NCBI GenBank assembly: GCA_029862165.1
Contig: JAOTXU010000014.1
Span: 1-64,000 of the forward strand
Reading direction: 5' to 3'
DNA length: 64,000 bases
Source: Gammaproteobacteria bacterium
Lineage (GTDB): Bacteria; Pseudomonadota; Gammaproteobacteria; Steroidobacterales; JABDKV01
Shown one piece after another: positions 1 through 64,000 of the stretch (within the stretch, counting starts at the first letter, position 1; every line of letters starts with the position of its first letter). The notes beneath the pieces were generated by a model that saw nothing but the letters and a program-made list of their open reading frames with translations, was not told where the DNA came from and ran no database searches. The position numbers and the translations under genes are program-made.

Positions 1-127
1 TCGGGTCCGGCCACTCGGCTCAAGCCTCGTGGCGTTCGAGACTCGCCGAGCAGTGCTCGGCGCTCGCGCTACGCGCTCACCGTCTCTCACCCAGCTGAGC
101 TACGGGCGCGTGGACTGTGAAGTCTAC
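1..127. repeat. Long direct repeat, copy 1 (tRNA-linked)
   Basis: These 127 bases recur without a mismatch at 195-321, a period of 194 bp; the match breaks where copy 1 has C and copy 2 has T after the shared GAAGTCTAC. The unit contains a perfect inverted repeat, GCCGAGCA-C-TGCTCGGC, and a minus-strand tRNA 5' segment. The repeat may extend beyond the left window edge. The short ORFs called across it are products of the repeat and not genes. Confidence 0.9.
84..109 (-). pseudogene. tRNA-Arg-like 5' remnant (copy 1)
   Basis: Read on the minus strand, this stretch starts GCGCCCGTAGCTCAGCTGG, the acceptor 5' strand and D-arm found in enterobacterial tRNA-Arg(CCG). After the D-loop the sequence runs into GC-rich palindromic repeat. 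No anticodon arm, T-loop or matching acceptor 3' strand (CGGGCGC) is recognisable within the unit, so this is a remnant, not a working tRNA. The Arg identity is recalled from the 5' half only. Confidence 0.5.
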
Positions 128-194
128 CCGGTTTATCGCGAGTGTTGGCTGCAGCGCTGCGCGCTGCACAGTACTCCCCTTGGCGCGTTGCGCC

Positions 195-321
195 TCGGGT
201 CCGGCCACTCGGCTCAAGCCTCGTGGCGTTCGAGACTCGCCGAGCAGTGCTCGGCGCTCGCGCTACGCGCTCACCGTCTCTCACCCAGCTGAGCTACGGG
301 CGCGTGGACTGTGAAGTCTAC
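195..321. repeat. Long direct repeat, copy 2 (tRNA-linked)
   Basis: Identical to bases 1-127. A 67-bp spacer (128-194) separates the copies. A third, short echo of the unit's end (GTGGACTG) appears just after this copy, near 327. The exact identity suggests a recent duplication or ongoing homogenisation. Confidence 0.9.
278..303 (-). pseudogene. tRNA-Arg-like 5' remnant (copy 2)
   Basis: The second identical copy of the tRNA 5' segment, inside the second direct repeat. As in copy 1, the anticodon and T arms are absent. An intact tRNA-Arg gene could lie to the left of the window, since these remnants may derive from one. Confidence 0.5.
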
Positions 322-470
322 TCGGCGTGGACTGCGTTAGATACCGTATTTCCGGTCGGATGTGGCGCGGTCTCGGCGGCCGCACGGCTGGGAAAAGCTG
401 GCGCTTTGCCGGTTTCCATCCTACTCTCCCGGGCGCGCCAGTTTTCTTTGTGACAGGTGCAAGAATCAAT

Positions 471-500
471 CTCGATTCGCGGCTGGAAGCCGCTCCCGCA
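471..500. repeat. REP-like hairpin element
   Basis: Contains the hairpin GCGGCT-GGA-AGCCGC (479-493) flanked by CGATTC and CCCGCA. The same stem, in opposite orientation, occurs at 8714-8728. This resembles the short extragenic palindromes common in gammaproteobacteria; two copies in 64 kb support an interspersed family. Confidence 0.55.
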
Positions 501-529
501 AGCAGGATTCAACACGGTTCCGACTAGTC

Positions 530-1729
530 ATGAACGCTAAAACGATTCGCTGCGAAAACGATCTGACGTTATTCGGCAAGCTACTTCAGCACCCGGATGT
601 CGTCAGAACAAACGAGCACCTTGAAAAACTGGCCGACGAGGGCAGCACCGGACTACGTCGTCGCCTACTCGCGACGTCCGTGCGGCTCGATCCTTCGATG
701 GCCAAAACGGTGCATGCGGCCGCCGATGTGTGTATTGAAAAACTCGATCTCGAAATCCCCGTTGAACTGTACGTATTCCCGAGCCCACAGTTTAATGCGG
801 CATGTTTCAAACCCGAGGCCGGCCGCCTGTTCGTCATGTTTTCATCCAGCCTCCTCGAGGGCTTTGATGATCGCGAGCTTCGTTTTGTCATGGGGCACGA
901 ACTCGGCCATCACGTTTACCGTCATCATGACATTCCCATTGGTTACATCTTGCAAGGTGGCACGCGCCCCGACTTCTCGCTCGCGCTGGAACTCTTCGCC
1001 TGGTCGCGTTACGCGGAGATTTCGGCCGATCGTGCCGGCGCGCACTGTGCCAATGACTTGAATGCCGTTGCCAGAGCGCTTTTCAAGCTGGCTTCGGGTT
1101 TAAGTGGCGTGACTATTGAATTTAACCTTGAGGCCTTTCTCGCTCAGGTCGATGACATGCAAGTGGTTGACGCTGAACCGGGACAGGGCGCCCCCAAAGA
1201 GGACTGGTTTTCGACCCACCCGTTCAGTCCGCTCCGTGTAAAAGCCTTACAACTGTTTCACCAGTCGATACTGGCAAAAACGAGTGGCATGAGCAAGGAA
1301 GACCTTGAGGTCGCCGTGCAGCGCTTGATGAGTCTGATGGAGCCGAGCTATCTGGAAGGCCATACCAGGAGCGCAGAAGCGATGCGTCGGGCGCTATTTG
1401 CCGGAGCGCTTGCTGTCGCCTCGGCAAATGACGATATCAGCGACGCGGAAATTGAAATCTTCGAGACATTCTTTGGCAAGGGGAGTTACACGGAACGATT
1501 GAATATCGACAAGCTTGAAGAAGAGTTGCCGGCACGGCTGGATCAGGTTCGCGAATCCACGAGCGTGCCACAACGGATGCAACTGCTGCACGACCTTTGC
1601 ATCATTGCACGCGCAGAAGGCCGTGTATCGGAAGTTGAGCGTGCGGTGCTCGACAAGATCGCCGGTGGCCTGGAAGTTCCAAATCGTTTCATCTGCCAGA
1701 CGCTCGATACCGATCTGGAGCTCGACTGA
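530..1729 (+). CDS. M48 family metalloprotease with C-terminal TerB-like domain
   Basis: The 399-residue protein has the zinc-protease motif HELGHH at residues 123-128 and a downstream E163-ISAD, the expected third ligand of M48 peptidases. The rest, roughly residues 275-395, is helical and acidic and resembles a TerB/tellurite-resistance fold; that assignment is by eye. No signal peptide or membrane segment is evident, so a cytoplasmic location is likely. The ORF track starts 56 codons earlier, but that extension runs through the REP-like repeat and is basic and Cys-rich, so I start at MNAKTIR. Substrate unknown; the gene stands alone between the repeat region and polysaccharide genes on the opposite strand. 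Confidence 0.85.
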   Translation: MNAKTIRCENDLTLFGKLLQHPDVVRTNEHLEKLADEGSTGLRRRLLATSVRLDPSMAKTVHAAADVCIEKLDLEIPVELYVFPSPQFNAACFKPEAGRLFVMFSSSLLEGFDDRELRFVMGHELGHHVYRHHDIPIGYILQGGTRPDFSLALELFAWSRYAEISADRAGAHCANDLNAVARALFKLASGLSGVTIEFNLEAFLAQVDDMQVVDAEPGQGAPKEDWFSTHPFSPLRVKALQLFHQSILAKTSGMSKEDLEVAVQRLMSLMEPSYLEGHTRSAEAMRRALFAGALAVASANDDISDAEIEIFETFFGKGSYTERLNIDKLEEELPARLDQVRESTSVPQRMQLLHDLCIIARAEGRVSEVERAVLDKIAGGLEVPNRFICQTLDTDLELD

Positions 1730-1741
1730 CCACCAGTCACC

Positions 1742-2404
1742 TCAAATATTCAGGCAATTTCCGTCGCGATAAAAAACGGTTGTGCGATACGCACGAATCC
1801 CGCCAGGCTTAAGCCCTTCAAATGGCAACTGTCTGAAACCCTGCTCCAACAAATAATCTATGCCCGACTGATATTTCGGCTTGTCGGCGTCGTCGAGCAG
1901 GATCACTCCACGCGATGTCAGGTGAGGTGGCGATGCCTTCAAACATGCGACACGATCCTCGGCATCGACGATCACGATGTCATAGTCGACATTGTCCTGC
2001 CCGAGCATGGCCAGGTAGCGATTAACATCATAGGGATCGCAAAGCATCACGTTCGCATTGCCGGGCATTTGTCCGGACACTTCTTCATACCATTGCCGGT
2101 CGACTTCAACTGACGTGATGTTGGCGACGCGTGGCGCAAAGAACAATGTTGAGTTACCGCTGCCGAATTCGAAAACTCTGAAATCTTTTTTCAGCCGATC
2201 TTCAAGAAACTGAATCATGTGATAATTCATCCAGGGCAATGGCGTTCCATCAACGCGCTGTGGGCGCTTGCTGGCAACTGACTTGAAATAGCCGGATGTC
2301 CGCAGAAAAGAACGTGGTGAGTAGCGCAAAACGAGCACTTTGCCCAGGACGCTGAATCCGGGCACCTTGCGGAGTAAGTCACGAATGGGTCTTTTTCGAG
2401 CCAT
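1742..2404 (-). CDS. SAM-dependent methyltransferase (class I, FkbM-like)
   Basis: A 220-residue protein with a clear SAM-binding motif I, FEFGSGNS (residues 78-85), an acidic motif II (VEVD, about residues 99-102) and a motif IV-like stretch (YDIVIVDAED). These features indicate a Rossmann-fold class I methyltransferase. The N-terminus is basic, with no signal peptide. It sits next to wzz and an O-antigen ligase-like gene, so methylation of a surface-polysaccharide sugar is a reasonable inference, but the acceptor cannot be read from the sequence. It is divergent from wzz. Confidence 0.8.
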   Translation of the reverse strand: MARKRPIRDLLRKVPGFSVLGKVLVLRYSPRSFLRTSGYFKSVASKRPQRVDGTPLPWMNYHMIQFLEDRLKKDFRVFEFGSGNSTLFFAPRVANITSVEVDRQWYEEVSGQMPGNANVMLCDPYDVNRYLAMLGQDNVDYDIVIVDAEDRVACLKASPPHLTSRGVILLDDADKPKYQSGIDYLLEQGFRQLPFEGLKPGGIRAYRTTVFYRDGNCLNI

Positions 2405-2597
2405 TAGTCAGAATCAGGATGGGGTTAGAACGCAATAGTACTTTCGTCGGCGGGCTGCATACAATGGCCGATGGCCCGTTACAGGGCCATAACCATTTCA
2501 TCATTAAAATTGCCTAGCCGTTGATTCGGTGTGAGAATTGCCGGACGACAGTAGAGCTTCCACAGCGGAGTCCCAGCTCCACTCCCAGGTGAACCAC

Positions 2598-3461
2598 ATG
2601 GTCGATAAACAACGTGACGTACTTCATGAGGCGCCCGTGCTCGGCGAAGAAGTTCTCGATGTACGCGGTTTTGTGACTGCCGCCATCGAGCAAAAAGCTT
2701 TGTTTATAACTGTTTTTCTGCTAGTGCTGCTGATCTCCATTGCGCTGGCTTTTCTTCTACCAAAAAAATATCGCGCAGAAGTGCTACTGGTCCCGGCCAC
2801 GGACTCTTCCGCTTCTTCCCTTGCTGCCGGTTCCGGACTCGGTGGCATCGCCGGTCTGATCGGCTTGGATACCGGAACCTCATCTATCGCCACAGTAGCG
2901 CTGGAGAAACTCGACTCCCGTGGCTTTACCGAACGATTTATTGAAACGCACCGACTTATGGATGAGCTGTTTCCGAACTCCAGTGACGACGACGACAGTG
3001 GCGCACCGAGATTATGGGACGCTTATGAACGCTTTGATCGATTGCGGCGCGTCGGTTCGGAAAAAAGTGGCGCGCTGGTCAGGGTAACGGTTGATTGGTA
3101 TGACGGGGCAGTAGCGGCACGGTGGGCCAATCAACTCGTAGCGGATCTCAACACGGAAATCAGGGAAAGCGTCATCCAGGAATCAGAGGAGAAGATTCAA
3201 TACCTCGAAAAAGAACTGGGTGAAACTAGCAATGTAAATCTTAGATCATCCATTTTCCGATTGATGGAGGCGCAGATTCAGGAAATCATGCTCGCAAGCG
3301 TGGTGGTTGAGTACGCCTTTAAGATTGTAGATCCGGCAGTACCACCGGACGAAGAGGACTTCATCTTTCCCCGTCGACCGGTATTTGTTTTGATGGGTGT
3401 GATACTGGGTCTGCTGCTGGGAATTCTTGCCGCCGTAATGCGAGCGAGCAAAAAGTCGTGA
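2598..3461 (+). CDS. Wzz-type polysaccharide chain-length determinant
   Basis: The architecture is that of polysaccharide co-polymerases: an N-terminal transmembrane helix (FITVFLLVLLISIALAFLL), a long periplasmic part with a predicted coiled coil around EKIQYLEKELGE, and a C-terminal transmembrane helix ending in ASKKS. A Pro-rich PAVPPDEEDFIFPRRP segment sits just before the second helix, as usual in Wzz. It probably controls O-antigen or related glycan length in the inner membrane. The ORF track opens at a TTG (2538); I prefer the ATG at 2598, which has AGGTG about 8 bases upstream. It is followed 35 bp later by the ligase/polymerase gene. Confidence 0.85.
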   Translation: MVDKQRDVLHEAPVLGEEVLDVRGFVTAAIEQKALFITVFLLVLLISIALAFLLPKKYRAEVLLVPATDSSASSLAAGSGLGGIAGLIGLDTGTSSIATVALEKLDSRGFTERFIETHRLMDELFPNSSDDDDSGAPRLWDAYERFDRLRRVGSEKSGALVRVTVDWYDGAVAARWANQLVADLNTEIRESVIQESEEKIQYLEKELGETSNVNLRSSIFRLMEAQIQEIMLASVVVEYAFKIVDPAVPPDEEDFIFPRRPVFVLMGVILGLLLGILAAVMRASKKS

Positions 3462-3496
3462 CGCGCCTCGGTACCGCGTCGTAGTTTTTCGAAATC

Positions 3497-4846
3497 ATGA
3501 ATCTCGTTCGCTACCGAAACGCAATCGTCGTTGCCGTAGTGGCAACTTACTTGCTATTGAATTACGGCATGCAGGTGGTGAAGATCCCTCCGGGCCGATA
3601 TGGTGTACCGGTTGGCGAACTGTGTCTTGTTTTTGCTTTGGTGTTTTGCAGACACCGCTTTGTGCTACCGCTGTTCGCCAGCACGGGCGTTTTTTGGGCA
3701 TTCGGCGCGTGGTGGTTCCTTGGGGCAATGCACCTCATCCGCGCCGTCCCCGAACATGGCTTTTGGGCGTTTCGTGATGCAAGTCAGCTAATTGAGTCCG
3801 GTTTTCTCTACCTCGGTTTCTGCCTGAGTGTCAGTGAAATTACCCGGTTAAAACGTTGGGTGCCGTGGTTCCTGGCAGTGGCTGTGCTATACGGATTGAC
3901 CTACCCGGTGAGAGAGCCATTGCAGGCACTTTCTCCTTTGATTCAGACCAGCTCCGGCCGCGAAGCGTTTTTGTTCTTTAGTTATATCTCGTCGTCCACG
4001 TTGCTCGTTTTGGCCAGCTTTATGCTGATCATGTACGCGGCACAGGTCGGTTTGCGAGAGCGGTTTTTGCTCATAGTCCTGGCCGCCTTGCTGCTTAGCT
4101 TTACAGTCTATGCCTATCAGCAACGAACGATCTATTTGCAGATCGCGAGTCTGGTCCTTTTGTCTGCCGCACTCAATGCTCGGTTCCGTAGATTGCTTCC
4201 GGTAATTTTTGGATCGTTTGTTGTTGTACTGGCAGTCTTCCCTTATCTCGGAATTAACTTGCAGAGCCGACTCGGGATTGATGCCGGTCTTGGTTTCATC
4301 GGAAATCATCTGCTCGCCATTGCCGGGATAGGAAGCGAAGGACTGGAGGGCGCGGCGGGTGGCGTCGGTCAACGATTAGGCTGGTGGTATTCGATCTATC
4401 TGAAGGTGTCCGCCAGCTGGTTTACAGGTCTGTTTGGCCTGGGCTACGGGCAACCGCTCATTGACTTTATAGGTCACGGTGTCGTCGTCCGGGAACCGCA
4501 TAACTCTATTGTTACGGCATTCGGCCGAACCGGTATCTTGGGTCTGCTAGCCTGGTTTGTCGCGCACGCCTATCTGGCGGTTACATGGATAACAACATAC
4601 CGGTATGCAGTTCGCAACGCACACGCAACCAGTATCACTTTCCTGAAATGGGTTCTGTTTTATTCTGCACTAATCTGGGTGTTCAGTTTGGGAGAGGATG
4701 CTTTTGAAAAGCCGTACAACGCGATTCCCTATTATTTCCTTTGGGGCTGTGTCCTGAAAACGAGAATCGCACAAAAATATACAGCACTCTCCTCGCCAGA
4801 ACCGGCTCTGAAAAATAACCAAACTAGCCTTGCCGCAACGCTCTAA
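3497..4846 (+). CDS. O-antigen ligase/polymerase family membrane protein
   Basis: The 449-residue protein is almost entirely hydrophobic, with about ten or more transmembrane segments. A long loop before the last helices ends in REPHNSIVTAFGRTGILGL (His335 region), the Wzy_C/WaaL signature seen in O-antigen ligases and some polymerases. It would act at the inner membrane, either joining lipid-linked glycan to lipid A-core or polymerising repeat units; sequence alone does not decide between them. It follows wzz on the same strand, which favours a role in the same glycan pathway. Confidence 0.8.
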   Translation: MNLVRYRNAIVVAVVATYLLLNYGMQVVKIPPGRYGVPVGELCLVFALVFCRHRFVLPLFASTGVFWAFGAWWFLGAMHLIRAVPEHGFWAFRDASQLIESGFLYLGFCLSVSEITRLKRWVPWFLAVAVLYGLTYPVREPLQALSPLIQTSSGREAFLFFSYISSSTLLVLASFMLIMYAAQVGLRERFLLIVLAALLLSFTVYAYQQRTIYLQIASLVLLSAALNARFRRLLPVIFGSFVVVLAVFPYLGINLQSRLGIDAGLGFIGNHLLAIAGIGSEGLEGAAGGVGQRLGWWYSIYLKVSASWFTGLFGLGYGQPLIDFIGHGVVVREPHNSIVTAFGRTGILGLLAWFVAHAYLAVTWITTYRYAVRNAHATSITFLKWVLFYSALIWVFSLGEDAFEKPYNAIPYYFLWGCVLKTRIAQKYTALSSPEPALKNNQTSLAATL

Positions 4847-5080
4847 AGACACTCGCCCGGTCAGCCATTTGTGGCGATTCAGGGCAAGAAAATAAGGTGG
4901 CGTGAAAAAATTGCCTTCGTAATCGAGCGACACGCGGTGTTTTGCATGACGGCGATAAACTCCCAATCGACACTGAGTGGAGAAAGACTCGGTCTCATGA
5001 TGATTACTGCGTACGGGCACGACGTGTCCGTAGCTTTGGCATCTCGCTCGCCGGAGCTTCGCCCCGTCGAATAGTCGAGG

Positions 5081-6082
5081 CTACTTCAGCATCATCTCCA
5101 ATTCCTTGCTTACTGCTGCAAAGGAAAGGCTCTTCTTTGCCGTTGCCTGCGATTCATCCACGCTTTGCTGCCACGCTGAATCGTCGGTCAGAAGTTCTTG
5201 TGCGATCTGTCCCAGCGTCTCATTGCTTCGATGCCCGCCGCACAGGCCCGGAAAACCGAGCCGGTCGATGACACCGTTGCCACCGACACACGGCATCCGG
5301 CACAACAGCGCGTCACCTGCGACCTGCCCGGGAACCGAGCTGAGATCACACTGCAAAACGATTCGATGCTCAGCCATTAGCCGCAAGTATTGTGGATAGG
5401 GCAATGGGGCTGACACTCTCAGTTGTGTGCTGGGTATACCCAACTGCTCGATCAGTCGCGACGCCCAACCGCCCTCTGTATTGATTACCGTCAGTCTGGA
5501 TCCGGTTTGTTTTGCGCAAGTCGCCCCGAGGCTAAGCGCTGCCAAATGCGCGCGGCTAGCCCTTCTAAAACTCCTGGTACCAATGAGCACGCCTTTTCGT
5601 TCGCCAACTGGGCGAGAAAAGTCCCATTCGGGAAAATCCACCGGGTAGGGCGTCGGCAAAAAGCGTACTTCAGTCTGATCATTTCCAGCCCAGCGATATA
5701 ACGGCAGCAACTGGTCATTCGCCGACAACACGCCGTCGGCCGACTGGACAATTTCCCGGAACAACGAGATCGATGCAGCGGACCCCAACTGCCGGCTCAC
5801 CTGAATCACACCTGATTCCTTCCACGACACCCACACGGTTCTACCCGCCGCTTTTAGCGCCCGGACGGCATCGAGCGTTCGGCGTAAACGACGTCGAATC
5901 AGGACCAGTACCGGCGTCTCCTCGGCGATGGCGCGCCGCGTATCGACGTGAAAGACCCCCCCGGCGCAGGCCGCATAAGCATGAAAATTGATCGGCGCAT
6001 GGCCAGGATCATCAGGTAGCCCCGGACCGCGCGCAAAACGTTGCTCCGGGTCACGGCCTTTCGGGTTCAGTACTGTCAGCAC
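5081..6082 (-). CDS. Putative glycosyltransferase (GT-B-like)
   Basis: A 333-residue soluble protein opening with a GTG codon. The C-terminal half reads like a GT-B donor domain: alternating strand and helix, LPYPQYLRLMAEHRIVLQCDLSSVPGQ (cf. the 'stage' motif of family 4 enzymes), then a Gly-rich CVGGNGV turn. No signal peptide or membrane helix. No strong family signature is visible, so the assignment rests on fold-like pattern and on the adjacent polysaccharide genes. Start codon uncertain. Confidence 0.55.
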   Translation of the reverse strand: MLTVLNPKGRDPEQRFARGPGLPDDPGHAPINFHAYAACAGGVFHVDTRRAIAEETPVLVLIRRRLRRTLDAVRALKAAGRTVWVSWKESGVIQVSRQLGSAASISLFREIVQSADGVLSANDQLLPLYRWAGNDQTEVRFLPTPYPVDFPEWDFSRPVGERKGVLIGTRSFRRASRAHLAALSLGATCAKQTGSRLTVINTEGGWASRLIEQLGIPSTQLRVSAPLPYPQYLRLMAEHRIVLQCDLSSVPGQVAGDALLCRMPCVGGNGVIDRLGFPGLCGGHRSNETLGQIAQELLTDDSAWQQSVDESQATAKKSLSFAAVSKELEMMLK

Positions 6083-6177
6083 AACTGTGTTACCACGCTG
6101 CTCACCCGATCGTTGTGGGTCTGGTTGAACTAACAGTATACTTTGTACCAGCTGGCAGGGATCTATCGGAGAGCAAA

Positions 6178-6768
6178 GTGAGCGCAGAACACGACAAGCA
6201 ATTTTTCGATACTTTCATGATTGTCCTGGGTGGCCTGGTGGCCTTCACGATCATTGTCTATTTTCTTGCTAACGCGATCGCTGATCGTACGCAGGTGCGC
6301 TATATCAACGAGAACCCGCTCAAGGCCCAAAGGATCGCGGAAAGACTCACGCCAGTTGCAGCGGTCGCCGTCACCGGACAACCTGCGCCGGCAGCACGTG
6401 CCATGCCTGCGGCCTTGCCAGCGGCAACACCTGCGCCGGCTCCAGCAGCGCCAGCTCCAGCAGCCCCGCCACCGGCCGCGCCCGTTGCTGCAGCGCCCGC
6501 GGCGGAGGCTCCGGCGGTTGATGGCGAGGCGATTTACAACTCATCCTGTGTTGCCTGCCACCTGGCGGCGGTCGCCGGTGCCCCAAAATTTGGTGACGCC
6601 GAGGCCTGGGCATCGAGAATTGCCAAGGGTATCGACGCACTCTATGCCAATTCCATCAACGGCTTCCAGGGAGAAACCGGTGTGATGCCACCAAAAGGCG
6701 GTCGTCTGGATCTGGATGATGCATCGATCAAGGCTGCAGTGGATTACATGGTGGCGGCTGCTCAGTAA
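6178..6768 (+). CDS. Membrane-anchored cytochrome c5-type protein
   Basis: Domains in order: a short cytoplasmic N-terminus, one transmembrane anchor (FMIVLGGLVAFTIIVYFLA), an Ala/Pro-rich linker of about 60 residues, and a small heme c domain with CVACH at residues 124-128 and GVMPPKGG supplying the likely axial Met. This is the cytochrome c5 pattern, a periplasmic electron carrier tethered to the inner membrane. I start at the GTG at 6178, which has GGAG about 7 bases upstream; the upstream GTG at 6115 lacks a ribosome site and would add 21 poorly fitting residues. No oxidase or reductase genes are adjacent. Confidence 0.88.
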   Translation: MSAEHDKQFFDTFMIVLGGLVAFTIIVYFLANAIADRTQVRYINENPLKAQRIAERLTPVAAVAVTGQPAPAARAMPAALPAATPAPAPAAPAPAAPPPAAPVAAAPAAEAPAVDGEAIYNSSCVACHLAAVAGAPKFGDAEAWASRIAKGIDALYANSINGFQGETGVMPPKGGRLDLDDASIKAAVDYMVAAAQ

Positions 6769-6771
6769 GAA

Positions 6772-8649
6772 CTATTGCGCGTCACCGCGCAGCTCGCTCA
6801 CTTTTTCCTGCAGATAAGCCGCCGAAATCGTCTCGGCTGGAATTGCCTCACCCGCGATCAGACCTATGCGTGACCAGAATTTCCGGGGCCACGTTAAAAA
6901 CGCCGTACCACTGTAACGACTGAAAAAACTACCCCACAGGTTCTGCAGTGCCATCGGCACGACTGGCACTGGCGTGCGCTCGATAATTCGTTCGATTCCC
7001 CGTTTGAACTCGTTGATATCGCCGCTGCGTGTGATCTGGCCCTCTGGAAAAACACACACCAGTTCACCGGCCTCAAGATCTTCGGCGATACGGTCGAGGG
7101 CCTGTGCAAGCATCTCCGGGTCCTCTTTTGATCCAGCAATGGGGATTGCCCGCGCCGTTCTAAACACAAAACTCAAAATCGGTATTTTGAAAATCTTGTA
7201 ATACATCACGAAACGCACAGGACGCCGGACACATCCACCGATAATGAGCGCATCGACGAAACTTACGTGATTGCAGACCAGTACTGCCGCACCCTCCTCC
7301 GGTATCCGGTCCAGATCTTTTTTGTCGACGCGGTAAATCGTGTGAATCAATAACCACACGATAAATCGCATCAGGAATTCGGGCACCAGCGTGTAGATAT
7401 ACACGGCAACGGCTGCGTTACACAGTGCAAGCACCAGGAAAAGCTGTGGAATGCTGAGGCTGCGCAACAGCAATATCGAGGCAAGTGCCGCAATCACCAT
7501 GAACAAGGCGTTGAGGATGTTATTGCCCGCGATAATGCGCGACCGGTGTCGTGGCGCACTACGCTGTTGTACCAAGGCGTATAACGGCACGATGTAGAAG
7601 CCACCAAACAGGCCAAGTAGAAACAGGTCCAGCAACAAGCGTAAATTGCCGAGTTGCTGGACGAACCCCACGGCGCCAACCATCGGTGCTGCGGCCAGCG
7701 CCGGCGTCGCAAAATACAAATCCACGCCGAATACGGTCAGCCCGATGGAGCCAAACGGTACCAGGCCCAACTCCACCCGGCGCGCGGACAGTTTTTCGCA
7801 GAACAAAGAACCCAGGCCGATGCCGACAGAAAACGTAGCAAGCAATAGAGTAACGACTTGTTCGTTGCCACCGAGCGATAAACGCGTGTAGTTGGGTAAC
7901 TGCGTCAGATACGTTGCCCCAGCCAGCCAGAACCAGGAAATACCCAGTATCGAAAGAAATACCGTACGGTTCTCCTGCACCAGCTGCATGATCCGCCAGG
8001 TCTGGCTAAACGGATTCCAGTTGATCTGCAGTTCAGGATCTGGTGAATCACAAACCGGAATCCGTCGGCTAACCACATAACCGGCGACCGCTACAAAAAC
8101 GACGGTCACGCCGACTGCGACCTTGCCGATGGAAAAACCAATCAGTGTGCCACCGAGTATCGTACCGAACAGGATTGCCAGGAAGGTGCCCATCTCCACC
8201 AGGCCGTTACCACCGATCAGTTCTTCGTCGGTTAACATCTGCGGCAAAATGCCGTACTTGACTGGCCCGAACAGAGTCGACTGCAGACCTAGCAGAAATA
8301 ACAGCGCGATTAATATCGCGGCGTTGTCCAACACCAGGGCAATCAGGGCAGCGGTCATGATGACTATCTCGAATAGCTTGATCCGACGGATCAAAAGAGA
8401 TTTTTCGAATTTGTCGGCAAATTGCCCGGCAATTGCCGAGAAAAGAAAAAACGGCAGGATAAACAAACCCGCACTGAGATTGATCAGAAAATTGCTGTCT
8501 ATTGCAGACAGTTTAGCGCCCTGGAAAGCCAGCATGAGCACCAGCGCGTTCTTGAAGACATTGTCATTGAACGCGCCCAGAAACTGGGTTGCAAAAAACG
8601 GCCCAAAGCGCCGTTTCCCCAATAGTCCAAACTGACTTGTCTCACTCAC
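6772..8649 (-). CDS. LplT-like MFS transporter fused to PlsC-type acyltransferase
   Basis: Residues 1 to about 410 form an MFS permease starting with the LplT-like FFATQFLGAFNDNVFKNAL. Residues 430-625 form a glycerolipid acyltransferase with the HX4D motif NHVSFVD (His461, Asp466) and FPEGQITRSG. Together they would flip and re-acylate lysophospholipids. The larger LplT-Aas fusions carry a third, AMP-binding acyl-ACP synthetase domain; here the protein ends soon after the acyltransferase. I use the GTG at 8649, which gives VSETSQFGLLG; the track's longer start reads through a REP element and into comM. No Shine-Dalgarno is obvious, so the start is tentative. Confidence 0.85.
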   Translation of the reverse strand: MSETSQFGLLGKRRFGPFFATQFLGAFNDNVFKNALVLMLAFQGAKLSAIDSNFLINLSAGLFILPFFLFSAIAGQFADKFEKSLLIRRIKLFEIVIMTAALIALVLDNAAILIALLFLLGLQSTLFGPVKYGILPQMLTDEELIGGNGLVEMGTFLAILFGTILGGTLIGFSIGKVAVGVTVVFVAVAGYVVSRRIPVCDSPDPELQINWNPFSQTWRIMQLVQENRTVFLSILGISWFWLAGATYLTQLPNYTRLSLGGNEQVVTLLLATFSVGIGLGSLFCEKLSARRVELGLVPFGSIGLTVFGVDLYFATPALAAAPMVGAVGFVQQLGNLRLLLDLFLLGLFGGFYIVPLYALVQQRSAPRHRSRIIAGNNILNALFMVIAALASILLLRSLSIPQLFLVLALCNAAVAVYIYTLVPEFLMRFIVWLLIHTIYRVDKKDLDRIPEEGAAVLVCNHVSFVDALIIGGCVRRPVRFVMYYKIFKIPILSFVFRTARAIPIAGSKEDPEMLAQALDRIAEDLEAGELVCVFPEGQITRSGDINEFKRGIERIIERTPVPVVPMALQNLWGSFFSRYSGTAFLTWPRKFWSRIGLIAGEAIPAETISAAYLQEKVSELRGDAQ

Positions 8650-8707
8650 GTGTTCGTAAATATAAAGGGATTGATACGCTGGGCACAAATCACACCATTG
8701 ACGCTTC

Positions 8708-8766
8708 GTAGCAGCGGCTTCCAGCCGCAATTCGAGTCCAGATCGCGGCAGGATGCCGCTTTTACG
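8708..8766. repeat. REP/BIME-like double hairpin overlapping the comM stop
   Basis: Two facing hairpins, GCGGCT-TCC-AGCCGC (8714-8728) and GCGGCA-GGA-TGCCGC (8745-8759), are bounded by GTA and TAC, giving an overall palindromic unit of about 59 bp. The first stem matches the element at 471-500. The comM stop codon (TAA, 8764-8762 on the minus strand) lies inside the unit. It may stabilise mRNA ends or be a target of a RAYT transposase; no such gene is in the window. Confidence 0.65.
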
Positions 8767-10264
8767 AGAGAGTTCTAAAATTGATTGCCTCGCCGACGTG
8801 CTCGGCATCGATCACGCGTTCGCCGCCGAGATCGGCGATGGTTCTGGCAACACGCAAAATGCGTTTGTAAGCCCGGGCGGACAATGCCAGCTTCTTCATT
8901 GCTTGCTCCAGCAAGGCAGTTGCTTTGCCGCCGAGCGCACAGAATTCGCGTAGATCATGTTCTGACATCATGGCATTGCATTTTGCGCCACGCTCGGCTT
9001 GTCGGTTACGCGCTTGCAGTACGCGTTGCCGGATCACCGCACTGCTTTCGCCCGGTTGAGCATCCAGTCGCAATAATTCGCGCGGCACTCGGTTGACGGC
9101 GACTTGCATGTCGATACGGTCCAGCAGCGGACCCGAAACACGGTCACGATAGCGTTGCACCTGCGGTGCACCACAACGACACAAGACATCAGGATCGCCT
9201 AGGTGTCCGCACGGGCAGGGATTCATTGCTGCGACAAGCTGAAAGCGACATGGAAATTCTGCCTGTCGCGCCGCACGCGAAATAACGATCGATCCGGATT
9301 CCATAGGCTGACGGAGTACTTCCAGTACCTGACGCTGAAACTCGGGCAACTCATCGAGAAAAAGCACACCGTGATGCGCCAACGAGATCTCACCCGGCCG
9401 CGGACTGGATCCGCCACCGACCAATGCGACAGCGGATGCCGTGTGATGCGGCGCCCGAAACGGTCGCACACGCCAGTTTTGTCCGGAAAAACCACCGGTC
9501 GATAGAGATTGAATCGCCGCCGTCTCCAGCGCCTCCCCTTCCGACATCTGCGGGAGTATGCCGGGCAGTCGCATGGCCAGCATGCTCTTGCCGGTTCCCG
9601 GTGGGCCGATCATCAACAAGCTATGTCCACCGGTAGCGGCGATTTCCAATGCACGTCGTGCGTAATACTGACCGCGCACGTCAGCAAGATCGGGTAGAGC
9701 CTGAGTATGCGATCTTCGCCCACCGGTGGTTTCCAGCGGTTGTTTCTTCACCCCGCTGAGATGCGCAATCACAGTGTTGAGATGATCGGCCGTGAGTATG
9801 CGGCTATCTGACACGACGCTAACTTCATCGCGATTTTCCAACGGAACCACCAACGTGCGCCGGTCTGCGCGTGCAGCGAGCGTGACAGGCAACGCACCGT
9901 GAAACCGGCGTACGGAGCCGTTCAAGCCTAACTCGCCATAGAACTCATACTGATGCCAGGTATCCTGGTTCGCAGACAATTGCCGGCTCGCGGCAAGAAT
10001 GCCCAGTGCAATGGGCAGATCGAATCGTCCACCTTCCTTCGGCACATCGGCTGGTGCCAGATTGACGATGATGCGCCCCTGCGGGAACTGGAGACCGGCA
10101 TTGCGAATAGCGGCGCGGACCCGATCGCGACTTTCCTTAACGGCGGTTTCTGCCAGACCGACCACGGCAAAGCGCGGCAGACCACCGCCTATATGTGCTT
10201 CGACTCTGACTAATGGTGCTTGCAAGCCGATCTGCGCACGACTCAACACAGTTACAAATGACAA
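8762..10264 (-). CDS. comM: ComM/YifB family Mg-chelatase-like AAA+ ATPase
   Basis: The 500-residue protein has the N-terminal ComM domain (GLPRFAVVGLAETAVKESRDR), the Lon-like segment (GRIIVNLAPADVPKEGGRFDLPIAL), a Walker A motif GPPGTGKS (residues 220-227), Walker B (GVLFLDELPEF), a zinc-finger-like Cys cluster (CPCG...CRCG) and the Mg-chelatase C-terminal domain. ComM is a hexameric helicase that promotes branch migration when incoming DNA recombines, notably in natural transformation. Start codon TTG. It lies downstream of ubiK on the same strand, as in Pseudomonas. Confidence 0.95.
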   Translation of the reverse strand: MSFVTVLSRAQIGLQAPLVRVEAHIGGGLPRFAVVGLAETAVKESRDRVRAAIRNAGLQFPQGRIIVNLAPADVPKEGGRFDLPIALGILAASRQLSANQDTWHQYEFYGELGLNGSVRRFHGALPVTLAARADRRTLVVPLENRDEVSVVSDSRILTADHLNTVIAHLSGVKKQPLETTGGRRSHTQALPDLADVRGQYYARRALEIAATGGHSLLMIGPPGTGKSMLAMRLPGILPQMSEGEALETAAIQSLSTGGFSGQNWRVRPFRAPHHTASAVALVGGGSSPRPGEISLAHHGVLFLDELPEFQRQVLEVLRQPMESGSIVISRAARQAEFPCRFQLVAAMNPCPCGHLGDPDVLCRCGAPQVQRYRDRVSGPLLDRIDMQVAVNRVPRELLRLDAQPGESSAVIRQRVLQARNRQAERGAKCNAMMSEHDLREFCALGGKATALLEQAMKKLALSARAYKRILRVARTIADLGGERVIDAEHVGEAINFRTLS

Positions 10265-10364
10265 GGGGATAGCCCGGTGTTGCTTACCGGTCTATTAAAT
10301 TCAAAGTGCCCCGTGGTCTAAAGGAGAGTAACTGTGCATCCGGCCCAGATATTGATCTGGCGGG

Positions 10365-10631
10365 CTACTTATCCGGTGACGATTTGCCTGCTAAATGAGT
10401 TTCCAGTTCCTGCAGACGGGCGACCAGCGTATCGAGTTGCTGGCGAGCTTTGGCGAGCACCGCACTTTGCACGTCGAATTCTTCCCGGGTCACCAGATCG
10501 AGCCGGCTCAATGCCGATTGCAATACTGGACGAAAATTCTGTTCGAGTTCATCCTGCAGCGTGCGCAACCCCTCGGGCAAACTGCCTGCGAGCCGGCGTG
10601 CAAGATCGTCGATTAGCTTTGGATCAATCAT
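10365..10631 (-). CDS. ubiK: Ubiquinone biosynthesis accessory factor UbiK (YqiC family)
   Basis: An 88-residue protein with the family pattern: helical N-terminal half (IDDLARRLAGSLPEGLRTLQDELEQNFRPVLQSALSRLDLVTREEFDVQ) followed by a coiled-coil end (LARLQELETHL). UbiK works with UbiJ to support the late ubiquinone-making complex in the cytosol. UbiJ is encoded at 26.9 kb in this window. The gene lies head-to-head with glnK and upstream of comM. Confidence 0.92.
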   Translation of the reverse strand: MIDPKLIDDLARRLAGSLPEGLRTLQDELEQNFRPVLQSALSRLDLVTREEFDVQSAVLAKARQQLDTLVARLQELETHLAGKSSPDK

Positions 10632-10664
10632 TGAGCCAGTTTAACGCAGTCCCGCAAGGCTGCC

Positions 10665-10679
10665 GCACCATTGCAGTGC
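10665..10679 (+). promoter_or_regulatory. NtrC-type enhancer site
   Basis: GCAC-N7-GTGC, matching the core of the NtrC consensus exactly. It lies 65 bp upstream of the sigma-54 -24 element and within the ubiK-glnK intergenic region, a normal distance for an NtrC upstream activating sequence. Confidence 0.7.
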
Positions 10680-10744
10680 GAAAATGCGCTGCAGCCACAG
10701 ACTCCCGCATGCTAAGATCATGAAATATAAAGGAATGAGTTAGC

Positions 10745-10760
10745 TGGCACGGGATGTGCA
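10745..10760 (+). promoter_or_regulatory. Sigma-54 promoter of glnK
   Basis: TGGCAC-N5-GTGCA: the invariant GG and GC are ten bases apart, as sigma-54 requires, with one mismatch in the -12 box. Transcription would start near 10771, giving a leader of about 38 bases before the glnK ATG at 10809. Confidence 0.8.
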
Positions 10761-10802
10761 AACCAATCGCAGACAACACACCATCACGGATTCCTGGAGT
10801 AG

Positions 10803-11147
<345 letters not shown>

Positions 11148-11357
11148 CCTTTGAAATCAGTAATTTGCGCGTGTATTAATGCTTTTTCACAGGTTCAACC
11201 GGCTGTGATGTGACCTGCGTCAGAGACTTAAGACCGCGTACAGACTAGCCTAGCCGGTACTATTGTGGTGGTCGGGCCGAGCCTCTTGCTTTCCCCGCCC
11301 CTGTTTTTGACTTAACTTAGTACAGGCTCCGCGGGCAGCCCCGGGGACGTATATTCC

Positions 11358-11810
11358 ATGAAGAGTTTCCCGTTGTTCGCCATACTATTTTTCTCTGCCT
11401 CGGTGGTGGCGGCGGCGGGTGTCTATAAGTGGACTGACGCCGGCGGCGCAGTCCATTTCTCGGACAAACCCCCGGCAACGGCAGCAGAAAAACTGGATAT
11501 CGACACGCATCGTAGCGACCCGGAACAACTCGCGGCCCTGAATGAACCAGAAGCACAGCAAGACACAATTACTGCAGAAGAGACCGCAGAACAGCGGACA
11601 GAACGGGAACGTTTCGAACGCGAGCAGCAAGTTCAGCGCGATGAGAACTGCACCCGTGCCAGAAGCGCACAAGACAGTCTGCTCAGCGCGACGCGCGTTT
11701 ATGAACCTCTACCCGGAGGTGGTCGTCGTTACCTGGAACAAGACGAAGTCGACCAGCGTATGGGTGACGCGAAGCGCGACGTGGACAAATGGTGCAACGA
11801 AAAGCCGTAA
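11358..11810 (+). CDS. Secreted DUF4124 domain protein
   Basis: A 150-residue protein with a signal peptide (about 20 residues ending SVVAAA) followed by the DUF4124 motif VYKWTDAGGAVHFSDKPP. The rest is a charged, Gln/Glu-rich helical region and ends with a Cys-containing tail (two Cys that could pair). DUF4124 domains are periplasmic or envelope-linked with no settled function. The M23 protein at 33.2 kb begins with a related domain. Upstream (11148-11357) I see no clear terminator or other gene. Confidence 0.75.
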   Translation: MKSFPLFAILFFSASVVAAAGVYKWTDAGGAVHFSDKPPATAAEKLDIDTHRSDPEQLAALNEPEAQQDTITAEETAEQRTERERFEREQQVQRDENCTRARSAQDSLLSATRVYEPLPGGGRRYLEQDEVDQRMGDAKRDVDKWCNEKP

Positions 11811-11839
11811 CCCGGATACCGGGTTGAATCCCGATCAAC

Positions 11840-12961
11840 TTGGTTGAGCGTCTAACAACACTACAGCCTCCTCGCACCAGTCAAGCTGCTCCCGCTGGAG
11901 AGCCCTCATTGGAAGTCGGTTATCTGCCCGATTTCTGCTCGGGATCAATGACGATCACCATCGTATTGCTCGTGGAATTGATTGCATTCGTACTGACGCT
12001 GGCGCGGCAACCCGCTGTCGGTTTTTTCTGGGTCGATCTGGCGCAGTCTTCACTTTTCCTGCTGTGGATTGGTCTGGGCAGCGCATGGGTGATGTGTATG
12101 GCCCGGCCCTTATTGGCCCGGCGTGGCACTGTGCAAGTTACGCTAATCAGCCTGGCCTTGTTGATGCTTACGACCGCCGCCGTGTCCGAGGCAGCGTGGT
12201 GGGCCGGTCAGTACTACTCCGATCGCAGCGGTGGTGCAGGTGGCGGGATATTCCCGTCCAGTCACCTCCCGTTCGTGCTGCGAAATGTCGCTATAAGTGC
12301 CGTGGTCAGTGCCCTCATACTGCGTTACTTCTACGTTTCCCATCAATGGAAACGAAACGTGCAAATGGAAGCCGTTTCACGCATCCAGGCGTTGCAGGCG
12401 CGTATCCGCCCGCATTTCCTGTTCAACAGCATGAATACCATCGCGGCGCTCACACGCAGTGATCCCGACGCCGCCGAACAGGTGGTAGAGGACCTGGCCG
12501 ATCTGTTCCGCGCCAGCCTGGCTGAGAACAAACAACTTGTGCATCTGCGCGAAGAATTCGAAATGGCGCGCCTATACGAGCGTATTGAACGCCTGCGACT
12601 GGGAGAGCGGCTGGAAGTCGACTGGCAGGTTGAGACATTGCCACACCGTGCCCTGATTCCCGGGCTCACTGTTCAACCATTGCTGGAAAACGCTATCTAT
12701 CACGGTATTGAACCACTACCGGACGGCGGCACGGTAACCATTAACGGTCGGATGGAAGGCAAGGAAATCGTAATAGAAGTTGTCAATCCGGTGACCCGCG
12801 ATAGCGGAGCCCGGCGGCATGATGGAAACAAGATGGCTCTTGCCAATGTACGTCAGCGTCTGGAACTAGCGTTTCATGGCAAAGCCGCGCTTGAAATAAA
12901 TCAGGATGCAGATCAGTTTTTTGTCCGCATGCGCCTGCCAGCCAGTGAGCAGATGAAATGA
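11840..12961 (+). CDS. algZ: AlgZ/FimS-type (LytS family) sensor histidine kinase
   Basis: Contains an N-terminal LPDFCSG stretch, about four transmembrane helices, a short coiled linker, the LytS-type dimerisation motif RPHFLFNSMN (phosphoacceptor His192) and an ATPase domain with QPLLENAIYHG. The gene overlaps algR by ATGA, and the pair sits upstream of hemC, the same order as Pseudomonas algZ-algR-hemC. In that genus the pair controls alginate, type IV pili and rhamnolipids; the targets here are unknown. The start is a TTG (11840); the Met at codon 37 would lose the conserved LPDFCSG segment. Confidence 0.88.
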   Translation: MVERLTTLQPPRTSQAAPAGEPSLEVGYLPDFCSGSMTITIVLLVELIAFVLTLARQPAVGFFWVDLAQSSLFLLWIGLGSAWVMCMARPLLARRGTVQVTLISLALLMLTTAAVSEAAWWAGQYYSDRSGGAGGGIFPSSHLPFVLRNVAISAVVSALILRYFYVSHQWKRNVQMEAVSRIQALQARIRPHFLFNSMNTIAALTRSDPDAAEQVVEDLADLFRASLAENKQLVHLREEFEMARLYERIERLRLGERLEVDWQVETLPHRALIPGLTVQPLLENAIYHGIEPLPDGGTVTINGRMEGKEIVIEVVNPVTRDSGARRHDGNKMALANVRQRLELAFHGKAALEINQDADQFFVRMRLPASEQMK

Positions 12962-13695
12962 AAGTGCTGATCGTCGATGACGAAATGCCTGCAAGACAAC
13001 GTCTGCACCGGCTGGTCGACGAGCTTGATGACTGTGAAATTGTCGGCGAGGCTGCCAATGGAAATCAGGCGATAGAGCTGGCGCAGAAACACGTCCCGGA
13101 CGTGCTACTGATGGATATCCGCATGCCGGGCATCAGTGGTATCGAAACTGCCCGGCATCTGGCTACGCTCGATAGACCACCGGCGGTGATATTTACTACG
13201 GCATACGACGAATACGCCATCGCCGCGTTTGATACGCAGGCTGTCGGTTATCTCCTGAAACCGGTGCGTCGTGAACGGCTGGCGCGAGCGTTGCGCCATG
13301 CTTCGCGGCTCACGCGGTCACAACTTTCGGCGCTTGCAACAGACGACACCAAGGCCGAAGCACGGCGCACGCATTTGTGTGCACGCGTCCGGGGGCATCT
13401 GGAACTGATCCCAATAGAAACCATCTACTATTTTCAGGCCGATCAAAAATACACTACAGTGGCGCATATGGAAGGCGAAGTACTTATCGACGAATCATTG
13501 AAAAACCTCGAATATGAATTCTCCCCAGATTTTGTTCGTATACATCGCAGCGCGCTGGTGTCAGTCGCCCACCTACGAGCGGTGGAACGCGATGCCGATG
13601 GCAAGCAGTTTGCAGTATTCCGTGATTGCGATGCCCGCCTGGTTGTCAGCCGCCGGCACGCACCGGCCCTGAAACGACGACTCCGAGGCAGTTAA
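12958..13695 (+). CDS. algR: AlgR-type LytTR response regulator
   Basis: A 245-residue protein with a receiver domain (VDDEMPARQRL, phosphoacceptor Asp53 in LLMDIRMPG, conserved FTTAYDEYA and Lys in YLLKPV) and a C-terminal LytTR DNA-binding domain (IPIETIYYFQADQKYT...LVSVAHL). It is the partner of the adjacent AlgZ-type kinase; the 4-base overlap implies translational coupling. It is followed directly by hemC. Confidence 0.93.
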   Translation: MKVLIVDDEMPARQRLHRLVDELDDCEIVGEAANGNQAIELAQKHVPDVLLMDIRMPGISGIETARHLATLDRPPAVIFTTAYDEYAIAAFDTQAVGYLLKPVRRERLARALRHASRLTRSQLSALATDDTKAEARRTHLCARVRGHLELIPIETIYYFQADQKYTTVAHMEGEVLIDESLKNLEYEFSPDFVRIHRSALVSVAHLRAVERDADGKQFAVFRDCDARLVVSRRHAPALKRRLRGS

Positions 13696-13696
13696 A

Positions 13697-14602
13697 GTGG
13701 ATATCCGAATCGCGACGCGCCGCAGCCGTCTGGCGTTGTGGCAGGCGGAATACGTCAGTGCAAAACTAAGCGAGCAAAATCCGGCATTAAACATTTCCCT
13801 ACTACCCCTCAGTACCAAGGGGGATCAGATTGTCGATGTGTCGCTGGCGAAATTGGGCGGCAAGGGTTTGTTCATTAAAGAACTCGAACAAGCGATGCTC
13901 GAGGGCCGGGCCGATATCGCGGTGCATTCAATGAAAGACGTTCCGGCCGAATTACCAGCCGGTTTGCGCATCGGCTCGATTCTGGCGCGACACGATCCGC
14001 GCGACGCCCTGATTGGCGCCCGGCTGGATGAATTGTCCGAAGCGGCTGTAATCGGTACTTCCAGTCTGCGGCGTACGGCACAACTGGCGCATCACCGCCC
14101 CGATCTCAAGCTCATCGGGTTGCGTGGCAACGTCGACACCCGACTGGCAAAACTGCACCACGGTCAATATGACGCGATCGTCCTCGCTGCGGCCGGGCTG
14201 GAGCGTCTGGGCCTGACCGATCAGATCGATGAGCTGCTGGATCCTGCGTTTTGCCTGCCGGCCATCGGTCAGGGCGCCATAGGCGTAGAATGCAGGGTAG
14301 ACGACACGGCAATGCTAGAGGAAATCCAGCGGATAGAACACGCAGAAACAAGAATAGCGGTTGATGCAGAACGGGAAATGAACAGATCCTTAGGTGGTAG
14401 TTGCGTATCGCCGATCGCGGGACATGCGGTTGTAGATAATGGCGAGCTGAATTTACGTGGCGTTGTTGCGCGACCGGATGGAACTGATCTGATTGCTGTA
14501 CTCGCCATTGGTACAGATCCCGTCGAGGTCGGCACGGAAGCTGCCAATCTGTTGGTGCAGCATGGTGCGCGCCAAATCCTCGATGAGATCGCCAATGTCT
14601 GA
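13697..14602 (+). CDS. hemC: Porphobilinogen deaminase (hydroxymethylbilane synthase)
   Basis: A 301-residue enzyme that joins four porphobilinogen units into hydroxymethylbilane. Visible motifs are RRSRLALWQAE, KGLFIKELEQAM, the catalytic Asp region VHSMKDVP, the Arg cluster GTSSLRRTAQL and the cofactor-binding Cys236 in GGSCVSPIAGHA. Start GTG, two bases after the algR stop. The stop overlaps the start of hemD/X. Confidence 0.95.
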   Translation: MDIRIATRRSRLALWQAEYVSAKLSEQNPALNISLLPLSTKGDQIVDVSLAKLGGKGLFIKELEQAMLEGRADIAVHSMKDVPAELPAGLRIGSILARHDPRDALIGARLDELSEAAVIGTSSLRRTAQLAHHRPDLKLIGLRGNVDTRLAKLHHGQYDAIVLAAAGLERLGLTDQIDELLDPAFCLPAIGQGAIGVECRVDDTAMLEEIQRIEHAETRIAVDAEREMNRSLGGSCVSPIAGHAVVDNGELNLRGVVARPDGTDLIAVLAIGTDPVEVGTEAANLLVQHGARQILDEIANV

Positions 14603-16664
14603 AGAACTTTCGGGCATAAGCGTTTTGGTAACGCGGCCGGTTCACCAGGCCGGCAATCTAATAGGCCTGATCCAGTCACACGGCGGCGAAGCTCTGAGCT
14701 TTCCGACGTTGCAGATCGAAGCTAATGCAGATCGTGAAGCTGTTCTTGCAACGATTGGCGATGTCGCGGATTACGATATCGCGATCTTTATCAGCATTAA
14801 TGCCGTCAATCATGGCGTGCAATATTTGCCGGCCGAAGGCAAGCGACCGTTGTTGGCAGCAATAGGGCCGTCGACCGCGCGTGCGCTGGTCGAAGCCGGC
14901 TTTAAAAGCGACATCAAAGCAACACGGGGGTTCACCAGCGAAGCCTTACTCCGTGAATCTGCTTTAAGAGATGTAAGCGACAAAAAAATCGTGATTTTTC
15001 GTGGCAGTGGTGGGCGTGCGTTGCTCGGGCGCGAACTAGAAAAACGCGGCGCAACCGTCACCTATGCCGAGGTTTACCGGCGCGACCGGCCCGAAGTACT
15101 CGATCCGGAAATCGAATCGCGCCTGGCCGCCGGCACCGTCGATGTAGTGACCGCGACCAGTTCGGAAACACTTTTTAACCTCTATGAACTGGCTGAGGAA
15201 CCAAGTGTCACAGGTTTGGCGCAAACTCAGCTGGTTACCACGAGCGAACGTGTGGTAAAAAAAGCGGCTGCTTTGGGATTTGAGCGAGTCGCGCTACTCG
15301 CCCAGGGCCCGGACGACCAGGCATTGGTCGAGGCCATACTGGACTGGCGCAGGAACAGCGGCCAGTCTGATCCAGTTACGGGGACCAAAATGACAGAGGC
15401 AAGTACGCAGGACCGTGTTGGGTCGGCGAATGACAAGGAAGAATCGGTGACTGAAATCGTTGAAGAAAACGACGACGAGGTCCTCGAAACCGAATTGGAA
15501 ACCGCAACTGAATCGGACAAGCCACCGGTCTCCGCCCCGCCACCAAGAAAACGTGGTGGCGGAGCCTTGAGTCTGTTGGCGATGCTGTTCTCGCTGGCGG
15601 CATTGGCCGCATCGGGCTATATCTGGTGGGAACAACAGCAAAAAGACAGCGCCGCAACCACTGCGCAAGGTGCCGCTGGCGACGCAATCGAGGCGACCCA
15701 ACGCGACATCGCCGCACTCGGCGGCCGTCTGGATCAAAACCTGTCAAGGGTGTCCAATCTCGACGCAGGCCGCGGGCGTCTGGAATCGAACATTGACGAT
15801 TTGCGCGGCAGTGTCGAAACACTAACTGCACGGGTCCAGGGAGCCGAGCAATCCATTGACGCAGTAAGTGGCATCTCAGCGTCCGCTCGCAACAACTGGG
15901 TGCGCGCTGAAGCCGAATACTTTTTGCAGACGGCGAACAGCCGCTTGCAGCTTGCACAAGACCCGGGCGCCGCACTTGCAGCACTACAGGCAGCCGATGA
16001 CCGTTTGAAATCGCTCGGAGATCCAACGCTGTTCCGTGTCAGACAAGAACTGGCTGGCGAAATTGGTGCACTGAAGGCTGTTCCCAGGCCCGACATGGAA
16101 GGTATTGCGCACACACTGAATGGTCTGGCTGCGCGCGTCGAAGAGTTGCCCTTGAACACCGCCAGTCCCGACACTTACCAAAGCTCTTCAGACGTTGAGA
16201 TTGTAGCCGAAACTCCGTTGGACCGTGCCATGTCCACACTGGGCGGTGTATTTACCAGCATGATCAGTGTCAAACGCACGGATGAAGCGGCGACCCCATT
16301 GCTCTCGCGCGACGAGGAATTTTTTCTGAAACGTAATCTCGAATTGCAATTGCAGACAGCACGACTCGCGCTACTACGTGGCGAAGCGGCGAACTATCGA
16401 GAAAGTCTGCGGACTGCGCGTAACTGGCTGCAAACGCATTTCATGAATGACGCCACATCGGTTGAGAGCGCTGTCGCGACGCTTATTGAGCTGGAAGCTG
16501 AAGATATCTCACCCAATCTGCCGGATATTTCCGGCTCGCTGCGATTGTTGCGTCTGGCTGCAGCACCACCGGACACCGCACCGCCGGCCGAGGAGCCGGT
16601 ACCGGCAGACACGACGCCAGAATCTGACGCCACTGCTGTGACGGAAGACGGAGAGTCTGCGTGA
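14595..16664 (+). CDS. hemD: Fused uroporphyrinogen-III synthase HemD / HemX membrane protein
   Basis: Residues 1 to about 255 are uroporphyrinogen-III synthase (ISVLVTRPVHQAGNL, IFRGSGGRALLGREL, DVVTATSSETLFNL). An acidic, disordered linker leads to a transmembrane helix (LSLLAMLFSLAALAASGYIWW) and a coiled-coil/HemX region ending in a Pro/Glu-rich tail: 689 residues in all. No stop separates the halves. An in-frame ATG at 15390 with GGGGA upstream could also give a separate HemX. The ATG at 14595 overlaps the end of hemC by 8 bases; the track's earlier start lies inside hemC. Confidence 0.9.
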   Translation: MSEELSGISVLVTRPVHQAGNLIGLIQSHGGEALSFPTLQIEANADREAVLATIGDVADYDIAIFISINAVNHGVQYLPAEGKRPLLAAIGPSTARALVEAGFKSDIKATRGFTSEALLRESALRDVSDKKIVIFRGSGGRALLGRELEKRGATVTYAEVYRRDRPEVLDPEIESRLAAGTVDVVTATSSETLFNLYELAEEPSVTGLAQTQLVTTSERVVKKAAALGFERVALLAQGPDDQALVEAILDWRRNSGQSDPVTGTKMTEASTQDRVGSANDKEESVTEIVEENDDEVLETELETATESDKPPVSAPPPRKRGGGALSLLAMLFSLAALAASGYIWWEQQQKDSAATTAQGAAGDAIEATQRDIAALGGRLDQNLSRVSNLDAGRGRLESNIDDLRGSVETLTARVQGAEQSIDAVSGISASARNNWVRAEAEYFLQTANSRLQLAQDPGAALAALQAADDRLKSLGDPTLFRVRQELAGEIGALKAVPRPDMEGIAHTLNGLAARVEELPLNTASPDTYQSSSDVEIVAETPLDRAMSTLGGVFTSMISVKRTDEAATPLLSRDEEFFLKRNLELQLQTARLALLRGEAANYRESLRTARNWLQTHFMNDATSVESAVATLIELEAEDISPNLPDISGSLRLLRLAAAPPDTAPPAEEPVPADTTPESDATAVTEDGESA

Positions 16665-17917
16665 AACGCGGTCTCCTTATCATTATCGCGCTGGTCGCTT
16701 CGACCTTTCTGGCGCACTTTTTTATGAAAGACGCCGGCTATGCGCTGGTGAATTTCCGCGGCTATGCCATTGAGACCTCGGTGTTGGGTCTGGTGTTGTT
16801 CGCAATACTTGGCTACGTTGCCGTACGCCTGGTTATCCGATCCCTCACTTCCGTTTCTGATCTCGGTCGTGCCGCCGGCCGCTATCAAAAGAATCAATCG
16901 CGCAAAAAACTCACCCGTGGTCTTATTGAACTTGCCGAAGGCAACTATGCGCGGGGCGAGCGCCTGTTGGCGGAAAGCGCGCCCAAGAGCGATACACCCG
17001 TGCTCAATTACCTTAACGCAGCACGCGCCGCGCAGGAACAGGGCGCGGCTGATCGACGCGACAACTGGCTGATGATGGCCTACGAAAATGACAAGGACTC
17101 CGGCCGGGCGGTATTGCTTACACAGGCCGAATTACAAACAGCCGATGAAGACTACGAGCGGGCTCTGGCGACGCTACGCAAATTGGAGGAGCAGTCACCG
17201 GGTCACCCACAGGGCTTGGCACTGCTTGCGACCATCTATGAACGTGTGGGCGACTGGGACAATCTGCGCGAGCTGTTGCCGCAGCTACGCAAGCGCAAGG
17301 CGATGTCGCGCGAAGGCATCGACAAGCTGTCGCAGAGAACGCATGCCACTCTGTTGGGTCATGACAGCGCTAAAGGCAACGTCATGGGCTTGCAGCGCCA
17401 ATGGCAAAAGATTCCAAAGAAACTAAGAACCGATCCTGTGCTGTCGCGCGACTACGTCGTGGCACTGAATCGCGCCGGTGATCAGGAACTCGCGGAACAA
17501 ACGATACGCAAGGTGCTCAAGAAGGGTTGGGATCCGGAACTGATGAGCCTGTATGGCGAATTGGAAAATGTTGACGCAAAGAAATCCCTGGCCTACGTGC
17601 AGGGTTGGCTCAAAAGCCGCAACGACGATCCTAGCGTGTTACTGGCGGCCGGCCGACTGGCAATGCGTGCCGGTCAGCCCGATGACGCGAGCAAATATCT
17701 CGAACGCTGTGTGGAAGTTGATCCGACACCAGCGGCGTATCAGGCCCTCGGTGCCCTACTGGCTGAAGCTGGTAAGGGCGACGAGGCCGCCGAGGCCTTT
17801 CGCAATGGACTGGCATTGGCCACCGGACGTGTGGAAAGCACATTGCCCACACTGACTGCCGCTGGCCAGGACGAGAAGTCAGGCCAGGACGGCACGCCAT
17901 CGGCCGACGCCGGTTAG
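16661..17917 (+). CDS. hemY: HemY heme-biosynthesis-associated TPR membrane protein
   Basis: A 418-residue protein with two N-terminal transmembrane helices (LLIIIALVASTFLAHF; TSVLGLVLFAILGYVAVRLVI) followed by TPR-like helical repeats facing the periplasm or cytosol (GDWDNLRELLPQLRKRKAM, PDDASKYLERCVEVDPTPAAYQALG). This is the HemY of the hemCDXY cluster, unrelated to the Bacillus oxidase of the same name; its biochemical role is not settled. GTG start overlaps the hemD/X stop (GTGA). Confidence 0.92.
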   Translation: MKRGLLIIIALVASTFLAHFFMKDAGYALVNFRGYAIETSVLGLVLFAILGYVAVRLVIRSLTSVSDLGRAAGRYQKNQSRKKLTRGLIELAEGNYARGERLLAESAPKSDTPVLNYLNAARAAQEQGAADRRDNWLMMAYENDKDSGRAVLLTQAELQTADEDYERALATLRKLEEQSPGHPQGLALLATIYERVGDWDNLRELLPQLRKRKAMSREGIDKLSQRTHATLLGHDSAKGNVMGLQRQWQKIPKKLRTDPVLSRDYVVALNRAGDQELAEQTIRKVLKKGWDPELMSLYGELENVDAKKSLAYVQGWLKSRNDDPSVLLAAGRLAMRAGQPDDASKYLERCVEVDPTPAAYQALGALLAEAGKGDEAAEAFRNGLALATGRVESTLPTLTAAGQDEKSGQDGTPSADAG

Positions 17918-17931
17918 ATAACGACCCTATA

Positions 17932-18792
17932 GTGACCCAGCGCTACGTGATCGCGGGCTGCGGCTACACTGGCCGCCGTCTCGGTCGGCGATTGTCACAA
18001 GATTCCGAAGTACTTTGTGTTTCGCGGTCTTCCAAACACACCAGGCATTTGCGTGCCGCGGGACTCACTGCGATCACGGACGACCTGGGCGCACCGCGGA
18101 ATGTGGCAGAAACCGCGGGCGCGGTGATCATCTATCTGGCCCCGCCTCCCACATCTGGCGATCAGGACACAACCATCACGGCGTATCTTGCCAACATCGA
18201 GCATCCGTCCCGCTTTGTTTATGTCAGCACCAGTGGTGTCTATGGCGATTGCGCTGGCGAAATCGTTAATGAGTACCGCCCAGCCGCGCCTGCAACTGCC
18301 CGGGCACAGCGGCGTCTCGCAGCAGAAAACGCGTTGCGTTTATGGGGCGAGCAAAACGATGTCGAGACAGTGGTACTACGCGTTGCCGGAATCTATGGAC
18401 CGGACCGATTGCCGGTGGATCGTATCAGGCGACGGGAGCCGGTGCTCCGGGTGGAAGATGCCGGACCTGGCAACCGTATCCACGTCGATGACCTGGTAAC
18501 AGCCTGCGAGTTGGCCGCAACAGTGGTTGCCCCGCCGACGCCGATAAACGTTTGCGACGGCAACCACATCAGCAGTACACAGTTTATTAATCTGGTCGCC
18601 AAAATTTGCTCCCTGCCTGAACCGCCAACCATCAAACTCGAAGACGCCAGACGCGAGTTCTCGCCGATACGTTGGTCGTTTCTGAGCGAATCACGCCGTC
18701 TCGACAACACGCGCATGCTCGATGAACTGGGTGTGGAGCTTCGATATTCAGATCCCGCCGAAGGCATACGCGCCTCCCTCAGTGTGTCGTAA
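17932..18792 (+). CDS. SDR family NAD(P)-dependent oxidoreductase (YeeZ-like)
   Basis: A 286-residue extended SDR protein. The N-terminal nucleotide motif YVIAGCGYTGRRLG and the middle segment FVYVSTSGVYGDCAGEIVNE resemble YeeZ and other atypical epimerase/dehydratases. The usual YxxxK Tyr region is replaced by RRLAAENALR, so catalytic competence is doubtful. GTG start, 14 bp after hemY, so probably the last gene of the hem operon. Function not known. Confidence 0.75.
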   Translation: MTQRYVIAGCGYTGRRLGRRLSQDSEVLCVSRSSKHTRHLRAAGLTAITDDLGAPRNVAETAGAVIIYLAPPPTSGDQDTTITAYLANIEHPSRFVYVSTSGVYGDCAGEIVNEYRPAAPATARAQRRLAAENALRLWGEQNDVETVVLRVAGIYGPDRLPVDRIRRREPVLRVEDAGPGNRIHVDDLVTACELAATVVAPPTPINVCDGNHISSTQFINLVAKICSLPEPPTIKLEDARREFSPIRWSFLSESRRLDNTRMLDELGVELRYSDPAEGIRASLSVS

Positions 18793-18858
18793 GCAGCGGG
18801 CCACGCGTGACTTGCCCCCACCCTAACCAAGAGCTCGGTCTTTGGCCGCACGAAAAGC

Positions 18859-18900
18859 GTCGCTACGCGACTTATTGATCTGCGTGTCTCGATACACGCA
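18859..18900. terminator. Hairpins between convergent genes
   Basis: Two stems lie between the SDR gene and parA: GTCGC-TAC-GCGAC (18859-18871) and TGCGTGT-CTCGAT-ACACGCA (18881-18900, 7 perfect pairs). Neither is followed by a T-run on either strand, so they may slow or protect transcripts without being classic intrinsic terminators. Confidence 0.35.
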
Positions 18901-18978
18901 AAATCGCCACAATTGGGGAAGGGAAAAAGAATCGCGGTTAATGCCGCTGCGCAATCCGATAAACGGTATCTTGACTGC

Positions 18979-19635
18979 CTAGTAGTAGTCGTAGTTGCGT
19001 GGCCGGCTGCGACGGCTTTCCAACCATTCGATCAGCGGATCCCAGGTTTCCCAGTCGGGCCAGGCAAGATATTCCGGTAATTCAAAAATTCCCAAACCGC
19101 GTGTGTAAGCGCGTATGTAGTTTTGTGCCTCACGCAGTACAGCGACGTACGGCACGCGCTGTTTCTCCAGAAATTCGTCGAGTTCTTCAAAGATCATCGT
19201 GTTTTCTTTGACACGATTAGCTACAAGTGCAATTTTTACCTGGTGACGCTCAACCTTGCCTACATGTTTGATCTCATCGACAAAACGCGACACGGCTGTC
19301 ATGTCGATGGGCGAAGGCATAACAGGAATCACAATCGTTCCGGCATGACGCACAAGATTGGTCAGTTCCGGACCATGTGAACGCGCGGGTGCATCCATTA
19401 CGACAATATCGGAAGTACGTGGCAGGCGTCGGAGACCTTCGTAGTAAGCATCAAGACCAGTAATTTTCGGACGGTCGTCCGGCCGTAACTCCAACCAATC
19501 CAGACTCGAACCTTGTGGATCGTAGTCAGCCAGCGAAACTTTTTTTCCTGTATCGGCAAAATACGCCGCGATATTTGTCGCGATCGTGCTTTTGCCGCAA
19601 CCCCCTTTTGGGTTCATCACCATGATGTGGCGCAT
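18979..19635 (-). CDS. Orphan ParA-family ATPase
   Basis: A 218-residue ParA/MinD-type ATPase with the deviant Walker A KGGCGKST (residues 10-17, including signature Lys10), Walker A' DYDPQGSS and Walker B DIVVMDAPA. No ParB, MinE-like partner or parS-like repeat is adjacent. The C-terminus is basic then aromatic (RRSRPRNYDYY), possibly a nucleoid- or partner-binding tail. It may position a cellular cargo; which one cannot be inferred. It is a single-gene unit between convergent SDR and upstream ubiD. Confidence 0.8.
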   Translation of the reverse strand: MRHIMVMNPKGGCGKSTIATNIAAYFADTGKKVSLADYDPQGSSLDWLELRPDDRPKITGLDAYYEGLRRLPRTSDIVVMDAPARSHGPELTNLVRHAGTIVIPVMPSPIDMTAVSRFVDEIKHVGKVERHQVKIALVANRVKENTMIFEELDEFLEKQRVPYVAVLREAQNYIRAYTRGLGIFELPEYLAWPDWETWDPLIEWLESRRSRPRNYDYY

Positions 19636-19738
19636 TGCTACCCCTTTTTTGTGTTAACACCGCCGCCGCCGTCGATTTAACAGAATGATTATCTACATCA
19701 ACGCTATGTGGTGTCGCGCTGCAATGCAGCAATCAGGA

Positions 19739-21205
19739 TTAATCGAGCCCTAACTGCTCCCACAGGGCGTCGACGCGCGCTTTGACATCGGGGTCCATCA
19801 CGATAGGCCGGCCCCACTGCCGATCGGTCTCTCCAGGCCATTTGTTTGTGGCATCGAAGCCAATTTTTGAGCCAAGGCCCGGCCGTGGCGAGGCGAAATC
19901 GAGGTAATCAATGGGCGAGTTGTCGATCAGGATGGTGTCGCGTCGCGGATCGACCCGGGTGGTCAGCGCCCAGACCACATCGTGCCAGTTGCGCACATCT
20001 ACATCGTCGTCGGTGACAATGACAAACTTCGTATACATGAATTGACGTAAAAACGACCATACGCCCATCATTACCCGTGAGGCATGACCCGCGTATTCCT
20101 TGCGAATACTGACTACTGCCAGGCGATAGGAACAACCCTCCGGTGGCAGGTAAAAATCGACGATTTCCGGATATTGCTTGCATAGCAGCGGCACAAACAC
20201 TTCGTTGAGCGCTGCGCCGAGAACAGCAGGCTCGTCCGGCGGCCGGCCAGTATAGGTACTGTGATAAATCGGCTCCGAACGGGACGTCAAACGCTCTACT
20301 GTGAAAACCGGAAAGCGCTCGGTCTCATTGTAATAGCCGGTGTGATCGCCAAAAGGGCCCTCTAGTGCCGTCTCACCTGGATGAATCACCCCTTCAAGCA
20401 CGATTTCCGCGCTGGCCGGCAGCAATAGTTCATTACCCAGACACTCGACCACATCAGTGCGCGCACCACGCAATAATCCGGCAAAAGCGTATTCACTCAA
20501 ACGATCCGGCACGGGGGTCACGGCAGCCAGTATGGTGGCCGGATCGGCACCCAGTGCTACGGATACAGGGAAGGGCTCACCGGGCTGCGCTTCCTGGAAA
20601 TCCCGAAAATCGAGCGCGCCGCCACGTTGTGGCAACCAACGCATAATCAGCTTGTTGCGGGCGATGACCTGTTGCCGGTAGATGCCCAGATTGAGCCGCT
20701 GTCTTCGCGGCCCTTTAGTAACCGTTAATCCCCACGTGATCAAAGGCGCTGCATCGCCCGGCCAACATGTCTGCACCGGCAGGGCAGTCAAATCGACTTC
20801 ACTGCCCTCCAAGACTTTTTCCTGACAAGGCGCATCCCGTCGGTGACGCGGCTTCATGTCGAGCACCTTTCGGTAAATCGGCAGTTGTTGCCAGGCATCT
20901 TTGACGCCACCGGGCGGATCGGGCTCCTTTAACATGGCCAATAGCTCACCGACAGCACGCAAGTCGGTCAACGATTCCTTACCCATTCCCATAGCCACGC
21001 GTTCGGGAGTGCCGAAGAGATTGCCCAGCACCGGTATGGAATGACCCTTGGGATTTTCGAACAGTAAAGCAGGGCCGCCACGTCGTAACGTGCGGTCGCA
21101 AATTTCAGTCATCTCCAGATGGGGATCGATCTCGACGGCCACACGACGCAGTTCGCCGCGTGTTTCAAGTTGGTCCATGAAGTCTCTGAGATCGCGATAT
21201 TTCAT
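19739..21205 (-). CDS. ubiD: 4-hydroxy-3-polyprenylbenzoate decarboxylase UbiD
   Basis: A 488-residue prFMN-dependent decarboxylase of ubiquinone synthesis. The start [22 protein letters not shown], the central NLGIYRQQV and MRWLPQRGG prFMN-site segments, and [20 protein letters not shown] (with the catalytic Glu region) match the family over full length. The flavin prenyltransferase UbiX needed to make the cofactor is not in the window. The gene is divergent from dapF with about 57 bp between starts. Confidence 0.95.
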
Positions 21206-21262
21206 CGTGCTAAAGGCTTGGGTCCCGGCGATTCACCATACGTTTCGGTTATGCTAACCGCA

Positions 21263-22084
21263 ATGATAGTGCGTTTCACAAAGATGCATGGCGCCGGCAA
21301 CGACTTTGTGGTCATTGACGCGATGAGTCCCGAACGGCACTTCGATCCGGATGCCCTGGGCCAGAGCGGCCGCCGGCATCTGGCCGACCGCCATACCGGT
21401 ATTGGCTGCGATCAACTGCTCGTACTCAATCCACCGCGGCATGACAACGCCGATGTCTGGATCCGGATTTTCAATACCGACGGCAGCGAGGCCGCGCAAT
21501 GCGGTAACGGCATGCGCTGTATCGCGCGCTATCTCAGTGATAACTCGCCTGGCAAGACCGATTGGCGCCTCGACAGTGACGCGGGTTTGATGACGGCACA
21601 GATTGAGGCTGATAGCAGCGTCAGTGTCGACATGGGCCCGCCAGAATGGGGCGCTGATGCAACAGGTTGCACAACCCGGCCACCGGTAACAGTCGATAAC
21701 GAGACCGTTGATTTTGCCCTGGTGTCGATGGGCAACCCGCATGCCGTCATCACCGTGGACGACGCGAACACGGCACCGGTTGCCGTAATGGGGCCTGCGC
21801 TGCAACATTTTTTTGAGTCCGGCGCGAACGTCAGTTTTGCGCAAATTCTGGGGCCATCACATCTGGCACTGCGTGTCTGGGAACGCGGCGTTGGTGAGAC
21901 GTTGGCCTGTGGCTCCGGGGCCTGCGCCGCTGTTGTTGCAGCACAAAATGCCGGGATGACGGATGGTGCTGTCGCCGTCGACCTGCCTGGAGGCCAACTG
22001 ATGGTAAAGTGGCAGGGAAATGGCGAATCGGTTTGGTTGCGCGGTCCGGCGCAACGGGTTTTTGAGGGCAGATTTCAGCTATGA
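21263..22084 (+). CDS. dapF: Diaminopimelate epimerase
   Basis: Interconverts LL- and meso-diaminopimelate for lysine and peptidoglycan synthesis. Both catalytic cysteines are present: Cys80 in CGNGMRC and Cys216 in ACGSGAC. The N-terminus FTKMHGAGNDFVVID is diagnostic. I start at the ATG giving MIVRFTKMHG; an ATG 12 bases upstream is possible, and the track's long start lies inside ubiD. The stop overlaps the next gene (ATGA). Confidence 0.95.
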   Translation: MIVRFTKMHGAGNDFVVIDAMSPERHFDPDALGQSGRRHLADRHTGIGCDQLLVLNPPRHDNADVWIRIFNTDGSEAAQCGNGMRCIARYLSDNSPGKTDWRLDSDAGLMTAQIEADSSVSVDMGPPEWGADATGCTTRPPVTVDNETVDFALVSMGNPHAVITVDDANTAPVAVMGPALQHFFESGANVSFAQILGPSHLALRVWERGVGETLACGSGACAAVVAAQNAGMTDGAVAVDLPGGQLMVKWQGNGESVWLRGPAQRVFEGRFQL

Positions 22085-22797
22085 GCACTGAACGCAAACG
22101 CAGCACGGACGTGGAATTTGAGCAGGTTGGCGAAAATGACGTCGCCCGGCACTTGCGCTCACATCCGGACTTTTTTGAACGTCACCCTGGATTGCTCACC
22201 CATCTCATACTGCCGCACGACCCCGGCGACAATACCGTCTCCCTGATAGAGCGGCAGGTGGCAATTCTGCGCGAACGCAATCGCAAGCTGGATCAGAAGC
22301 TGCGTGAGCTGGTTGGCGTCGCTCGTGCAAACGATGTCCTGTCGAGAAAGATTCACAACCTGTCGATGCGTTTGATGGGTGCGACCGAAATGCCAGAGAT
22401 GTTTCTAACTATCGAATCGGTCTTGCAGGACGAGTTGGGTAGCGACCGGTCGGTGCTTGTGTTGTTCGACACCGAACCGGGTTCTGAAGACCTCTTCGCT
22501 GCTTCTTTTGTGAGACGTCTGTCACGCAAAGACCCTGGACTGGAATTATTTCAGACTTTTCTCAACGCGGGCCGCCCGCGTTGCGGTCAGATCAAGGGTG
22601 TCAAACGCGAGTTGTTATTCGGCGATGAGGGCAGCGACATCGAGTCGGCGGCATTGATTCCACTCGGTGAAAAGTCGGCGATTGGTTTTATCGCGATCGG
22701 CAGCAGTGAAGCGTCACGTTTCCATCCCGGCATGAGCACCGATTTTCTGGTGCGTTTGGGCGAACTGATCGAGCGAGGCCTTAGCTGCGCTGCTTGA
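22081..22797 (+). CDS. DUF484 family protein
   Basis: A 238-residue protein with the DUF484 pattern: VARHLRSHPDFFERHPGLL, a short coiled coil (SLIERQVAILRERNRKLDQKL) and a GAF-like C-terminal domain (AALIPLGEKSAIGFIAIGS). Cytosolic, function unproven. The dapF-DUF484-xerC order with 1- to 4-base overlaps is conserved in gammaproteobacteria, suggesting co-regulation with chromosome-dimer resolution. Confidence 0.9.
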   Translation: MSTERKRSTDVEFEQVGENDVARHLRSHPDFFERHPGLLTHLILPHDPGDNTVSLIERQVAILRERNRKLDQKLRELVGVARANDVLSRKIHNLSMRLMGATEMPEMFLTIESVLQDELGSDRSVLVLFDTEPGSEDLFAASFVRRLSRKDPGLELFQTFLNAGRPRCGQIKGVKRELLFGDEGSDIESAALIPLGEKSAIGFIAIGSSEASRFHPGMSTDFLVRLGELIERGLSCAA

Positions 22798-23714
22798 TGG
22801 ACGCCCGGCAGAATCGCTGGCCAGAAAAATTTGCCGGTCATCTTCGTAACGAAAGACGTCTTTCGTCTCACACTGTAAGTAATTACCAGCGAGACATCGC
22901 CGCGCTCGCGTCATTTTGCGATCGCATGGACATCACCGCATGGTCTGATCTCAATTCCTTTCATATCCGTCAATTTGCGGCAACCGAACATCGCCAGGGC
23001 CTGGCGCCACGCAGTATCCAGCGTCGCATGTCGGCAATCAGAACCTTCTTTAACTATCTGCTGCGCGAAGGCGAACTCAAAAACAATCCAGCAACCGATG
23101 TCAGCGCGCCACGCGGGAAAAAACGCCTGCCCGCCACGATGGACGCTGACAGCATGGCGGCAATGCTCAACTTTAAGAGCAGCGATCCCATAGCCGTGCG
23201 GGACCTGGCCATCATGGAAATGCTCTACTCCTGCGGTTTGCGCTTGGCCGAGTTGATTGACCTGGATATTCTGTCGGTCGATTTGGACGACCGAACGGTT
23301 CGTGTCACAGGCAAGGGCGACAAGACACGGGTTTTGCCCGTAGGACGTGAAGCACTCACGGCGCTTCGTGCATGGTTGCTCGTTCGTGTCCAATTTGCCG
23401 ATGAAGACGAACTTGCCCTGTTCGTGAGTAACCGTGGCAGACGCATGAGCCCTCGTTCTGTACAAAGCCGGGTCGCACATTGGGCAAAACGCCAGGGTGT
23501 TGACGTAAACGTCTACCCGCATCTGTTCCGGCATTCCTTTGCCACGCACCTGCTCGAGTCTAGTGGTGACCTGCGTGCCGTGCAGGAACTACTTGGCCAC
23601 GCCAATATCAGCACCACCCAGGTTTACACACACCTGGACTTCCAGCATCTGGCTGAAACTTACGACAAGGCACATCCTCGGGCCCACAAAAAAGGTCAAA
23701 CAAGCGACTCCTGA
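22797..23714 (+). CDS. xerC: Tyrosine recombinase XerC
   Basis: A 305-residue site-specific recombinase that acts with XerD at dif to resolve chromosome dimers. It has a SAM-like N-terminal core-binding domain (HTVSNYQRDIAAL) and the catalytic residues Arg in SCGLRLAEL, Lys in TGKGDKTR, HLFRHSFATHLL, the His of LLGHANISTTQ and the nucleophile Tyr in VYTHL. I use the ATG at 22797, overlapping the DUF484 stop (TGATG), in place of the TTG one codon earlier. Confidence 0.95.
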   Translation: MDARQNRWPEKFAGHLRNERRLSSHTVSNYQRDIAALASFCDRMDITAWSDLNSFHIRQFAATEHRQGLAPRSIQRRMSAIRTFFNYLLREGELKNNPATDVSAPRGKKRLPATMDADSMAAMLNFKSSDPIAVRDLAIMEMLYSCGLRLAELIDLDILSVDLDDRTVRVTGKGDKTRVLPVGREALTALRAWLLVRVQFADEDELALFVSNRGRRMSPRSVQSRVAHWAKRQGVDVNVYPHLFRHSFATHLLESSGDLRAVQELLGHANISTTQVYTHLDFQHLAETYDKAHPRAHKKGQTSDS

Positions 23715-23912
23715 GCAGGGTGCATTGCCTGCACCGATCCACTGATCGTTCGAGTTAAGAAGTGGCTTCGGTCGTAGCAACTGACCGACCCCGCTGACAA
23801 AATACCAGCCATTCGCCCACTTCAGATGCCCGCGAACCCGCTCCTGGAAATAGCAGCGGAGGGGCTTATTTCCCGTAGAATAGGCGGCCCGGTTCAGGAC
23901 AGAGATCAGGCT

Positions 23913-24452
23913 ATGCGGCAATTCGACGGCACCACGATTATTTCAGTCCGACGCGACGGCGTCGTGGCGGTAGGCGGCGACGGTCAGGTCACGATGGGCG
24001 AGACCATCGTGAAAGGCAACGCGCGCAAAGTGCGTTCGCTGTATGACGGTAAGGTGCTGGCGGGCTTTGCCGGTGGAACGGCCGATGCTTTCACACTGTT
24101 CGAACGCTTCGAAGCCAAGCTGGAGCAATACGGCAATCTGACGCGCGCGGCCATTGAACTAGCCAAAGACTGGCGCATGGATCGGATGCTGCGCCGGCTG
24201 GAAGCACTACTATGTGTAGCCGATGTCGAGCATTCCTTTATCATTTCAGGCAACGGCGATGTGATCGAACCCGAGGACGATCTCATGGCCGTGGGTTCGG
24301 GTGGGGCCTACGCGCGGGCTGCAGCGCGGGCGCTACTTGAAAACACGGAATTAGACGCAAGAACAGTAGTTGAGCGAGCGCTGGGTATTGCTGCGGATAT
24401 CTGTGTCTATACCAACCGCAACCTGATAATCGAAACACTAGAGTCGAAATAA
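23913..24452 (+). CDS. hslV: ATP-dependent protease subunit HslV
   Basis: A 179-residue Ntn hydrolase, the peptidase of the HslUV (ClpQY) complex. After a short propeptide (MRQFDG) comes [10 protein letters not shown] with the N-terminal Thr nucleophile; GDGQVTMG and the Lys in NARKVR complete the active site. Start at the ATG 23913; the 29 extra residues of the track ORF have no family match. Upstream, CTGGAAA about 13 bases from a weak -10 only loosely resembles a heat-shock promoter, so I do not call one. Confidence 0.96.
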
Positions 24453-24454
24453 TA

Positions 24455-25786
24455 ATGACCGCAATGACCCCCCGCGAGATCGTCCAGGAACTGGACAAAC
24501 ACATCATCGGCCAGGATGACGCCAAGCGCGCCGTGGCGATCGCGCTCAGAAATCGCTGGCGGCGGGTACAGGTGCCCGAGCCGCTGCGCAGCGAAATCAC
24601 GCCCAAAAACATCCTGATGATCGGCCCTACCGGCGTCGGCAAGACCGAGATTTCCCGTCGGCTGGCTCGTCTGGCCCAAGCCCCGTTTATCAAGGTCGAG
24701 GCCACCAAATTCACCGAAGTGGGCTATGTTGGTCGCGAAGTGGACTCGATCGTCCGCGATCTTGCAGACATCTCCGTCAAAATGGCCCGGGAAGCCGAAA
24801 CGGCCAAGGTGCGGCACCGGGCCGCGGATGCTGCCGAGGACCGGGTGCTGGACGCCCTCCTGCCTCAGCCGAAAAGCATGGGTTTCACCCCCGACGCGCC
24901 TGCCGAGGACGGCGAGACCCGGCAAAAATTCCGCAAGATGCTGCGGGAGGGGCAGCTGGATGATCGTGAGATCGAAATCCAGGTTCAGTCGATGCCGGTC
25001 GGCGTGGAGATCATGGCACCACCGGGCATGGAAGAGATGACCAGCCAATTACAGGGAATGTTCCAAAACCTCGGTGGCGACCGTACCCGCTCACGCAAGC
25101 TGCGAGTCAAAGACGCGTTGAAATTATTGCTCGACGAAGAAGCGGCGAAAATGGTTAACGATGAGGACATCAAACTGCGTGCGATCGAGGCGGTGGAGCA
25201 ACACGGCATTGTTTTTCTCGATGAGCTCGACAAAGTCACTCGCCGTGGGGAAACCACCGGTGCGGATGTGTCACGCGAAGGAGTGCAACGTGATCTGCTG
25301 CCATTGGTCGAAGGCTGCGCGATACAAACCAAGTACGGCATCGTGCGCACCGATCATATTCTGTTCATTGCTTCCGGTGCATTCCATCTGGCCAAACCAT
25401 CCGATCTTATCCCGGAGTTGCAGGGAAGGTTTCCGATCCGGGTCGAACTGAGCGCGCTCAACACGGAAGATTTTGTGCGTATTCTGACCGAACCGGATGC
25501 ATCGCTGACCGAGCAATATGTCGCTTTGCTCGGCACTGAGGGTTTTGACCTGGACTTTGCCGTCGATGGAGTCCGGCGCATAGCCGAAGTGGCTTTCCAG
25601 GTAAACGAATCAACTGAAAATATCGGTGCCCGCCGTCTACACACGGTACTGGAGCGCTTGCTGGAGACTATTTCATTTGAAGCCGCCGATCGTGATGGGC
25701 AAAAGGTCAGCGTAAACGGCGCTTATGTCGATGAGCATCTCGGTGAACTCATGCGCAACGAGGATCTGACCCGCTACATACTCTGA
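24455..25786 (+). CDS. hslU: ATP-dependent protease ATPase subunit HslU
   Basis: A 443-residue AAA+ unfoldase with [24 protein letters not shown], Walker [10 protein letters not shown], the intermediate I-domain (about residues 110-240), Walker [11 protein letters not shown] and the C-terminal tail ending RYIL, which inserts into HslV to open it. It lies two bases after hslV; both form an operon that continues into DUF971 and ubiEJB. Confidence 0.97.
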
Positions 25787-26151
25787 TGAAATATCGACCG
25801 AGCGAAATTCGTCTCCGCCGCAAGGCGCGTGTATTGGAAATCAGTTTTCTCGATGGTGCGCAGTACGCGTTGTCTTTCGAATATCTTCGGGTCTATTCCC
25901 CTTCCGCCGAGGTCAAAGGCCACGGCCCGGGACAGGAAGTCCTGCAAATCGGTAAGGAGAACGTACAGATCACCGCGGTGGAACCGGTAGGCAATTATGC
26001 GGTGAGGCTGGTGTTCGACGACGGTCACAACACCGGGCTTTACACCTGGGATGTGCTGCATGATCTGGGTGCCAGTCATAACCACAAATGGCAACACTAT
26101 CTCGATCGTCTGGTAAAAGCGGGGCACACACGAACGGAGAATTACCGGTGA
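25786..26151 (+). CDS. DUF971 (GBBH-like N-terminal) protein
   Basis: A 121-residue stand-alone DUF971 domain, similar to the N-terminal zinc-binding part of gamma-butyrobetaine hydroxylase, with core segments [14 protein letters not shown] and [12 protein letters not shown]. Proposed links to iron-sulfur or metal handling exist for the family but nothing here proves them. It overlaps the hslU stop by one base and the ubiE start by four. Confidence 0.85.
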
Positions 26152-26891
26152 GCGGCGAAGTCGACTTCGGCTACGAAAAAGTCACGCCATCCGAAAAGGA
26201 ACAACGTGTACGCGGTGTCTTCGACTCAGTCGCCGACCGCTATGATTTGATGAACGACCTGATGTCGCTCGGCGTGCACAGGCTATGGAAACGCTTTTTT
26301 GTCGAGCAGTCAGGTGTACGTCCCGGACAGTCGGTGCTCGATCTGGCTGGTGGTACTGGAGACATCGCACAACGGATGGCCCGGCGTGTGGGCAGCGACG
26401 GTCGCGTCATAATCGCCGATATCAACGACTCCATGCTGATTGAGGGCCGCAAACGGCTCATCGATGAAGGCGTTTCGGGCAACGTGCATTACCTGCAGGT
26501 CAACGCAGAGCACCTGCCTTTTGATGACAGCGAATTTCACTGTGTCACGATTGCTTTTGGCCTGCGTAACGTAACGGACAAGAGCAAGGCGCTGGCAGAA
26601 ATGTTCCGCGTGTTGCGTTTTGGCGGTCGCGTGATGATTCTGGAGTTTTCCCACCCGACTACAACAGCACTAAAAACCGTTTACGACGCGTATTCTTTCC
26701 AGGTCTTGCCGAAGTTGGGTCAACTTGTGGCCGGCGATGCTGACAGCTACCGCTATCTGGCTGAATCGATACGCATGCACCCGGATCAGGATACATTGTT
26801 GTCCATGTTGGAAGATGCCGGTTTTGAGCGCTGTCGTTATCACAACCTGACCGGTGGCATCGTTGCCGTGCATAGTGGGTATCGCTTGTGA
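26148..26891 (+). CDS. ubiE: Ubiquinone/menaquinone C-methyltransferase UbiE
   Basis: A 247-residue SAM-dependent methyltransferase of ubiquinone synthesis. Conserved segments: [23 protein letters not shown], motif [23 protein letters not shown] and the C-terminal [13 protein letters not shown]. Start is the GTG at 26148, overlapping the DUF971 stop (GTGA) with GGAG upstream; the track's longer start is inside DUF971. Confidence 0.96.
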
Positions 26892-27481
26892 ATCGCGATC
26901 CTCTGCTCGAGCCATTACGCAGGCTGTTAAACCGGCAAATCGAACGGTCCACACCGGCACGTAATCAAGTACAGGCGTTACAAGACCGCACACTGGCCAT
27001 TCGTTTACGTAACACCGTCCTGACGCTTTATCTAACTGTCACTGACGGTCAGCTCGAACTCAGTCGCAGCTACGACACCGACCCTGACGTCATTCTGGAT
27101 ACGACGCCCCTGGGTCTGGCGGAACTGGCGCGTGGTACGTTATCCGATGGGCGTATAGACATGACCGGTGACCCGGTGATCGCCCGGCACTTCCAGGAAC
27201 TGTTACAACATACTCATCCAGACTGGGAAGAAGAACTATCGCGTCTGGTCGGGGACGTGGCTGCACATCAGGTTGGCAATCTGTTTCGCAGCGTGCTGGC
27301 TTTCGGGCAACGGGCCGCTGATTCGATGTCACGCAACACGGCTGAGTATATCCAGGAAGAAAGCCGTGACGTTCCGGCCCGTAGCGAAATCGAAGGTTTT
27401 GGTGAGGGCGTGTCGTCGATTTCGGAGAAAGTCGAAACACTTGCTCGTCGCATCGATAAACTGATGTCGAAGTCGCCGTGA
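26888..27481 (+). CDS. ubiJ: Ubiquinone biosynthesis accessory factor UbiJ
   Basis: A 197-residue protein with an SCP2 lipid-binding domain ([46 protein letters not shown]) and a helical C-terminus ([12 protein letters not shown]) that in other species binds UbiK. UbiJ is thought to bind ubiquinone precursors in the cytosolic Ubi complex. GTG start overlaps ubiE by four bases, and its stop overlaps ubiB by four. Confidence 0.93.
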
Positions 27482-29130
27482 TTGTTCGACCGCGACATCT
27501 ACTGCGACTGATCGGCATTTATCGCGTACTGGTACGCCACGATCTGGAAGAGATCGCACTGGCGACACATATGCTCGGTCCGCTGCGTTACCTGGGTTTT
27601 TTATCACCGAGTACGTGGTCGTGGCTCAAACGGGAGAAAAAACCACGCGGCGCGCGGATTCGTCGTGCGCTGGAAGACCTGGGTCCCATTTTCGTGAAGT
27701 TTGGGCAGGCGTTATCGACACGCCCGGATTTGTTGCCGGCTGATATCGCCCTGGAATTAGCCAGGCTGCAGGACGACGTTCCACCTTTCCCCGGTAGCGA
27801 GGCGATGAAGATCATCGCAACGGCCTATGGTCGCCCGGCCAGGGAAGTCTTTGCCGACTTCGACGAAAAGCCGCTGGCGTCGGCTTCTATCGCTCAGGTA
27901 CATGCGGCGACCTTACACGATGGAAAGAAAGTCGTAGTCAAAGTGTTGCGTCCAAAGGTACACGAGACTATCGATCGCGATCTTGGCGTATTACATGCCA
28001 TAGCTGCACTGGCCGAAACGTATTGGGAACAAAGCAGGCGGTTTCGCCCGGCCGATGTCGTTGATGAATACGACAAAACAATTACCGACGAACTCGATCT
28101 GCTGCGCGAAGCCGCCAACGCCGCACAACTGAGACGTAATTTTGCAGACGGCAAAAAACTCTACGTGCCGGAAGTTTACTGGGACTACTGCCGAAAAGAC
28201 GTGATGGTCATGGAACGCATCAGTGGCGTTCCCGTCAGTGATATTGAAACGCTGCGGGCCAACAACGTAGATCTGTCTGTGCTTGCCGAGTACGGTGTAG
28301 AGATATTCTTCACCCAGGTCTTTAAACACAACTTTTTCCATGCCGACATGCACCCCGGCAATATCTTTGTGGATATATCGAACCCCGCTCAACCGACTTA
28401 TATCTCTGTCGATTTCGGTATCGTCGGCACACTGACGCCACGCGATCAGCATTATCTCGCCGGCAATCTGTTGGCTTTTTTCAAGCGCGACTACAACAAA
28501 GTCGCGGCATTACACATCGAGTCCGGTTGGGTGCCCGAAAGTACGCGCGTTGATGAATTCGAGTCTGCAATACGTACCGTCAGCGAACCTATTTTCAATA
28601 AGCCGCTAAAAGAGATTTCGTTCGGACACTTTCTGGTGCGTTTGTTCCAGGTTGCACGCCGCTTCGATATGCCCGTGCAGCCACAGTTGGTCTTGCTGCA
28701 AAAAACGCTTCTGAACATCGAAGGACTGGGTCGTCAACTCTATCCGGACCTCGATCTTTGGAAGACGGCCAAACCGTTTTTGGAAAACTGGATGACCGAC
28801 CAGGCCAGCGGACGCGAGATATTCAACCGGCTACGCGAAACCTGGCCCGAACTGGGCGAGTCGCTGCAACAAGTCCCCCAGTGGGCGATCACGACACTAC
28901 AACACGCCGCCGAAGGACGACTGAAGATGCAGGTCGATACACCGGGACTGGAGAAACTTCGTGATGAAATTCAGGAAAGCTCACGCCAGCGTAACCTGCA
29001 TATCGTCGGCGGCTCACTGCTCGCGGGTGGTGCGTTGCTCGTCGGTCTGGCAGTCGGTCCCGCATGGCTGGGCTGGTTGAGCATTGTTGCCGGCCCGCTG
29101 ACCTGGGTTTATGCCATGTTAAGCCGCTAG
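27478..29130 (+). CDS. ubiB: Ubiquinone biosynthesis kinase-like protein UbiB
   Basis: A 550-residue ABC1/ADCK family protein. The hallmark KxGQ motif is present (FVKFGQALSTRPDLLP), together with SASIAQVHAA replacing a usual Gly-rich loop, ELDLLREAANA, FHADMHPGNIF and VDFGIVG. Two C-terminal transmembrane helices anchor it to the inner membrane. It probably helps extract or present hydrophobic intermediates. Last gene of the hslVU-DUF971-ubiEJB run. Confidence 0.96.
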   Translation: MIVRPRHLLRLIGIYRVLVRHDLEEIALATHMLGPLRYLGFLSPSTWSWLKREKKPRGARIRRALEDLGPIFVKFGQALSTRPDLLPADIALELARLQDDVPPFPGSEAMKIIATAYGRPAREVFADFDEKPLASASIAQVHAATLHDGKKVVVKVLRPKVHETIDRDLGVLHAIAALAETYWEQSRRFRPADVVDEYDKTITDELDLLREAANAAQLRRNFADGKKLYVPEVYWDYCRKDVMVMERISGVPVSDIETLRANNVDLSVLAEYGVEIFFTQVFKHNFFHADMHPGNIFVDISNPAQPTYISVDFGIVGTLTPRDQHYLAGNLLAFFKRDYNKVAALHIESGWVPESTRVDEFESAIRTVSEPIFNKPLKEISFGHFLVRLFQVARRFDMPVQPQLVLLQKTLLNIEGLGRQLYPDLDLWKTAKPFLENWMTDQASGREIFNRLRETWPELGESLQQVPQWAITTLQHAAEGRLKMQVDTPGLEKLRDEIQESSRQRNLHIVGGSLLAGGALLVGLAVGPAWLGWLSIVAGPLTWVYAMLSR

Positions 29131-29209
29131 TCATTCCCTTGACGGCGCATGCCGGCAGACTTCCCGTCTTATTTCTAAAGTCTAGAGAACTCTCAGGAAC
29201 GAGGTCGCA

Positions 29210-31006
29210 ATGTCTTTGTTAGCACAGTCTGTCATTTTCCTGGCCGCGGCAACTTTTGTCGTACCACTGTCGAAGCGCCTGGGCTTCGGGTCGGTGATCG
29301 GTTACCTGGTCGCCGGAATACTGCTCGGCCCGTGGGGCGTGGGATTGGTCTCCGATGTCGAGGCGGTGCTGCATTTCGCCGAGATCGGTGTGGTCATGCT
29401 GTTGTTTGTGATTGGCCTTGAATTACAACCCGCTCGTTTACGCGTACTGCGCCGGTCGGTCTTTGGTCTGGGTCTGGCGCAAGTGTTTATTACCGGCGGT
29501 GTGCTGACGCTGCTGGCGCAATACTGGATACAGGATTGGCCCGCCGCGGTAGTCGTCGGATTTGGCTTGTCGTTATCGAGTACCGCATTCGTACTGCAGA
29601 TGCTGGCCGAAAAGAAAGACCTGCGTAGTCTTGCTGGGCGAGCGTCGTTCGGCGTGTTGTTGTTTCAGGACCTGGCCGTAATACCGCTCATTGCGTTGGT
29701 CCCCTACCTGGCCTCCGCCGGAGCACAGGAAACGACTGACATGCCGGTATTGTTGGGGCTGGCAAAATCGGCCGCCGTGCTGGCGGTGTTTGTCGTCGGT
29801 GGCCGCTATCTGTTGCGTCCGTTGTTGCGTCTTGCGGCATCGGCACAAATGCAGGAAGTCTTTACCGCTGCGACATTATTGCTCGTGCTGGGATCCGCCG
29901 TACTGATGGAATCGCTGGGTCTGTCGATGGGTCTGGGCGCATTCCTTGCCGGCGTGCTGGTTGCAGATTCCGAATTCAGTTACCAGCTCGAAAGCGATAT
30001 CCAGCCATTCAAGGGATTGCTGCTCGGTCTGTTCTTCGTTGCTGTGGGCATGTCAGCCAACCTGGGTTTGTTGCTTACCGAACCCATAACGATAGTTGCG
30101 ATAACTTTAGGCCTGATCCTGGTCAAGACGCTGGTTCTGATCCCGGTGGGCAGACTCTACGGATTGACGAGCCGCGACAGCATCAAGCTCGGTGTCATCC
30201 TGGCGCAGGGTGGCGAGTTTGCATTTGTGTTGTTTACGCTCGCCATATCACAAGGATTGTTGGATACAGAACTCACGGGCAGACTCATACTTGCAGTCAC
30301 GCTCTCCATGGCACTAACACCTTTTCTTTACCTCGCAGGCATCAAAGCCGGTGGAGCAATGAGCGGCAAACTAAAAGACAAACGACCCTTCGATGCCGTC
30401 GCTGATACCGATCATGATGTCATCATTGCCGGTTTTGGACGTTTCGGTCAGATCGTCGCACGTATCCTCACTATGAAGCAGATACGATTCACAGCCCTGG
30501 AAAATAGCACCGAGCAGGTCGATTTCGTGCGCCGCTATGGAAGTAAGATCTACTACGGCGATGCCGCAAATATCGAACTGCTGCGCTCAGCACAGGTCGA
30601 CAAGGCCAAAGTGTTCGTATTGGCCGTCAACAATGTCGAAGTGTCGATGCGCATCGCATCCGTCGTGAAGCAGCATTTTCCGAATATTGCGATCTATGCA
30701 CGCGCGCGCAATCGGCAACATGCCTTCGCGCTTATGGACCTGGGCGTGGCCGGTCTAATCCGCGACACGCTGCTATCGAGTATCGAGTTTAGTCGCGACA
30801 TACTCGTTCGGCTGGGCGACACGCCGGAAAATGCGCAGGCTACGGCTGCATTGTTCCGCGAACACGACGAAAAGACGCTGCAAAAACAACACGCTATTCA
30901 TCATGATGAAGAAGCGCTGATTCAGTCGGCAAAGGAGGCCAATGCGCAATTGCGGCGGGTATTTGATATGGATGCCAGCGCTCTCGCTGACACGGCAGCG
31001 GGCTGA
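29210..31006 (+). CDS. KefB/KefC-type CPA2 potassium/proton antiporter
   Basis: A 598-residue protein with about 12 transmembrane helices (LGFGSVIGYLVAGILLGPWGV, HFAEIGVVMLLFVIGLEL, FGVLLFQDLAVIPLIALVP) and a cytosolic KTN/RCK domain (HDVIIAGFGRFGQIVARIL). In E. coli these channels are held shut by glutathione and opened by electrophile adducts. No kefF/kefG-type helper is adjacent, so glutathione gating is only inferred from family. GAGG precedes the ATG by 6 bases. Single gene, likely its own unit. Confidence 0.9.
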   Translation: MSLLAQSVIFLAAATFVVPLSKRLGFGSVIGYLVAGILLGPWGVGLVSDVEAVLHFAEIGVVMLLFVIGLELQPARLRVLRRSVFGLGLAQVFITGGVLTLLAQYWIQDWPAAVVVGFGLSLSSTAFVLQMLAEKKDLRSLAGRASFGVLLFQDLAVIPLIALVPYLASAGAQETTDMPVLLGLAKSAAVLAVFVVGGRYLLRPLLRLAASAQMQEVFTAATLLLVLGSAVLMESLGLSMGLGAFLAGVLVADSEFSYQLESDIQPFKGLLLGLFFVAVGMSANLGLLLTEPITIVAITLGLILVKTLVLIPVGRLYGLTSRDSIKLGVILAQGGEFAFVLFTLAISQGLLDTELTGRLILAVTLSMALTPFLYLAGIKAGGAMSGKLKDKRPFDAVADTDHDVIIAGFGRFGQIVARILTMKQIRFTALENSTEQVDFVRRYGSKIYYGDAANIELLRSAQVDKAKVFVLAVNNVEVSMRIASVVKQHFPNIAIYARARNRQHAFALMDLGVAGLIRDTLLSSIEFSRDILVRLGDTPENAQATAALFREHDEKTLQKQHAIHHDEEALIQSAKEANAQLRRVFDMDASALADTAAG

Positions 31007-31127
31007 ATGAAGCAGGTGTTCTGACGGTCTACGTAACAAATGACCTTGCGACTATGTGTTGTCTGCTTGCAGTGAGTTCCCGATGATCAATGTTGCCAGT
31101 CGTTTCGAACACCAAACCCGATATTCA

Positions 31128-32126
31128 TTACCGCTTCTCATATATCTTCTGACACCAAGTCGCTTGAAGTTTTTTCCAACAATACGAATCAACGGCCAAT
31201 TGGCGCGAATTTCTACTCATTTCCGCAACCGTCTGTTCGTCGGTAGTTTCCAACAAATGAAGTAGCTCTTCATCTGTCGAATATCGAAAACCATTCTTTG
31301 AGTCGACGATATAGTCCTCGAACGTCTTTTTGTTGTTGCAAAGAACAGAAACCCCGCAAGCCATACTTTCTAACAGACAGGTTAGACCGGCTGGCTCAGA
31401 ACTTTTTGTTATCGGAATAAGGCAACGGCGGGCTCGGGCATATAGGTTGGGCAGTTCCCGATGGGGTACACGCAACGCAACGCCGACCCGACCAGGATAG
31501 GCTTGTTCGAGCTCATAGTAACGGTCTGCAATTTTCGCCCGGTTGGTGAGCCTCAGGATACGCAGTTCGGTATTGGCAAGAATAGACTCGACCGTCTCTT
31601 CATCACGAAAAGCGTCGCCGGGAATGATTAGATCTGTACGGTCTTCTGGCGCTACACTGCGTGGACAAAAATAGTCCGTGTCCACGCCAAACGGAACGAA
31701 CACAACCTTTTCTTCAGGCACGTCCAGCTGTTTGGTGAGTTGCCTGGATGTAATCGTGTCATTAGTAAGGACAACGTCAAATCGCCACAGCAAGTATTGG
31801 AGCATCCTTTGCCGCATTTTCGTTCTAGGCAACGACCATGCCAGGAATATCTTGCGAGACTTCCGTTTAAAGCTTGCCAGAGCGGAGGCTACCGAAAAAG
31901 TCATTCCAAAAACCGTTTGATTCTCACGGTGAATTTGGACGTCCCATAATCGCTGCAGCTCATTTTCTGGGCCGTCTAGATAACGGAGGCTGTCGCCGTT
32001 TCCGATAGCGCAGGATTCGAGTACGAGCCACATACTCATATACGCACCTCGCGCGCTCGCCTTATTGAGCGGGGCTAATTGGCCAGTTCTTCGGTATTCC
32101 TTCAGTACCAGCATTAACTCTGACAC
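31128..32126 (-). CDS. Glycosyltransferase (GT4-like)
   Basis: A 332-residue protein resembling the C-terminal portion of GT-B family 4 enzymes: VPFGVDTDYFCP, a central sugar-nucleotide domain and the ESMACGVSVLCNN motif with the EX7E-type region KSSEPAGLTCLLE. Probably a cytosolic sugar transferase for a surface glycan. Codon use looks more AT-rich than flanking housekeeping genes, consistent with acquisition by transfer together with the neighbouring FkbM gene. It is divergent from that gene; 32127-32385 holds only a weak promoter-like TTGACC...CATAAC. Confidence 0.8.
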   Translation of the reverse strand: MSELMLVLKEYRRTGQLAPLNKASARGAYMSMWLVLESCAIGNGDSLRYLDGPENELQRLWDVQIHRENQTVFGMTFSVASALASFKRKSRKIFLAWSLPRTKMRQRMLQYLLWRFDVVLTNDTITSRQLTKQLDVPEEKVVFVPFGVDTDYFCPRSVAPEDRTDLIIPGDAFRDEETVESILANTELRILRLTNRAKIADRYYELEQAYPGRVGVALRVPHRELPNLYARARRCLIPITKSSEPAGLTCLLESMACGVSVLCNNKKTFEDYIVDSKNGFRYSTDEELLHLLETTDEQTVAEMSRNSRQLAVDSYCWKKLQATWCQKIYEKR

Positions 32127-32385
32127 CTGAACCGCAGAGCGCCATTATTCGACGCCTTTGAGCTCGATTATTTGTGAAGTTCGCCTATACCCCAAGTGCG
32201 CGCGTTGCGCCTTGACCACACGTATAAGTACACCATAACATCTGGTCTACGGAAGAGGCCCCGGCAAAGGACTTTTGGGGTGGTATGGCATTAAGTCGTT
32301 GCGTCCTTCATCGAGAATTCGATTCGCGTCGTATACGGTCACTTTTCGGCTGGTTGGAATTCGTCATTTCTAGCCGAGCGGGCTC

Positions 32386-33138
32386 ATGAGATACATAAAG
32401 GATGTGTTAAAACGAAGCCCTCTCTTAAACGCGATACTGCGGCCAATCTACTATAAGTTACAAGGTGGCCCAACCGTTTGCTTCGACGCGCTTACGAAGG
32501 ACCAAATAAGAAACTATGTGGGCAAAAACGATCCCGTGATACTTGAAATCGGCTGTAACGACGGAGAGGATACACTGGGATTTCTGCAAGTATTCGATAA
32601 TCCCAAAATTTATTGTTTCGAACCCGACCCGCGAGCGTATCGTCGCTTTAAGCAACAGCTTGGGCATCGACTAAATGTTCGAATCTTCAATATCGCGCTT
32701 AGCGATAGGAATGGTGAGATAACATTCTACCAAAGCGGCGGTAATATTGGAGATTTCGTTCAAGAACGGCCAGAGGGGTGGGATCTGTCCGGTTCTATTT
32801 ACAAGCCCAAAAATCATTCGAAGATGTTACCGGGTATTTCGTTCCCCGCTGAAATTCAGGTTCCAACCAAGACGCTTGATACATGGTGTGAAGAGCAAAG
32901 TATTAATTCCATCGATTTTATTTGGATGGATGTGCAGGGTGCTGAAAGAAGTGTTTTGAGTGGTGGCGCAGTCACGCTGCGCAAGACGCGCTATTTATAT
33001 ACTGAATACAGCAATCATGAACTTTACGAGGGACAAGCCTCATTGCAGGAAATTCTCGATCATCTCTCGACCTTCACACTCGTAACTCGCTATCCTGGCG
33101 ACATATTGCTGAAGAATGAGCATGTTGCCACCCAGTGA
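32386..33138 (+). CDS. FkbM family methyltransferase
   Basis: A 250-residue class I methyltransferase: motif I ILEIGCNDGEDT, CFEPDPRAYRRF (acidic loop), IALSDRNGEITFY and IWMDVQGAERSVL, the classic FkbM pattern. FkbM proteins O-methylate sugars or polyketides; with a divergent glycosyltransferase next to it, glycan methylation is likely. Visibly lower in GC than surrounding core genes. A second methyltransferase with similar role lies at 1.7-2.4 kb. Confidence 0.85.
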   Translation: MRYIKDVLKRSPLLNAILRPIYYKLQGGPTVCFDALTKDQIRNYVGKNDPVILEIGCNDGEDTLGFLQVFDNPKIYCFEPDPRAYRRFKQQLGHRLNVRIFNIALSDRNGEITFYQSGGNIGDFVQERPEGWDLSGSIYKPKNHSKMLPGISFPAEIQVPTKTLDTWCEEQSINSIDFIWMDVQGAERSVLSGGAVTLRKTRYLYTEYSNHELYEGQASLQEILDHLSTFTLVTRYPGDILLKNEHVATQ

Positions 33139-33244
33139 GAATACAAAGACCAAAACACCAGATCCGAGCGAGACAACCCCAGACAAGCCAAAAACCGGCG
33201 CGCACACGGAAGAGTGAGGCTGGTTTCGCTATGGTAACGCGACC

Positions 33245-34174
33245 ATGAGCAGTCGTCTTATAGTGTTCGCTTTGATTACTGCGCTTGCCGGCGTTGCCGC
33301 GGCGCAGTCTATCTATCGTTATCAGGACGACGACGGCCGCTGGCACTACACCGACCGGCCACCGAAAGACGGCCGCGAGGCAACGATCGACGTCGTCAAG
33401 CAGATCAACCTGGATCCAAAGGTCATAGTCACCCGGGAAAAGATCGATGGCGGAACCACGGTCTATGCCAACAATCAATACCACGGCGCAGTTGAGTTCG
33501 AGATTCGTCTTTTCGACACTCAAAACATTGGTGGTGGCGTGGAAACAGACGTGACACGCGTCGTTCTTCCGCCGGCAGAAAAGACTCCAGTATTGAAATT
33601 GGCGGCTGCACGGGCCGATGCCGGCATGTCGTTCCGCTACGAATACAAATACATGCTCGGTGAACCCCAAGCAAGACACGCGTCCGACTATTTATATCGT
33701 GTGCCCTACGCTGTGGCGCAACGTTTCAGGGTGAGCCAGGCCTATCCGATGGCTATTACACACAATGCTTCCGAGAGCCAGTACGCGGTAGATTTTGTAA
33801 TGCCGGTGGGCACCGCGATTCATGCGGCCCGTGACGGTACAGTCGTCGCCATAGCGTTTCGTTCATTCAGCGGCGGAACAGATGCGGAGGATGCACCGAA
33901 AGCGAACATCGTCCGGATCGTACACGATGACGGCACCATAGCCACTTATGCGCATTTGCGCCTGGACTCAGTGCGCGTTCGCCCGGGCGATACTGTGCAA
34001 CGTGGCGAATACATCGCCGATTCCGGCAATACGGGTTTTAGCTCCGGTCCACACCTGCACTTTGCTGTCGGACATAACACCGGCTTCAACCTTGAATCGG
34101 TACCGATCCATTTCCTGGGTCCTGGTGGCAAGCCGGTCGTTGCCAAAAGCGGGCAGGAATTGCTCGCTCACTGA
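33245..34174 (+). CDS. M23 metallopeptidase with N-terminal DUF4124 domain
   Basis: Signal peptide (to about residue 20, GVAAAQ), then a DUF4124-like segment IYRYQDDDGRWHYTDRPP, a beta-rich middle domain and a C-terminal M23 (LytM) peptidase: THNASESQYAVDFVMPVGT with the first His and Asp ligands, ARDGTVVAI, HLRLDSVRV and GPHLHFAVG. It likely cleaves peptidoglycan cross-links in the periplasm. Ends convergent with gst, overlapping by seven bases. Confidence 0.87.
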   Translation: MSSRLIVFALITALAGVAAAQSIYRYQDDDGRWHYTDRPPKDGREATIDVVKQINLDPKVIVTREKIDGGTTVYANNQYHGAVEFEIRLFDTQNIGGGVETDVTRVVLPPAEKTPVLKLAAARADAGMSFRYEYKYMLGEPQARHASDYLYRVPYAVAQRFRVSQAYPMAITHNASESQYAVDFVMPVGTAIHAARDGTVVAIAFRSFSGGTDAEDAPKANIVRIVHDDGTIATYAHLRLDSVRVRPGDTVQRGEYIADSGNTGFSSGPHLHFAVGHNTGFNLESVPIHFLGPGGKPVVAKSGQELLAH

Positions 34175-34839
34175 TTGCCCGCTTCTTCGCACTCGATAAT
34201 CTCGGTCTCAGCGGCCGCCATCTCACACCATTCTAATGCCAGCGGGTCAGTTGCAACGGTGGCTGCGTACTTGCTTGCGAAGCCAACCAGACCGATGGCG
34301 TAGGTCACGAAACGCAGCGCCACCGGAACATAGAAACAGTCCGCCGCACTGAATTCGCCGAATAGCCAAGGCCCGTGCTTCGTCTGTGGGCCTGCCGCCT
34401 CACGACAGTCATGCCAGATAGCAGAAACACGCTGGATATCGCCCACCGTTTCCTGATCCAGTTCTACCTGGCGCCCACGCGCGCGGGCATTGAGTGGCAA
34501 TGCGGTTCGCAACGCCGGAAAACCGGCGTGCATCTCGGCGCAAACCGAACGCGCCATCGTCCGCAGACGTTGACTGGACGGCCACAGTTCAGCATCGGGA
34601 TAACGCTCTGCAAGGTACTCACAGATCGCCAGGGTGTCCCATATTACCAGGCCTTCGTGATGCAACACGGGCACTTTTCGTGTCGGCGAATACTCGCCGA
34701 TTCTTTCTTCGAACTCTGGCGTGTCCAGCGGCAAACGTAAAAGAGAAAAATCAGTGCCCGTGCGTTTCAGCGCCAACCAGGCACGCATGGACCAGGAAGA
34801 ATAGTTGATGTTACCAATTACCAGTGTTGTATCAGACAT
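34168..34839 (-). CDS. Glutathione S-transferase family protein
   Basis: A 223-residue GST with thioredoxin-like N-terminal domain (LVIGNINYSSWSMRAWLAL; the Ser in SSWS is the probable catalytic residue), RKVPVLHHEGLVIWDTLAICEYLAERYP, and a helical C-terminal domain. I take MSDTTLVIG (34839) as start; the track's start four codons earlier has no better ribosome site. The gene overlaps the end of trpA by eight bases, so it may be transcribed as the tail of the trp operon. Confidence 0.88.
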   Translation of the reverse strand: MSDTTLVIGNINYSSWSMRAWLALKRTGTDFSLLRLPLDTPEFEERIGEYSPTRKVPVLHHEGLVIWDTLAICEYLAERYPDAELWPSSQRLRTMARSVCAEMHAGFPALRTALPLNARARGRQVELDQETVGDIQRVSAIWHDCREAAGPQTKHGPWLFGEFSAADCFYVPVALRFVTYAIGLVGFASKYAATVATDPLALEWCEMAAAETEIIECEEAGNQ

Positions 34840-35617
34840 TATCTTTGCCACCGAGCGATTTCAGGAAGGCCTGCAGATCGCCTTCCTGTTCCAATACTTC
34901 GACCAATGCCGAGCCGACAATAACACCGTCGGCATGCGCGCCGATTTCCCGAACCTGGGCGGCGTCGCGTATGCCAAAACCCGCGCACACCGGTAAGGAC
35001 GAAACGCTGCGCACCCGGTCCAGGTAAGCCAGCATGGCTGCATGGTCTGCTTGTTTCTCACCACCGGTGACACCGGTGACAGTTACCGCATAAACGAAAC
35101 CAGCACTCGCCTTGCACAACAAGCGCATGCGATCGTCAGTCGTGACTGGCGAAACCAGTTGTACAAGCGCCAATCCCTGCGGTTCCAGTTCGGCTCGTAT
35201 TGGCGCACTTTCCTCATAGGGCAGATCGGGAACAATAAAACCGGCAACACCAGCCGATGGGCACCGTTCGGCCAATGTCTTGTAGCCCATTGTTAGCAGC
35301 GGGTTGAGATAGCTCATCAGTAACACTGGCGTACTGCGGTGCGATGCGCTTTGCTGAAGGGCGTCGAGAATCCAGTTAAGCGTGACCCCGGCCTTAAGTG
35401 CAACCTCGCTGGAACGTTGTATCGTTACACCGTCGGCCAGTGGATCGGTAAACGGTACACCGAGCTCAATAACGTCCGCGGTACGCTCGAGTATCAACAA
35501 ATGATCTTCGAATCCTTCGCGGTTAGGGTGACCGGCCGTCATAAAGGGAATTAGTGCCGGGCGCCCGTCTGCATTGGCGGCCTTGATTGCGGCAGTAATG
35601 CTTGCAGCGCCACTCAA
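34832..35617 (-). CDS. trpA: Tryptophan synthase alpha subunit
   Basis: A 261-residue TIM barrel that cleaves indole-3-glycerol phosphate and passes indole to TrpB. The catalytic Glu and Asp lie in VIELGVPFTDPLADG; the phosphate-binding GFGIRDAAQV and GVIVGSALV segments are intact. TTG start overlaps the trpB stop (TTGA). Confidence 0.95.
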   Translation of the reverse strand: MSGAASITAAIKAANADGRPALIPFMTAGHPNREGFEDHLLILERTADVIELGVPFTDPLADGVTIQRSSEVALKAGVTLNWILDALQQSASHRSTPVLLMSYLNPLLTMGYKTLAERCPSAGVAGFIVPDLPYEESAPIRAELEPQGLALVQLVSPVTTDDRMRLLCKASAGFVYAVTVTGVTGGEKQADHAAMLAYLDRVRSVSSLPVCAGFGIRDAAQVREIGAHADGVIVGSALVEVLEQEGDLQAFLKSLGGKDNV

Positions 35618-36831
35618 CCGGCGTGCTCCAACAATGTCGCCAGATCTTTGTCGCCGCGCCCGGACACACCGATGAGTATCCTCGCGCCTGCATGTTCCTG
35701 TGCATAAAGGCGGGCGCCGGCGAAAGCATGCGCCGTTTCCAGTGCAATCAAAATACCCTCAGCTTCACAACATTCATTCAATGCCAACAGCGCGGTTTGG
35801 TCATCTACGGCGCAGTAACTGGCTCGACCTGTGGCCGCAAGCAACGCGTGCTCCGGGCCGACACCGGGATAATCCAGTCCGGCCGAAATAGAGTGCGTTT
35901 CCTGTATCTGACCGTCATCGTCATGCAATAGCAACGAGTAGGTCCCGTGCAACACACCCGGGCGACCGTGCACCACAGTAGCCGAATGCTCGCCCAGGCC
36001 GTTGCCGTGCCCGCCCGCTTCGACACCCAGCAAGTCGGTTTTACCGTCGGCAATAAATGGATGAAACAGACCGATGGCGTTGGAACCACCGCCGACACAG
36101 GCGATAGCAACATCCGGCAGCCCACCGCTTTGATCGATGATCTGCTGTCGCGCTTCACGGCCGATGACCGATTGCAGTTCACGAACGAGATACGGATAGG
36201 GGTGGCCGCCGACGGCCGAACCCAGTAGATAATATGTGTCGTTTGGTGAGGCAACCCAGTCACGCATCGCCTCGTCGATGGCCGCACGCAAAGTTCGGTC
36301 ACCGGTGGTCACCGCAATAACCTTCGCGCCGAGTCTTTGCATCCGATCGACGTTAGGTGCCTGTCTGGCCATATCGATCTGGCCCATATACACCTCGCAC
36401 GGCAAACCGACGCGAGCGCAGGCCGCTGCTGACGCAACACCGTGTTGACCGGCGCCGGTTTCCGCGACAATTCGTTTTGCACCGAGACGTTTGGCCAACA
36501 GGGCCTGACCGATGGCGTTGTTGATCTTATGCGCGCCGGTATGTGCGAGATCTTCGCGTTTGAGCCATACCTCTGCACCCCAACGTTCACCCAGACGCGG
36601 CGCCGGTGTAAGCGGTGTCGGGCGCCCCACCCAGTTTTTTAGCTCGGTATTGAGTTCGTCACGGAAGTTGCCGTCGTTAAGCCACTTGTCTACGCCCTCT
36701 TCCAGGCGGGTAAACGCCCCGACCAGGGTTTCCGGAACGTAACGTCCGCCAAACGGGCCATAACGACCCTGCGCGTCCGGATACTCACCGTTCACGAGCG
36801 ATTGCAGCAACTTTTCTTTGTCCAAGCTCAT
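35614..36831 (-). CDS. trpB: Tryptophan synthase beta subunit
   Basis: A 405-residue PLP enzyme condensing indole with serine. The Schiff-base Lys is in KREDLAHTGAHKINNA; also seen are AETGAGQHGVA, the phosphate-cradle CVGGGSNAIG and EPAL-type motifs. ATG start overlaps trpF by four bases. Confidence 0.97.
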   Translation of the reverse strand: MSLDKEKLLQSLVNGEYPDAQGRYGPFGGRYVPETLVGAFTRLEEGVDKWLNDGNFRDELNTELKNWVGRPTPLTPAPRLGERWGAEVWLKREDLAHTGAHKINNAIGQALLAKRLGAKRIVAETGAGQHGVASAAACARVGLPCEVYMGQIDMARQAPNVDRMQRLGAKVIAVTTGDRTLRAAIDEAMRDWVASPNDTYYLLGSAVGGHPYPYLVRELQSVIGREARQQIIDQSGGLPDVAIACVGGGSNAIGLFHPFIADGKTDLLGVEAGGHGNGLGEHSATVVHGRPGVLHGTYSLLLHDDDGQIQETHSISAGLDYPGVGPEHALLAATGRASYCAVDDQTALLALNECCEAEGILIALETAHAFAGARLYAQEHAGARILIGVSGRGDKDLATLLEHAG

Positions 36832-37427
36832 AGTCCTGACTCCGCACGCCGGACAGCCGTGATGAATTCACGAATCCTATGCGGGTCTTTCTCGCCAGGC
36901 GCGCTTTCAACACCACTACTGACATCTACGCCATAGGGTTTAACTTGATGTATTGCCTCGCCCACATTATCGGCATCCAAACCCCCCGCCAGTATCAGTC
37001 GGCCACGCCGGGCTAGTGTTGCCGCATTATTCCAGTCCACTTTATTTCCCGCGCCACTTTGCACGCCCTCGTAAACAAACCATTGCGGTAACGTGCTGAC
37101 GTCTTCGCCGACACGGATGACCGGCAAAGCGCGTATGCCTGCCGGCAAAGTTTTTCCAACCAGATCATCACGATCGCTTTGCCACCACGCGGGTGCCAAT
37201 TCTGTTAGCACTGAACTGACAAAATCGTCCGGTGGTTGTCGCGTAACAACCACTGTTGCTGTTGACGGCGGCACAAGTCCGATCAGTTTTTTTGCCTGCT
37301 CGCTGTCGAGCTGCCGTGGCGACGGCGATAAAACCACTCCGACCGCGTCAGCCCCGGCATCACTAGCTGCATCAACGGCTTCGCGAGTGGTCAGACCGCA
37401 AATTTTCACGTATATGCGGTTTACCAT
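36828..37427 (-). CDS. trpF: Phosphoribosylanthranilate isomerase TrpF (divergent)
   Basis: A 199-residue TIM barrel; the catalytic Cys10 in VKICGLTT and DAVGVVLSPSPRQL are conserved, as are LAGGLDADNV and VDVSSGVESAPGEKD. Two regions differ from the usual family pattern: the VQLHG stretch reads AWWQSDRDDL, and the segment that normally carries the general-acid Asp reads FVYEGVQSGAGNKVDW, apparently with Glu. It is placed between trpC and trpB with overlaps on both sides, so function in the pathway is expected. Confidence 0.92.
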   Translation of the reverse strand: MVNRIYVKICGLTTREAVDAASDAGADAVGVVLSPSPRQLDSEQAKKLIGLVPPSTATVVVTRQPPDDFVSSVLTELAPAWWQSDRDDLVGKTLPAGIRALPVIRVGEDVSTLPQWFVYEGVQSGAGNKVDWNNAATLARRGRLILAGGLDADNVGEAIHQVKPYGVDVSSGVESAPGEKDPHRIREFITAVRRAESGL

Positions 37428-38242
37428 TGGGTCGCCTCGCGCCCGGCCACCAGCATTTTTGCCACCAGATCCTTTGGATTCTTGTCGCGCATCAGTGCGC
37501 TGCCAACCAATGCCAACTGATACCCGGCTTTGGCCACGGCGGCTGCATCCTTCGCCTCACTGAGACCACTTTCAGCAACACGCAGACAATTGGGTGGAAA
37601 TCGATTGGCCAGCGTGATCAAACGCTGGTTCTCAACTTCCTGTGTATCGAGATTGCGTGCGTTGAGGCCAACTAAGACGCGTTTGTTCACACTGACAAAC
37701 GGCACGGCGCGTTGCAAGTCACGCTCGTCAAAGGCTTCCAGCAACACGAACATTCTCGCCTGCGCAGCCGCTTCCAGCATATCCATGATGATGTGGTCGT
37801 CGAGAATCCGAAGGATCAGCAGGACACCACCCGCACCAGCCGCCGCCGCCTCCCACACCTGATAGACGTCGACAATAAAATCCTTGCGCATCGCCGGCAC
37901 ACCCAATGGCCGCAGTTCGGCTGCGATAGCACGCAAGTGTTCCATGTCGCCACCAAAACGTTCCGGTTCAGTCAGCACCGACACTGCCACGGCTCCTGCC
38001 TCGGCATAGCCCACGGCGCGTTGAATCAGATCCGTTTCTGATTCCTGCGATAACTCACCCTGTGACGGTGAAGCTTTTTTGATCTCGGCGATGAGGTCGA
38101 AACCCTCTGTGTTCGGTCTCAATGCTCCCATCTTTGGCATCGCCAGCGCCTCACACACCACAGCGTCCAGTGGTTTGACAGATTTTGCCTGCCACATACG
38201 CGCATGCGATGTATCGCACATGGTTTGCAGAAAACTGTTCAC
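37421..38242 (-). CDS. trpC: Indole-3-glycerol phosphate synthase
   Basis: A 273-residue enzyme. Substrate/catalytic segments seen: LIAEIKKASPSQG, SVLTEPERFGG, RKDFIVDVYQ, VGLNARNLDT and VAESGLSE. TrpC and TrpF are separate here, not fused as in E. coli. GTG start overlaps trpD (GTGA); the first few residues could be lost if a later Met is used. Confidence 0.96.
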   Translation of the reverse strand: MNSFLQTMCDTSHARMWQAKSVKPLDAVVCEALAMPKMGALRPNTEGFDLIAEIKKASPSQGELSQESETDLIQRAVGYAEAGAVAVSVLTEPERFGGDMEHLRAIAAELRPLGVPAMRKDFIVDVYQVWEAAAAGAGGVLLILRILDDHIIMDMLEAAAQARMFVLLEAFDERDLQRAVPFVSVNKRVLVGLNARNLDTQEVENQRLITLANRFPPNCLRVAESGLSEAKDAAAVAKAGYQLALVGSALMRDKNPKDLVAKMLVAGREATQW

Positions 38243-39273
38243 AGGCTCTTTCCAAATGCCTCGATTTTCTCGAGGACTTTGGCCGCGCGCCCGGTATTGA
38301 TGCTTTCTCTGACATGCGCGAGCGAAGAACGCCGACCCTTTGCCATGCCACTAACTTCGAGCATTAAGGCAGCACCGAGGGTCAATGCATCGTAGTGCGC
38401 TCCTAGCTCGCCGCACAATGCAGCGCGCAGCTTCGCCGCATTCTCCGCTGCATCACCGCCGGCCAGTGCTTCTGGTGTGCAGCGATCGAGTTTGTAATCC
38501 GAAGGATCACGTCGCTCTTCAATAACCTGGCCGGGGCGCACGTCGTACAACAGGAATGGTCCAACCGGTGTTGCTTCATCCCAACCCGGTTCACCGTGGA
38601 CAACGAAGACTCGCAGGATGTCCATGCCGGCAAGCGTATCAGCCATTAAACGCGCGACATGCGCGCTAAACGCGCCGATGACAGCATAGGGCGGTCGCGC
38701 CGGATTCGATAATGGGCCCAAAATATTAAACACCGTGCGCACACCCATGGCCGCACGAATCGGCGCAACGGTTTTCATTGCCGGGTGATAAAACGGCGCA
38801 AACAAAAAGGTAAATCCCGTCTCGTCCAGGCACCGAATGGCTGCCTGCTCGTCCAGTGGTAAGGGCAAGCCCAATTCCTCGAGCACATCCGCGCTGCCAC
38901 TTTTACTCGACACTGCCCGGTTGCCGTGTTTGACAACTCGCACACCGCTGGCCGCTGCCAACAACGCCGCCCCGGTAGAAATATTGAGACTGCCGGAACC
39001 GTCTCCACCGGTGCCGACACAATCCACCGCCGGCATGCCATCCGGAATACCCGGATCGACTGCCAGTTCACGCATCGTCGTAGCAAAACCACGAATCTCT
39101 GCAGCGGTTTCGCCTTTTAGCCGTAACGCCACCAGCACACCACCGGCCAACGCTGCCGGCAGGTCCGGATCGGTTAATGCCCGCATCAGGTCTGCAGAAT
39201 TTGACTCGGACAAATCTTTACCATCGAGCAAATCGCTCAGGGCCTGTTTGGCAATTCGGTGTGTCTCACTCAA
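38239..39273 (-). CDS. trpD: Anthranilate phosphoribosyltransferase
   Basis: A 344-residue enzyme transferring phosphoribose from PRPP to anthranilate. Motifs: DCVGTGGDGSGSLNIST (PRPP binding), VKHGNRAVSSKSGSADVLEELG, FAPFYHPAMK and RTVFNILGPLSNP. I place the start at a TTG (39273) overlapping the trpG stop, giving LSETHRIAKQAL and the usual length; the track's ATG 31 codons earlier lies within trpG and gives an atypical basic extension. Confidence 0.94.
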   Translation of the reverse strand: MSETHRIAKQALSDLLDGKDLSESNSADLMRALTDPDLPAALAGGVLVALRLKGETAAEIRGFATTMRELAVDPGIPDGMPAVDCVGTGGDGSGSLNISTGAALLAAASGVRVVKHGNRAVSSKSGSADVLEELGLPLPLDEQAAIRCLDETGFTFLFAPFYHPAMKTVAPIRAAMGVRTVFNILGPLSNPARPPYAVIGAFSAHVARLMADTLAGMDILRVFVVHGEPGWDEATPVGPFLLYDVRPGQVIEERRDPSDYKLDRCTPEALAGGDAAENAAKLRAALCGELGAHYDALTLGAALMLEVSGMAKGRRSSLAHVRESINTGRAAKVLEKIEAFGKSL

Positions 39274-39845
39274 CGCCCGATCTCCATCTGCAGGTAGTTT
39301 CCAAGCAAACGGTCGCCTTGTGGTGTCAGAACACTTTCGGGATGAAACTGAACGCCTTCGACGCACAAACCCCGATGCCGTACTGCCATGATCTCCCCAT
39401 CGGCCGTACGCGCACTGATCTCCAGCTCGTCGGGCAGGTCAACCGCCGCCAATGAATGATATCGCCCCGCCACCAGTGGTAGCCCGATGTCGGCAAAAAC
39501 ACCCTTGCCATCGTGCGTTACGGCCGAGCTTTTACCGTGCATCAGGGTACGCGCGGCATCGACTCGTCCGCCAAATGCCTCGACTATCGACTGGTGACCC
39601 AGACATACGCCAAGCACGGGGACTTTGCCGGCGCAGGCCTGTATCGCGGCGACAGAAATACCGGCATCGGCCGGCCGTCCAGGTCCAGGCGAGATGACCA
39701 GATGACTGAGACCGGTCCGCCAAATTTCATCGACTGCAATCGCATCGTTACGCTGCACATCGACTTCAGCACCCAATAGCCGAAACGCCTGCACAAGGTT
39801 GTAAGTGAATGAGTCGTAGTTATCGATAAGCAGCACGTGCGGCAT
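39270..39845 (-). CDS. trpG: Anthranilate synthase glutaminase component
   Basis: A 191-residue class I glutamine amidotransferase supplying ammonia to TrpE. It has DNYDSFTYNL, the oxyanion loop SPGPGRP, nucleophile Cys in GVCLGHQ and the His/Glu pair in VQFHPES. In many bacteria the subunit is shared with folate synthesis (PabA); no separate pabA is in the window. ATG at 39845 overlaps the trpE stop (TGATG); a GTG one codon earlier is possible. Confidence 0.96.
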   Translation of the reverse strand: MPHVLLIDNYDSFTYNLVQAFRLLGAEVDVQRNDAIAVDEIWRTGLSHLVISPGPGRPADAGISVAAIQACAGKVPVLGVCLGHQSIVEAFGGRVDAARTLMHGKSSAVTHDGKGVFADIGLPLVAGRYHSLAAVDLPDELEISARTADGEIMAVRHRGLCVEGVQFHPESVLTPQGDRLLGNYLQMEIGR

Positions 39846-41233
39846 CACAAGCCCTCGCCTGCAATAACGAGCGCGCGTTGCAGGATTGCACTCTTGGCCA
39901 GGACTTCCTGGTATTCAGTTTCCGGCACACTATCAGAGACAATTCCGGCACCGGCTTGGTAACTGTAATGTCCCTTGTCAAAAACGAGGGTGCGTATCGC
40001 GATGGCCTGGTCCATTCCGCCTCGATGAGCGAAATACCCGACGGTACCACCGTAGAGACCGCGTCGTTGCGGTTCATTCTCGTCGATCAACTCCATTGCT
40101 CTGACTTTGGGGGCGCCGACGAGCGTACCGGCCGGGAATGCAGCGGCAAAAAGATCAAATGCATCATAACCTGGCTCCAGCTCGCCCTGCACACCACTAA
40201 CGATGTGCATCACGTGCGAGTAGCGCTCGATTTTGCGAAACGGTTTGACGTTGATCGTGCCAGGCCTGGCCACCCGACCCAAATCGTTGCGTGCCAGATC
40301 GACCAACATCACGTGTTCAGCACCTTCTTTTGGATCTGCCAGCAGGGCAGCCTCCAGCGCCTGATCCTGCGCCGCGTCAGCGCCACGTGGACGAGTGCCG
40401 GCTATTGGGCGCAACGATGCCTCACCATTTTCGTCCAAACGCACAAGCGCTTCAGGCGACGAACCGGCCACAGCGGAATCACCAAAACGAAAAAAGTACA
40501 TATAGGGAGACGGGTTGAGTAAACGCAGAGCGCGATAGGCATCGAAGGGATCGATATCTGTCTTGCCGGAAAAACAGACCGACAACACAATCTGATAAAC
40601 ATCTCCAGTTGCAATGTAGCCCTGCGCTTTCCTGACCAGTTGCCGGTATTGCTCGGGCTCAAGACTGGCCTGTGGTGCTTCAACTGCCGTTGGGCCACGC
40701 TGTGGTGGCAGTGGCCCGCGCAATGCGTCGATGACTTCCTTGCGCAACGCCTGGCGTTGTCTGTCGCTGCCGTCGTGCAGCAATGCCACCCGCCGGGTCA
40801 GATGATCGAAAACCAGCAATGAAGCCGGTGCGGTGTATGCCGCGTCAGGTACGCGCGGCAATTTGCGCGCGAGATCGGGCAACCGCTCAAACTGCCGCAC
40901 CAGATCGTAGGCCGCCACGCCGACCAGACCGCCCTGAAAAGGCAGGCCTTCGATGAAAGGCCCGGGTTTCGGTGCGCGGGCCAGGGCACCGCGCATTGCG
41001 GCAAGGACACCGTCGCGTCCGGGTGTGAGCTCCTCGGTTTGTCTATTGATTTCTAACTCACCGTCGCGCAAACGCAGGTTCAATGCGTCGCCGAATCCAA
41101 TGAAAGAGTAACGTGCCAGACTGACGCCCCCTTCTACACTTTCCAATAGGAAGTGGGGCGAAAACGGCTCCAATTTGCGAAACGCGGAAACTGGTGTATC
41201 CAGATCAGCTGCTATATCGAACGGTGGCTGCAT
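39845..41233 (-). CDS. trpE: Anthranilate synthase component I
   Basis: A 462-residue chorismate-using enzyme, first of the Trp pathway. The feedback-inhibition motif LLES (residues 29-32) is present, implying allosteric inhibition by tryptophan. The catalytic half shows PSPYMYFFRFGD, IAGTRPRG, EHVMLVDLARNDLGRV and GAPKVRAMELI. It is the first structural gene of trpEGDCFBA and is preceded by a leader peptide and attenuator. Confidence 0.97.
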   Translation of the reverse strand: MQPPFDIAADLDTPVSAFRKLEPFSPHFLLESVEGGVSLARYSFIGFGDALNLRLRDGELEINRQTEELTPGRDGVLAAMRGALARAPKPGPFIEGLPFQGGLVGVAAYDLVRQFERLPDLARKLPRVPDAAYTAPASLLVFDHLTRRVALLHDGSDRQRQALRKEVIDALRGPLPPQRGPTAVEAPQASLEPEQYRQLVRKAQGYIATGDVYQIVLSVCFSGKTDIDPFDAYRALRLLNPSPYMYFFRFGDSAVAGSSPEALVRLDENGEASLRPIAGTRPRGADAAQDQALEAALLADPKEGAEHVMLVDLARNDLGRVARPGTINVKPFRKIERYSHVMHIVSGVQGELEPGYDAFDLFAAAFPAGTLVGAPKVRAMELIDENEPQRRGLYGGTVGYFAHRGGMDQAIAIRTLVFDKGHYSYQAGAGIVSDSVPETEYQEVLAKSAILQRALVIAGEGL

Positions 41234-41255
41234 AATTCAATTTTTTCCGGGCATT

Positions 41256-41341
41256 AAAAAACCCACCCCCGATTGACGGGGATGGGCTGTATCAAGCTTT
41301 GATGCAGTAAGTCTTACCCGCTAACGGGTACAGCCATCCCC
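41256..41341 (-). promoter_or_regulatory. trp operon attenuator (antiterminator and terminator)
   Basis: On the minus strand, CCCATCCCCG-TCAAT-CGGGGGTGGG (41286-41262) forms a 10-pair stem with one G-U pair, followed by TTTTTT (41261-41256): a strong intrinsic terminator just before trpE. Its 5' arm, extended as TACAGCCCATCCCC (41291-41278), can instead pair with GGGGATGGCTGTA (41341-41329) with a single bulge, forming the antiterminator. The upstream arm starts 12 bases after the second Trp codon of the leader, so a ribosome stalled there would leave it free. Confidence 0.88.
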
Positions 41342-41382
41342 TGTGGAAGGCGCCAGCGCCAACCGGTGTTCGGGGGAAGCAT
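41314..41382 (-). CDS. trpL: trp operon leader peptide
   Basis: A 22-codon ORF, absent from the supplied track. It encodes a peptide containing GWRWR, with TGG at codons 8 and 10, and ends TAA inside the region that competes for antiterminator pairing. This matches the design of trp leader peptides: low charged tRNA-Trp stalls the ribosome and favours antitermination. In-frame GTG codons 9 and 18 bases upstream are alternative starts; no strong Shine-Dalgarno is seen for the ATG. Confidence 0.85.
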   Translation of the reverse strand: MLPPNTGWRWRLPQGMAVPVSG

Positions 41383-41406
41383 TCGCGACACGACATTCAC
41401 GCCCCA

Positions 41407-41436
41407 ATTCTTACAGTCATTATCCGGCGTCGTCAA
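41407..41436 (-). promoter_or_regulatory. Likely trp operon promoter
   Basis: TTGACG (41436-41431) followed after 17-18 bases by TAAGAA/AAGAAT with a TG just upstream. A start near 41400 would place the trpL ATG about 18 bases into the transcript. No E. coli-type TrpR operator is visible. Confidence 0.5.
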
Positions 41437-41441
41437 CCAGT

Positions 41442-43280
41442 TTAATCAAGTTGATACATCATGGGCATCAGGAACGAGAAGGCCAGCCACATAATGATGG
41501 TCAGTGGGATGCCGACCCGGAGGAAATCCGAGAACTTGTAGCCACCGGCGCTGAACACTAGCAGGTTGGTCTGGTAGCCCATCGGCGTCGCGAAGCTCAT
41601 GTTTGCGCCAAATAATACGGCCAACACGAACGCTTCCGGCGCGGCACCGATTTCGGTGGCGACGCTGACGGCAATCGGCGTGCCGATGACGGCTGCTGCA
41701 TTGTTCGAGACGACGTTGGTCAGTAACGCGATCAGCAGCATAAGCCCACTCAGCACCATCGGCGTCGGCAAACCAAAGGTCATGGCGACGAACAGGTGCG
41801 CAACAAATTCGGCACCACCGGTCGCCATTAAAGCGACACCCAGCCCCAAACTGGCAACGATTATCAGAATAACCGGGGTGCTGAGAGCGCCGGCCGCATT
41901 ACGCCAGTCCAGACACCGGGTCAGAATCATCAGGGCAACACCAGTCAGCGAACTCACAGAAATTGGCAACAGACCGGTAGCTGCCGAAATTACGACGAAA
42001 GCAATAATGCCCAGCGCCGTATTCGCGCGTTTGGTGTGCGGGAGGTCAGTCGTACCATCGAGCACCAGCATCTGGCCGCCCCGCTTGAGGCCGTTGATGT
42101 GGTCGGGCGAACCCTGAACGAGCAGTACATCGCCCGCGCGCAGCCGTATTTCATCGATCCCGCGCCCGGTATCGACCACATGCGTGCGTGCGCGATGAAT
42201 CGCGAGCGGCACCAAGCGGAAACGCGTCGTAAATCGGGTCGAACGCAGCGTGCGATGGTGCAGCAGCGATCCGCGCGTCACCACAACTTCGGCCAGTTGT
42301 TGTTCCGGTGGCAACGGCGAATCCGGGGTGTCAGGCTGCGGCTGCTCGCTATCGGGTTGATGCAATGTTGCGCCAATTAGTTGCTCGAACTCTTTGAGCA
42401 TCTCGGGTGTGTCGTTGACATAGAGACGATCACCGACCTGCATCACTACCGAAGGCAATTTGGCAACGAACAAGCCCTCACCACGCTGGATGCGAGACAC
42501 CGTCATGCGGTTATCGGTACGGGCAAGCACTTCGGACAGCGTCTTGCCCGTCGCAAAGCTTTCCTCGTTGACATACAACTGCGCGTTAAATATACGCGGT
42601 GATGTATCCTGCATGGGCGCGCGACGCTCCGGCAGCAACCGCGGTGCAATGAGCCACAGGAACAAGATGCCGACGCTGCCGGCAATCAACACCGGTAGGG
42701 TGAAATAAAACATGCTCATCCGGCCCAGACCGAGATCGGCAGCGATGCCCACAACCAGCAAATTGGTAGATGTGCCGATCGTCGTGGCCATGCCACCGAT
42801 CAGCGTGGCCAGACCCATTGGCATGAGGATTTCGGATGGCGCGGTCCGATTGCGCAATGCCACGCTGACCATTATCGGCAACAGCATGACGACGATGGGT
42901 GTGTTGTTCAAAAACGCGCTAAGTGCGGCGGCGACGATGAGCGTTGCCAAAAGAGAAATCTTCGGACGTTCTTTCCAGCCCTTGGACATCAGGATAGCAA
43001 CCGGTCGCAACGCACCGGTCGCCTCCAGACCGCGACCGACTATCAGCAGCGCGGCGATGGTAATGAGCGCTTCGTGACCAAAACCGGCAAAAAAATCGGT
43101 AACCCGTACGGGTACACCATTGCGCTCGTATGGAAAGATCTCGAATACCAGCACCAGTGTTACCAGCACTACGAGACAAGAGCTCTCCAACGGAACGCGG
43201 TCCCGGGTAAACAGGAACAACGCAACGACGGTAAGTAGCAACGCGAAGATCGCGTGTGCATCAGGAATAATCGGTTGCAA
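41442..43280 (-). CDS. SLC13 family permease with two TrkA-C domains
   Basis: A 612-residue transporter of the DASS/ArsB-like fold: an N-terminal helix bundle with AALSAFLNNTPIVVMLLPIM and IGTSTNLLV, then two central RCK_C-type domains (QLYVNEESFATGKTLSEV; FTTRFRLVPLAIHRARTHV), then a second helix bundle containing LTNVVSNNAAAVIGTPIA and SFATPMGYQTN. The two NNT/SNN and TN repeat motifs are the sodium and substrate sites of the family. Substrate (sulfate, dicarboxylate or other anion) cannot be read. The trp promoter starts right after its stop codon. Confidence 0.9.
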   Translation of the reverse strand: MQPIIPDAHAIFALLLTVVALFLFTRDRVPLESSCLVVLVTLVLVFEIFPYERNGVPVRVTDFFAGFGHEALITIAALLIVGRGLEATGALRPVAILMSKGWKERPKISLLATLIVAAALSAFLNNTPIVVMLLPIMVSVALRNRTAPSEILMPMGLATLIGGMATTIGTSTNLLVVGIAADLGLGRMSMFYFTLPVLIAGSVGILFLWLIAPRLLPERRAPMQDTSPRIFNAQLYVNEESFATGKTLSEVLARTDNRMTVSRIQRGEGLFVAKLPSVVMQVGDRLYVNDTPEMLKEFEQLIGATLHQPDSEQPQPDTPDSPLPPEQQLAEVVVTRGSLLHHRTLRSTRFTTRFRLVPLAIHRARTHVVDTGRGIDEIRLRAGDVLLVQGSPDHINGLKRGGQMLVLDGTTDLPHTKRANTALGIIAFVVISAATGLLPISVSSLTGVALMILTRCLDWRNAAGALSTPVILIIVASLGLGVALMATGGAEFVAHLFVAMTFGLPTPMVLSGLMLLIALLTNVVSNNAAAVIGTPIAVSVATEIGAAPEAFVLAVLFGANMSFATPMGYQTNLLVFSAGGYKFSDFLRVGIPLTIIMWLAFSFLMPMMYQLD

Positions 43281-43463
43281 AGGTAATTCGCGAGTTTTTG
43301 CGGCATCCCCATGACCTCACCGTATCGGTTTGGCCGTGCCGCTCGCTGCGCCCTGTAGCCTCTGAATCGACTGTTTAGCATGGACCCGCCGGAACAGGCA
43401 AGGAAATACGCACGGTCCCCTGTGGTGCAGAATTGCTAACTCATTGGTATTGTGGCGACTTTT

Positions 43464-44033
43464 CTAATGCACGCCACGTGATTGACCTCGCTTGCGGCAG
43501 CCCGGGCACACCGTTTTGGTCAGGGACAGTGAATCGTGCATGTAGATATTCTGACACGTCGCACAGCGGGTGAACTGCAGCTCGTCGCCACGGACCAGCG
43601 CGTCCAGCAGAAACCAGGCGCGTTCGAAACAGATACGCCGTGCCGGATGCAGAAGGCAGTACATGTCATAGGCGAGGCAAAAACGTTGGCCGAACTCCAC
43701 TGTAGATTTTGAAAGCAACAATTTGGGTGATTGACCGAGCCGTAACAGAATCAAGCCCGCATCGGCGAAGAGCAGGCCCAGCGTGCTGGATTCGCTCTGA
43801 TGCAGGCCAGTCTTTACGTACACGGAAATCCGTGACGGTGGTTTGCCACGTTGGCGACGCACCTGCATCAATGGCTCTTCCTTGAAATAGGTGGTGTAGA
43901 TTTTTCGTATGCGGTCATCGGAAAGACCGGTGCAGGTTCTGATCGTGCAGGTGCGCGCCTCATAGGCGATCATCCGCATGGCCAATTCAAATTGCGTGCG
44001 TTCACGAGCGTAGCGACTGTCACTGATTCTCAT
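43464..44033 (-). CDS. FlhC-like transcriptional regulator
   Basis: A 189-residue protein resembling FlhC, the DNA-binding partner of FlhD. The helical core (ERTQFELAMRMIAYEARTCTIRTCTGLSDDRIRKIYTTYF) and, near the C-terminus, AWFLLDALVRGDELQFTRCATCQ...CPGC line up with FlhC's zinc-binding region including four Cys. The ATG at 44033 follows AGGGAGGG; the 31 extra residues in the track ORF are dropped. It is divergent from an FlhD-like gene, but no flagellar gene is present, so it may control another regulon. Confidence 0.78.
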   Translation of the reverse strand: MRISDSRYARERTQFELAMRMIAYEARTCTIRTCTGLSDDRIRKIYTTYFKEEPLMQVRRQRGKPPSRISVYVKTGLHQSESSTLGLLFADAGLILLRLGQSPKLLLSKSTVEFGQRFCLAYDMYCLLHPARRICFERAWFLLDALVRGDELQFTRCATCQNIYMHDSLSLTKTVCPGCRKRGQSRGVH

Positions 44034-44342
44034 CCTGGTCCCTCCCTCTCGGACCGAACGTCGGGGTGACGAATTGAAACGCCTGGACCCGCAATCTGTC
44101 CCCACCCTATTTGTTCCAAAATGCACAGATATGCTACGGTCGGGACGAAAATTGTGCGAAATAGTACAATCCAGAGGCCCATTCCTTGGGTTTTGAATGA
44201 TTTAAAATTAGAAAGGATGAATCAAAAAACACTCTATTTCATATAGTTATCAAGAGTGCCATGTTAGATCGCCGATGGCACAATGCAACAAATTCGTGCC
44301 AGTGTCACTGGCACAAAACCAACCACTGCGGAGGAGAGTCTC
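44034..44342. other. Divergent regulatory region between FlhC-like and FlhD-like genes
   Basis: 309 bp with no ORF I can support. It holds an AT-rich core (about 44195-44250, TTGAATGATTTAAAATTAG), an imperfect operator-like repeat ATTGT-N10-ACAAT (44151-44170), and the palindrome at 44296-44314. The arrangement suggests promoters for both genes under shared control, but I cannot place -10/-35 boxes confidently. Confidence 0.5.
44296..44314. promoter_or_regulatory. Perfect 9-bp inverted repeat, possible operator
   Basis: GTGCCAGTG-T-CACTGGCAC. It ends 28 bases before the FlhD-like ATG, upstream of its GGAGGAG ribosome site. It could be a repressor/autoregulatory site or form an RNA hairpin in the 5' leader. 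Confidence 0.55.
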
Positions 44343-44960
44343 ATGCCGGCAAATGATCTCACCGGCAACGTAATCGAGCCGGAATTGGGTCGTCACATCC
44401 TGGCCGAACTTGCGGACCTGAACGCGGACTTCATCAGCCTAATTAAAAGTACTGAATCGTGCATCCATCGACCATCACTGCCCGACGAACAAATCGAACA
44501 ATTACGTGCGTTGAGCAAGCCTGCTGTCCGTCGTTTGACCAATTGCGCATTCGCGCTGTTTGATTTGCGTTTACAAGACGCGGACCTGTGGCGTGCCTTA
44601 GGGGACGGCAAACCACCCAAGGGATTCTCCGTCAATGACGCACTCGGTGGCAACGAGCTACACGGTCCGGTCCGATTATTCACACTGTCGGCGTTGATGT
44701 ATCTGCGGCACTTGTCCGATATCAATCGCTTTTTTGCCAAGCTGAGTTTTGGCGTCTCACCGGAAGTGCTTGAAATCGTCAGCAAGTTAGCCATTAACCA
44801 ACTACGTGAAATCGCAAACCGGTATCCGACCTTGCTTTGCGGCCGGTTTGGACAACACCCACAGGCCTGGACCGATCTTCTGAAACTGGCTAAACGCAAC
44901 GATACCGAACCGATGTTACCGGCCAAGATACTTGGCTATAAGCATCTCTACCAGCAGTAG
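44343..44960 (+). CDS. Protein with two tandem FlhD-like domains
   Basis: A 205-residue protein. Residues about 20-90 (LADLNADF...LPDEQIEQLRALSKPAVRRL...LFDLRLQDADLWRAL) and 115-190 (DINRFFAKLSFGVSPEVLEIVSKLAINQLREIA...LLCGRFGQ) align with each other by eye and with E. coli FlhD, including the motif around FlhD's LVCHFRF. FlhD is normally a single ~116-residue domain that dimerises and binds FlhC. Start chosen at the ATG behind GGAGGAG (44343). Its neighbour is the FlhC-like gene, so a heteromeric regulator is likely. Domain assignment is by eye and needs a profile search. Confidence 0.6.
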   Translation: MPANDLTGNVIEPELGRHILAELADLNADFISLIKSTESCIHRPSLPDEQIEQLRALSKPAVRRLTNCAFALFDLRLQDADLWRALGDGKPPKGFSVNDALGGNELHGPVRLFTLSALMYLRHLSDINRFFAKLSFGVSPEVLEIVSKLAINQLREIANRYPTLLCGRFGQHPQAWTDLLKLAKRNDTEPMLPAKILGYKHLYQQ

Positions 44961-44972
44961 CCGGCTGGCCGA

Positions 44973-45002
44973 GTGGTACCACATTAGGCCCTAATCGATT
45001 AG
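44973..45002. other. Paired perfect palindromes between convergent genes
   Basis: GTGGTACCAC (44973-44982) and CTAATCGATTAG (44991-45002) lie between the FlhD-like gene and rfbG, which end toward each other. No T-run follows, so they are not obvious intrinsic terminators. The remaining bases to 45197 show nothing else clear. Confidence 0.4.
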
Positions 45003-45197
45003 TTACCTCTACCTCGCTTTGTCTGTCAAGGTGGTCGGAGTCTGAGCCGAATAATGAATATTTCCGAGACTGGCGGCCAGGGTAGATCGCCCCAGGTGCA
45101 GCTTATTCTGGTGAAACGACGGGGAGGAAGTACCGGCGAAGTGGCATGACGCTATCGCTTCGGTCAAGCGTTACAACGAGGGCTGGTCTGACGCCCT

Positions 45198-46268
45198 TTA
45201 TGGTCCCCCAGCGATCAGTTCCTGATAGTCCGATATTTGCCGGTCGGTCAGGTTTTGCAAATCGGCGCGATTGCCGTTGCGAAAGCTCTCATACCACAAC
45301 GCTGACCATTCGAGTGTTGTGTCGACATCGAGTACTGCCCGAAAACCGAGCATCTCGGAAGCCTTGGTTGAATCGAGCTCAAGCCAGGCCGCCTCACGGC
45401 TGGGCTGCGCACCGGCGTCACGCCACTGCAGATCGGGCCAGTAGGACTGGAGTTTTGCGATCAGGGCACGCACCGACAGCGCTTGCTCGTGTGCCGGCCC
45501 GAAATTGAACGACTCGCCGCTGGCAAACGAGCCCTCATCCATACGCCTGGCAAGCAGCAGGTAGCCTGCCAGCGGTTCCAGCACGTGCTGCCACGGGCGC
45601 ACCGATTCAGGATTGCGAATTTGCAGCGCCTGGTCATTGACCCACGCACGATATGCATCCGGAACGATTCGATGGGCCGACCAGTCCCCGCCACCGACGA
45701 CGTTGCCGGCGCGGGCGGTCGCTATTGCCGGTAGCCGGTCGGAGAAAAACGAACGACAGTAGGCGCGCACACCCATTTCCGCGCAAGCCTTGGATGCGCT
45801 ATATGGGTCCGTTCCACCCAGCGGATCGTCTTCTACAAAGCGCGCGCCAGGGCGCTGGTTCTCGTAGACCTTGTCGGTGGTTACGATGACGACCGTTTTT
45901 ACAGTCGGCGCCTGACGCACCGCTTCGAGCACTTTCAGTGTGCCGATGACATTGGTATCGAAAGTGTCGATGGGGCTGGTGTACGACTCCAGCACAATCG
46001 ATTGGGCGGCGAGGTGAAAAACGATCTGCGCCTGGGAATTACGCAGCGCCTCGGTCAGTTGCGCCAGATCGCGGATATCGCCTGTTATGTGTGTCAGCCG
46101 CTGGCCTACGTCGAGCGCGGTAAAAAACGACGGCTGTGTCGGAATGTCGATCGAGTAACCGGTAATACTGGCACCGAGTTTTTCCAGCCAGTACGACAGC
46201 CAGGCTCCCTTGAATCCGGTATGCCCGGTAACGAAGACGTTCTTGCCGGAGTAGAAATCGGTCAGCAT
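45198..46268 (-). CDS. rfbG: CDP-glucose 4,6-dehydratase
   Basis: A 356-residue extended SDR with the RfbG signature FVTGHTGFKGAWLSYWL, IVFHLAAQSIVLESY, TTDKVYEN and the catalytic YSASKACAE. It converts CDP-glucose to CDP-4-keto-6-deoxyglucose. The ATG at 46268 starts MLTDFYSGKN; the track's extra 70 residues overlap rfbF. It follows rfbF by 13 bp in the same transcript. Confidence 0.93.
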   Translation of the reverse strand: MLTDFYSGKNVFVTGHTGFKGAWLSYWLEKLGASITGYSIDIPTQPSFFTALDVGQRLTHITGDIRDLAQLTEALRNSQAQIVFHLAAQSIVLESYTSPIDTFDTNVIGTLKVLEAVRQAPTVKTVVIVTTDKVYENQRPGARFVEDDPLGGTDPYSASKACAEMGVRAYCRSFFSDRLPAIATARAGNVVGGGDWSAHRIVPDAYRAWVNDQALQIRNPESVRPWQHVLEPLAGYLLLARRMDEGSFASGESFNFGPAHEQALSVRALIAKLQSYWPDLQWRDAGAQPSREAAWLELDSTKASEMLGFRAVLDVDTTLEWSALWYESFRNGNRADLQNLTDRQISDYQELIAGGP

Positions 46269-46281
46269 GAATCGGCCGCGT

Positions 46282-47079
46282 TCAAATCCAGGGTGGGTGT
46301 CCGGTTGCACACAGCTCTTCGAGCATATCGCGATCGCGAACGGTGTCCATGCATTGCCAGAAACCGTGGTGAGCATGCGCCGCCATTTGCCCGTCGGCGG
46401 CGATTCGCTCGAGCGCATCGCGCTCGAGATTCGTTGCGTCGTCGTCGATGTAATCGAACACACCGGGCTCCATGACAAAAAAACCGCCGTTTATCCACTG
46501 CCCCTGAGCATCCGTCAGAGTCTGAGTGAAGTCCGGTTTCTCGACAAACTTTTCGACTTCATGCGGCTGACCAGTGTTCAGACGTAATCCACCGAATCTG
46601 CTCAGCGGTCTGACCGCCGTTACCGTTACCAGCTTGCCGTGTGCGCGGTGCACTTTGAGCAGCTCAGCGAGATCGACATTCGCCACACCGTCGCCGTACG
46701 TCACCATAAAGGTATCGGCGGCCAACGTCTGTTTTAACCGCAACAGGCGCCCACCGGTCTGCGATGTCTGCCCGGTATCGACCAGCGCGACCTTCCAGTT
46801 CCTGCGATCCTGGCTTTGCGTCCGATAGCTGACATTTCCGGTGTCGAGATCGACTGTCGCGTCTGAGGTCATCGCGTAGTAGTTGAGGAAATATTCTTTG
46901 ACTTGTTCACCCTTGTAACCGAGCGCAAGGACAAAGTCGTTGTGGCCCTGCCGGCCGTAGATATCCAGGATGTGCCACAAAATCGGCTTGCCGCCTATGT
47001 ACACCATCGGCTTCGGGCGCTTGCCGGTCTCCTCCGCCAGCCGGGTGCCCAAACCGCCACACAAAATCACAGTTTTCAT
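46282..47079 (-). CDS. rfbF: Glucose-1-phosphate cytidylyltransferase
   Basis: A 265-residue nucleotidyltransferase: ILCGGLGTRLAEETGKRPKPMV, GGKPILWHILDIY, YGDGVANVDL and WINGGFFVMEPGVF. It makes CDP-glucose, the substrate of the adjacent RfbG. The pair defines the entry into CDP-deoxysugar synthesis. Confidence 0.95.
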   Translation of the reverse strand: MKTVILCGGLGTRLAEETGKRPKPMVYIGGKPILWHILDIYGRQGHNDFVLALGYKGEQVKEYFLNYYAMTSDATVDLDTGNVSYRTQSQDRRNWKVALVDTGQTSQTGGRLLRLKQTLAADTFMVTYGDGVANVDLAELLKVHRAHGKLVTVTAVRPLSRFGGLRLNTGQPHEVEKFVEKPDFTQTLTDAQGQWINGGFFVMEPGVFDYIDDDATNLERDALERIAADGQMAAHAHHGFWQCMDTVRDRDMLEELCATGHPPWI

Positions 47080-47175
47080 GCTGGCAATCTATTCCCGTCG
47101 CCGCGCAACTGCAATCCACCCAGCGCAACCGTCTCTGGCTGGTTCGAGCCGAATCGTCTAACATCGATCGCCGAC

Positions 47176-48132
47176 ATGGCCAAAAAAACCATATCCGTCT
47201 GCATTCCCGTTCTCAACGAAGCAAAGAATCTCGAGCACGCCGTAGCGCGTGTCGAGACACTGTTTGCGACCACCCTCTCAGACTACGCGCTTGAAATAAT
47301 CATTACTGACAACGCGTCGACCGATGACACCTGGGACGAGATCGGTCGCCTTGCGCAGTCGCGAAGTCATCTCAAGGGGTTCAGGTTCTCAAGAAATTTT
47401 GGCTACCAGAATTCCGTATTTTCCGCGTTGAGCCTGTCGACGGGCGATGCTGCCGTTGAGCTCGATGCCGATCTGGAGGATCCGCCGGAAGTGATCCGGG
47501 AATTTGTCGCCGAATGGGAAGCCGGACATGACGTTGTTTACGGTGTGCGCACTAAGCGCTACGCGCCATTCTTGTTGAAAACATTGATCGGCGGTTTTTA
47601 CTGGCTGCTGAATCGGGTGTCCGATATCGAGATCCCGCAGAACGCTGGTGATTTCCGATTGCTGGACAGAAAAGTCGTCGAGGTTTTGAAGAGCCTGCCG
47701 GAAAGCGGGCTGTATGTACGCGGGCTGGTCGGGTATCTCGGTTTCCGCCAAAAGGGGGTCGAATACGAACGCCAGCCGCGGGCCGACGGACTGAGCAAGT
47801 TCAGTTATCTTCGTTATGTGGGTCTGGCGCTGGACGCGGTGACCGCTTTTTCGAAGACGCCGTTGCGGCTGATTACGCTACTGGGTTTCGTTATTTTCGT
47901 TGTCGCTATGCTGATCGCACTGCGCCTGCTCTGGGTTTACCTGTTTCACGGTATTCAGGTGCAGGGCTTCATGACACTGGCCCTGCTGCTGCTCGTTTTG
48001 CATGGACTTACATTCATGGTACTCGGCGTCCTCGGTGAGTACCTCGGCCGGGTATTCGACCACAGCAAGCAACGCCCGAGAGCAATTATTGCAGAGGCTG
48101 TCAACGTCGCTGACTATCCACGAGTAATCTGA
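47176..48132 (+). CDS. GT2 family glycosyltransferase (GtrB/DPM1-like)
   Basis: A 318-residue protein with a GT-A domain (SVCIPVLNEAKNLEHAV, ITDNASTDDTWDEI, ELDADLEDPPEVI, NAGDFRLLDRKVVEVLKSLPE) and two C-terminal transmembrane helices (LLGFVIFVVAMLIALRLLW; FMTLALLLLVLHGLTFMVLG). This is the bactoprenol-phosphate sugar transferase pattern of GtrB. It would load a sugar onto undecaprenyl phosphate at the inner membrane. Divergent from rfbF; ends in a 32-bp convergent overlap with the SDR gene. The ATG at 47176 is chosen; the track's start lies antisense in rfbF. Confidence 0.9.
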   Translation: MAKKTISVCIPVLNEAKNLEHAVARVETLFATTLSDYALEIIITDNASTDDTWDEIGRLAQSRSHLKGFRFSRNFGYQNSVFSALSLSTGDAAVELDADLEDPPEVIREFVAEWEAGHDVVYGVRTKRYAPFLLKTLIGGFYWLLNRVSDIEIPQNAGDFRLLDRKVVEVLKSLPESGLYVRGLVGYLGFRQKGVEYERQPRADGLSKFSYLRYVGLALDAVTAFSKTPLRLITLLGFVIFVVAMLIALRLLWVYLFHGIQVQGFMTLALLLLVLHGLTFMVLGVLGEYLGRVFDHSKQRPRAIIAEAVNVADYPRVI

Positions 48133-49048
48133 GCCAGGCTTGTATCGGCCCGATCTGTCGGTCGGCCGCAGGCCCCAGTACCCAACGTGGGGCCGGCTCG
48201 AACGTTTGTTGCAGGTTTTCGTGTTCCGACCGCTGCAGCGCACCTGTTTGCAGCAGCTCCGGGCAGGCGAAGTGCTCGAAAACGGCCTCGGCCAGCTCGC
48301 GCAGTGTCAGCGGCCGGCCGTGACTCAAGGTTGCGATCGGGCCGAAAGTCCATTGGCATCGCAGCAGCGTGGCAAGCGAGTTGGCAACGGTCTCAACCGC
48401 GTGAAACTCTCTTAGTTGTTCGCCGGAAGACATGCGAAATGTAGTGTGCTCGCGCAACGCCTGTGCCATTTGGCCGAGGAACATGTGTGGCCGCGTCTGT
48501 CCACCATAGACAGTGTGCAACCGCAGGTGCAGAAGCTGTCCGCTCTTGTCGCCCCCTGCGCCGGTGTTGGTCGACATCCAGTCCGACAGTTTGCACTTGG
48601 AGGCCAGATAGGGGTTGGCGCGGGCCAGCGAGTTCAGCGCCTCCAGCGCCGAACCCAGTGTCAGAAAACGTACACACGGCGCAGTCGTATCCAGAAACGG
48701 CTCGATAATCTCACCCGGTAGCCGCACATTGGCATCGTCCAGAGTCTGGCGGTTTGCGCGCGGGTCGGTCTGACCGATCGCTATGACCACGGTCAGCCAC
48801 TGCGGCGAGCGCAATGTCGCTGTCAGGCTCCGAATCGTCCGGATGACCATTGCACCACTGCGTGTATCGAGCGCTATCGGCTTTTGCCCGATGTCATCGG
48901 AGTCCAGCCGCGCCAACAGCGCGGTGCCGATGTTGCCCCGGGAACCGACGACCAGCACCGGACCGGTCTGTGGAGCGGGCGCGGACTGAGCAAACCCGGA
49001 CGGAATGACGATAGCCGCACCTCGCCGTTTTCTATCGATGTCGCGCAT
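48101..49048 (-). CDS. SDR family sugar-nucleotide reductase/epimerase
   Basis: A 315-residue NAD-binding protein: GPVLVVGSRGNIGTALLARL near the N-terminus, then YLASKCKLSDWM as catalytic YxxxK, and HAVETVANSLATLL. It resembles CDP-abequose/paratose synthase-type reductases. Next to rfbFG it probably reduces or epimerises the 4-keto group of a CDP sugar. Exact product unknown. Confidence 0.75.
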   Translation of the reverse strand: MRDIDRKRRGAAIVIPSGFAQSAPAPQTGPVLVVGSRGNIGTALLARLDSDDIGQKPIALDTRSGAMVIRTIRSLTATLRSPQWLTVVIAIGQTDPRANRQTLDDANVRLPGEIIEPFLDTTAPCVRFLTLGSALEALNSLARANPYLASKCKLSDWMSTNTGAGGDKSGQLLHLRLHTVYGGQTRPHMFLGQMAQALREHTTFRMSSGEQLREFHAVETVANSLATLLRCQWTFGPIATLSHGRPLTLRELAEAVFEHFACPELLQTGALQRSEHENLQQTFEPAPRWVLGPAADRQIGPIQAWLRLLVDSQRR

Positions 49049-49223
49049 AGTATCGTCATCTCCCGATCGAGATGCGACATCTGGCGAATGATAAGTCCGA
49101 TCGTGTCCGTCTTATGCCACATTATTGATGCTAATATCGCCAAGCCGCGTCGAGACACCCTCCATCGCCCTGTAGGACCGTCTAATTTCTTTCTTAAACA
49201 ACATCTTACGTAACAACGTCGGG

Positions 49224-50381
49224 GTGCGCCTGGCTTGGGTACTCTGGGCGGTTTTTGCTGCTGTGGTGGTAATCGTCAAGTACGACGTGGCACCCACCCA
49301 CGGAAATGTGTTTCACAGTTATCGCGAAACCGGCCTGCGTTGGATCGCCGGGCTGGACTTGTACCCGGCCGAATTTATTTTCAATTATTTCCCGCCCTCG
49401 GCGGTATTTATGGTTCCGTGGACCTGGTTACCGTTCGAGATCGGCGGTGCTCTGTGGCGCGCCGTCAACATTGCGGTGTTTGCATTGGGTCTTTGGCATC
49501 TCAGTGCCGTTACAGCGTCGCCGAATTCGAGATCACAAGGACGTTCTACGTTTCCGATTGCAACCTTGTTCACCATCGCGCTGTGCTGGAGCGCTGCACG
49601 TTATGGGCAAATGACGTTGATGATGGCCGGTTTCATGATGCTGGCGGCGGCCGACGTTCAGCGTGGTGCCCTTTGGCGGGCGGCGATTTTTGGCGGCCTG
49701 GCAGTTGCGCTAAAGCCACACGCTATTGTGTTGTTGCTGGTACTGGTTGTCATATATCCGCGTCTGAGTTGGCGCGCATTGTTGGTCTGTACCGTTTTTG
49801 CACTGATTCCGTTCCTGTTTCAGGACCCAGGCTACGTGTGGGATCAGTACGCATCCATACCCGAAATGCTACGCACGCGAATGGGTCAAACCTGGCGGGT
49901 TTTTGCCCACATTTTCGGTATGTTCGAAAGTCTGGGGCTGGCTATCACGGATGCACAGAAGACGATCGTCCGATTGACCGCCGCGATTTTCGTATTGTTC
50001 CTGTGTTGGCAGACGAGATCCAATCGGTGTCCCGGCAGTGCATTTTTTCTGTATGCATTGTCGACTTGCTACATCCTTCTGATGGGCGCAGCCATCGAAC
50101 ACAATACTTATGCCATGATGGGCCCTGTCATCGGACTGCTTGCCGCCTGCACATGGATCGACCGGCGCATGCCGGTTTTTGTTCTGCTTTGCATTTTGAC
50201 GGCGATGACAGTGCTTAGCCATACGATCATGAAGGAATTCCCGTCATACCCGTTCCTGGCAATGCTCAAGCCGTTCGCGTGCACTATTCTGTTTTTGTTG
50301 CTGACGACGTTGGTGTGGAAGCCGCGTCTGGCAACCAAAGACAACAGCGGCACGGTTATTTACGATCAGAGTGTCACATAG
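49224..50381 (+). CDS. GT87 (DUF2029) membrane glycosyltransferase
   Basis: A 385-residue integral membrane protein of about 9-10 helices with the GT-C/GT87 pattern: DVAPTHGNVFHSYRETGLRWIAGLDLYP and FIFNYFPPSAVFMVPWTWLPFEIGGALWR, where the acidic residues of the first periplasmic loop would bind the lipid-linked donor. It likely transfers a polyprenyl-phosphate sugar to an outer-leaflet glycan acceptor. GTG start preceded by GGGG. Upstream of gtrA. Confidence 0.82.
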   Translation: MRLAWVLWAVFAAVVVIVKYDVAPTHGNVFHSYRETGLRWIAGLDLYPAEFIFNYFPPSAVFMVPWTWLPFEIGGALWRAVNIAVFALGLWHLSAVTASPNSRSQGRSTFPIATLFTIALCWSAARYGQMTLMMAGFMMLAAADVQRGALWRAAIFGGLAVALKPHAIVLLLVLVVIYPRLSWRALLVCTVFALIPFLFQDPGYVWDQYASIPEMLRTRMGQTWRVFAHIFGMFESLGLAITDAQKTIVRLTAAIFVLFLCWQTRSNRCPGSAFFLYALSTCYILLMGAAIEHNTYAMMGPVIGLLAACTWIDRRMPVFVLLCILTAMTVLSHTIMKEFPSYPFLAMLKPFACTILFLLLTTLVWKPRLATKDNSGTVIYDQSVT

Positions 50382-50447
50382 CCGGTCCGCGGGCACTGAG
50401 TTTTGCGGCGCGTAGTAACCGTTAGCCAATACGGCCATAATCGGCAA

Positions 50448-50837
50448 ATGGGTTTTTTCCAGTCGTTGATACGCTATCTGCTGGTGGGCGGCGCGCTCAC
50501 CGTAACGTATATATTGCTCACCATTGCGATCATTGAGTTGCTGCAATGGCCGGCCCTTTTATCGAGTATTAGCGCGTTCGCACTCAACCTGCCGATCTCA
50601 TACCTGGGCCATCGTTATGGCACCTTCCAGGCCGAGGGGTCGCACCGGCTGCAAGCCCGACGCTTTACACTGGCGATGACGGTTTCGTTCACCGTGTCGA
50701 CGATATCGATCGTCGTCATCGTCAACGTCATGAGTAAGCATTACGCGCTGGCGTTGCTGGCCACCGCCGTCCTCGTGCCGATGATCAACTTCGTCGTTCT
50801 CAAGCAATGGGTCTTCGCAAGCGACCGAGAATTCTGA
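50448..50837 (+). CDS. gtrA: GtrA family flippase-like protein
   Basis: A 129-residue protein with four transmembrane helices: FIRYLLVGG-type start (SLIRYLLVGGALTVTYILL), LNLPISYLGHRYGTF between helices 2 and 3, and a Lys/Arg-rich end with FVVLKQWVFA, the GtrA signature. It probably flips undecaprenyl-phosphate sugar made by the GT2 enzyme. The ATG at 50448 (MGFFQSL) is preferred over the track start 15 codons earlier. Confidence 0.9.
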   Translation: MGFFQSLIRYLLVGGALTVTYILLTIAIIELLQWPALLSSISAFALNLPISYLGHRYGTFQAEGSHRLQARRFTLAMTVSFTVSTISIVVIVNVMSKHYALALLATAVLVPMINFVVLKQWVFASDREF

Positions 50838-50906
50838 TCCGGAGCTGATCGCAGTCCTCAGACGCGAAACTTACGCCCGCGTGGTCGCGCGGCGGCGCAA
50901 AAAAGT

Positions 50907-51887
50907 TCAGACCGCGCCGATAATTTCAATCAGAGTTTGCTCGTCTACGTTACCGCCGCTCAGGATGACACCGACACGGCCATCGGTTTTTATTGCACCG
51001 GATAACAACGCTGCAACGCCAAGCGCCCCTGCCGGTTCTACAACTATTTTCATTCTTCGCAACAAGAAACGCACCGCGTCTTTGATGTCTTTTTCGCTGA
51101 CCGTGACCATGTCGGCGACATGCTTGAGCACGATCGGAAAGGTCCATTTCCCCAGCGAATGCGTGCGCACGCCGTCTGCTATCGTCGGCGGGTTGTGCAC
51201 TGTCTGCAGCTCACCGGTTTTGAAAGAGCGTGTGGCGTCGTCTGCCACTTCCGGTTCCACACCGATTACGCGGCACTCAGGCGCATGCCGGGTCGCAATC
51301 AATGCCGTTCCGCTTAACAGCCCGGCACCACCCGTGGGCACAAGGATCGTGTCCAGCGACTCACATTCGGCGATCAACTCGAACGCAGCCGTTCCCTGGC
51401 CGGCGATTACGTCGGGGTGATCGTACGGGGGGATAAGCGTCAGTTCGCGTTCTTTCGCCAGGCGATTACCAATCGCTTCGCGTGATTCACTGGCCGGATC
51501 GTAGAGTATCAACTCCGCACCGTAACCTATCGTCGCCTCGCGTTTTATCGTTGGCGCATTATTGGGCATCACAACTGTGATCGCGACGCCGAGTAGACCA
51601 CCGGCACAGGCCAGCGCTTGAGCATGATTCCCTGATGAATAACTGATCACACCACGACTGCGCTGCTCATAACTGAGCTTCGACAACGCATTGTATGCAC
51701 CACGAAACTTGAATGCACCTACGCGTTGCAGGTTTTCGCATTTGAGAAAGACGGACGCACCGCTAAGTTCATCGAGAGTGCGCGAACTCAAGACCGGTGT
51801 GAGGTGTGAGTTGCCACGCAAACGGGTTTCGGCCGCTTCGATTTCGTTGCAGAACCATTCCGTATCGATGACGGGTCCGTCACTCAT
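50907..51887 (-). CDS. Threonine/serine dehydratase-like PLP enzyme
   Basis: A 326-residue fold-type II PLP enzyme. The Schiff-base Lys is in KCENLQRVGAFKFRGAYNA; substrate/PLP phosphate motifs SSGNHAQALA and VPTGGAGLLSGTA follow. Similar to serine racemase/threonine dehydratase without a C-terminal regulatory ACT domain. It probably deaminates or racemises a hydroxy amino acid. ATG (51887) overlaps the stop of the VOC gene (ATGA). Confidence 0.88.
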   Translation of the reverse strand: MSDGPVIDTEWFCNEIEAAETRLRGNSHLTPVLSSRTLDELSGASVFLKCENLQRVGAFKFRGAYNALSKLSYEQRSRGVISYSSGNHAQALACAGGLLGVAITVVMPNNAPTIKREATIGYGAELILYDPASESREAIGNRLAKERELTLIPPYDHPDVIAGQGTAAFELIAECESLDTILVPTGGAGLLSGTALIATRHAPECRVIGVEPEVADDATRSFKTGELQTVHNPPTIADGVRTHSLGKWTFPIVLKHVADMVTVSEKDIKDAVRFLLRRMKIVVEPAGALGVAALLSGAIKTDGRVGVILSGGNVDEQTLIEIIGAV

Positions 51888-52261
51888 CGGTCTTCCAACC
51901 GCCACGGCGGGTGTTTGCGATTCTCACCTGCATGATAAAGACAAAGCGAGTTGCCATCCGGGTCGCTTAACCGCGCCTCGCGCCATAACCAGCGTTTATC
52001 TGCCGGCGGATCGTCGAACACGATGCCGGCCGCTTCGAGTTTCCGCACTTTTTCATCGAGCCGGTTACATTCAAAATAGATCAGGCTTTGCGAGGGTACA
52101 ACCACCGCCACTACGTGCAACGACAAAGTTGCCTGGCCCTGGGGCAATTCAAAGCGTGCATAGTGATCGCTGGCAACTATCTGGTGCAGCCCGAGCGATT
52201 TGTAGAACGCTACCGCGCGGGGCAGATCGGCAGTCGGCAGCGTAATCTGGTTCAGATCCAC
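51884..52261 (-). CDS. VOC family protein
   Basis: A 125-residue vicinal-oxygen-chelate (glyoxalase-like) protein: QITLPTADLPRAVAFYKSLGL, LSDPDGNSLCLYHAGE. The central Glu typical of metal binding is only partly recognisable, so activity is uncertain. GTG start; coupled to the downstream dehydratase gene by a 4-base overlap. Confidence 0.82.
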   Translation of the reverse strand: MDLNQITLPTADLPRAVAFYKSLGLHQIVASDHYARFELPQGQATLSLHVVAVVVPSQSLIYFECNRLDEKVRKLEAAGIVFDDPPADKRWLWREARLSDPDGNSLCLYHAGENRKHPPWRLEDR

Positions 52262-52402
52262 GACTCACTCGGTGAATACCTCAGTGAATCATAACTGTTT
52301 GCGTCAGCCGGCGGGACAAACAGGATCGATCCGCGCCAATCGGCGTGATTTGAATGAGTGCAAACCCGGGATCGAGAAAAACTCCGGTCCGGCCCCGTCG
52401 CA

Positions 52403-52522
52403 CTATGAGTCGGTGTCGGGCGGACCCGGATTGGGCTTATCGATCGGCCCCGGTTTTGGTTCAGGCGGCGGCTGTGGAATGGGTGCGTCAGGATCAGTAT
52501 CCGGAGGCCGTGGTGGAAACAT
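52403..52522 (-). CDS. Putative small proline-rich protein
   Basis: A 39-codon ORF below the track threshold. About 40% of residues are Pro, with alternating Asp/Glu/Lys (PPPEPKPGP, PPDTDS at the end). AGGAGG lies 17 bases upstream of the ATG; an ATT codon sits at the ideal 8-base distance in the same frame. The opposite strand has a Gly-rich mirror ORF, so a coding bias alone is not proof. It would be unstructured; function unknown. Confidence 0.35.
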   Translation of the reverse strand: MFPPRPPDTDPDAPIPQPPPEPKPGPIDKPNPGPPDTDS

Positions 52523-52580
52523 AATGAGAATAGTTAAAACCTCCTGCTTGGTACCTGAGAATTAGTTTCTGCGACCCCCA

Positions 52581-54710
52581 ATGCGAGAAATCCGCTGCCG
52601 CCGCTTCAGGTCGTTTTTCTTTGGTCTTGTTTTTTCGAGCATTAGCATAGTGGCCGATCTGGCCCTCAGCTATACTGTCTGGCCCGTATTTGTCTCTTTT
52701 TTTGGCGAGGAACCTGCGATCGCGCTCAAGATATTCAAGACTATCTATGCAGAAATCCGCCGTCGGGAAGTTTTGCGGGTTTCGGCAGTGTACGCGGTCG
52801 GTGCCTGGCTCGTACTGCAGGTTGCCGAAGTCATAACTGAACCGTTAGGCTTACCAGACTGGATAATGCCGGCACTGATTATTGCTGCCGTCGTCGGTTT
52901 TCCTGTGGTCTTTTTCCTCGCATGGGTTATCAGGATCGAACCCGAAGGCCTGATTTTTGATTTGCCGTTGTGGCAGGGCGATTCGGGTAACCCCGTCGAG
53001 CAAAAAACCGACTTTGTTGTTGTCGCGGCGGTGACAAGCCTGCTCGTAATTGGCGGTTATGCCGTTGGCGCTCGAATTTTTAGAGATATCCCGACGACGC
53101 GACCTATGCTTGCGTCAGCTGAAGCGCCACCAAACTCCATCGCGGTTCTGGCCTTTGAAAATTTCGGTCTCCCAGGCTCAGAACATTTTGCCAGCGGCTT
53201 GGCTGCTGAAATTCTAAACATGCTGGCGAGCTTGCGGGAACTCAATGTGGCTGCCCGCACATCGTCATTCCAGTTCCGCGATAAGCAAATTGGCATACGC
53301 GAGATAGCACAAAACCTTTCGGTACGCTACGTGTTGGAAGGCAACGTCAGTCAGGCAGGAGACGAAATTAAAGTAACGGCGCAGCTAATCAACGGTAGCG
53401 ATGGCTATCGAGAGTGGGGCAAAACCTACGATCGACGGCTGGAAGACATCTTTGATATCCAGGAGGAAATAGCCGCAGGCGTCGTCAACGAACTCAAGAT
53501 CGCATTGTCGGTTGACTCAGAAGAACGGTTGCAAAAAAAACCCACCGAGAATATAGACGCCTATGTATTTTATTTACAAGGTAGGGAACGTCTGTACAGC
53601 CCGCCGGACATCGATGTGCTCGCTGCTGCCAGCGAGCTATTCCGCAATGCGCTGGAGATAGATCCCAAGTTCTCCCGGGCCCACGCCGGCGTTTGCGAAG
53701 CGCACCTTTCGCTTTATGAATTATCCAACGACGTCACCCATTTCGATCAGGCAGAATCGGCTTGCGAAAAGGCGGCCAAACTCGATCCCGAGCTCAGCAG
53801 CGAGATCCATATTGCACTCGGCGTCCTCTATCGAAATCGCGGTTGGTACGATCGGGCAGAGAATGAACTGGATCAGGCTATAGCGCTGGCGCCTAGCGCG
53901 GTCGACGCCTATATCGAACTCGGCCAGATTCACCTGGCTGAGGGCGATGATGAAGCGGCGGAAGCTACTTTCCTAAGAGCCGTTGACCTAAAAAAGCACT
54001 ACTGGCGAGCGAACAATGTATTGGGAAATTTCTACTACCGAACCAAACGTTACTCGGAGGCAATCAGATATTTCGAAGTTGCCCATAGGCTCACGCCGGG
54101 TAGCGCCTCAAATTTTAGTGATCTGGGCGCGGCCTATTGGATGCACGGAGATGCGGAGAAAGCCCGGGTTGCCTGGGACCGGGCGCTGGAACTGAAACCG
54201 ACGCGCCTGGGCTATACCAACAAAGGACTGGTCTATTATTACGCCGGACAATTCGCCGACGCCGTGGATATGCAGCTAAAGGCGCTGGAAATAGCACCGG
54301 ATGATCACCGGCTGTGGGGCAGGTTGGCCGAGTCGTATCGCTTTGTGCCGGGCAAGGAAGCCGAGTCACAGGAGGCGTATGTCAAAGCAGCCGGCTTGGC
54401 TGAAACCAAACTGAACATCAACGCAAAAGACTGGGTCACAATGGGTCTGTTGGGGCTTTATTACGCGCATCTGAATCAAATTGATCGAGCACTCAGGCTG
54501 GCGGGCAAATCTGTCGAGATTTCACAACGCAACCCGGAGGCCTTGTACTACCTGGCCTTGACACGATTAAAGGGTGGCGATCAGACTGGCGCCATTGATT
54601 TACTGGCCGAAGCAGTTGCTCTCGACGAGCAATATCGCCAGTTCATAGTTTCCGATCCGGATCTGCAGCCGATTAAAGATGAGCGATTCGCACAATTGCT
54701 TGAACCCTAG
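52581..54710 (+). CDS. Membrane TPR-repeat protein with TolB/FlgO-like domain
   Basis: A 709-residue protein: membrane helices at about residues 10-30, 65-85, 95-115 and 150-170; a YAEIRRREVLRVSAVYAVGAWLVLQVAEV segment seen in adenylate-cyclase-like TPR proteins; a conserved SIAVLAFENFG...FASGLAAEILNML domain; then about 10 TPR motifs (AENELDQAIALAPSAVDAYIELGQIH). No cyclase catalytic domain is present. Such proteins are multicopy in some marine gammaproteobacteria; the role is unknown. The true start may lie nearer the RRREVLRV segment. Confidence 0.75.
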   Translation: MREIRCRRFRSFFFGLVFSSISIVADLALSYTVWPVFVSFFGEEPAIALKIFKTIYAEIRRREVLRVSAVYAVGAWLVLQVAEVITEPLGLPDWIMPALIIAAVVGFPVVFFLAWVIRIEPEGLIFDLPLWQGDSGNPVEQKTDFVVVAAVTSLLVIGGYAVGARIFRDIPTTRPMLASAEAPPNSIAVLAFENFGLPGSEHFASGLAAEILNMLASLRELNVAARTSSFQFRDKQIGIREIAQNLSVRYVLEGNVSQAGDEIKVTAQLINGSDGYREWGKTYDRRLEDIFDIQEEIAAGVVNELKIALSVDSEERLQKKPTENIDAYVFYLQGRERLYSPPDIDVLAAASELFRNALEIDPKFSRAHAGVCEAHLSLYELSNDVTHFDQAESACEKAAKLDPELSSEIHIALGVLYRNRGWYDRAENELDQAIALAPSAVDAYIELGQIHLAEGDDEAAEATFLRAVDLKKHYWRANNVLGNFYYRTKRYSEAIRYFEVAHRLTPGSASNFSDLGAAYWMHGDAEKARVAWDRALELKPTRLGYTNKGLVYYYAGQFADAVDMQLKALEIAPDDHRLWGRLAESYRFVPGKEAESQEAYVKAAGLAETKLNINAKDWVTMGLLGLYYAHLNQIDRALRLAGKSVEISQRNPEALYYLALTRLKGGDQTGAIDLLAEAVALDEQYRQFIVSDPDLQPIKDERFAQLLEP

Positions 54711-55522
54711 CGATTCTGCTCCATCCAACCGACAGCATAATCGACCAGGTCGCGCATTGAGAAAAGTATCGATTGCGCGCGCCCGATATAACCGAAACTC
54801 GATGCCCTGGTCTCCTGGGCGAACGCGTGACCAATACGGTTGAAATCGGATACTTTGTAATCCAGATGCCGGATAGTCGCCCACCGCCGTTTTCCGCCGA
54901 CTAATACCGGCGCGCCGTTTGTTACGTCGCGTTTATTGGGATAGCGGGCACGATACTCGGCCAAATGAAGGGAAGTATTTGACTCATGACCTACGCCGAG
55001 CAGTAAAACCTTTGCATCCAAATCATATAAGGCACCGAGCGGCGAATTCTCCCCCAGACCGTTTTGCAACGGATGATCGGAAACAATTTCGCCGGCATGC
55101 GGACCGCGTGCGACGAACGAGTCGTGCGGATGATTGCTACGTAACACATCCGCCTGTGAACGGAAGCATTCAGGAATAACACCCATACCGCGAGTTGGCG
55201 TAACGTCGGGATCAAATGCGGGCATGGTCTCGCGAATCTTATCAACCCAGTCGGGTGGAACAGTCGGATTGCACCACAACGCCGGATCGCTGACATGACT
55301 GGTGTGCGCTGGCATCACCAGGGTTCCGCTTACCGTCAGTGCGGATTCAAGCGCCATAATGACCGATACCGGTCCGCCACAGACCCAGCCGATCGTGCTT
55401 AACGATGAATGCACAAGCAGCGTGTCGCCGGAGCGTACGCCGAGCGCAAGCAAATCGTCACGAATTGCATCGATGCTAAGTGGCGCACCACTGGAGTACT
55501 GAATAATGACTGCTTCGGACAT
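54707..55522 (-). CDS. AAC(3)-family N-acetyltransferase
   Basis: A 271-residue protein of the aminoglycoside 3-N-acetyltransferase superfamily: DTLLVHSSLSTIGWVCGG, LVMPAHTSHVSDP, NHPHDSFVARGP and LLLGVGHESNTSLHLAEY are conserved stretches. Members include resistance enzymes and housekeeping or secondary-metabolite acetyltransferases such as YokD and FrbF; a resistance role should not be assumed. The ATG at 55522 is preferred. A 10-bp inverted repeat lies 15 bases upstream. Confidence 0.85.
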   Translation of the reverse strand: MSEAVIIQYSSGAPLSIDAIRDDLLALGVRSGDTLLVHSSLSTIGWVCGGPVSVIMALESALTVSGTLVMPAHTSHVSDPALWCNPTVPPDWVDKIRETMPAFDPDVTPTRGMGVIPECFRSQADVLRSNHPHDSFVARGPHAGEIVSDHPLQNGLGENSPLGALYDLDAKVLLLGVGHESNTSLHLAEYRARYPNKRDVTNGAPVLVGGKRRWATIRHLDYKVSDFNRIGHAFAQETRASSFGYIGRAQSILFSMRDLVDYAVGWMEQNR

Positions 55523-55537
55523 GGTGCTTATTGATTT

Positions 55538-55568
55538 ATTGGTTGCGCCAAGATCGCTCGCAACCAAT
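55538..55568. promoter_or_regulatory. Inverted repeat upstream of the AAC(3)-like gene
   Basis: ATTGGTTGCG (55538-55547), 11-base loop, CGCAACCAAT (55559-55568): a perfect 10-bp stem. It lies 15 bases before the ATG in the expected 5' leader. It could be an operator or a leader RNA hairpin; no T-run follows it in the gene direction. Confidence 0.55.
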
Positions 55569-55712
55569 TATTGCAGTTTCTTTGCACACCCAACAATCTG
55601 ACGATAGGAAATGACCTAAAAACCAATGAGTTATGGCTATGTTGCGGAGCAGTAATCGTCAACTAAACGTCATTCTGGCGCACTGGATGTGCCAGCCTGG
55701 CGACTAACACAC

Positions 55713-56348
55713 TTAGCTCGCTGAAAGAGAAACAGCAAAAAACCACTGGGCCGGAAAATAGCTACCCAGAATGAGAGCTTGAGCCGAAGGCCAGTCGCTA
55801 CGAAAACGCCGTATGCCGATCAACGCATCCGAGAGCATAAATAAACCGGCTCCGATCGCGACCGGCACCCCGCCAGACCACTCACCCCCATACTGAATTG
55901 CCAGCCAACCCATAGCGAAAATGGAAACAATGTAGGCCAAAACGGCAGCCCGCATCACCGGTTCTACCGGTTTGAGCAGGACAAAAACGGCCAGTCCTGC
56001 CAACAACCAGGGCAGAAACTCAACAAGATTGGGGTCCGGAGCCACCACAACGAACGCAGCGATGTAGCACCAGTGCGCCAGGAGAAACGCCAACAAACCG
56101 CCAAGAAAGCGGTCGCGGGGCAACATCAATACAATGTCGCCGGCCAGTGAGCAGATTAGCCCTGCGATGATCCAGAAACCGTACGTGGGTGCGGCACCCT
56201 GTGTTACGAGTATCACAGCAAGCACAATGATAAAGATCATCGTCGCCGGTTTAAACACGTAAACGCCCCGGCGGTTTCCCACGTAGTCGCAATAAATGCA
56301 CAGGAGCGCTGACAACAACGCTGCCGCGGTGAGCAGATAGATGATCAC
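55713..56348 (-). CDS. YhhN family membrane protein (lysoplasmalogenase-like)
   Basis: A 211-residue protein with about eight transmembrane helices. YhhN/TMEM86 pattern: VFKPATMIFIIVLAV, CSLAGDIVLML, AHWCYIAAFV and GAGLFMLSDALIGI. Eukaryotic relatives cleave the vinyl-ether bond of lysoplasmalogens; bacterial members are largely uncharacterised. It follows the M49-like gene. Confidence 0.85.
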   Translation of the reverse strand: MIIYLLTAAALLSALLCIYCDYVGNRRGVYVFKPATMIFIIVLAVILVTQGAAPTYGFWIIAGLICSLAGDIVLMLPRDRFLGGLLAFLLAHWCYIAAFVVVAPDPNLVEFLPWLLAGLAVFVLLKPVEPVMRAAVLAYIVSIFAMGWLAIQYGGEWSGGVPVAIGAGLFMLSDALIGIRRFRSDWPSAQALILGSYFPAQWFFAVSLSAS

Positions 56349-56366
56349 ACGACGACCAAACCGTGG

Positions 56367-58043
56367 TTAGAGGCCGAGTACGTCTTTACCCTGCTCAAAC
56401 ACAATGTCGACTGGAATACCTGCCGCGTTGAGACGCGCCAGATCAGACTGCAGTGCATCCGGAACAACGCCAATGGCATCCATCAGTTGTTTTGTGGCGT
56501 CATAGTCGCCGTCTCCCTGCAGGGTGAGTATGCGTCGTGACAGTGCATCGACAGCCTGACGCATCACGTTAAAGTTTACGCTGTAGTAGCCCTCGTCAGA
56601 CCGATCGAAAGCACCGGCCTGATCAAAGAAGTTAAACCGCACCATGTTGGCCCGTCCATGTGCACTGGACGCGCCGAAACGTACCGATCTGAAAATTCCG
56701 GCGAGAAAAGTCGTGTAGTGATTCATCAATTTTTCCGCTGGCAGTTCACCGTTGTCGCTGAGCCACGTGATCATCCACAGGCCGAGTACATCTGCCTTAC
56801 CTTCCTCGGTTGCCGAAGCCAACTCCCGCAATGCATTACGCACCGTCCCGCTATCGTTGATCGTGTTCTTGATGCCCAGACCATGGGCTACTTCGTGAAA
56901 CATGGTGTTGGAAAAAAACGCGTCAAAGCTAATGTGCTGCTGCTGTTCGGGATCAATCAACACCTTGCTGATCGGTACCAGGATCTCATCAAACTTAGCC
57001 TGCATAGCATTTTTTAGCTGCAACCGACGCGTGCCTTTTGCCAACTGTACTTCTTCGTCATTAGGCAGGTTGATAGCAATTGTCTTGCTGCCGGAATTGC
57101 TATGGCCGGCGTAATAAATAACGTCGTAGGCGTTGAGATCGGAATCGCTGCCGGGTGATTCTGCCTTGTATTCATCCGAAACAGGCAGCGCGCGCTGCAG
57201 ATCGGGTAAAAACGCAGCAAAGCGCTGCAACTGCTCGCTCCAGGCCATGTCCTTCAACAGCACATAAGCTTCATAACCCGCGCGATAATTGAACAACTGG
57301 TCTTCATAGGTTTCGATTGCCCCGATTACCAGATCGATTTCGTTGTTTTTCATGTCGAGCCAGGCCATGTCGCTGGGCTGATAGTCATCGGTGGTCAACG
57401 CGTCGGCGCGCAGACGCAGGTAGTTTTTGAAACCTTCGTCCTCGGCGTATTTCGATGCCTCCAACAACAACTTCGCTGCCGCCGCGAGCTCGTCAGCATA
57501 GACTTCATGATAGGGAACGGTGTAAAGCTGCCCGTCTGCGTTGCGACGAACCAACGAGTAGAGGCCTTCCTTATCTGCCATCGTTGCCCCTTCGAATTCT
57601 TCCCGGCTCATATCTGCTGGATAAAAATTCGCACCGGCGGCCTTGGCATCAAAGCCTTCGAGGAATACCGCGTCGCCGTCGAGCCGGTCCCAGGGGCCAT
57701 AGTTAATCTCGGCAAACTCACGGGCTGGTCCGGGTTGCACCGCCGCCAAGAACGCCCTCCAATCACCAAACGCCTGGCGCCAGAATAAATCGTCCATGAT
57801 GGCGGATGCGCGGATAAGTACACCGATCATCTTGCGTTGCCCATTGCTAAGCCCGCTAAGATCGGCCCGTAGTTCTACCGGCGCATAAATATCGAAGCGG
57901 TCTACACTTTCGGCGATCGCCCGGTATTGTATTTCGCTGTCTTGCGACGAGGTTGGCGGTGTCGCTGCTTGTTCGCCACAACCAGCAATTGCGGCTGACA
58001 AAAATAAGGCGATAATCGCCTGGCCCAATTTTGCGATCTGCAC
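56367..58043 (-). CDS. Dipeptidyl-peptidase III-like (M49) lipoprotein
   Basis: A 558-residue protein with a lipoprotein signal peptide (lipobox AIAGC). Zinc motif HEVAH (His383-His387) followed by GLG, and ATEEGKADVLGLW as the second motif with the third ligand Glu. Classic M49 enzymes have a six-residue HExxxH; here it is the five-residue form, which I recall in a few bacterial members. It would remove dipeptides or act as a Zn hydrolase, anchored to the envelope. Substrate unknown. Confidence 0.8.
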   Translation of the reverse strand: MQIAKLGQAIIALFLSAAIAGCGEQAATPPTSSQDSEIQYRAIAESVDRFDIYAPVELRADLSGLSNGQRKMIGVLIRASAIMDDLFWRQAFGDWRAFLAAVQPGPAREFAEINYGPWDRLDGDAVFLEGFDAKAAGANFYPADMSREEFEGATMADKEGLYSLVRRNADGQLYTVPYHEVYADELAAAAKLLLEASKYAEDEGFKNYLRLRADALTTDDYQPSDMAWLDMKNNEIDLVIGAIETYEDQLFNYRAGYEAYVLLKDMAWSEQLQRFAAFLPDLQRALPVSDEYKAESPGSDSDLNAYDVIYYAGHSNSGSKTIAINLPNDEEVQLAKGTRRLQLKNAMQAKFDEILVPISKVLIDPEQQQHISFDAFFSNTMFHEVAHGLGIKNTINDSGTVRNALRELASATEEGKADVLGLWMITWLSDNGELPAEKLMNHYTTFLAGIFRSVRFGASSAHGRANMVRFNFFDQAGAFDRSDEGYYSVNFNVMRQAVDALSRRILTLQGDGDYDATKQLMDAIGVVPDALQSDLARLNAAGIPVDIVFEQGKDVLGL

Positions 58044-58079
58044 TTGCCTGACTCCTGCGAAAGAAATGGCTTGATTAGA

Positions 58080-58652
58080 TTAGTGTTGGAGCTTTACCGT
58101 ATGCGCGGTAGCAGGTAGCGCGCACCCGTCATCGAATTCGCATGCCGCCTCCACACCTGCCCGGGCGATATCTTCCGCTGCATCCAAACGGTCATACAAC
58201 GCCTGCATCGCACCCAATGCGATTGTTCTGCCGGATCCGAGCGCCCAAAAGCGCTCGTATTCACTTACCGTGCGATAACTATCCACTTCGAAAATACCTT
58301 GTGGATTAGCAATCAACATTGCCAGTTGGCTGGATTCGACGGGTTGGTCCTTCTCTTCATTGGTATCGATGTGATAGTCCGATTTTATGATTGAGTGCAA
58401 CCGGCGCATGGTTTCGAAAATCTTACTGCGATCAGAAAAATCCAGCTGTTCCTTGTGATTGCGGGTTACGCTCTCCATGATGTCCTGGGCAGCGGCCCAG
58501 CCGGCGAGTCCCAGATAATTGTCGCCGACGGACATGATTTTTTCGTGGTTTCGCACATGATGTGCCCGCAGCATCAGCGAATCGTCACTCTGTAACGTGT
58601 CGGCTGCGATGGCTGCGTAGTAATTCTTCTTTACGACGACAATTATCGACAC
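58080..58652 (-). CDS. HslV/proteasome-like Ntn hydrolase (BPH-like)
   Basis: A 190-residue protein with beta-type proteasome architecture, different from the true hslV at 23.9 kb. After Met removal Ser1 would be the nucleophile (SIIVVVKKNYYAAIAAD), with Asp17 in AADTLQ and Lys37 in NHEKIMSVGD placed as in HslV; ALGSGRTIALGAM corresponds to HslV's VGSGGAYA. It resembles the small bacterial proteasome homologues (BPH). No ATPase partner is adjacent. GTG start one base after the stop of the lipoprotein gene, so co-translated. Confidence 0.72.
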   Translation of the reverse strand: MSIIVVVKKNYYAAIAADTLQSDDSLMLRAHHVRNHEKIMSVGDNYLGLAGWAAAQDIMESVTRNHKEQLDFSDRSKIFETMRRLHSIIKSDYHIDTNEEKDQPVESSQLAMLIANPQGIFEVDSYRTVSEYERFWALGSGRTIALGAMQALYDRLDAAEDIARAGVEAACEFDDGCALPATAHTVKLQH

Positions 58653-58653
58653 G

Positions 58654-59307
58654 TTATTGTTTCGCTGCTACAGCCATTTCCGACAAGGCATCCAGGTCAA
58701 TCTCGCCGGCACCTTGTAGCATTTGTTCGAAAGATACGTTTTGCGCATCCAGCTGGATCGTAAAACGGTCGTCAACGAAAATCATGATTTCCCCGATGCT
58801 TTGGTCGCCGCTTTTTTGCAAGCGTTGAAAGGATTTGTGTCCCTTATACGTGGTCGTTCTCTCGAACCCATTCTCATCCTCTCTATCAACCTCGGTTTCG
58901 AACAGCTCCCGGCCCATTTTAGCCAGCCCACTGGCGCCACCGAGATCGGTAATCATCAAGTTCATGCGCTCTTCACCGTCGCCATATGAAGCGTTTGCCT
59001 TGGATACTTTGATACCAAAACCGGCACGCTCCGCGCTGTGACTGGTGCGTTTCAAACCAATCATTTCTTCTGGCAGCAATTCTTTCAGATCGGCGGCTGA
59101 TACAGACTGATCGCCATCGGCTAAAGCATCGCCCACTTTCTTGAGGGCGTCTTCCAGATTCTGCGGTGGGTCATCAGGAATAATTTTGTCTACTTTTTCG
59201 CGTGCGTCCTGCGCCATTCTTTCCGCGGCCTCATCTAGATTGTCTTTCTTGGAACAACCCGCGACGGCCAACGTCAATAACAAAATAATTGCAATGTTTC
59301 TCATCAT
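58654..59307 (-). CDS. Putative lipoprotein of unknown function
   Basis: A 217-residue protein with a lipoprotein signal (IILLLTLAVAGCSKK). The acidic, helical N-terminal third (DEAAERMAQDAREKVDKI) is followed by a mixed domain ending in an Asp-rich segment (MLQGAGEIDLDALSEMAV). No family recognised. I choose the ATG behind GGGG at 59307; the track adds 21 residues lying in the yibQ tail. Directly upstream of the proteasome-like gene, suggesting linked function. Confidence 0.7.
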   Translation of the reverse strand: MMRNIAIILLLTLAVAGCSKKDNLDEAAERMAQDAREKVDKIIPDDPPQNLEDALKKVGDALADGDQSVSAADLKELLPEEMIGLKRTSHSAERAGFGIKVSKANASYGDGEERMNLMITDLGGASGLAKMGRELFETEVDREDENGFERTTTYKGHKSFQRLQKSGDQSIGEIMIFVDDRFTIQLDAQNVSFEQMLQGAGEIDLDALSEMAVAAKQ

Positions 59308-59317
59308 CTCAACCCCA

Positions 59318-60133
59318 TTAAGGTGCTGCAAAACTCGATGAATCGAGCTTTGCGGATGCCAGATCGGCATTCTCTTTAGCGGCGTTCTCTCGCAAGCCGA
59401 TAAGCTCCTGTACCGTTACAAGCCTCAACCCATGTTGCGCCAGGCGTGGCAATTCGCGTTCGAGAACCGTCATCGTAGCAGGATAGGGATGCGCTATCCC
59501 CAGCGCCTGGCCCTGTCGGCGCGCCAGTGCATAAAGCGTTTCCAGTCGCTGTATGATCTGGCTCTCTGTCGCTTCCTCAGAGTCAATAAAAATATCCCGC
59601 TGTGTCGCCCGGACGCCCTGTTCGCGCGCCATGCTTAACGCAACGCTGGATGCAGTCGTAACGCTGTCAACAAAAAACAGATTGTTTTGTTGTAAATCCT
59701 TCATCAACCACGTCATATGGCCTGGGTGGCGCGTGATGAGGCTGCCCATGTGGTTGTTGACACCGGCGACATGCGGAATCGACCTGATACCATTGCGTAG
59801 CGCTTCGGTTACGCCAACACGAGTTGTATTTAGCGCGATGCCCTCATTGCCGACGGGCCTTTCCGGATCGAGCGATTGCATCGGCAGATGCAACAAAACT
59901 TCCTTTCCACGGGCGTGCGCCATCTCTGCCATCGGCGTTCCGTGTGGTGTATTCGGAATGACTGCGCAAGCGACCCGGCCCGGCAGAGTCGCCGCGCGCT
60001 GGCCCTCGGCGTAACGGTAACCCAGATCATCAATAATAATTGCAATTGCCGGTGGCGCCGCCTGAACACTGTTAAGCGCCGTAAGTCCGGTCACCAGGAG
60101 CCACCGGAATGTATTCAGTCTGGTACAGATCAC
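59318..60133 (-). CDS. yibQ: Divergent polysaccharide deacetylase family protein YibQ
   Basis: A 271-residue secreted protein with signal peptide (NSVQA), then PAIAIIIDDLGYRYAEGQRA, VACAVIPNTPHGTPMAEMAHARGKEVLLHLPMQ and GVNNHMGSLIT: the YibQ/DUF610 deacetylase-like fold. Usually found downstream of envC-ctpA and thought to act in the periplasm on cell-wall sugars. GTG start overlaps the ctpA stop (GTGA). Confidence 0.9.
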   Translation of the reverse strand: MICTRLNTFRWLLVTGLTALNSVQAAPPAIAIIIDDLGYRYAEGQRAATLPGRVACAVIPNTPHGTPMAEMAHARGKEVLLHLPMQSLDPERPVGNEGIALNTTRVGVTEALRNGIRSIPHVAGVNNHMGSLITRHPGHMTWLMKDLQQNNLFFVDSVTTASSVALSMAREQGVRATQRDIFIDSEEATESQIIQRLETLYALARRQGQALGIAHPYPATMTVLERELPRLAQHGLRLVTVQELIGLRENAAKENADLASAKLDSSSFAAP

Positions 60134-61365
60134 TGTGCGGCGCTTTGTCGAATCTTCCCGGTCTTGAGATGACTCAGGGCCTGTTGCAATTGATAATCGT
60201 CACGTAACAAGCTTGCTGCTTCTTCCAGCCAGGTGCCTGCATCCACAGAATCATCTCCCGAGGTCTCCAGCTCGATGTCCGGCGTTATCCCGAGTTCGTG
60301 TATGGACCTGCCTGACGGCGTGAAGTAACGCGACGTCGTCAGCTTAATCGCCCGGCCATCAGACAATGGCATTACTGTTTGCACGGAGCCTTTACCAAAA
60401 CTCGTAGAACCCAACAGCACGGCCCGGTCGTTGTCCTGCAATGCGCCGGCCACGATTTCAGAAGCTGATGCCGTGCCAGCGTTGATCAAGATCACGATCT
60501 TGGCGCCACGAGAGATGTCGCCAGGATTGGCCTTCATCGAAAAAACAGCCTCTGAAGCACGGCCACTGGCCGATACGATAGCGCCATCTTCGATAAACGC
60601 ATCGGAAACATCGACGGCGGATTCCAACACGCCGCCTGGGTTATTCCGTAAATCGAGAACGATGCCAGTAAGTGTGTCTTCGTTCTTATCCATTAAATCG
60701 AGAACCGTTCGGGTCAGGTCGCGTGATGTCGATTCGCTAAACTGACTTACCCGCACATAGCCATAACCAGGCTCCAGCAACGTCCCTCTAACACTCTTGA
60801 CTTGAATGCGGGCACGCCTCAGTTCGAAATGCAAAAGGTCGTCCACACCATCCCGCGATACAGTCAGGTTGACCGATGTCCCCGGTTCGCCACGCATCCT
60901 GCTGACCGTGTCCTCAATATCCTGTTCTACCAGATGACCATCCACCATCATGAGGATGTCTCCCGGTTTTAAGCCGGCTCGGTAAGCGGGTGTATCGTCG
61001 ATAGGCGATACGACTACAACCCGACCATCTTCTACGTTCACTTCCAAGCCAACGCCAGTGTAGTTGCCGGAGGTGCTAATGCGAATTTCGCGGTATTCCT
61101 CTGGGTCCAGGAATGCGGAGTGCGGATCGAGATCTGAAACCATTCCGCGAATAGCCGATTCAATAAGGTCACTGTCGTCAACAGTGTCAACGTATTCACG
61201 TTTAACGCGCTCCATGACTTCTGCAAACAGTCGCGCCTCGGCGATGGGTAGCGTTTCGGTTTCCCGGGCCTCCAGCTCAGCCACCACGATGCCGCCGGCG
61301 CTTAGCGACAGCCCAAGTACGACACCGATGAGTACGGCCAGCAAACCGCGGGACAGCACGGACAT
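60130..61365 (-). CDS. ctpA: S41 family C-terminal processing peptidase CtpA
   Basis: A 411-residue periplasmic protease: N-terminal membrane/signal segment, IESAIRGMVSDLDPHSAFLDPEEYREI, a PDZ domain (PAYRAGLKPGDILMMVDG), and the catalytic core ILINAGTASASEIVAGALQD with nucleophile Ser, then SFGKGSVQTVMPL with the catalytic Lys. It removes C-terminal tails of envelope proteins. 61366-61603, between envC and ctpA, has only a short hairpin and no gene. Confidence 0.95.
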   Translation of the reverse strand: MSVLSRGLLAVLIGVVLGLSLSAGGIVVAELEARETETLPIAEARLFAEVMERVKREYVDTVDDSDLIESAIRGMVSDLDPHSAFLDPEEYREIRISTSGNYTGVGLEVNVEDGRVVVVSPIDDTPAYRAGLKPGDILMMVDGHLVEQDIEDTVSRMRGEPGTSVNLTVSRDGVDDLLHFELRRARIQVKSVRGTLLEPGYGYVRVSQFSESTSRDLTRTVLDLMDKNEDTLTGIVLDLRNNPGGVLESAVDVSDAFIEDGAIVSASGRASEAVFSMKANPGDISRGAKIVILINAGTASASEIVAGALQDNDRAVLLGSTSFGKGSVQTVMPLSDGRAIKLTTSRYFTPSGRSIHELGITPDIELETSGDDSVDAGTWLEEAASLLRDDYQLQQALSHLKTGKIRQSAAQ

Positions 61366-61603
61366 GGATACACCTCATACAGCCGGTCACTCCGGCTGGC
61401 GGGAGATTTACGATATCACACCGCCCGAAAAAAATCGTAGGTAGTTGTTTTCTAAAGCACTAGGACAGCTGGTGGCGCGGACATCATGTCATCGAATCCG
61501 CCGTTATCGAGATCGCCGGCGGGGCTTATTGAGACACCGGAACCGTGACACCAAAGCGCAGGCTCCCGTTTGCCGCTGCTGACTACGGGCAGTGCCGACA
61601 AGG

Positions 61604-62767
61604 CTACCTAGGTTCCGGGCTGACGCCGCGTGCAAACCAGGGATGTGGGTTAACCGGCGCACGTTGGTGGCGGATCTCGAAATACAAGGCCGGTTGGGGC
61701 TGTCCTCCGCTGTCGCCGACCGTGCCAAGTACCTCGCCGGCATCGACCCAATCGCCAGCGGATCGGTCGAGTCTTTCATTGTGCCCGTAAAGACTTAGGT
61801 AACCGTCACCATGCTCAATGACCAGCAGCAATCCCAGACCGGGCAACCAATCCGAATACGCGACCCGTCCGTGGGCGATCGCACGTACCTGTGCACCGCG
61901 CTCGGCACCGATGAGTACGCCATTCCATTTCATCGATCGGCCAGATCGCGGTTTACCAAAATCACCAAGTAGCTCACCCCTTGCCGGCCACCCGAGCTGC
62001 CCTTTCAATTCTATGAACGGCTGCTGTGACTCGACGGGAAACTCGGCCAGTACGCGTGCCAGTTCTTCCAACAAATTAACAAGCGCCTGCTCTTGGCGCT
62101 GCAGACCGCTGAGTTGTGAACCGCCAGTTTGGATCCTTTTCTCAAGGGCAATCACGATTGCTTTTCGCTTGCCACGCGCCTCTTCCAGGCTAACCAACTC
62201 TCCGGCACGCCGCTGTTCGAGCTCGGCCAGTCTTTGACTCTCGGCCGCCACTTCCACTTCAATGCGAGACAACTCAGATAGCGTTTCTTCAACTTTCGCG
62301 ATTCGTCTCACACGACTCTCTGTGAAATAACGGTAGTAAACGCTTTGCCTGCCGATAACGGCCGGATCGCGCTGATTAAGCAGTAGCTTGATTCGCTCTT
62401 CACGGCCGTTGACATACGCTGCTCGCAACTGCCCGGCAAGCCCGTCCCGCTCGCGTAGCAGCTCCGCCGTACGTTGGTTTTTCTGCTCTATCAGAGCAGC
62501 ACGACGAGCCTCCGTGCTTTCCCGTTCGGTACGCAGATTATTAAGATTGCGCCGCACCGAACCAAGTAGTCGTTCAATGTCACGCAAGCGGGCCGTTACG
62601 GTGTCACGCTGCTCGACATCGTCATCGATGACGCTACGCAGTTTCTGGATGCGCAGTCGCACCTCTTCCAGCTCTTGCTCTTTTTTCACCCTGTCATCAA
62701 TAGTCAGCCCCACACCTGGCAGGAGCAGGCTGGCAACGAGTACCAGGATAGGTAGTTCTTGTTTCAT
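61604..62767 (-). CDS. envC: Murein hydrolase activator EnvC
   Basis: A 387-residue protein: signal peptide (LVASLLLPGVGLT), two long coiled coils (KEQELEEVRLRIQKLRSVIDDD onward), and a C-terminal LytM domain (VRAIAHGRVAYSDWLPGLGLLLVIEHGDGYLSLYGHNE). The first zinc-ligand region reads MKWNGVLIGA, lacking the HxGxD His, so it is degenerate and probably activates amidases at the septum instead of cutting. The ATG at 62767 (MKQELPI) is preferred. First gene of envC-ctpA-yibQ. Confidence 0.93.
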   Translation of the reverse strand: MKQELPILVLVASLLLPGVGLTIDDRVKKEQELEEVRLRIQKLRSVIDDDVEQRDTVTARLRDIERLLGSVRRNLNNLRTERESTEARRAALIEQKNQRTAELLRERDGLAGQLRAAYVNGREERIKLLLNQRDPAVIGRQSVYYRYFTESRVRRIAKVEETLSELSRIEVEVAAESQRLAELEQRRAGELVSLEEARGKRKAIVIALEKRIQTGGSQLSGLQRQEQALVNLLEELARVLAEFPVESQQPFIELKGQLGWPARGELLGDFGKPRSGRSMKWNGVLIGAERGAQVRAIAHGRVAYSDWLPGLGLLLVIEHGDGYLSLYGHNERLDRSAGDWVDAGEVLGTVGDSGGQPQPALYFEIRHQRAPVNPHPWFARGVSPEPR

Positions 62768-62839
62768 CAGGACGAATCGCACAAGAAAACAGCCCCCGAG
62801 TCAATTTCCCATGGATGGCACAGGGCAATCTGAATACGA

Positions 62840-62848
62840 TGCTATAAT
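62840..62848 (+). promoter_or_regulatory. Extended -10 promoter of yibN-grxC-secB
   Basis: TGC-TATAAT, a perfect extended -10 box, 29 bases before the yibN ATG. The -35 region is poor, as is common when TGn is present. Confidence 0.6.
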
Positions 62849-62877
62849 CCGCCGCCCTGTCGCACCCACTCGAATCA

Positions 62878-63306
62878 ATGGATCAACTGCTGCAATTCAC
62901 CGCCAACCACCCGCTCCTGGTCACTGCCGCTGTTGTCACCGGCAGTTTGTTGGTGTTCAACGAGTTCCGCACCGCCGGACAGGGTCAATTCCTGGTTAGC
63001 CCGGATCAGGCGGTCAGGCTGATGAATAAGGGCGCGTTGGTGATCGATCTCCGCAGTCCCCAGGACTATCTGGCGGGCCATTTATCCGGTGCAAAAAACC
63101 TGTTGCTGTCGGATTTTGACAAGCAACTGGAATCGTTCAAGAAATATCGTGGCAAGCCGGTTATTGCCTACGACGAAAAAGGCCTGACTACACCTCGGGC
63201 TATCACCACTCTCCAGAAGGCCGAGTTCGAGCATGTATTCAGTTTGCGCGGCGGCATACTTGCCTGGCGGGAAGAGCACATGCCGGTAGAAAAGGGTCAG
63301 TCGTGA
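62878..63306 (+). CDS. yibN: Rhodanese-like domain protein YibN
   Basis: A 142-residue protein: N-terminal membrane helix (HPLLVTAAVVTGSLLVFN) and a rhodanese domain (FLVSPDQAVRLMNKGALVIDLRSPQDYLAGHLSGAKNL). The active-site loop reads VIAYDEKG with Asp where active rhodaneses have Cys, so sulfur transfer is unlikely. The yibN-grxC-secB order is conserved with E. coli. It overlaps grxC by four bases. Confidence 0.92.
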   Translation: MDQLLQFTANHPLLVTAAVVTGSLLVFNEFRTAGQGQFLVSPDQAVRLMNKGALVIDLRSPQDYLAGHLSGAKNLLLSDFDKQLESFKKYRGKPVIAYDEKGLTTPRAITTLQKAEFEHVFSLRGGILAWREEHMPVEKGQS

Positions 63307-63590
63307 CCGCAGCAAGTTCTGTTGCAACACAGGCGGCTGAAGTAGTCGTCTATGGTACAGCTCGATGCCCGTACTGCGTACGCGCGCGCGGGTTGTTGGA
63401 TCGTAAGGGCATCGCGTACATGGATATCCGGCTCGACGCGATGCCTGAGTTACGTGAGGAGATGGAACGCCGAAGTAACAGGCGCACTGTGCCGCAAATC
63501 TTTATCAATGGCGCTCATATCGGCGGCAGTGACGAATTACACCATTTGGAATACGCTGGCAAACTCGACAGTTTGCTAGGCATAGGATAA
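63303..63590 (+). CDS. grxC: Glutaredoxin 3
   Basis: A 95-residue dithiol glutaredoxin: VVYGTARCPYCVRARGLL with the CPYC active site, RRTVPQIFINGAHIGGSDEL with the cis-Pro and glutathione-binding residues. It reduces disulfides and mixed glutathione disulfides in the cytosol. GTG start; about 12 residues longer at the N-terminus than E. coli GrxC, so a later start is possible. Confidence 0.95.
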   Translation: MTAASSVATQAAEVVVYGTARCPYCVRARGLLDRKGIAYMDIRLDAMPELREEMERRSNRRTVPQIFINGAHIGGSDELHHLEYAGKLDSLLGIG

Positions 63591-63611
63591 TTTTCAAGAA
63601 AAGGTACCGTA

Positions 63612-64000
63612 ATGAGTGAAGAGAAAGCCGCAGCCGACGCACCGGAAAAGCAAATTGTCATTCAGAAACTATACGTGAAAGACGCATCTTTCGAAGCACC
63701 AAGTACGCCGGAAGTGTACGGCAAGGAATGGCGTCCGGAGATCAATCTAAATCTGCAAACAAAAAACAAATTGGTCAACGAAAACCTGCGCGAGGTTGTC
63801 TTGTCGGTCACTGCCGAAGCCAAGTTGGGTGAACAAACAGCTTTTGTGGTTGAGGTACACCAGGCTGGTCTATTTCTCATCGCTGGGTTCACGGAGCAGG
63901 AAAACCAGCAACTGATCGGCGCGTATTGTCCAAATATGCTTTTCCCGTTCGCTCGCGAAGCGATTACCGATTTAGTTGGCAAAGGCGGTTTCCCCGGTTT
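63612..64000 (+). CDS. secB: Protein-export chaperone SecB (partial, cut by window end)
   Basis: The first 129 codons of secB, not in the ORF track because no stop is reached. IVIQKLYVKDASFEAPSTPEVY, WRPEINLNLQTKN and AYCPNMLFPFAREAITDLV are the SecB core; roughly the last 20-40 residues lie past 64000. SecB is a tetrameric chaperone that keeps preproteins unfolded and hands them to SecA. AAGG precedes the ATG by 8 bases. Last visible gene of yibN-grxC-secB. Confidence 0.95.
   Translation, partial: MSEEKAAADAPEKQIVIQKLYVKDASFEAPSTPEVYGKEWRPEINLNLQTKNKLVNENLREVVLSVTAEAKLGEQTAFVVEVHQAGLFLIAGFTEQENQQLIGAYCPNMLFPFAREAITDLVGKGGFPG

Follow-up and report, generated by a model that had tools for sequence, protein, structure and literature searches.

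FlhDC is a textbook hetero-oligomeric regulator. In E. coli, the FlhD dimer is linked via Cys65 and FlhC makes most of the contact with DNA, and FlhC mutants at R37, R39, K42, and K45 lose DNA binding (PMC3510510). Several relatives of the system are known. SetCD of the SXT/R391 elements and AcaCD of the IncA/C plasmids are FlhDC homologs that serve as mobile-element activators (PMC4344509, PMC4605294), and BisDC of ICEclc is an autoregulated two-protein activator whose BisC subunit is FlhC-like (PMC7423338).

We analyzed a stretch of 64,000 nucleotides of gammaproteobacterial DNA, referred to as the window, which is part of contig C3 in a genome of 3.34 Mb (94.5% complete). It carries a divergent pair of genes related to flhD and flhC. 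In the first of these, which we call dflhD, one chain holds two FlhD units that probably arose by tandem duplication and fusion of an ancestral flhD; the fusion is real and conserved. A literature search for fused or tandem FlhD, or for FlhC in Woeseia, returned nothing relevant among open-licence papers, and the fused FlhD is apparently undescribed there. The coding features are as follows.

44343 to 44960, plus strand: dflhD, a fused tandem FlhD of 205 aa (open reading frame with ribosome-binding site, Pfam FlhD, AlphaFold2 model, Foldseek)
44330 to 44338, plus strand: ribosome-binding site of dflhD, GGAGGAGAG, read from the sequence just 5′ of the ATG
44397 to 44612, plus strand: FlhD repeat 1, the N half (whole-genome FlhD profile match; half alone E 0.0056)
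44667 to 44909, plus strand: FlhD repeat 2, the C half, of full FlhD length (whole-genome FlhD profile match; half alone E 0.0065)
43464 to 44033, minus strand: FlhC-like gene, 189 aa, transcribed divergently from dflhD (Pfam FlhC, PDB profile match, Foldseek)

The dflhD start codon is the ATG at 44343. The whole protein matched Pfam FlhD (PF05247) over two stretches with E 4.3e-7 and 30.5 bits, above the curated cut-off, which is 27 bits for FlhD and FlhC (PF05280) alike. The earlier note on this DNA had proposed a tandem FlhD-like duplication and a profile search with each half, and both halves did match the family, with E 0.0056 for residues 1-100 alone and E 0.0065 for residues 101-205 alone. 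Among 62 dFlhD relatives, 32 matched Pfam FlhD at E 1 or better. When a profile of this 62-member family was compared with solved chains, the N half found the FlhD of 5hxg (E 6.7e-7) and of 1g8e (E 8.4e-6), and the C half found Cupriavidus FlhD, 8j56 (E 4.7e-8). The two halves also align with each other: hhalign of the N-half against the C-half columns gave a score of 28.3 over 79 columns (P 3.1e-5), against a top score of 16.6 in 20 column shuffles and one reversal. The internal repeat is well above chance. As for the register that had been set by eye, the placement of LPDEQIEQLRALSKPAVRRL on VSPEVLEIVSKLAINQLREI recurs in hhalign, whereas the pairing of LFDLRL with LLCGRF is off by one. The whole-genome profile search found no other FlhD in the window genome.

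The predicted structure points the same way. In the AlphaFold2 model (pLDDT 87.6, pTM 0.86), each half forms FlhD-like helices around a short strand, and the only high-probability Foldseek matches in the PDB were FlhD chains (0.85-0.99). The best were 8j56_E (probability 0.99, TM 0.74 by target length) and 2avu_B (probability 0.99, TM 0.70 by target length), with weak E values of 0.27 and 0.33, respectively. Each FlhD target spans only half of the query; instead of a single FlhD domain of about 100-116 aa, dFlhD comprises two units in 205 aa. The copies have diverged, as the note had thought a fusion would allow: the second repeat has the whole FlhD length, with modeled helices from 108-127 to 192-204, running to residue 204, and the first (helices 13-36, 48-55, 59-66, and 80-87) is missing the C-terminal FlhD helix, where the linker follows. 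No conserved cysteine occupies the place of E. coli Cys65 in either half, across the dFlhD family. In a Woeseiaceae subclade (L070, L078, L091, L098, L132, and L136), the stretch of repeat 1 after the first helix is gone, and repeat 2 is complete.

The divergent neighbor, which had been suspected of being FlhC-like, is indeed an FlhC relative, with the zinc site preserved and the DNA-contact surface apparently preserved in part. The window copy matched Pfam FlhC with E 8.4e-6 and 26.1 bits, just below the cut-off of 27, and all 34 FlhC-like relatives matched with E values no higher than 1, the lowest being 9.7e-10. The family profile found the PDB FlhC of Cupriavidus with E 5.2e-8, and Foldseek matched the model (pLDDT 88.7) to 8j56_C (E 7.5e-6, TM 0.75 by target length) and 2avu_E (E 5.3e-5). 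The zinc cysteines C158, C161, C177, and C180 (CxxC...CxxC) and the basic residues R42 and K45, all in P0002 numbering, are invariant across the family. By residue matching done by eye, R42 and K45 are the equivalents of E. coli R39 and K42, and the equivalents of E. coli R37 and K45 vary.

The order that holds the Woeseiaceae is abundant in marine sediment, and the pair is widespread within it. In 25 of 25 relative loci picked by dFlhD, the FlhC-like gene was adjacent and divergent. In the other direction, an alignment scan of species genomes for the FlhC-like protein gave 261 relatives, of which 80 were retained, bearing the names Woeseiaceae, Chromatiales, and unclassified Gammaproteobacteria and Proteobacteria. 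dFlhD was adjacent and divergent in 79 of these 80 loci, with the one exception (L061) at a contig edge, which is a fair test because the loci were picked without reference to dFlhD. The FlhC-like gene was present in 47 of 59 genomes of the order and in 41 of its 46 good genomes; scoring of the best first-look candidates from 323 class-wide and 398 phylum-wide genomes revealed none in other orders. Elsewhere in the class, FlhD matches that exceeded the cut-off lay in single-domain frames of 105-170 aa. The double FlhD with its FlhC-like partner is an order-wide chromosomal module, not a one-off fusion. The FlhC-like tree recovers the families as largely monophyletic, with f11 as the exception, and inheritance within the order is apparently vertical.

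Several observations concern individual genomes and the surroundings of the pair. One genome, G032, holds two dFlhD/FlhC-like pairs (L043 and L055), and the FlhC-like copy of L043 is very divergent. In G029, the FlhC-like match lies in two pieces (C7:157286-157980) beside an intact dFlhD, reflecting a frameshift or an assembly error. The FlhC-like gene is absent from the small genomes of the order (1.4-2.3 Mb; G009, G017, G018, G030, and others), which may be a matter of genome reduction. Downstream of the FlhC-like gene, window positions 37421-43280 (minus strand) carry tryptophan-biosynthesis-like genes and a membrane permease gene; families f1, f5, and f9 share the permease gene, and f1 and f5 have the tryptophan genes as well. 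A target of the pair in cis was considered and rejected, as the neighbors past the two genes vary from family to family.

The start codons of the two genes are 309 bp apart, and the region between them contains the following candidate sites.

44034 to 44342, no strand assigned: shared divergent promoter region, between both start codons
44109 to 44122, no strand assigned: dyad A, ATTTTGGAACAAAT as read on the minus strand, a candidate half of the operator, conserved in L033
44150 to 44162, no strand assigned: dyad B, ATTTCGCACAATT as read on the minus strand, spaced 41 bp from dyad A and placed by gapless alignment to the second dyad of L033
44296 to 44314, no strand assigned: 19-bp palindrome GTGCCAGTGTCACTGGCAC upstream of dflhD, from the alignment of the window with L033 and L034; the top dyad of the region

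Dyad A has its sole exact copy in the window genome here. Paired sites recur across the order. Woeseiaceae-type loci have a strongly conserved stretch before the FlhC-like gene, TTACTATATTT..TTG.T.GACCAT.TATGGAT..TATA.GCT......ACTATATATGGTC, and CCATATATGG-like box pairs were found in 76 of 81 intergenic regions. Pairs scoring 16/20 or better occurred in 66 of the 81 regions compared with 0.55 in dinucleotide shuffles, an excess that is descriptive, as the motif was derived from these same, related loci and the counts are not independent. The boxes were 31 bp apart in 53 loci, 20 bp in 13, and 51 bp in 4, or about 3, 2, and 5 turns, and such whole-turn spacing across families is not easily accounted for in another way. 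Families f5, f9, and f1 have different dyads, 41 bp apart: f5 has two copies of the 20-bp TTTGGTCCATTTGGACCAAA, f9 has dyads of the AATTGCGCC/GGAGCAATT type, and the sister genome of the window (f1) has two copies of (A)ATTTGGAACAAAT. Allowing up to 3 mismatches, the f5 dyad occurs almost solely at the dFlhD/FlhC-like locus in f5 genomes, and the f1 dyad is likewise nearly unique to this locus in its genome.

To judge from these sequences, the paired dyads, with a phasing of about 20, 31, or 41 bp, are a probable autoregulatory operator. One of the two boxes in Woeseiaceae sits between -35-like and -10-like elements, which suggests repression. Another regulator could also bind the dyads. When 8 genomes were searched for a regulon with GACCATATATGGTC, allowing no more than 2 mismatches, 31 sites turned up, compared with 19 for the reversed control; many of the sites fell within genes, and no regulon could be drawn from them. 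The palindrome GTGCCAGTGTCACTGGCAC, seen in the window's own family, is unchanged in L033 and almost unchanged in L034, with diverged flanks; it may be bound by another regulator or form an mRNA hairpin.

Taking these results together, we think it probable that the pair descends from FlhDC and serves as a two-gene transcription regulator: a fused FlhD pair works with an FlhC-like partner, and the regulator controls its own synthesis and has mostly non-flagellar targets. The FlhD units would pair within the chain, replacing the FlhD homodimer, and two dFlhD chains with two FlhC-like subunits would make up a ring equivalent to FlhD4C2. As in E. coli, DNA contact would be made mainly through the FlhC-like subunit. 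The complex may bind the paired dyads between the genes, thereby controlling its own synthesis, and weaker sites may place other, mostly non-flagellar genes under its control. We offer more tentatively, as something that may hold but that we would not presume, that it is the order-wide core non-flagellar global regulator, made of a single-chain FlhD dimer and FlhC, with the spacing of its boxes shifted between families by whole helical turns alone.

One alternative is that the pair is an FlhDC ortholog, with its FlhD fused, that acts as flagellar master regulator in this lineage as FlhDC does in E. coli. The FlhD and FlhC homology speaks for it, as do the flagellin and FliG of the window genome and the lack of any other FlhD there. 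The distribution of FliG speaks against it. Of the 46 good genomes, 19 had the FlhC-like gene and FliG, 22 the FlhC-like gene without FliG, 5 neither, and none FliG alone; a one-sided Fisher test of the association, computed by hand on these 46 genomes, gave about 0.06, and flagellin showed a picture similar to that of FliG. In a survey of sediment Woeseiaceae, flagellar genes occurred in most of the metagenome-assembled genomes and were treated as niche-specific (PMC12175321). Because fliG is missing from 22 of the 41 good genomes that carry the FlhC-like gene, more than half, flagellar control is unlikely to be the general function of the pair, and the flagellar implication of the earlier note is not supported at that level; in flagellated members, the window genome among them, a flagellar role is possible. 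The gene arrangement also counts against this alternative. In flagellar clusters, a FleQ-type regulator lies close to fliG, including in the window genome, where the FleQ-type gene (C12:94914) is near fliG (C12:90831), with a match only just above the cut-off. In the window, the dflhD/FlhC-like pair does not adjoin flagellar genes, and its genes are divergent rather than an operon. We therefore regard a lineage-wide flagellar master regulator as unlikely, and it seems that a motility switch has here been repurposed.

The internal pairing that our preferred reading assigns to the two FlhD units can be questioned separately. The halves might form no dimer at all, with the N half as a scaffold or ligand-binding piece and the C half alone making FlhD contacts between chains, and the N repeat is indeed shorter, without the last FlhD helix, and partly deleted in a Woeseiaceae subclade. 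Yet the N half of the window protein fits the FlhD profile no less well than the C half and retains much of the FlhD secondary structure, so we find this arrangement rather doubtful, if still worth considering. That the pair is a SetCD/AcaCD-like mobile-element activator settled in the chromosome is suggested by the known non-flagellar FlhDC homologs, which are of this kind (PMC4344509, PMC4605294). However, the FlhC-like protein had no match in 72,556 plasmid and 50,697 phage records, the gene is near-universal in one order with mostly monophyletic families, and transfer genes were not seen in the conserved neighborhood. Given the lack of any plasmid or phage match and the order-wide distribution, we rejected this origin as very improbable.

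Through a natural fusion, two FlhD units are tied together in cis and each copy is free to specialize, so that what individual FlhD positions do in the FlhD4C2 ring can be tested. That species lacking flagella have kept the pair suggests a regulatory circuit, so far unstudied, in abundant sediment bacteria, and the paired dyads provide a ready-made binding-site hypothesis for it.

Compared with FlhDC of E. coli, Salmonella, and Cupriavidus, the present pair is alike in FlhD and FlhC homology, by profile and by fold, and in the zinc cysteines that FlhC has in common with the FlhC-like partner; the paired symmetric DNA sites of this locus would be an analog of the FlhD4C2 box. It differs in having two FlhD units per chain where FlhD is unfused, divergent genes in place of the flhDC operon, and a presence in many genomes without flagella, whereas FlhDC is the flagellar master regulator. 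The FlhDC box consists of 17-18-bp inverted repeats with a 10-11-bp spacer, whereas the dyad centers here are 20, 31, or 41 bp apart, and the Cys65 link of the E. coli FlhD dimer has no conserved counterpart in dFlhD. BisDC resembles the pair in that BisC, like our partner protein, is FlhC-like, but BisD is a ParB-domain protein in which no FlhD domain was detected, and the system belongs to a mobile element. SetCD and AcaCD are FlhDC-type regulators with a non-flagellar role, as we read the present pair; they are borne by mobile elements, whereas dFlhD and its partner form a chromosomal module of one order, with a fused FlhD.
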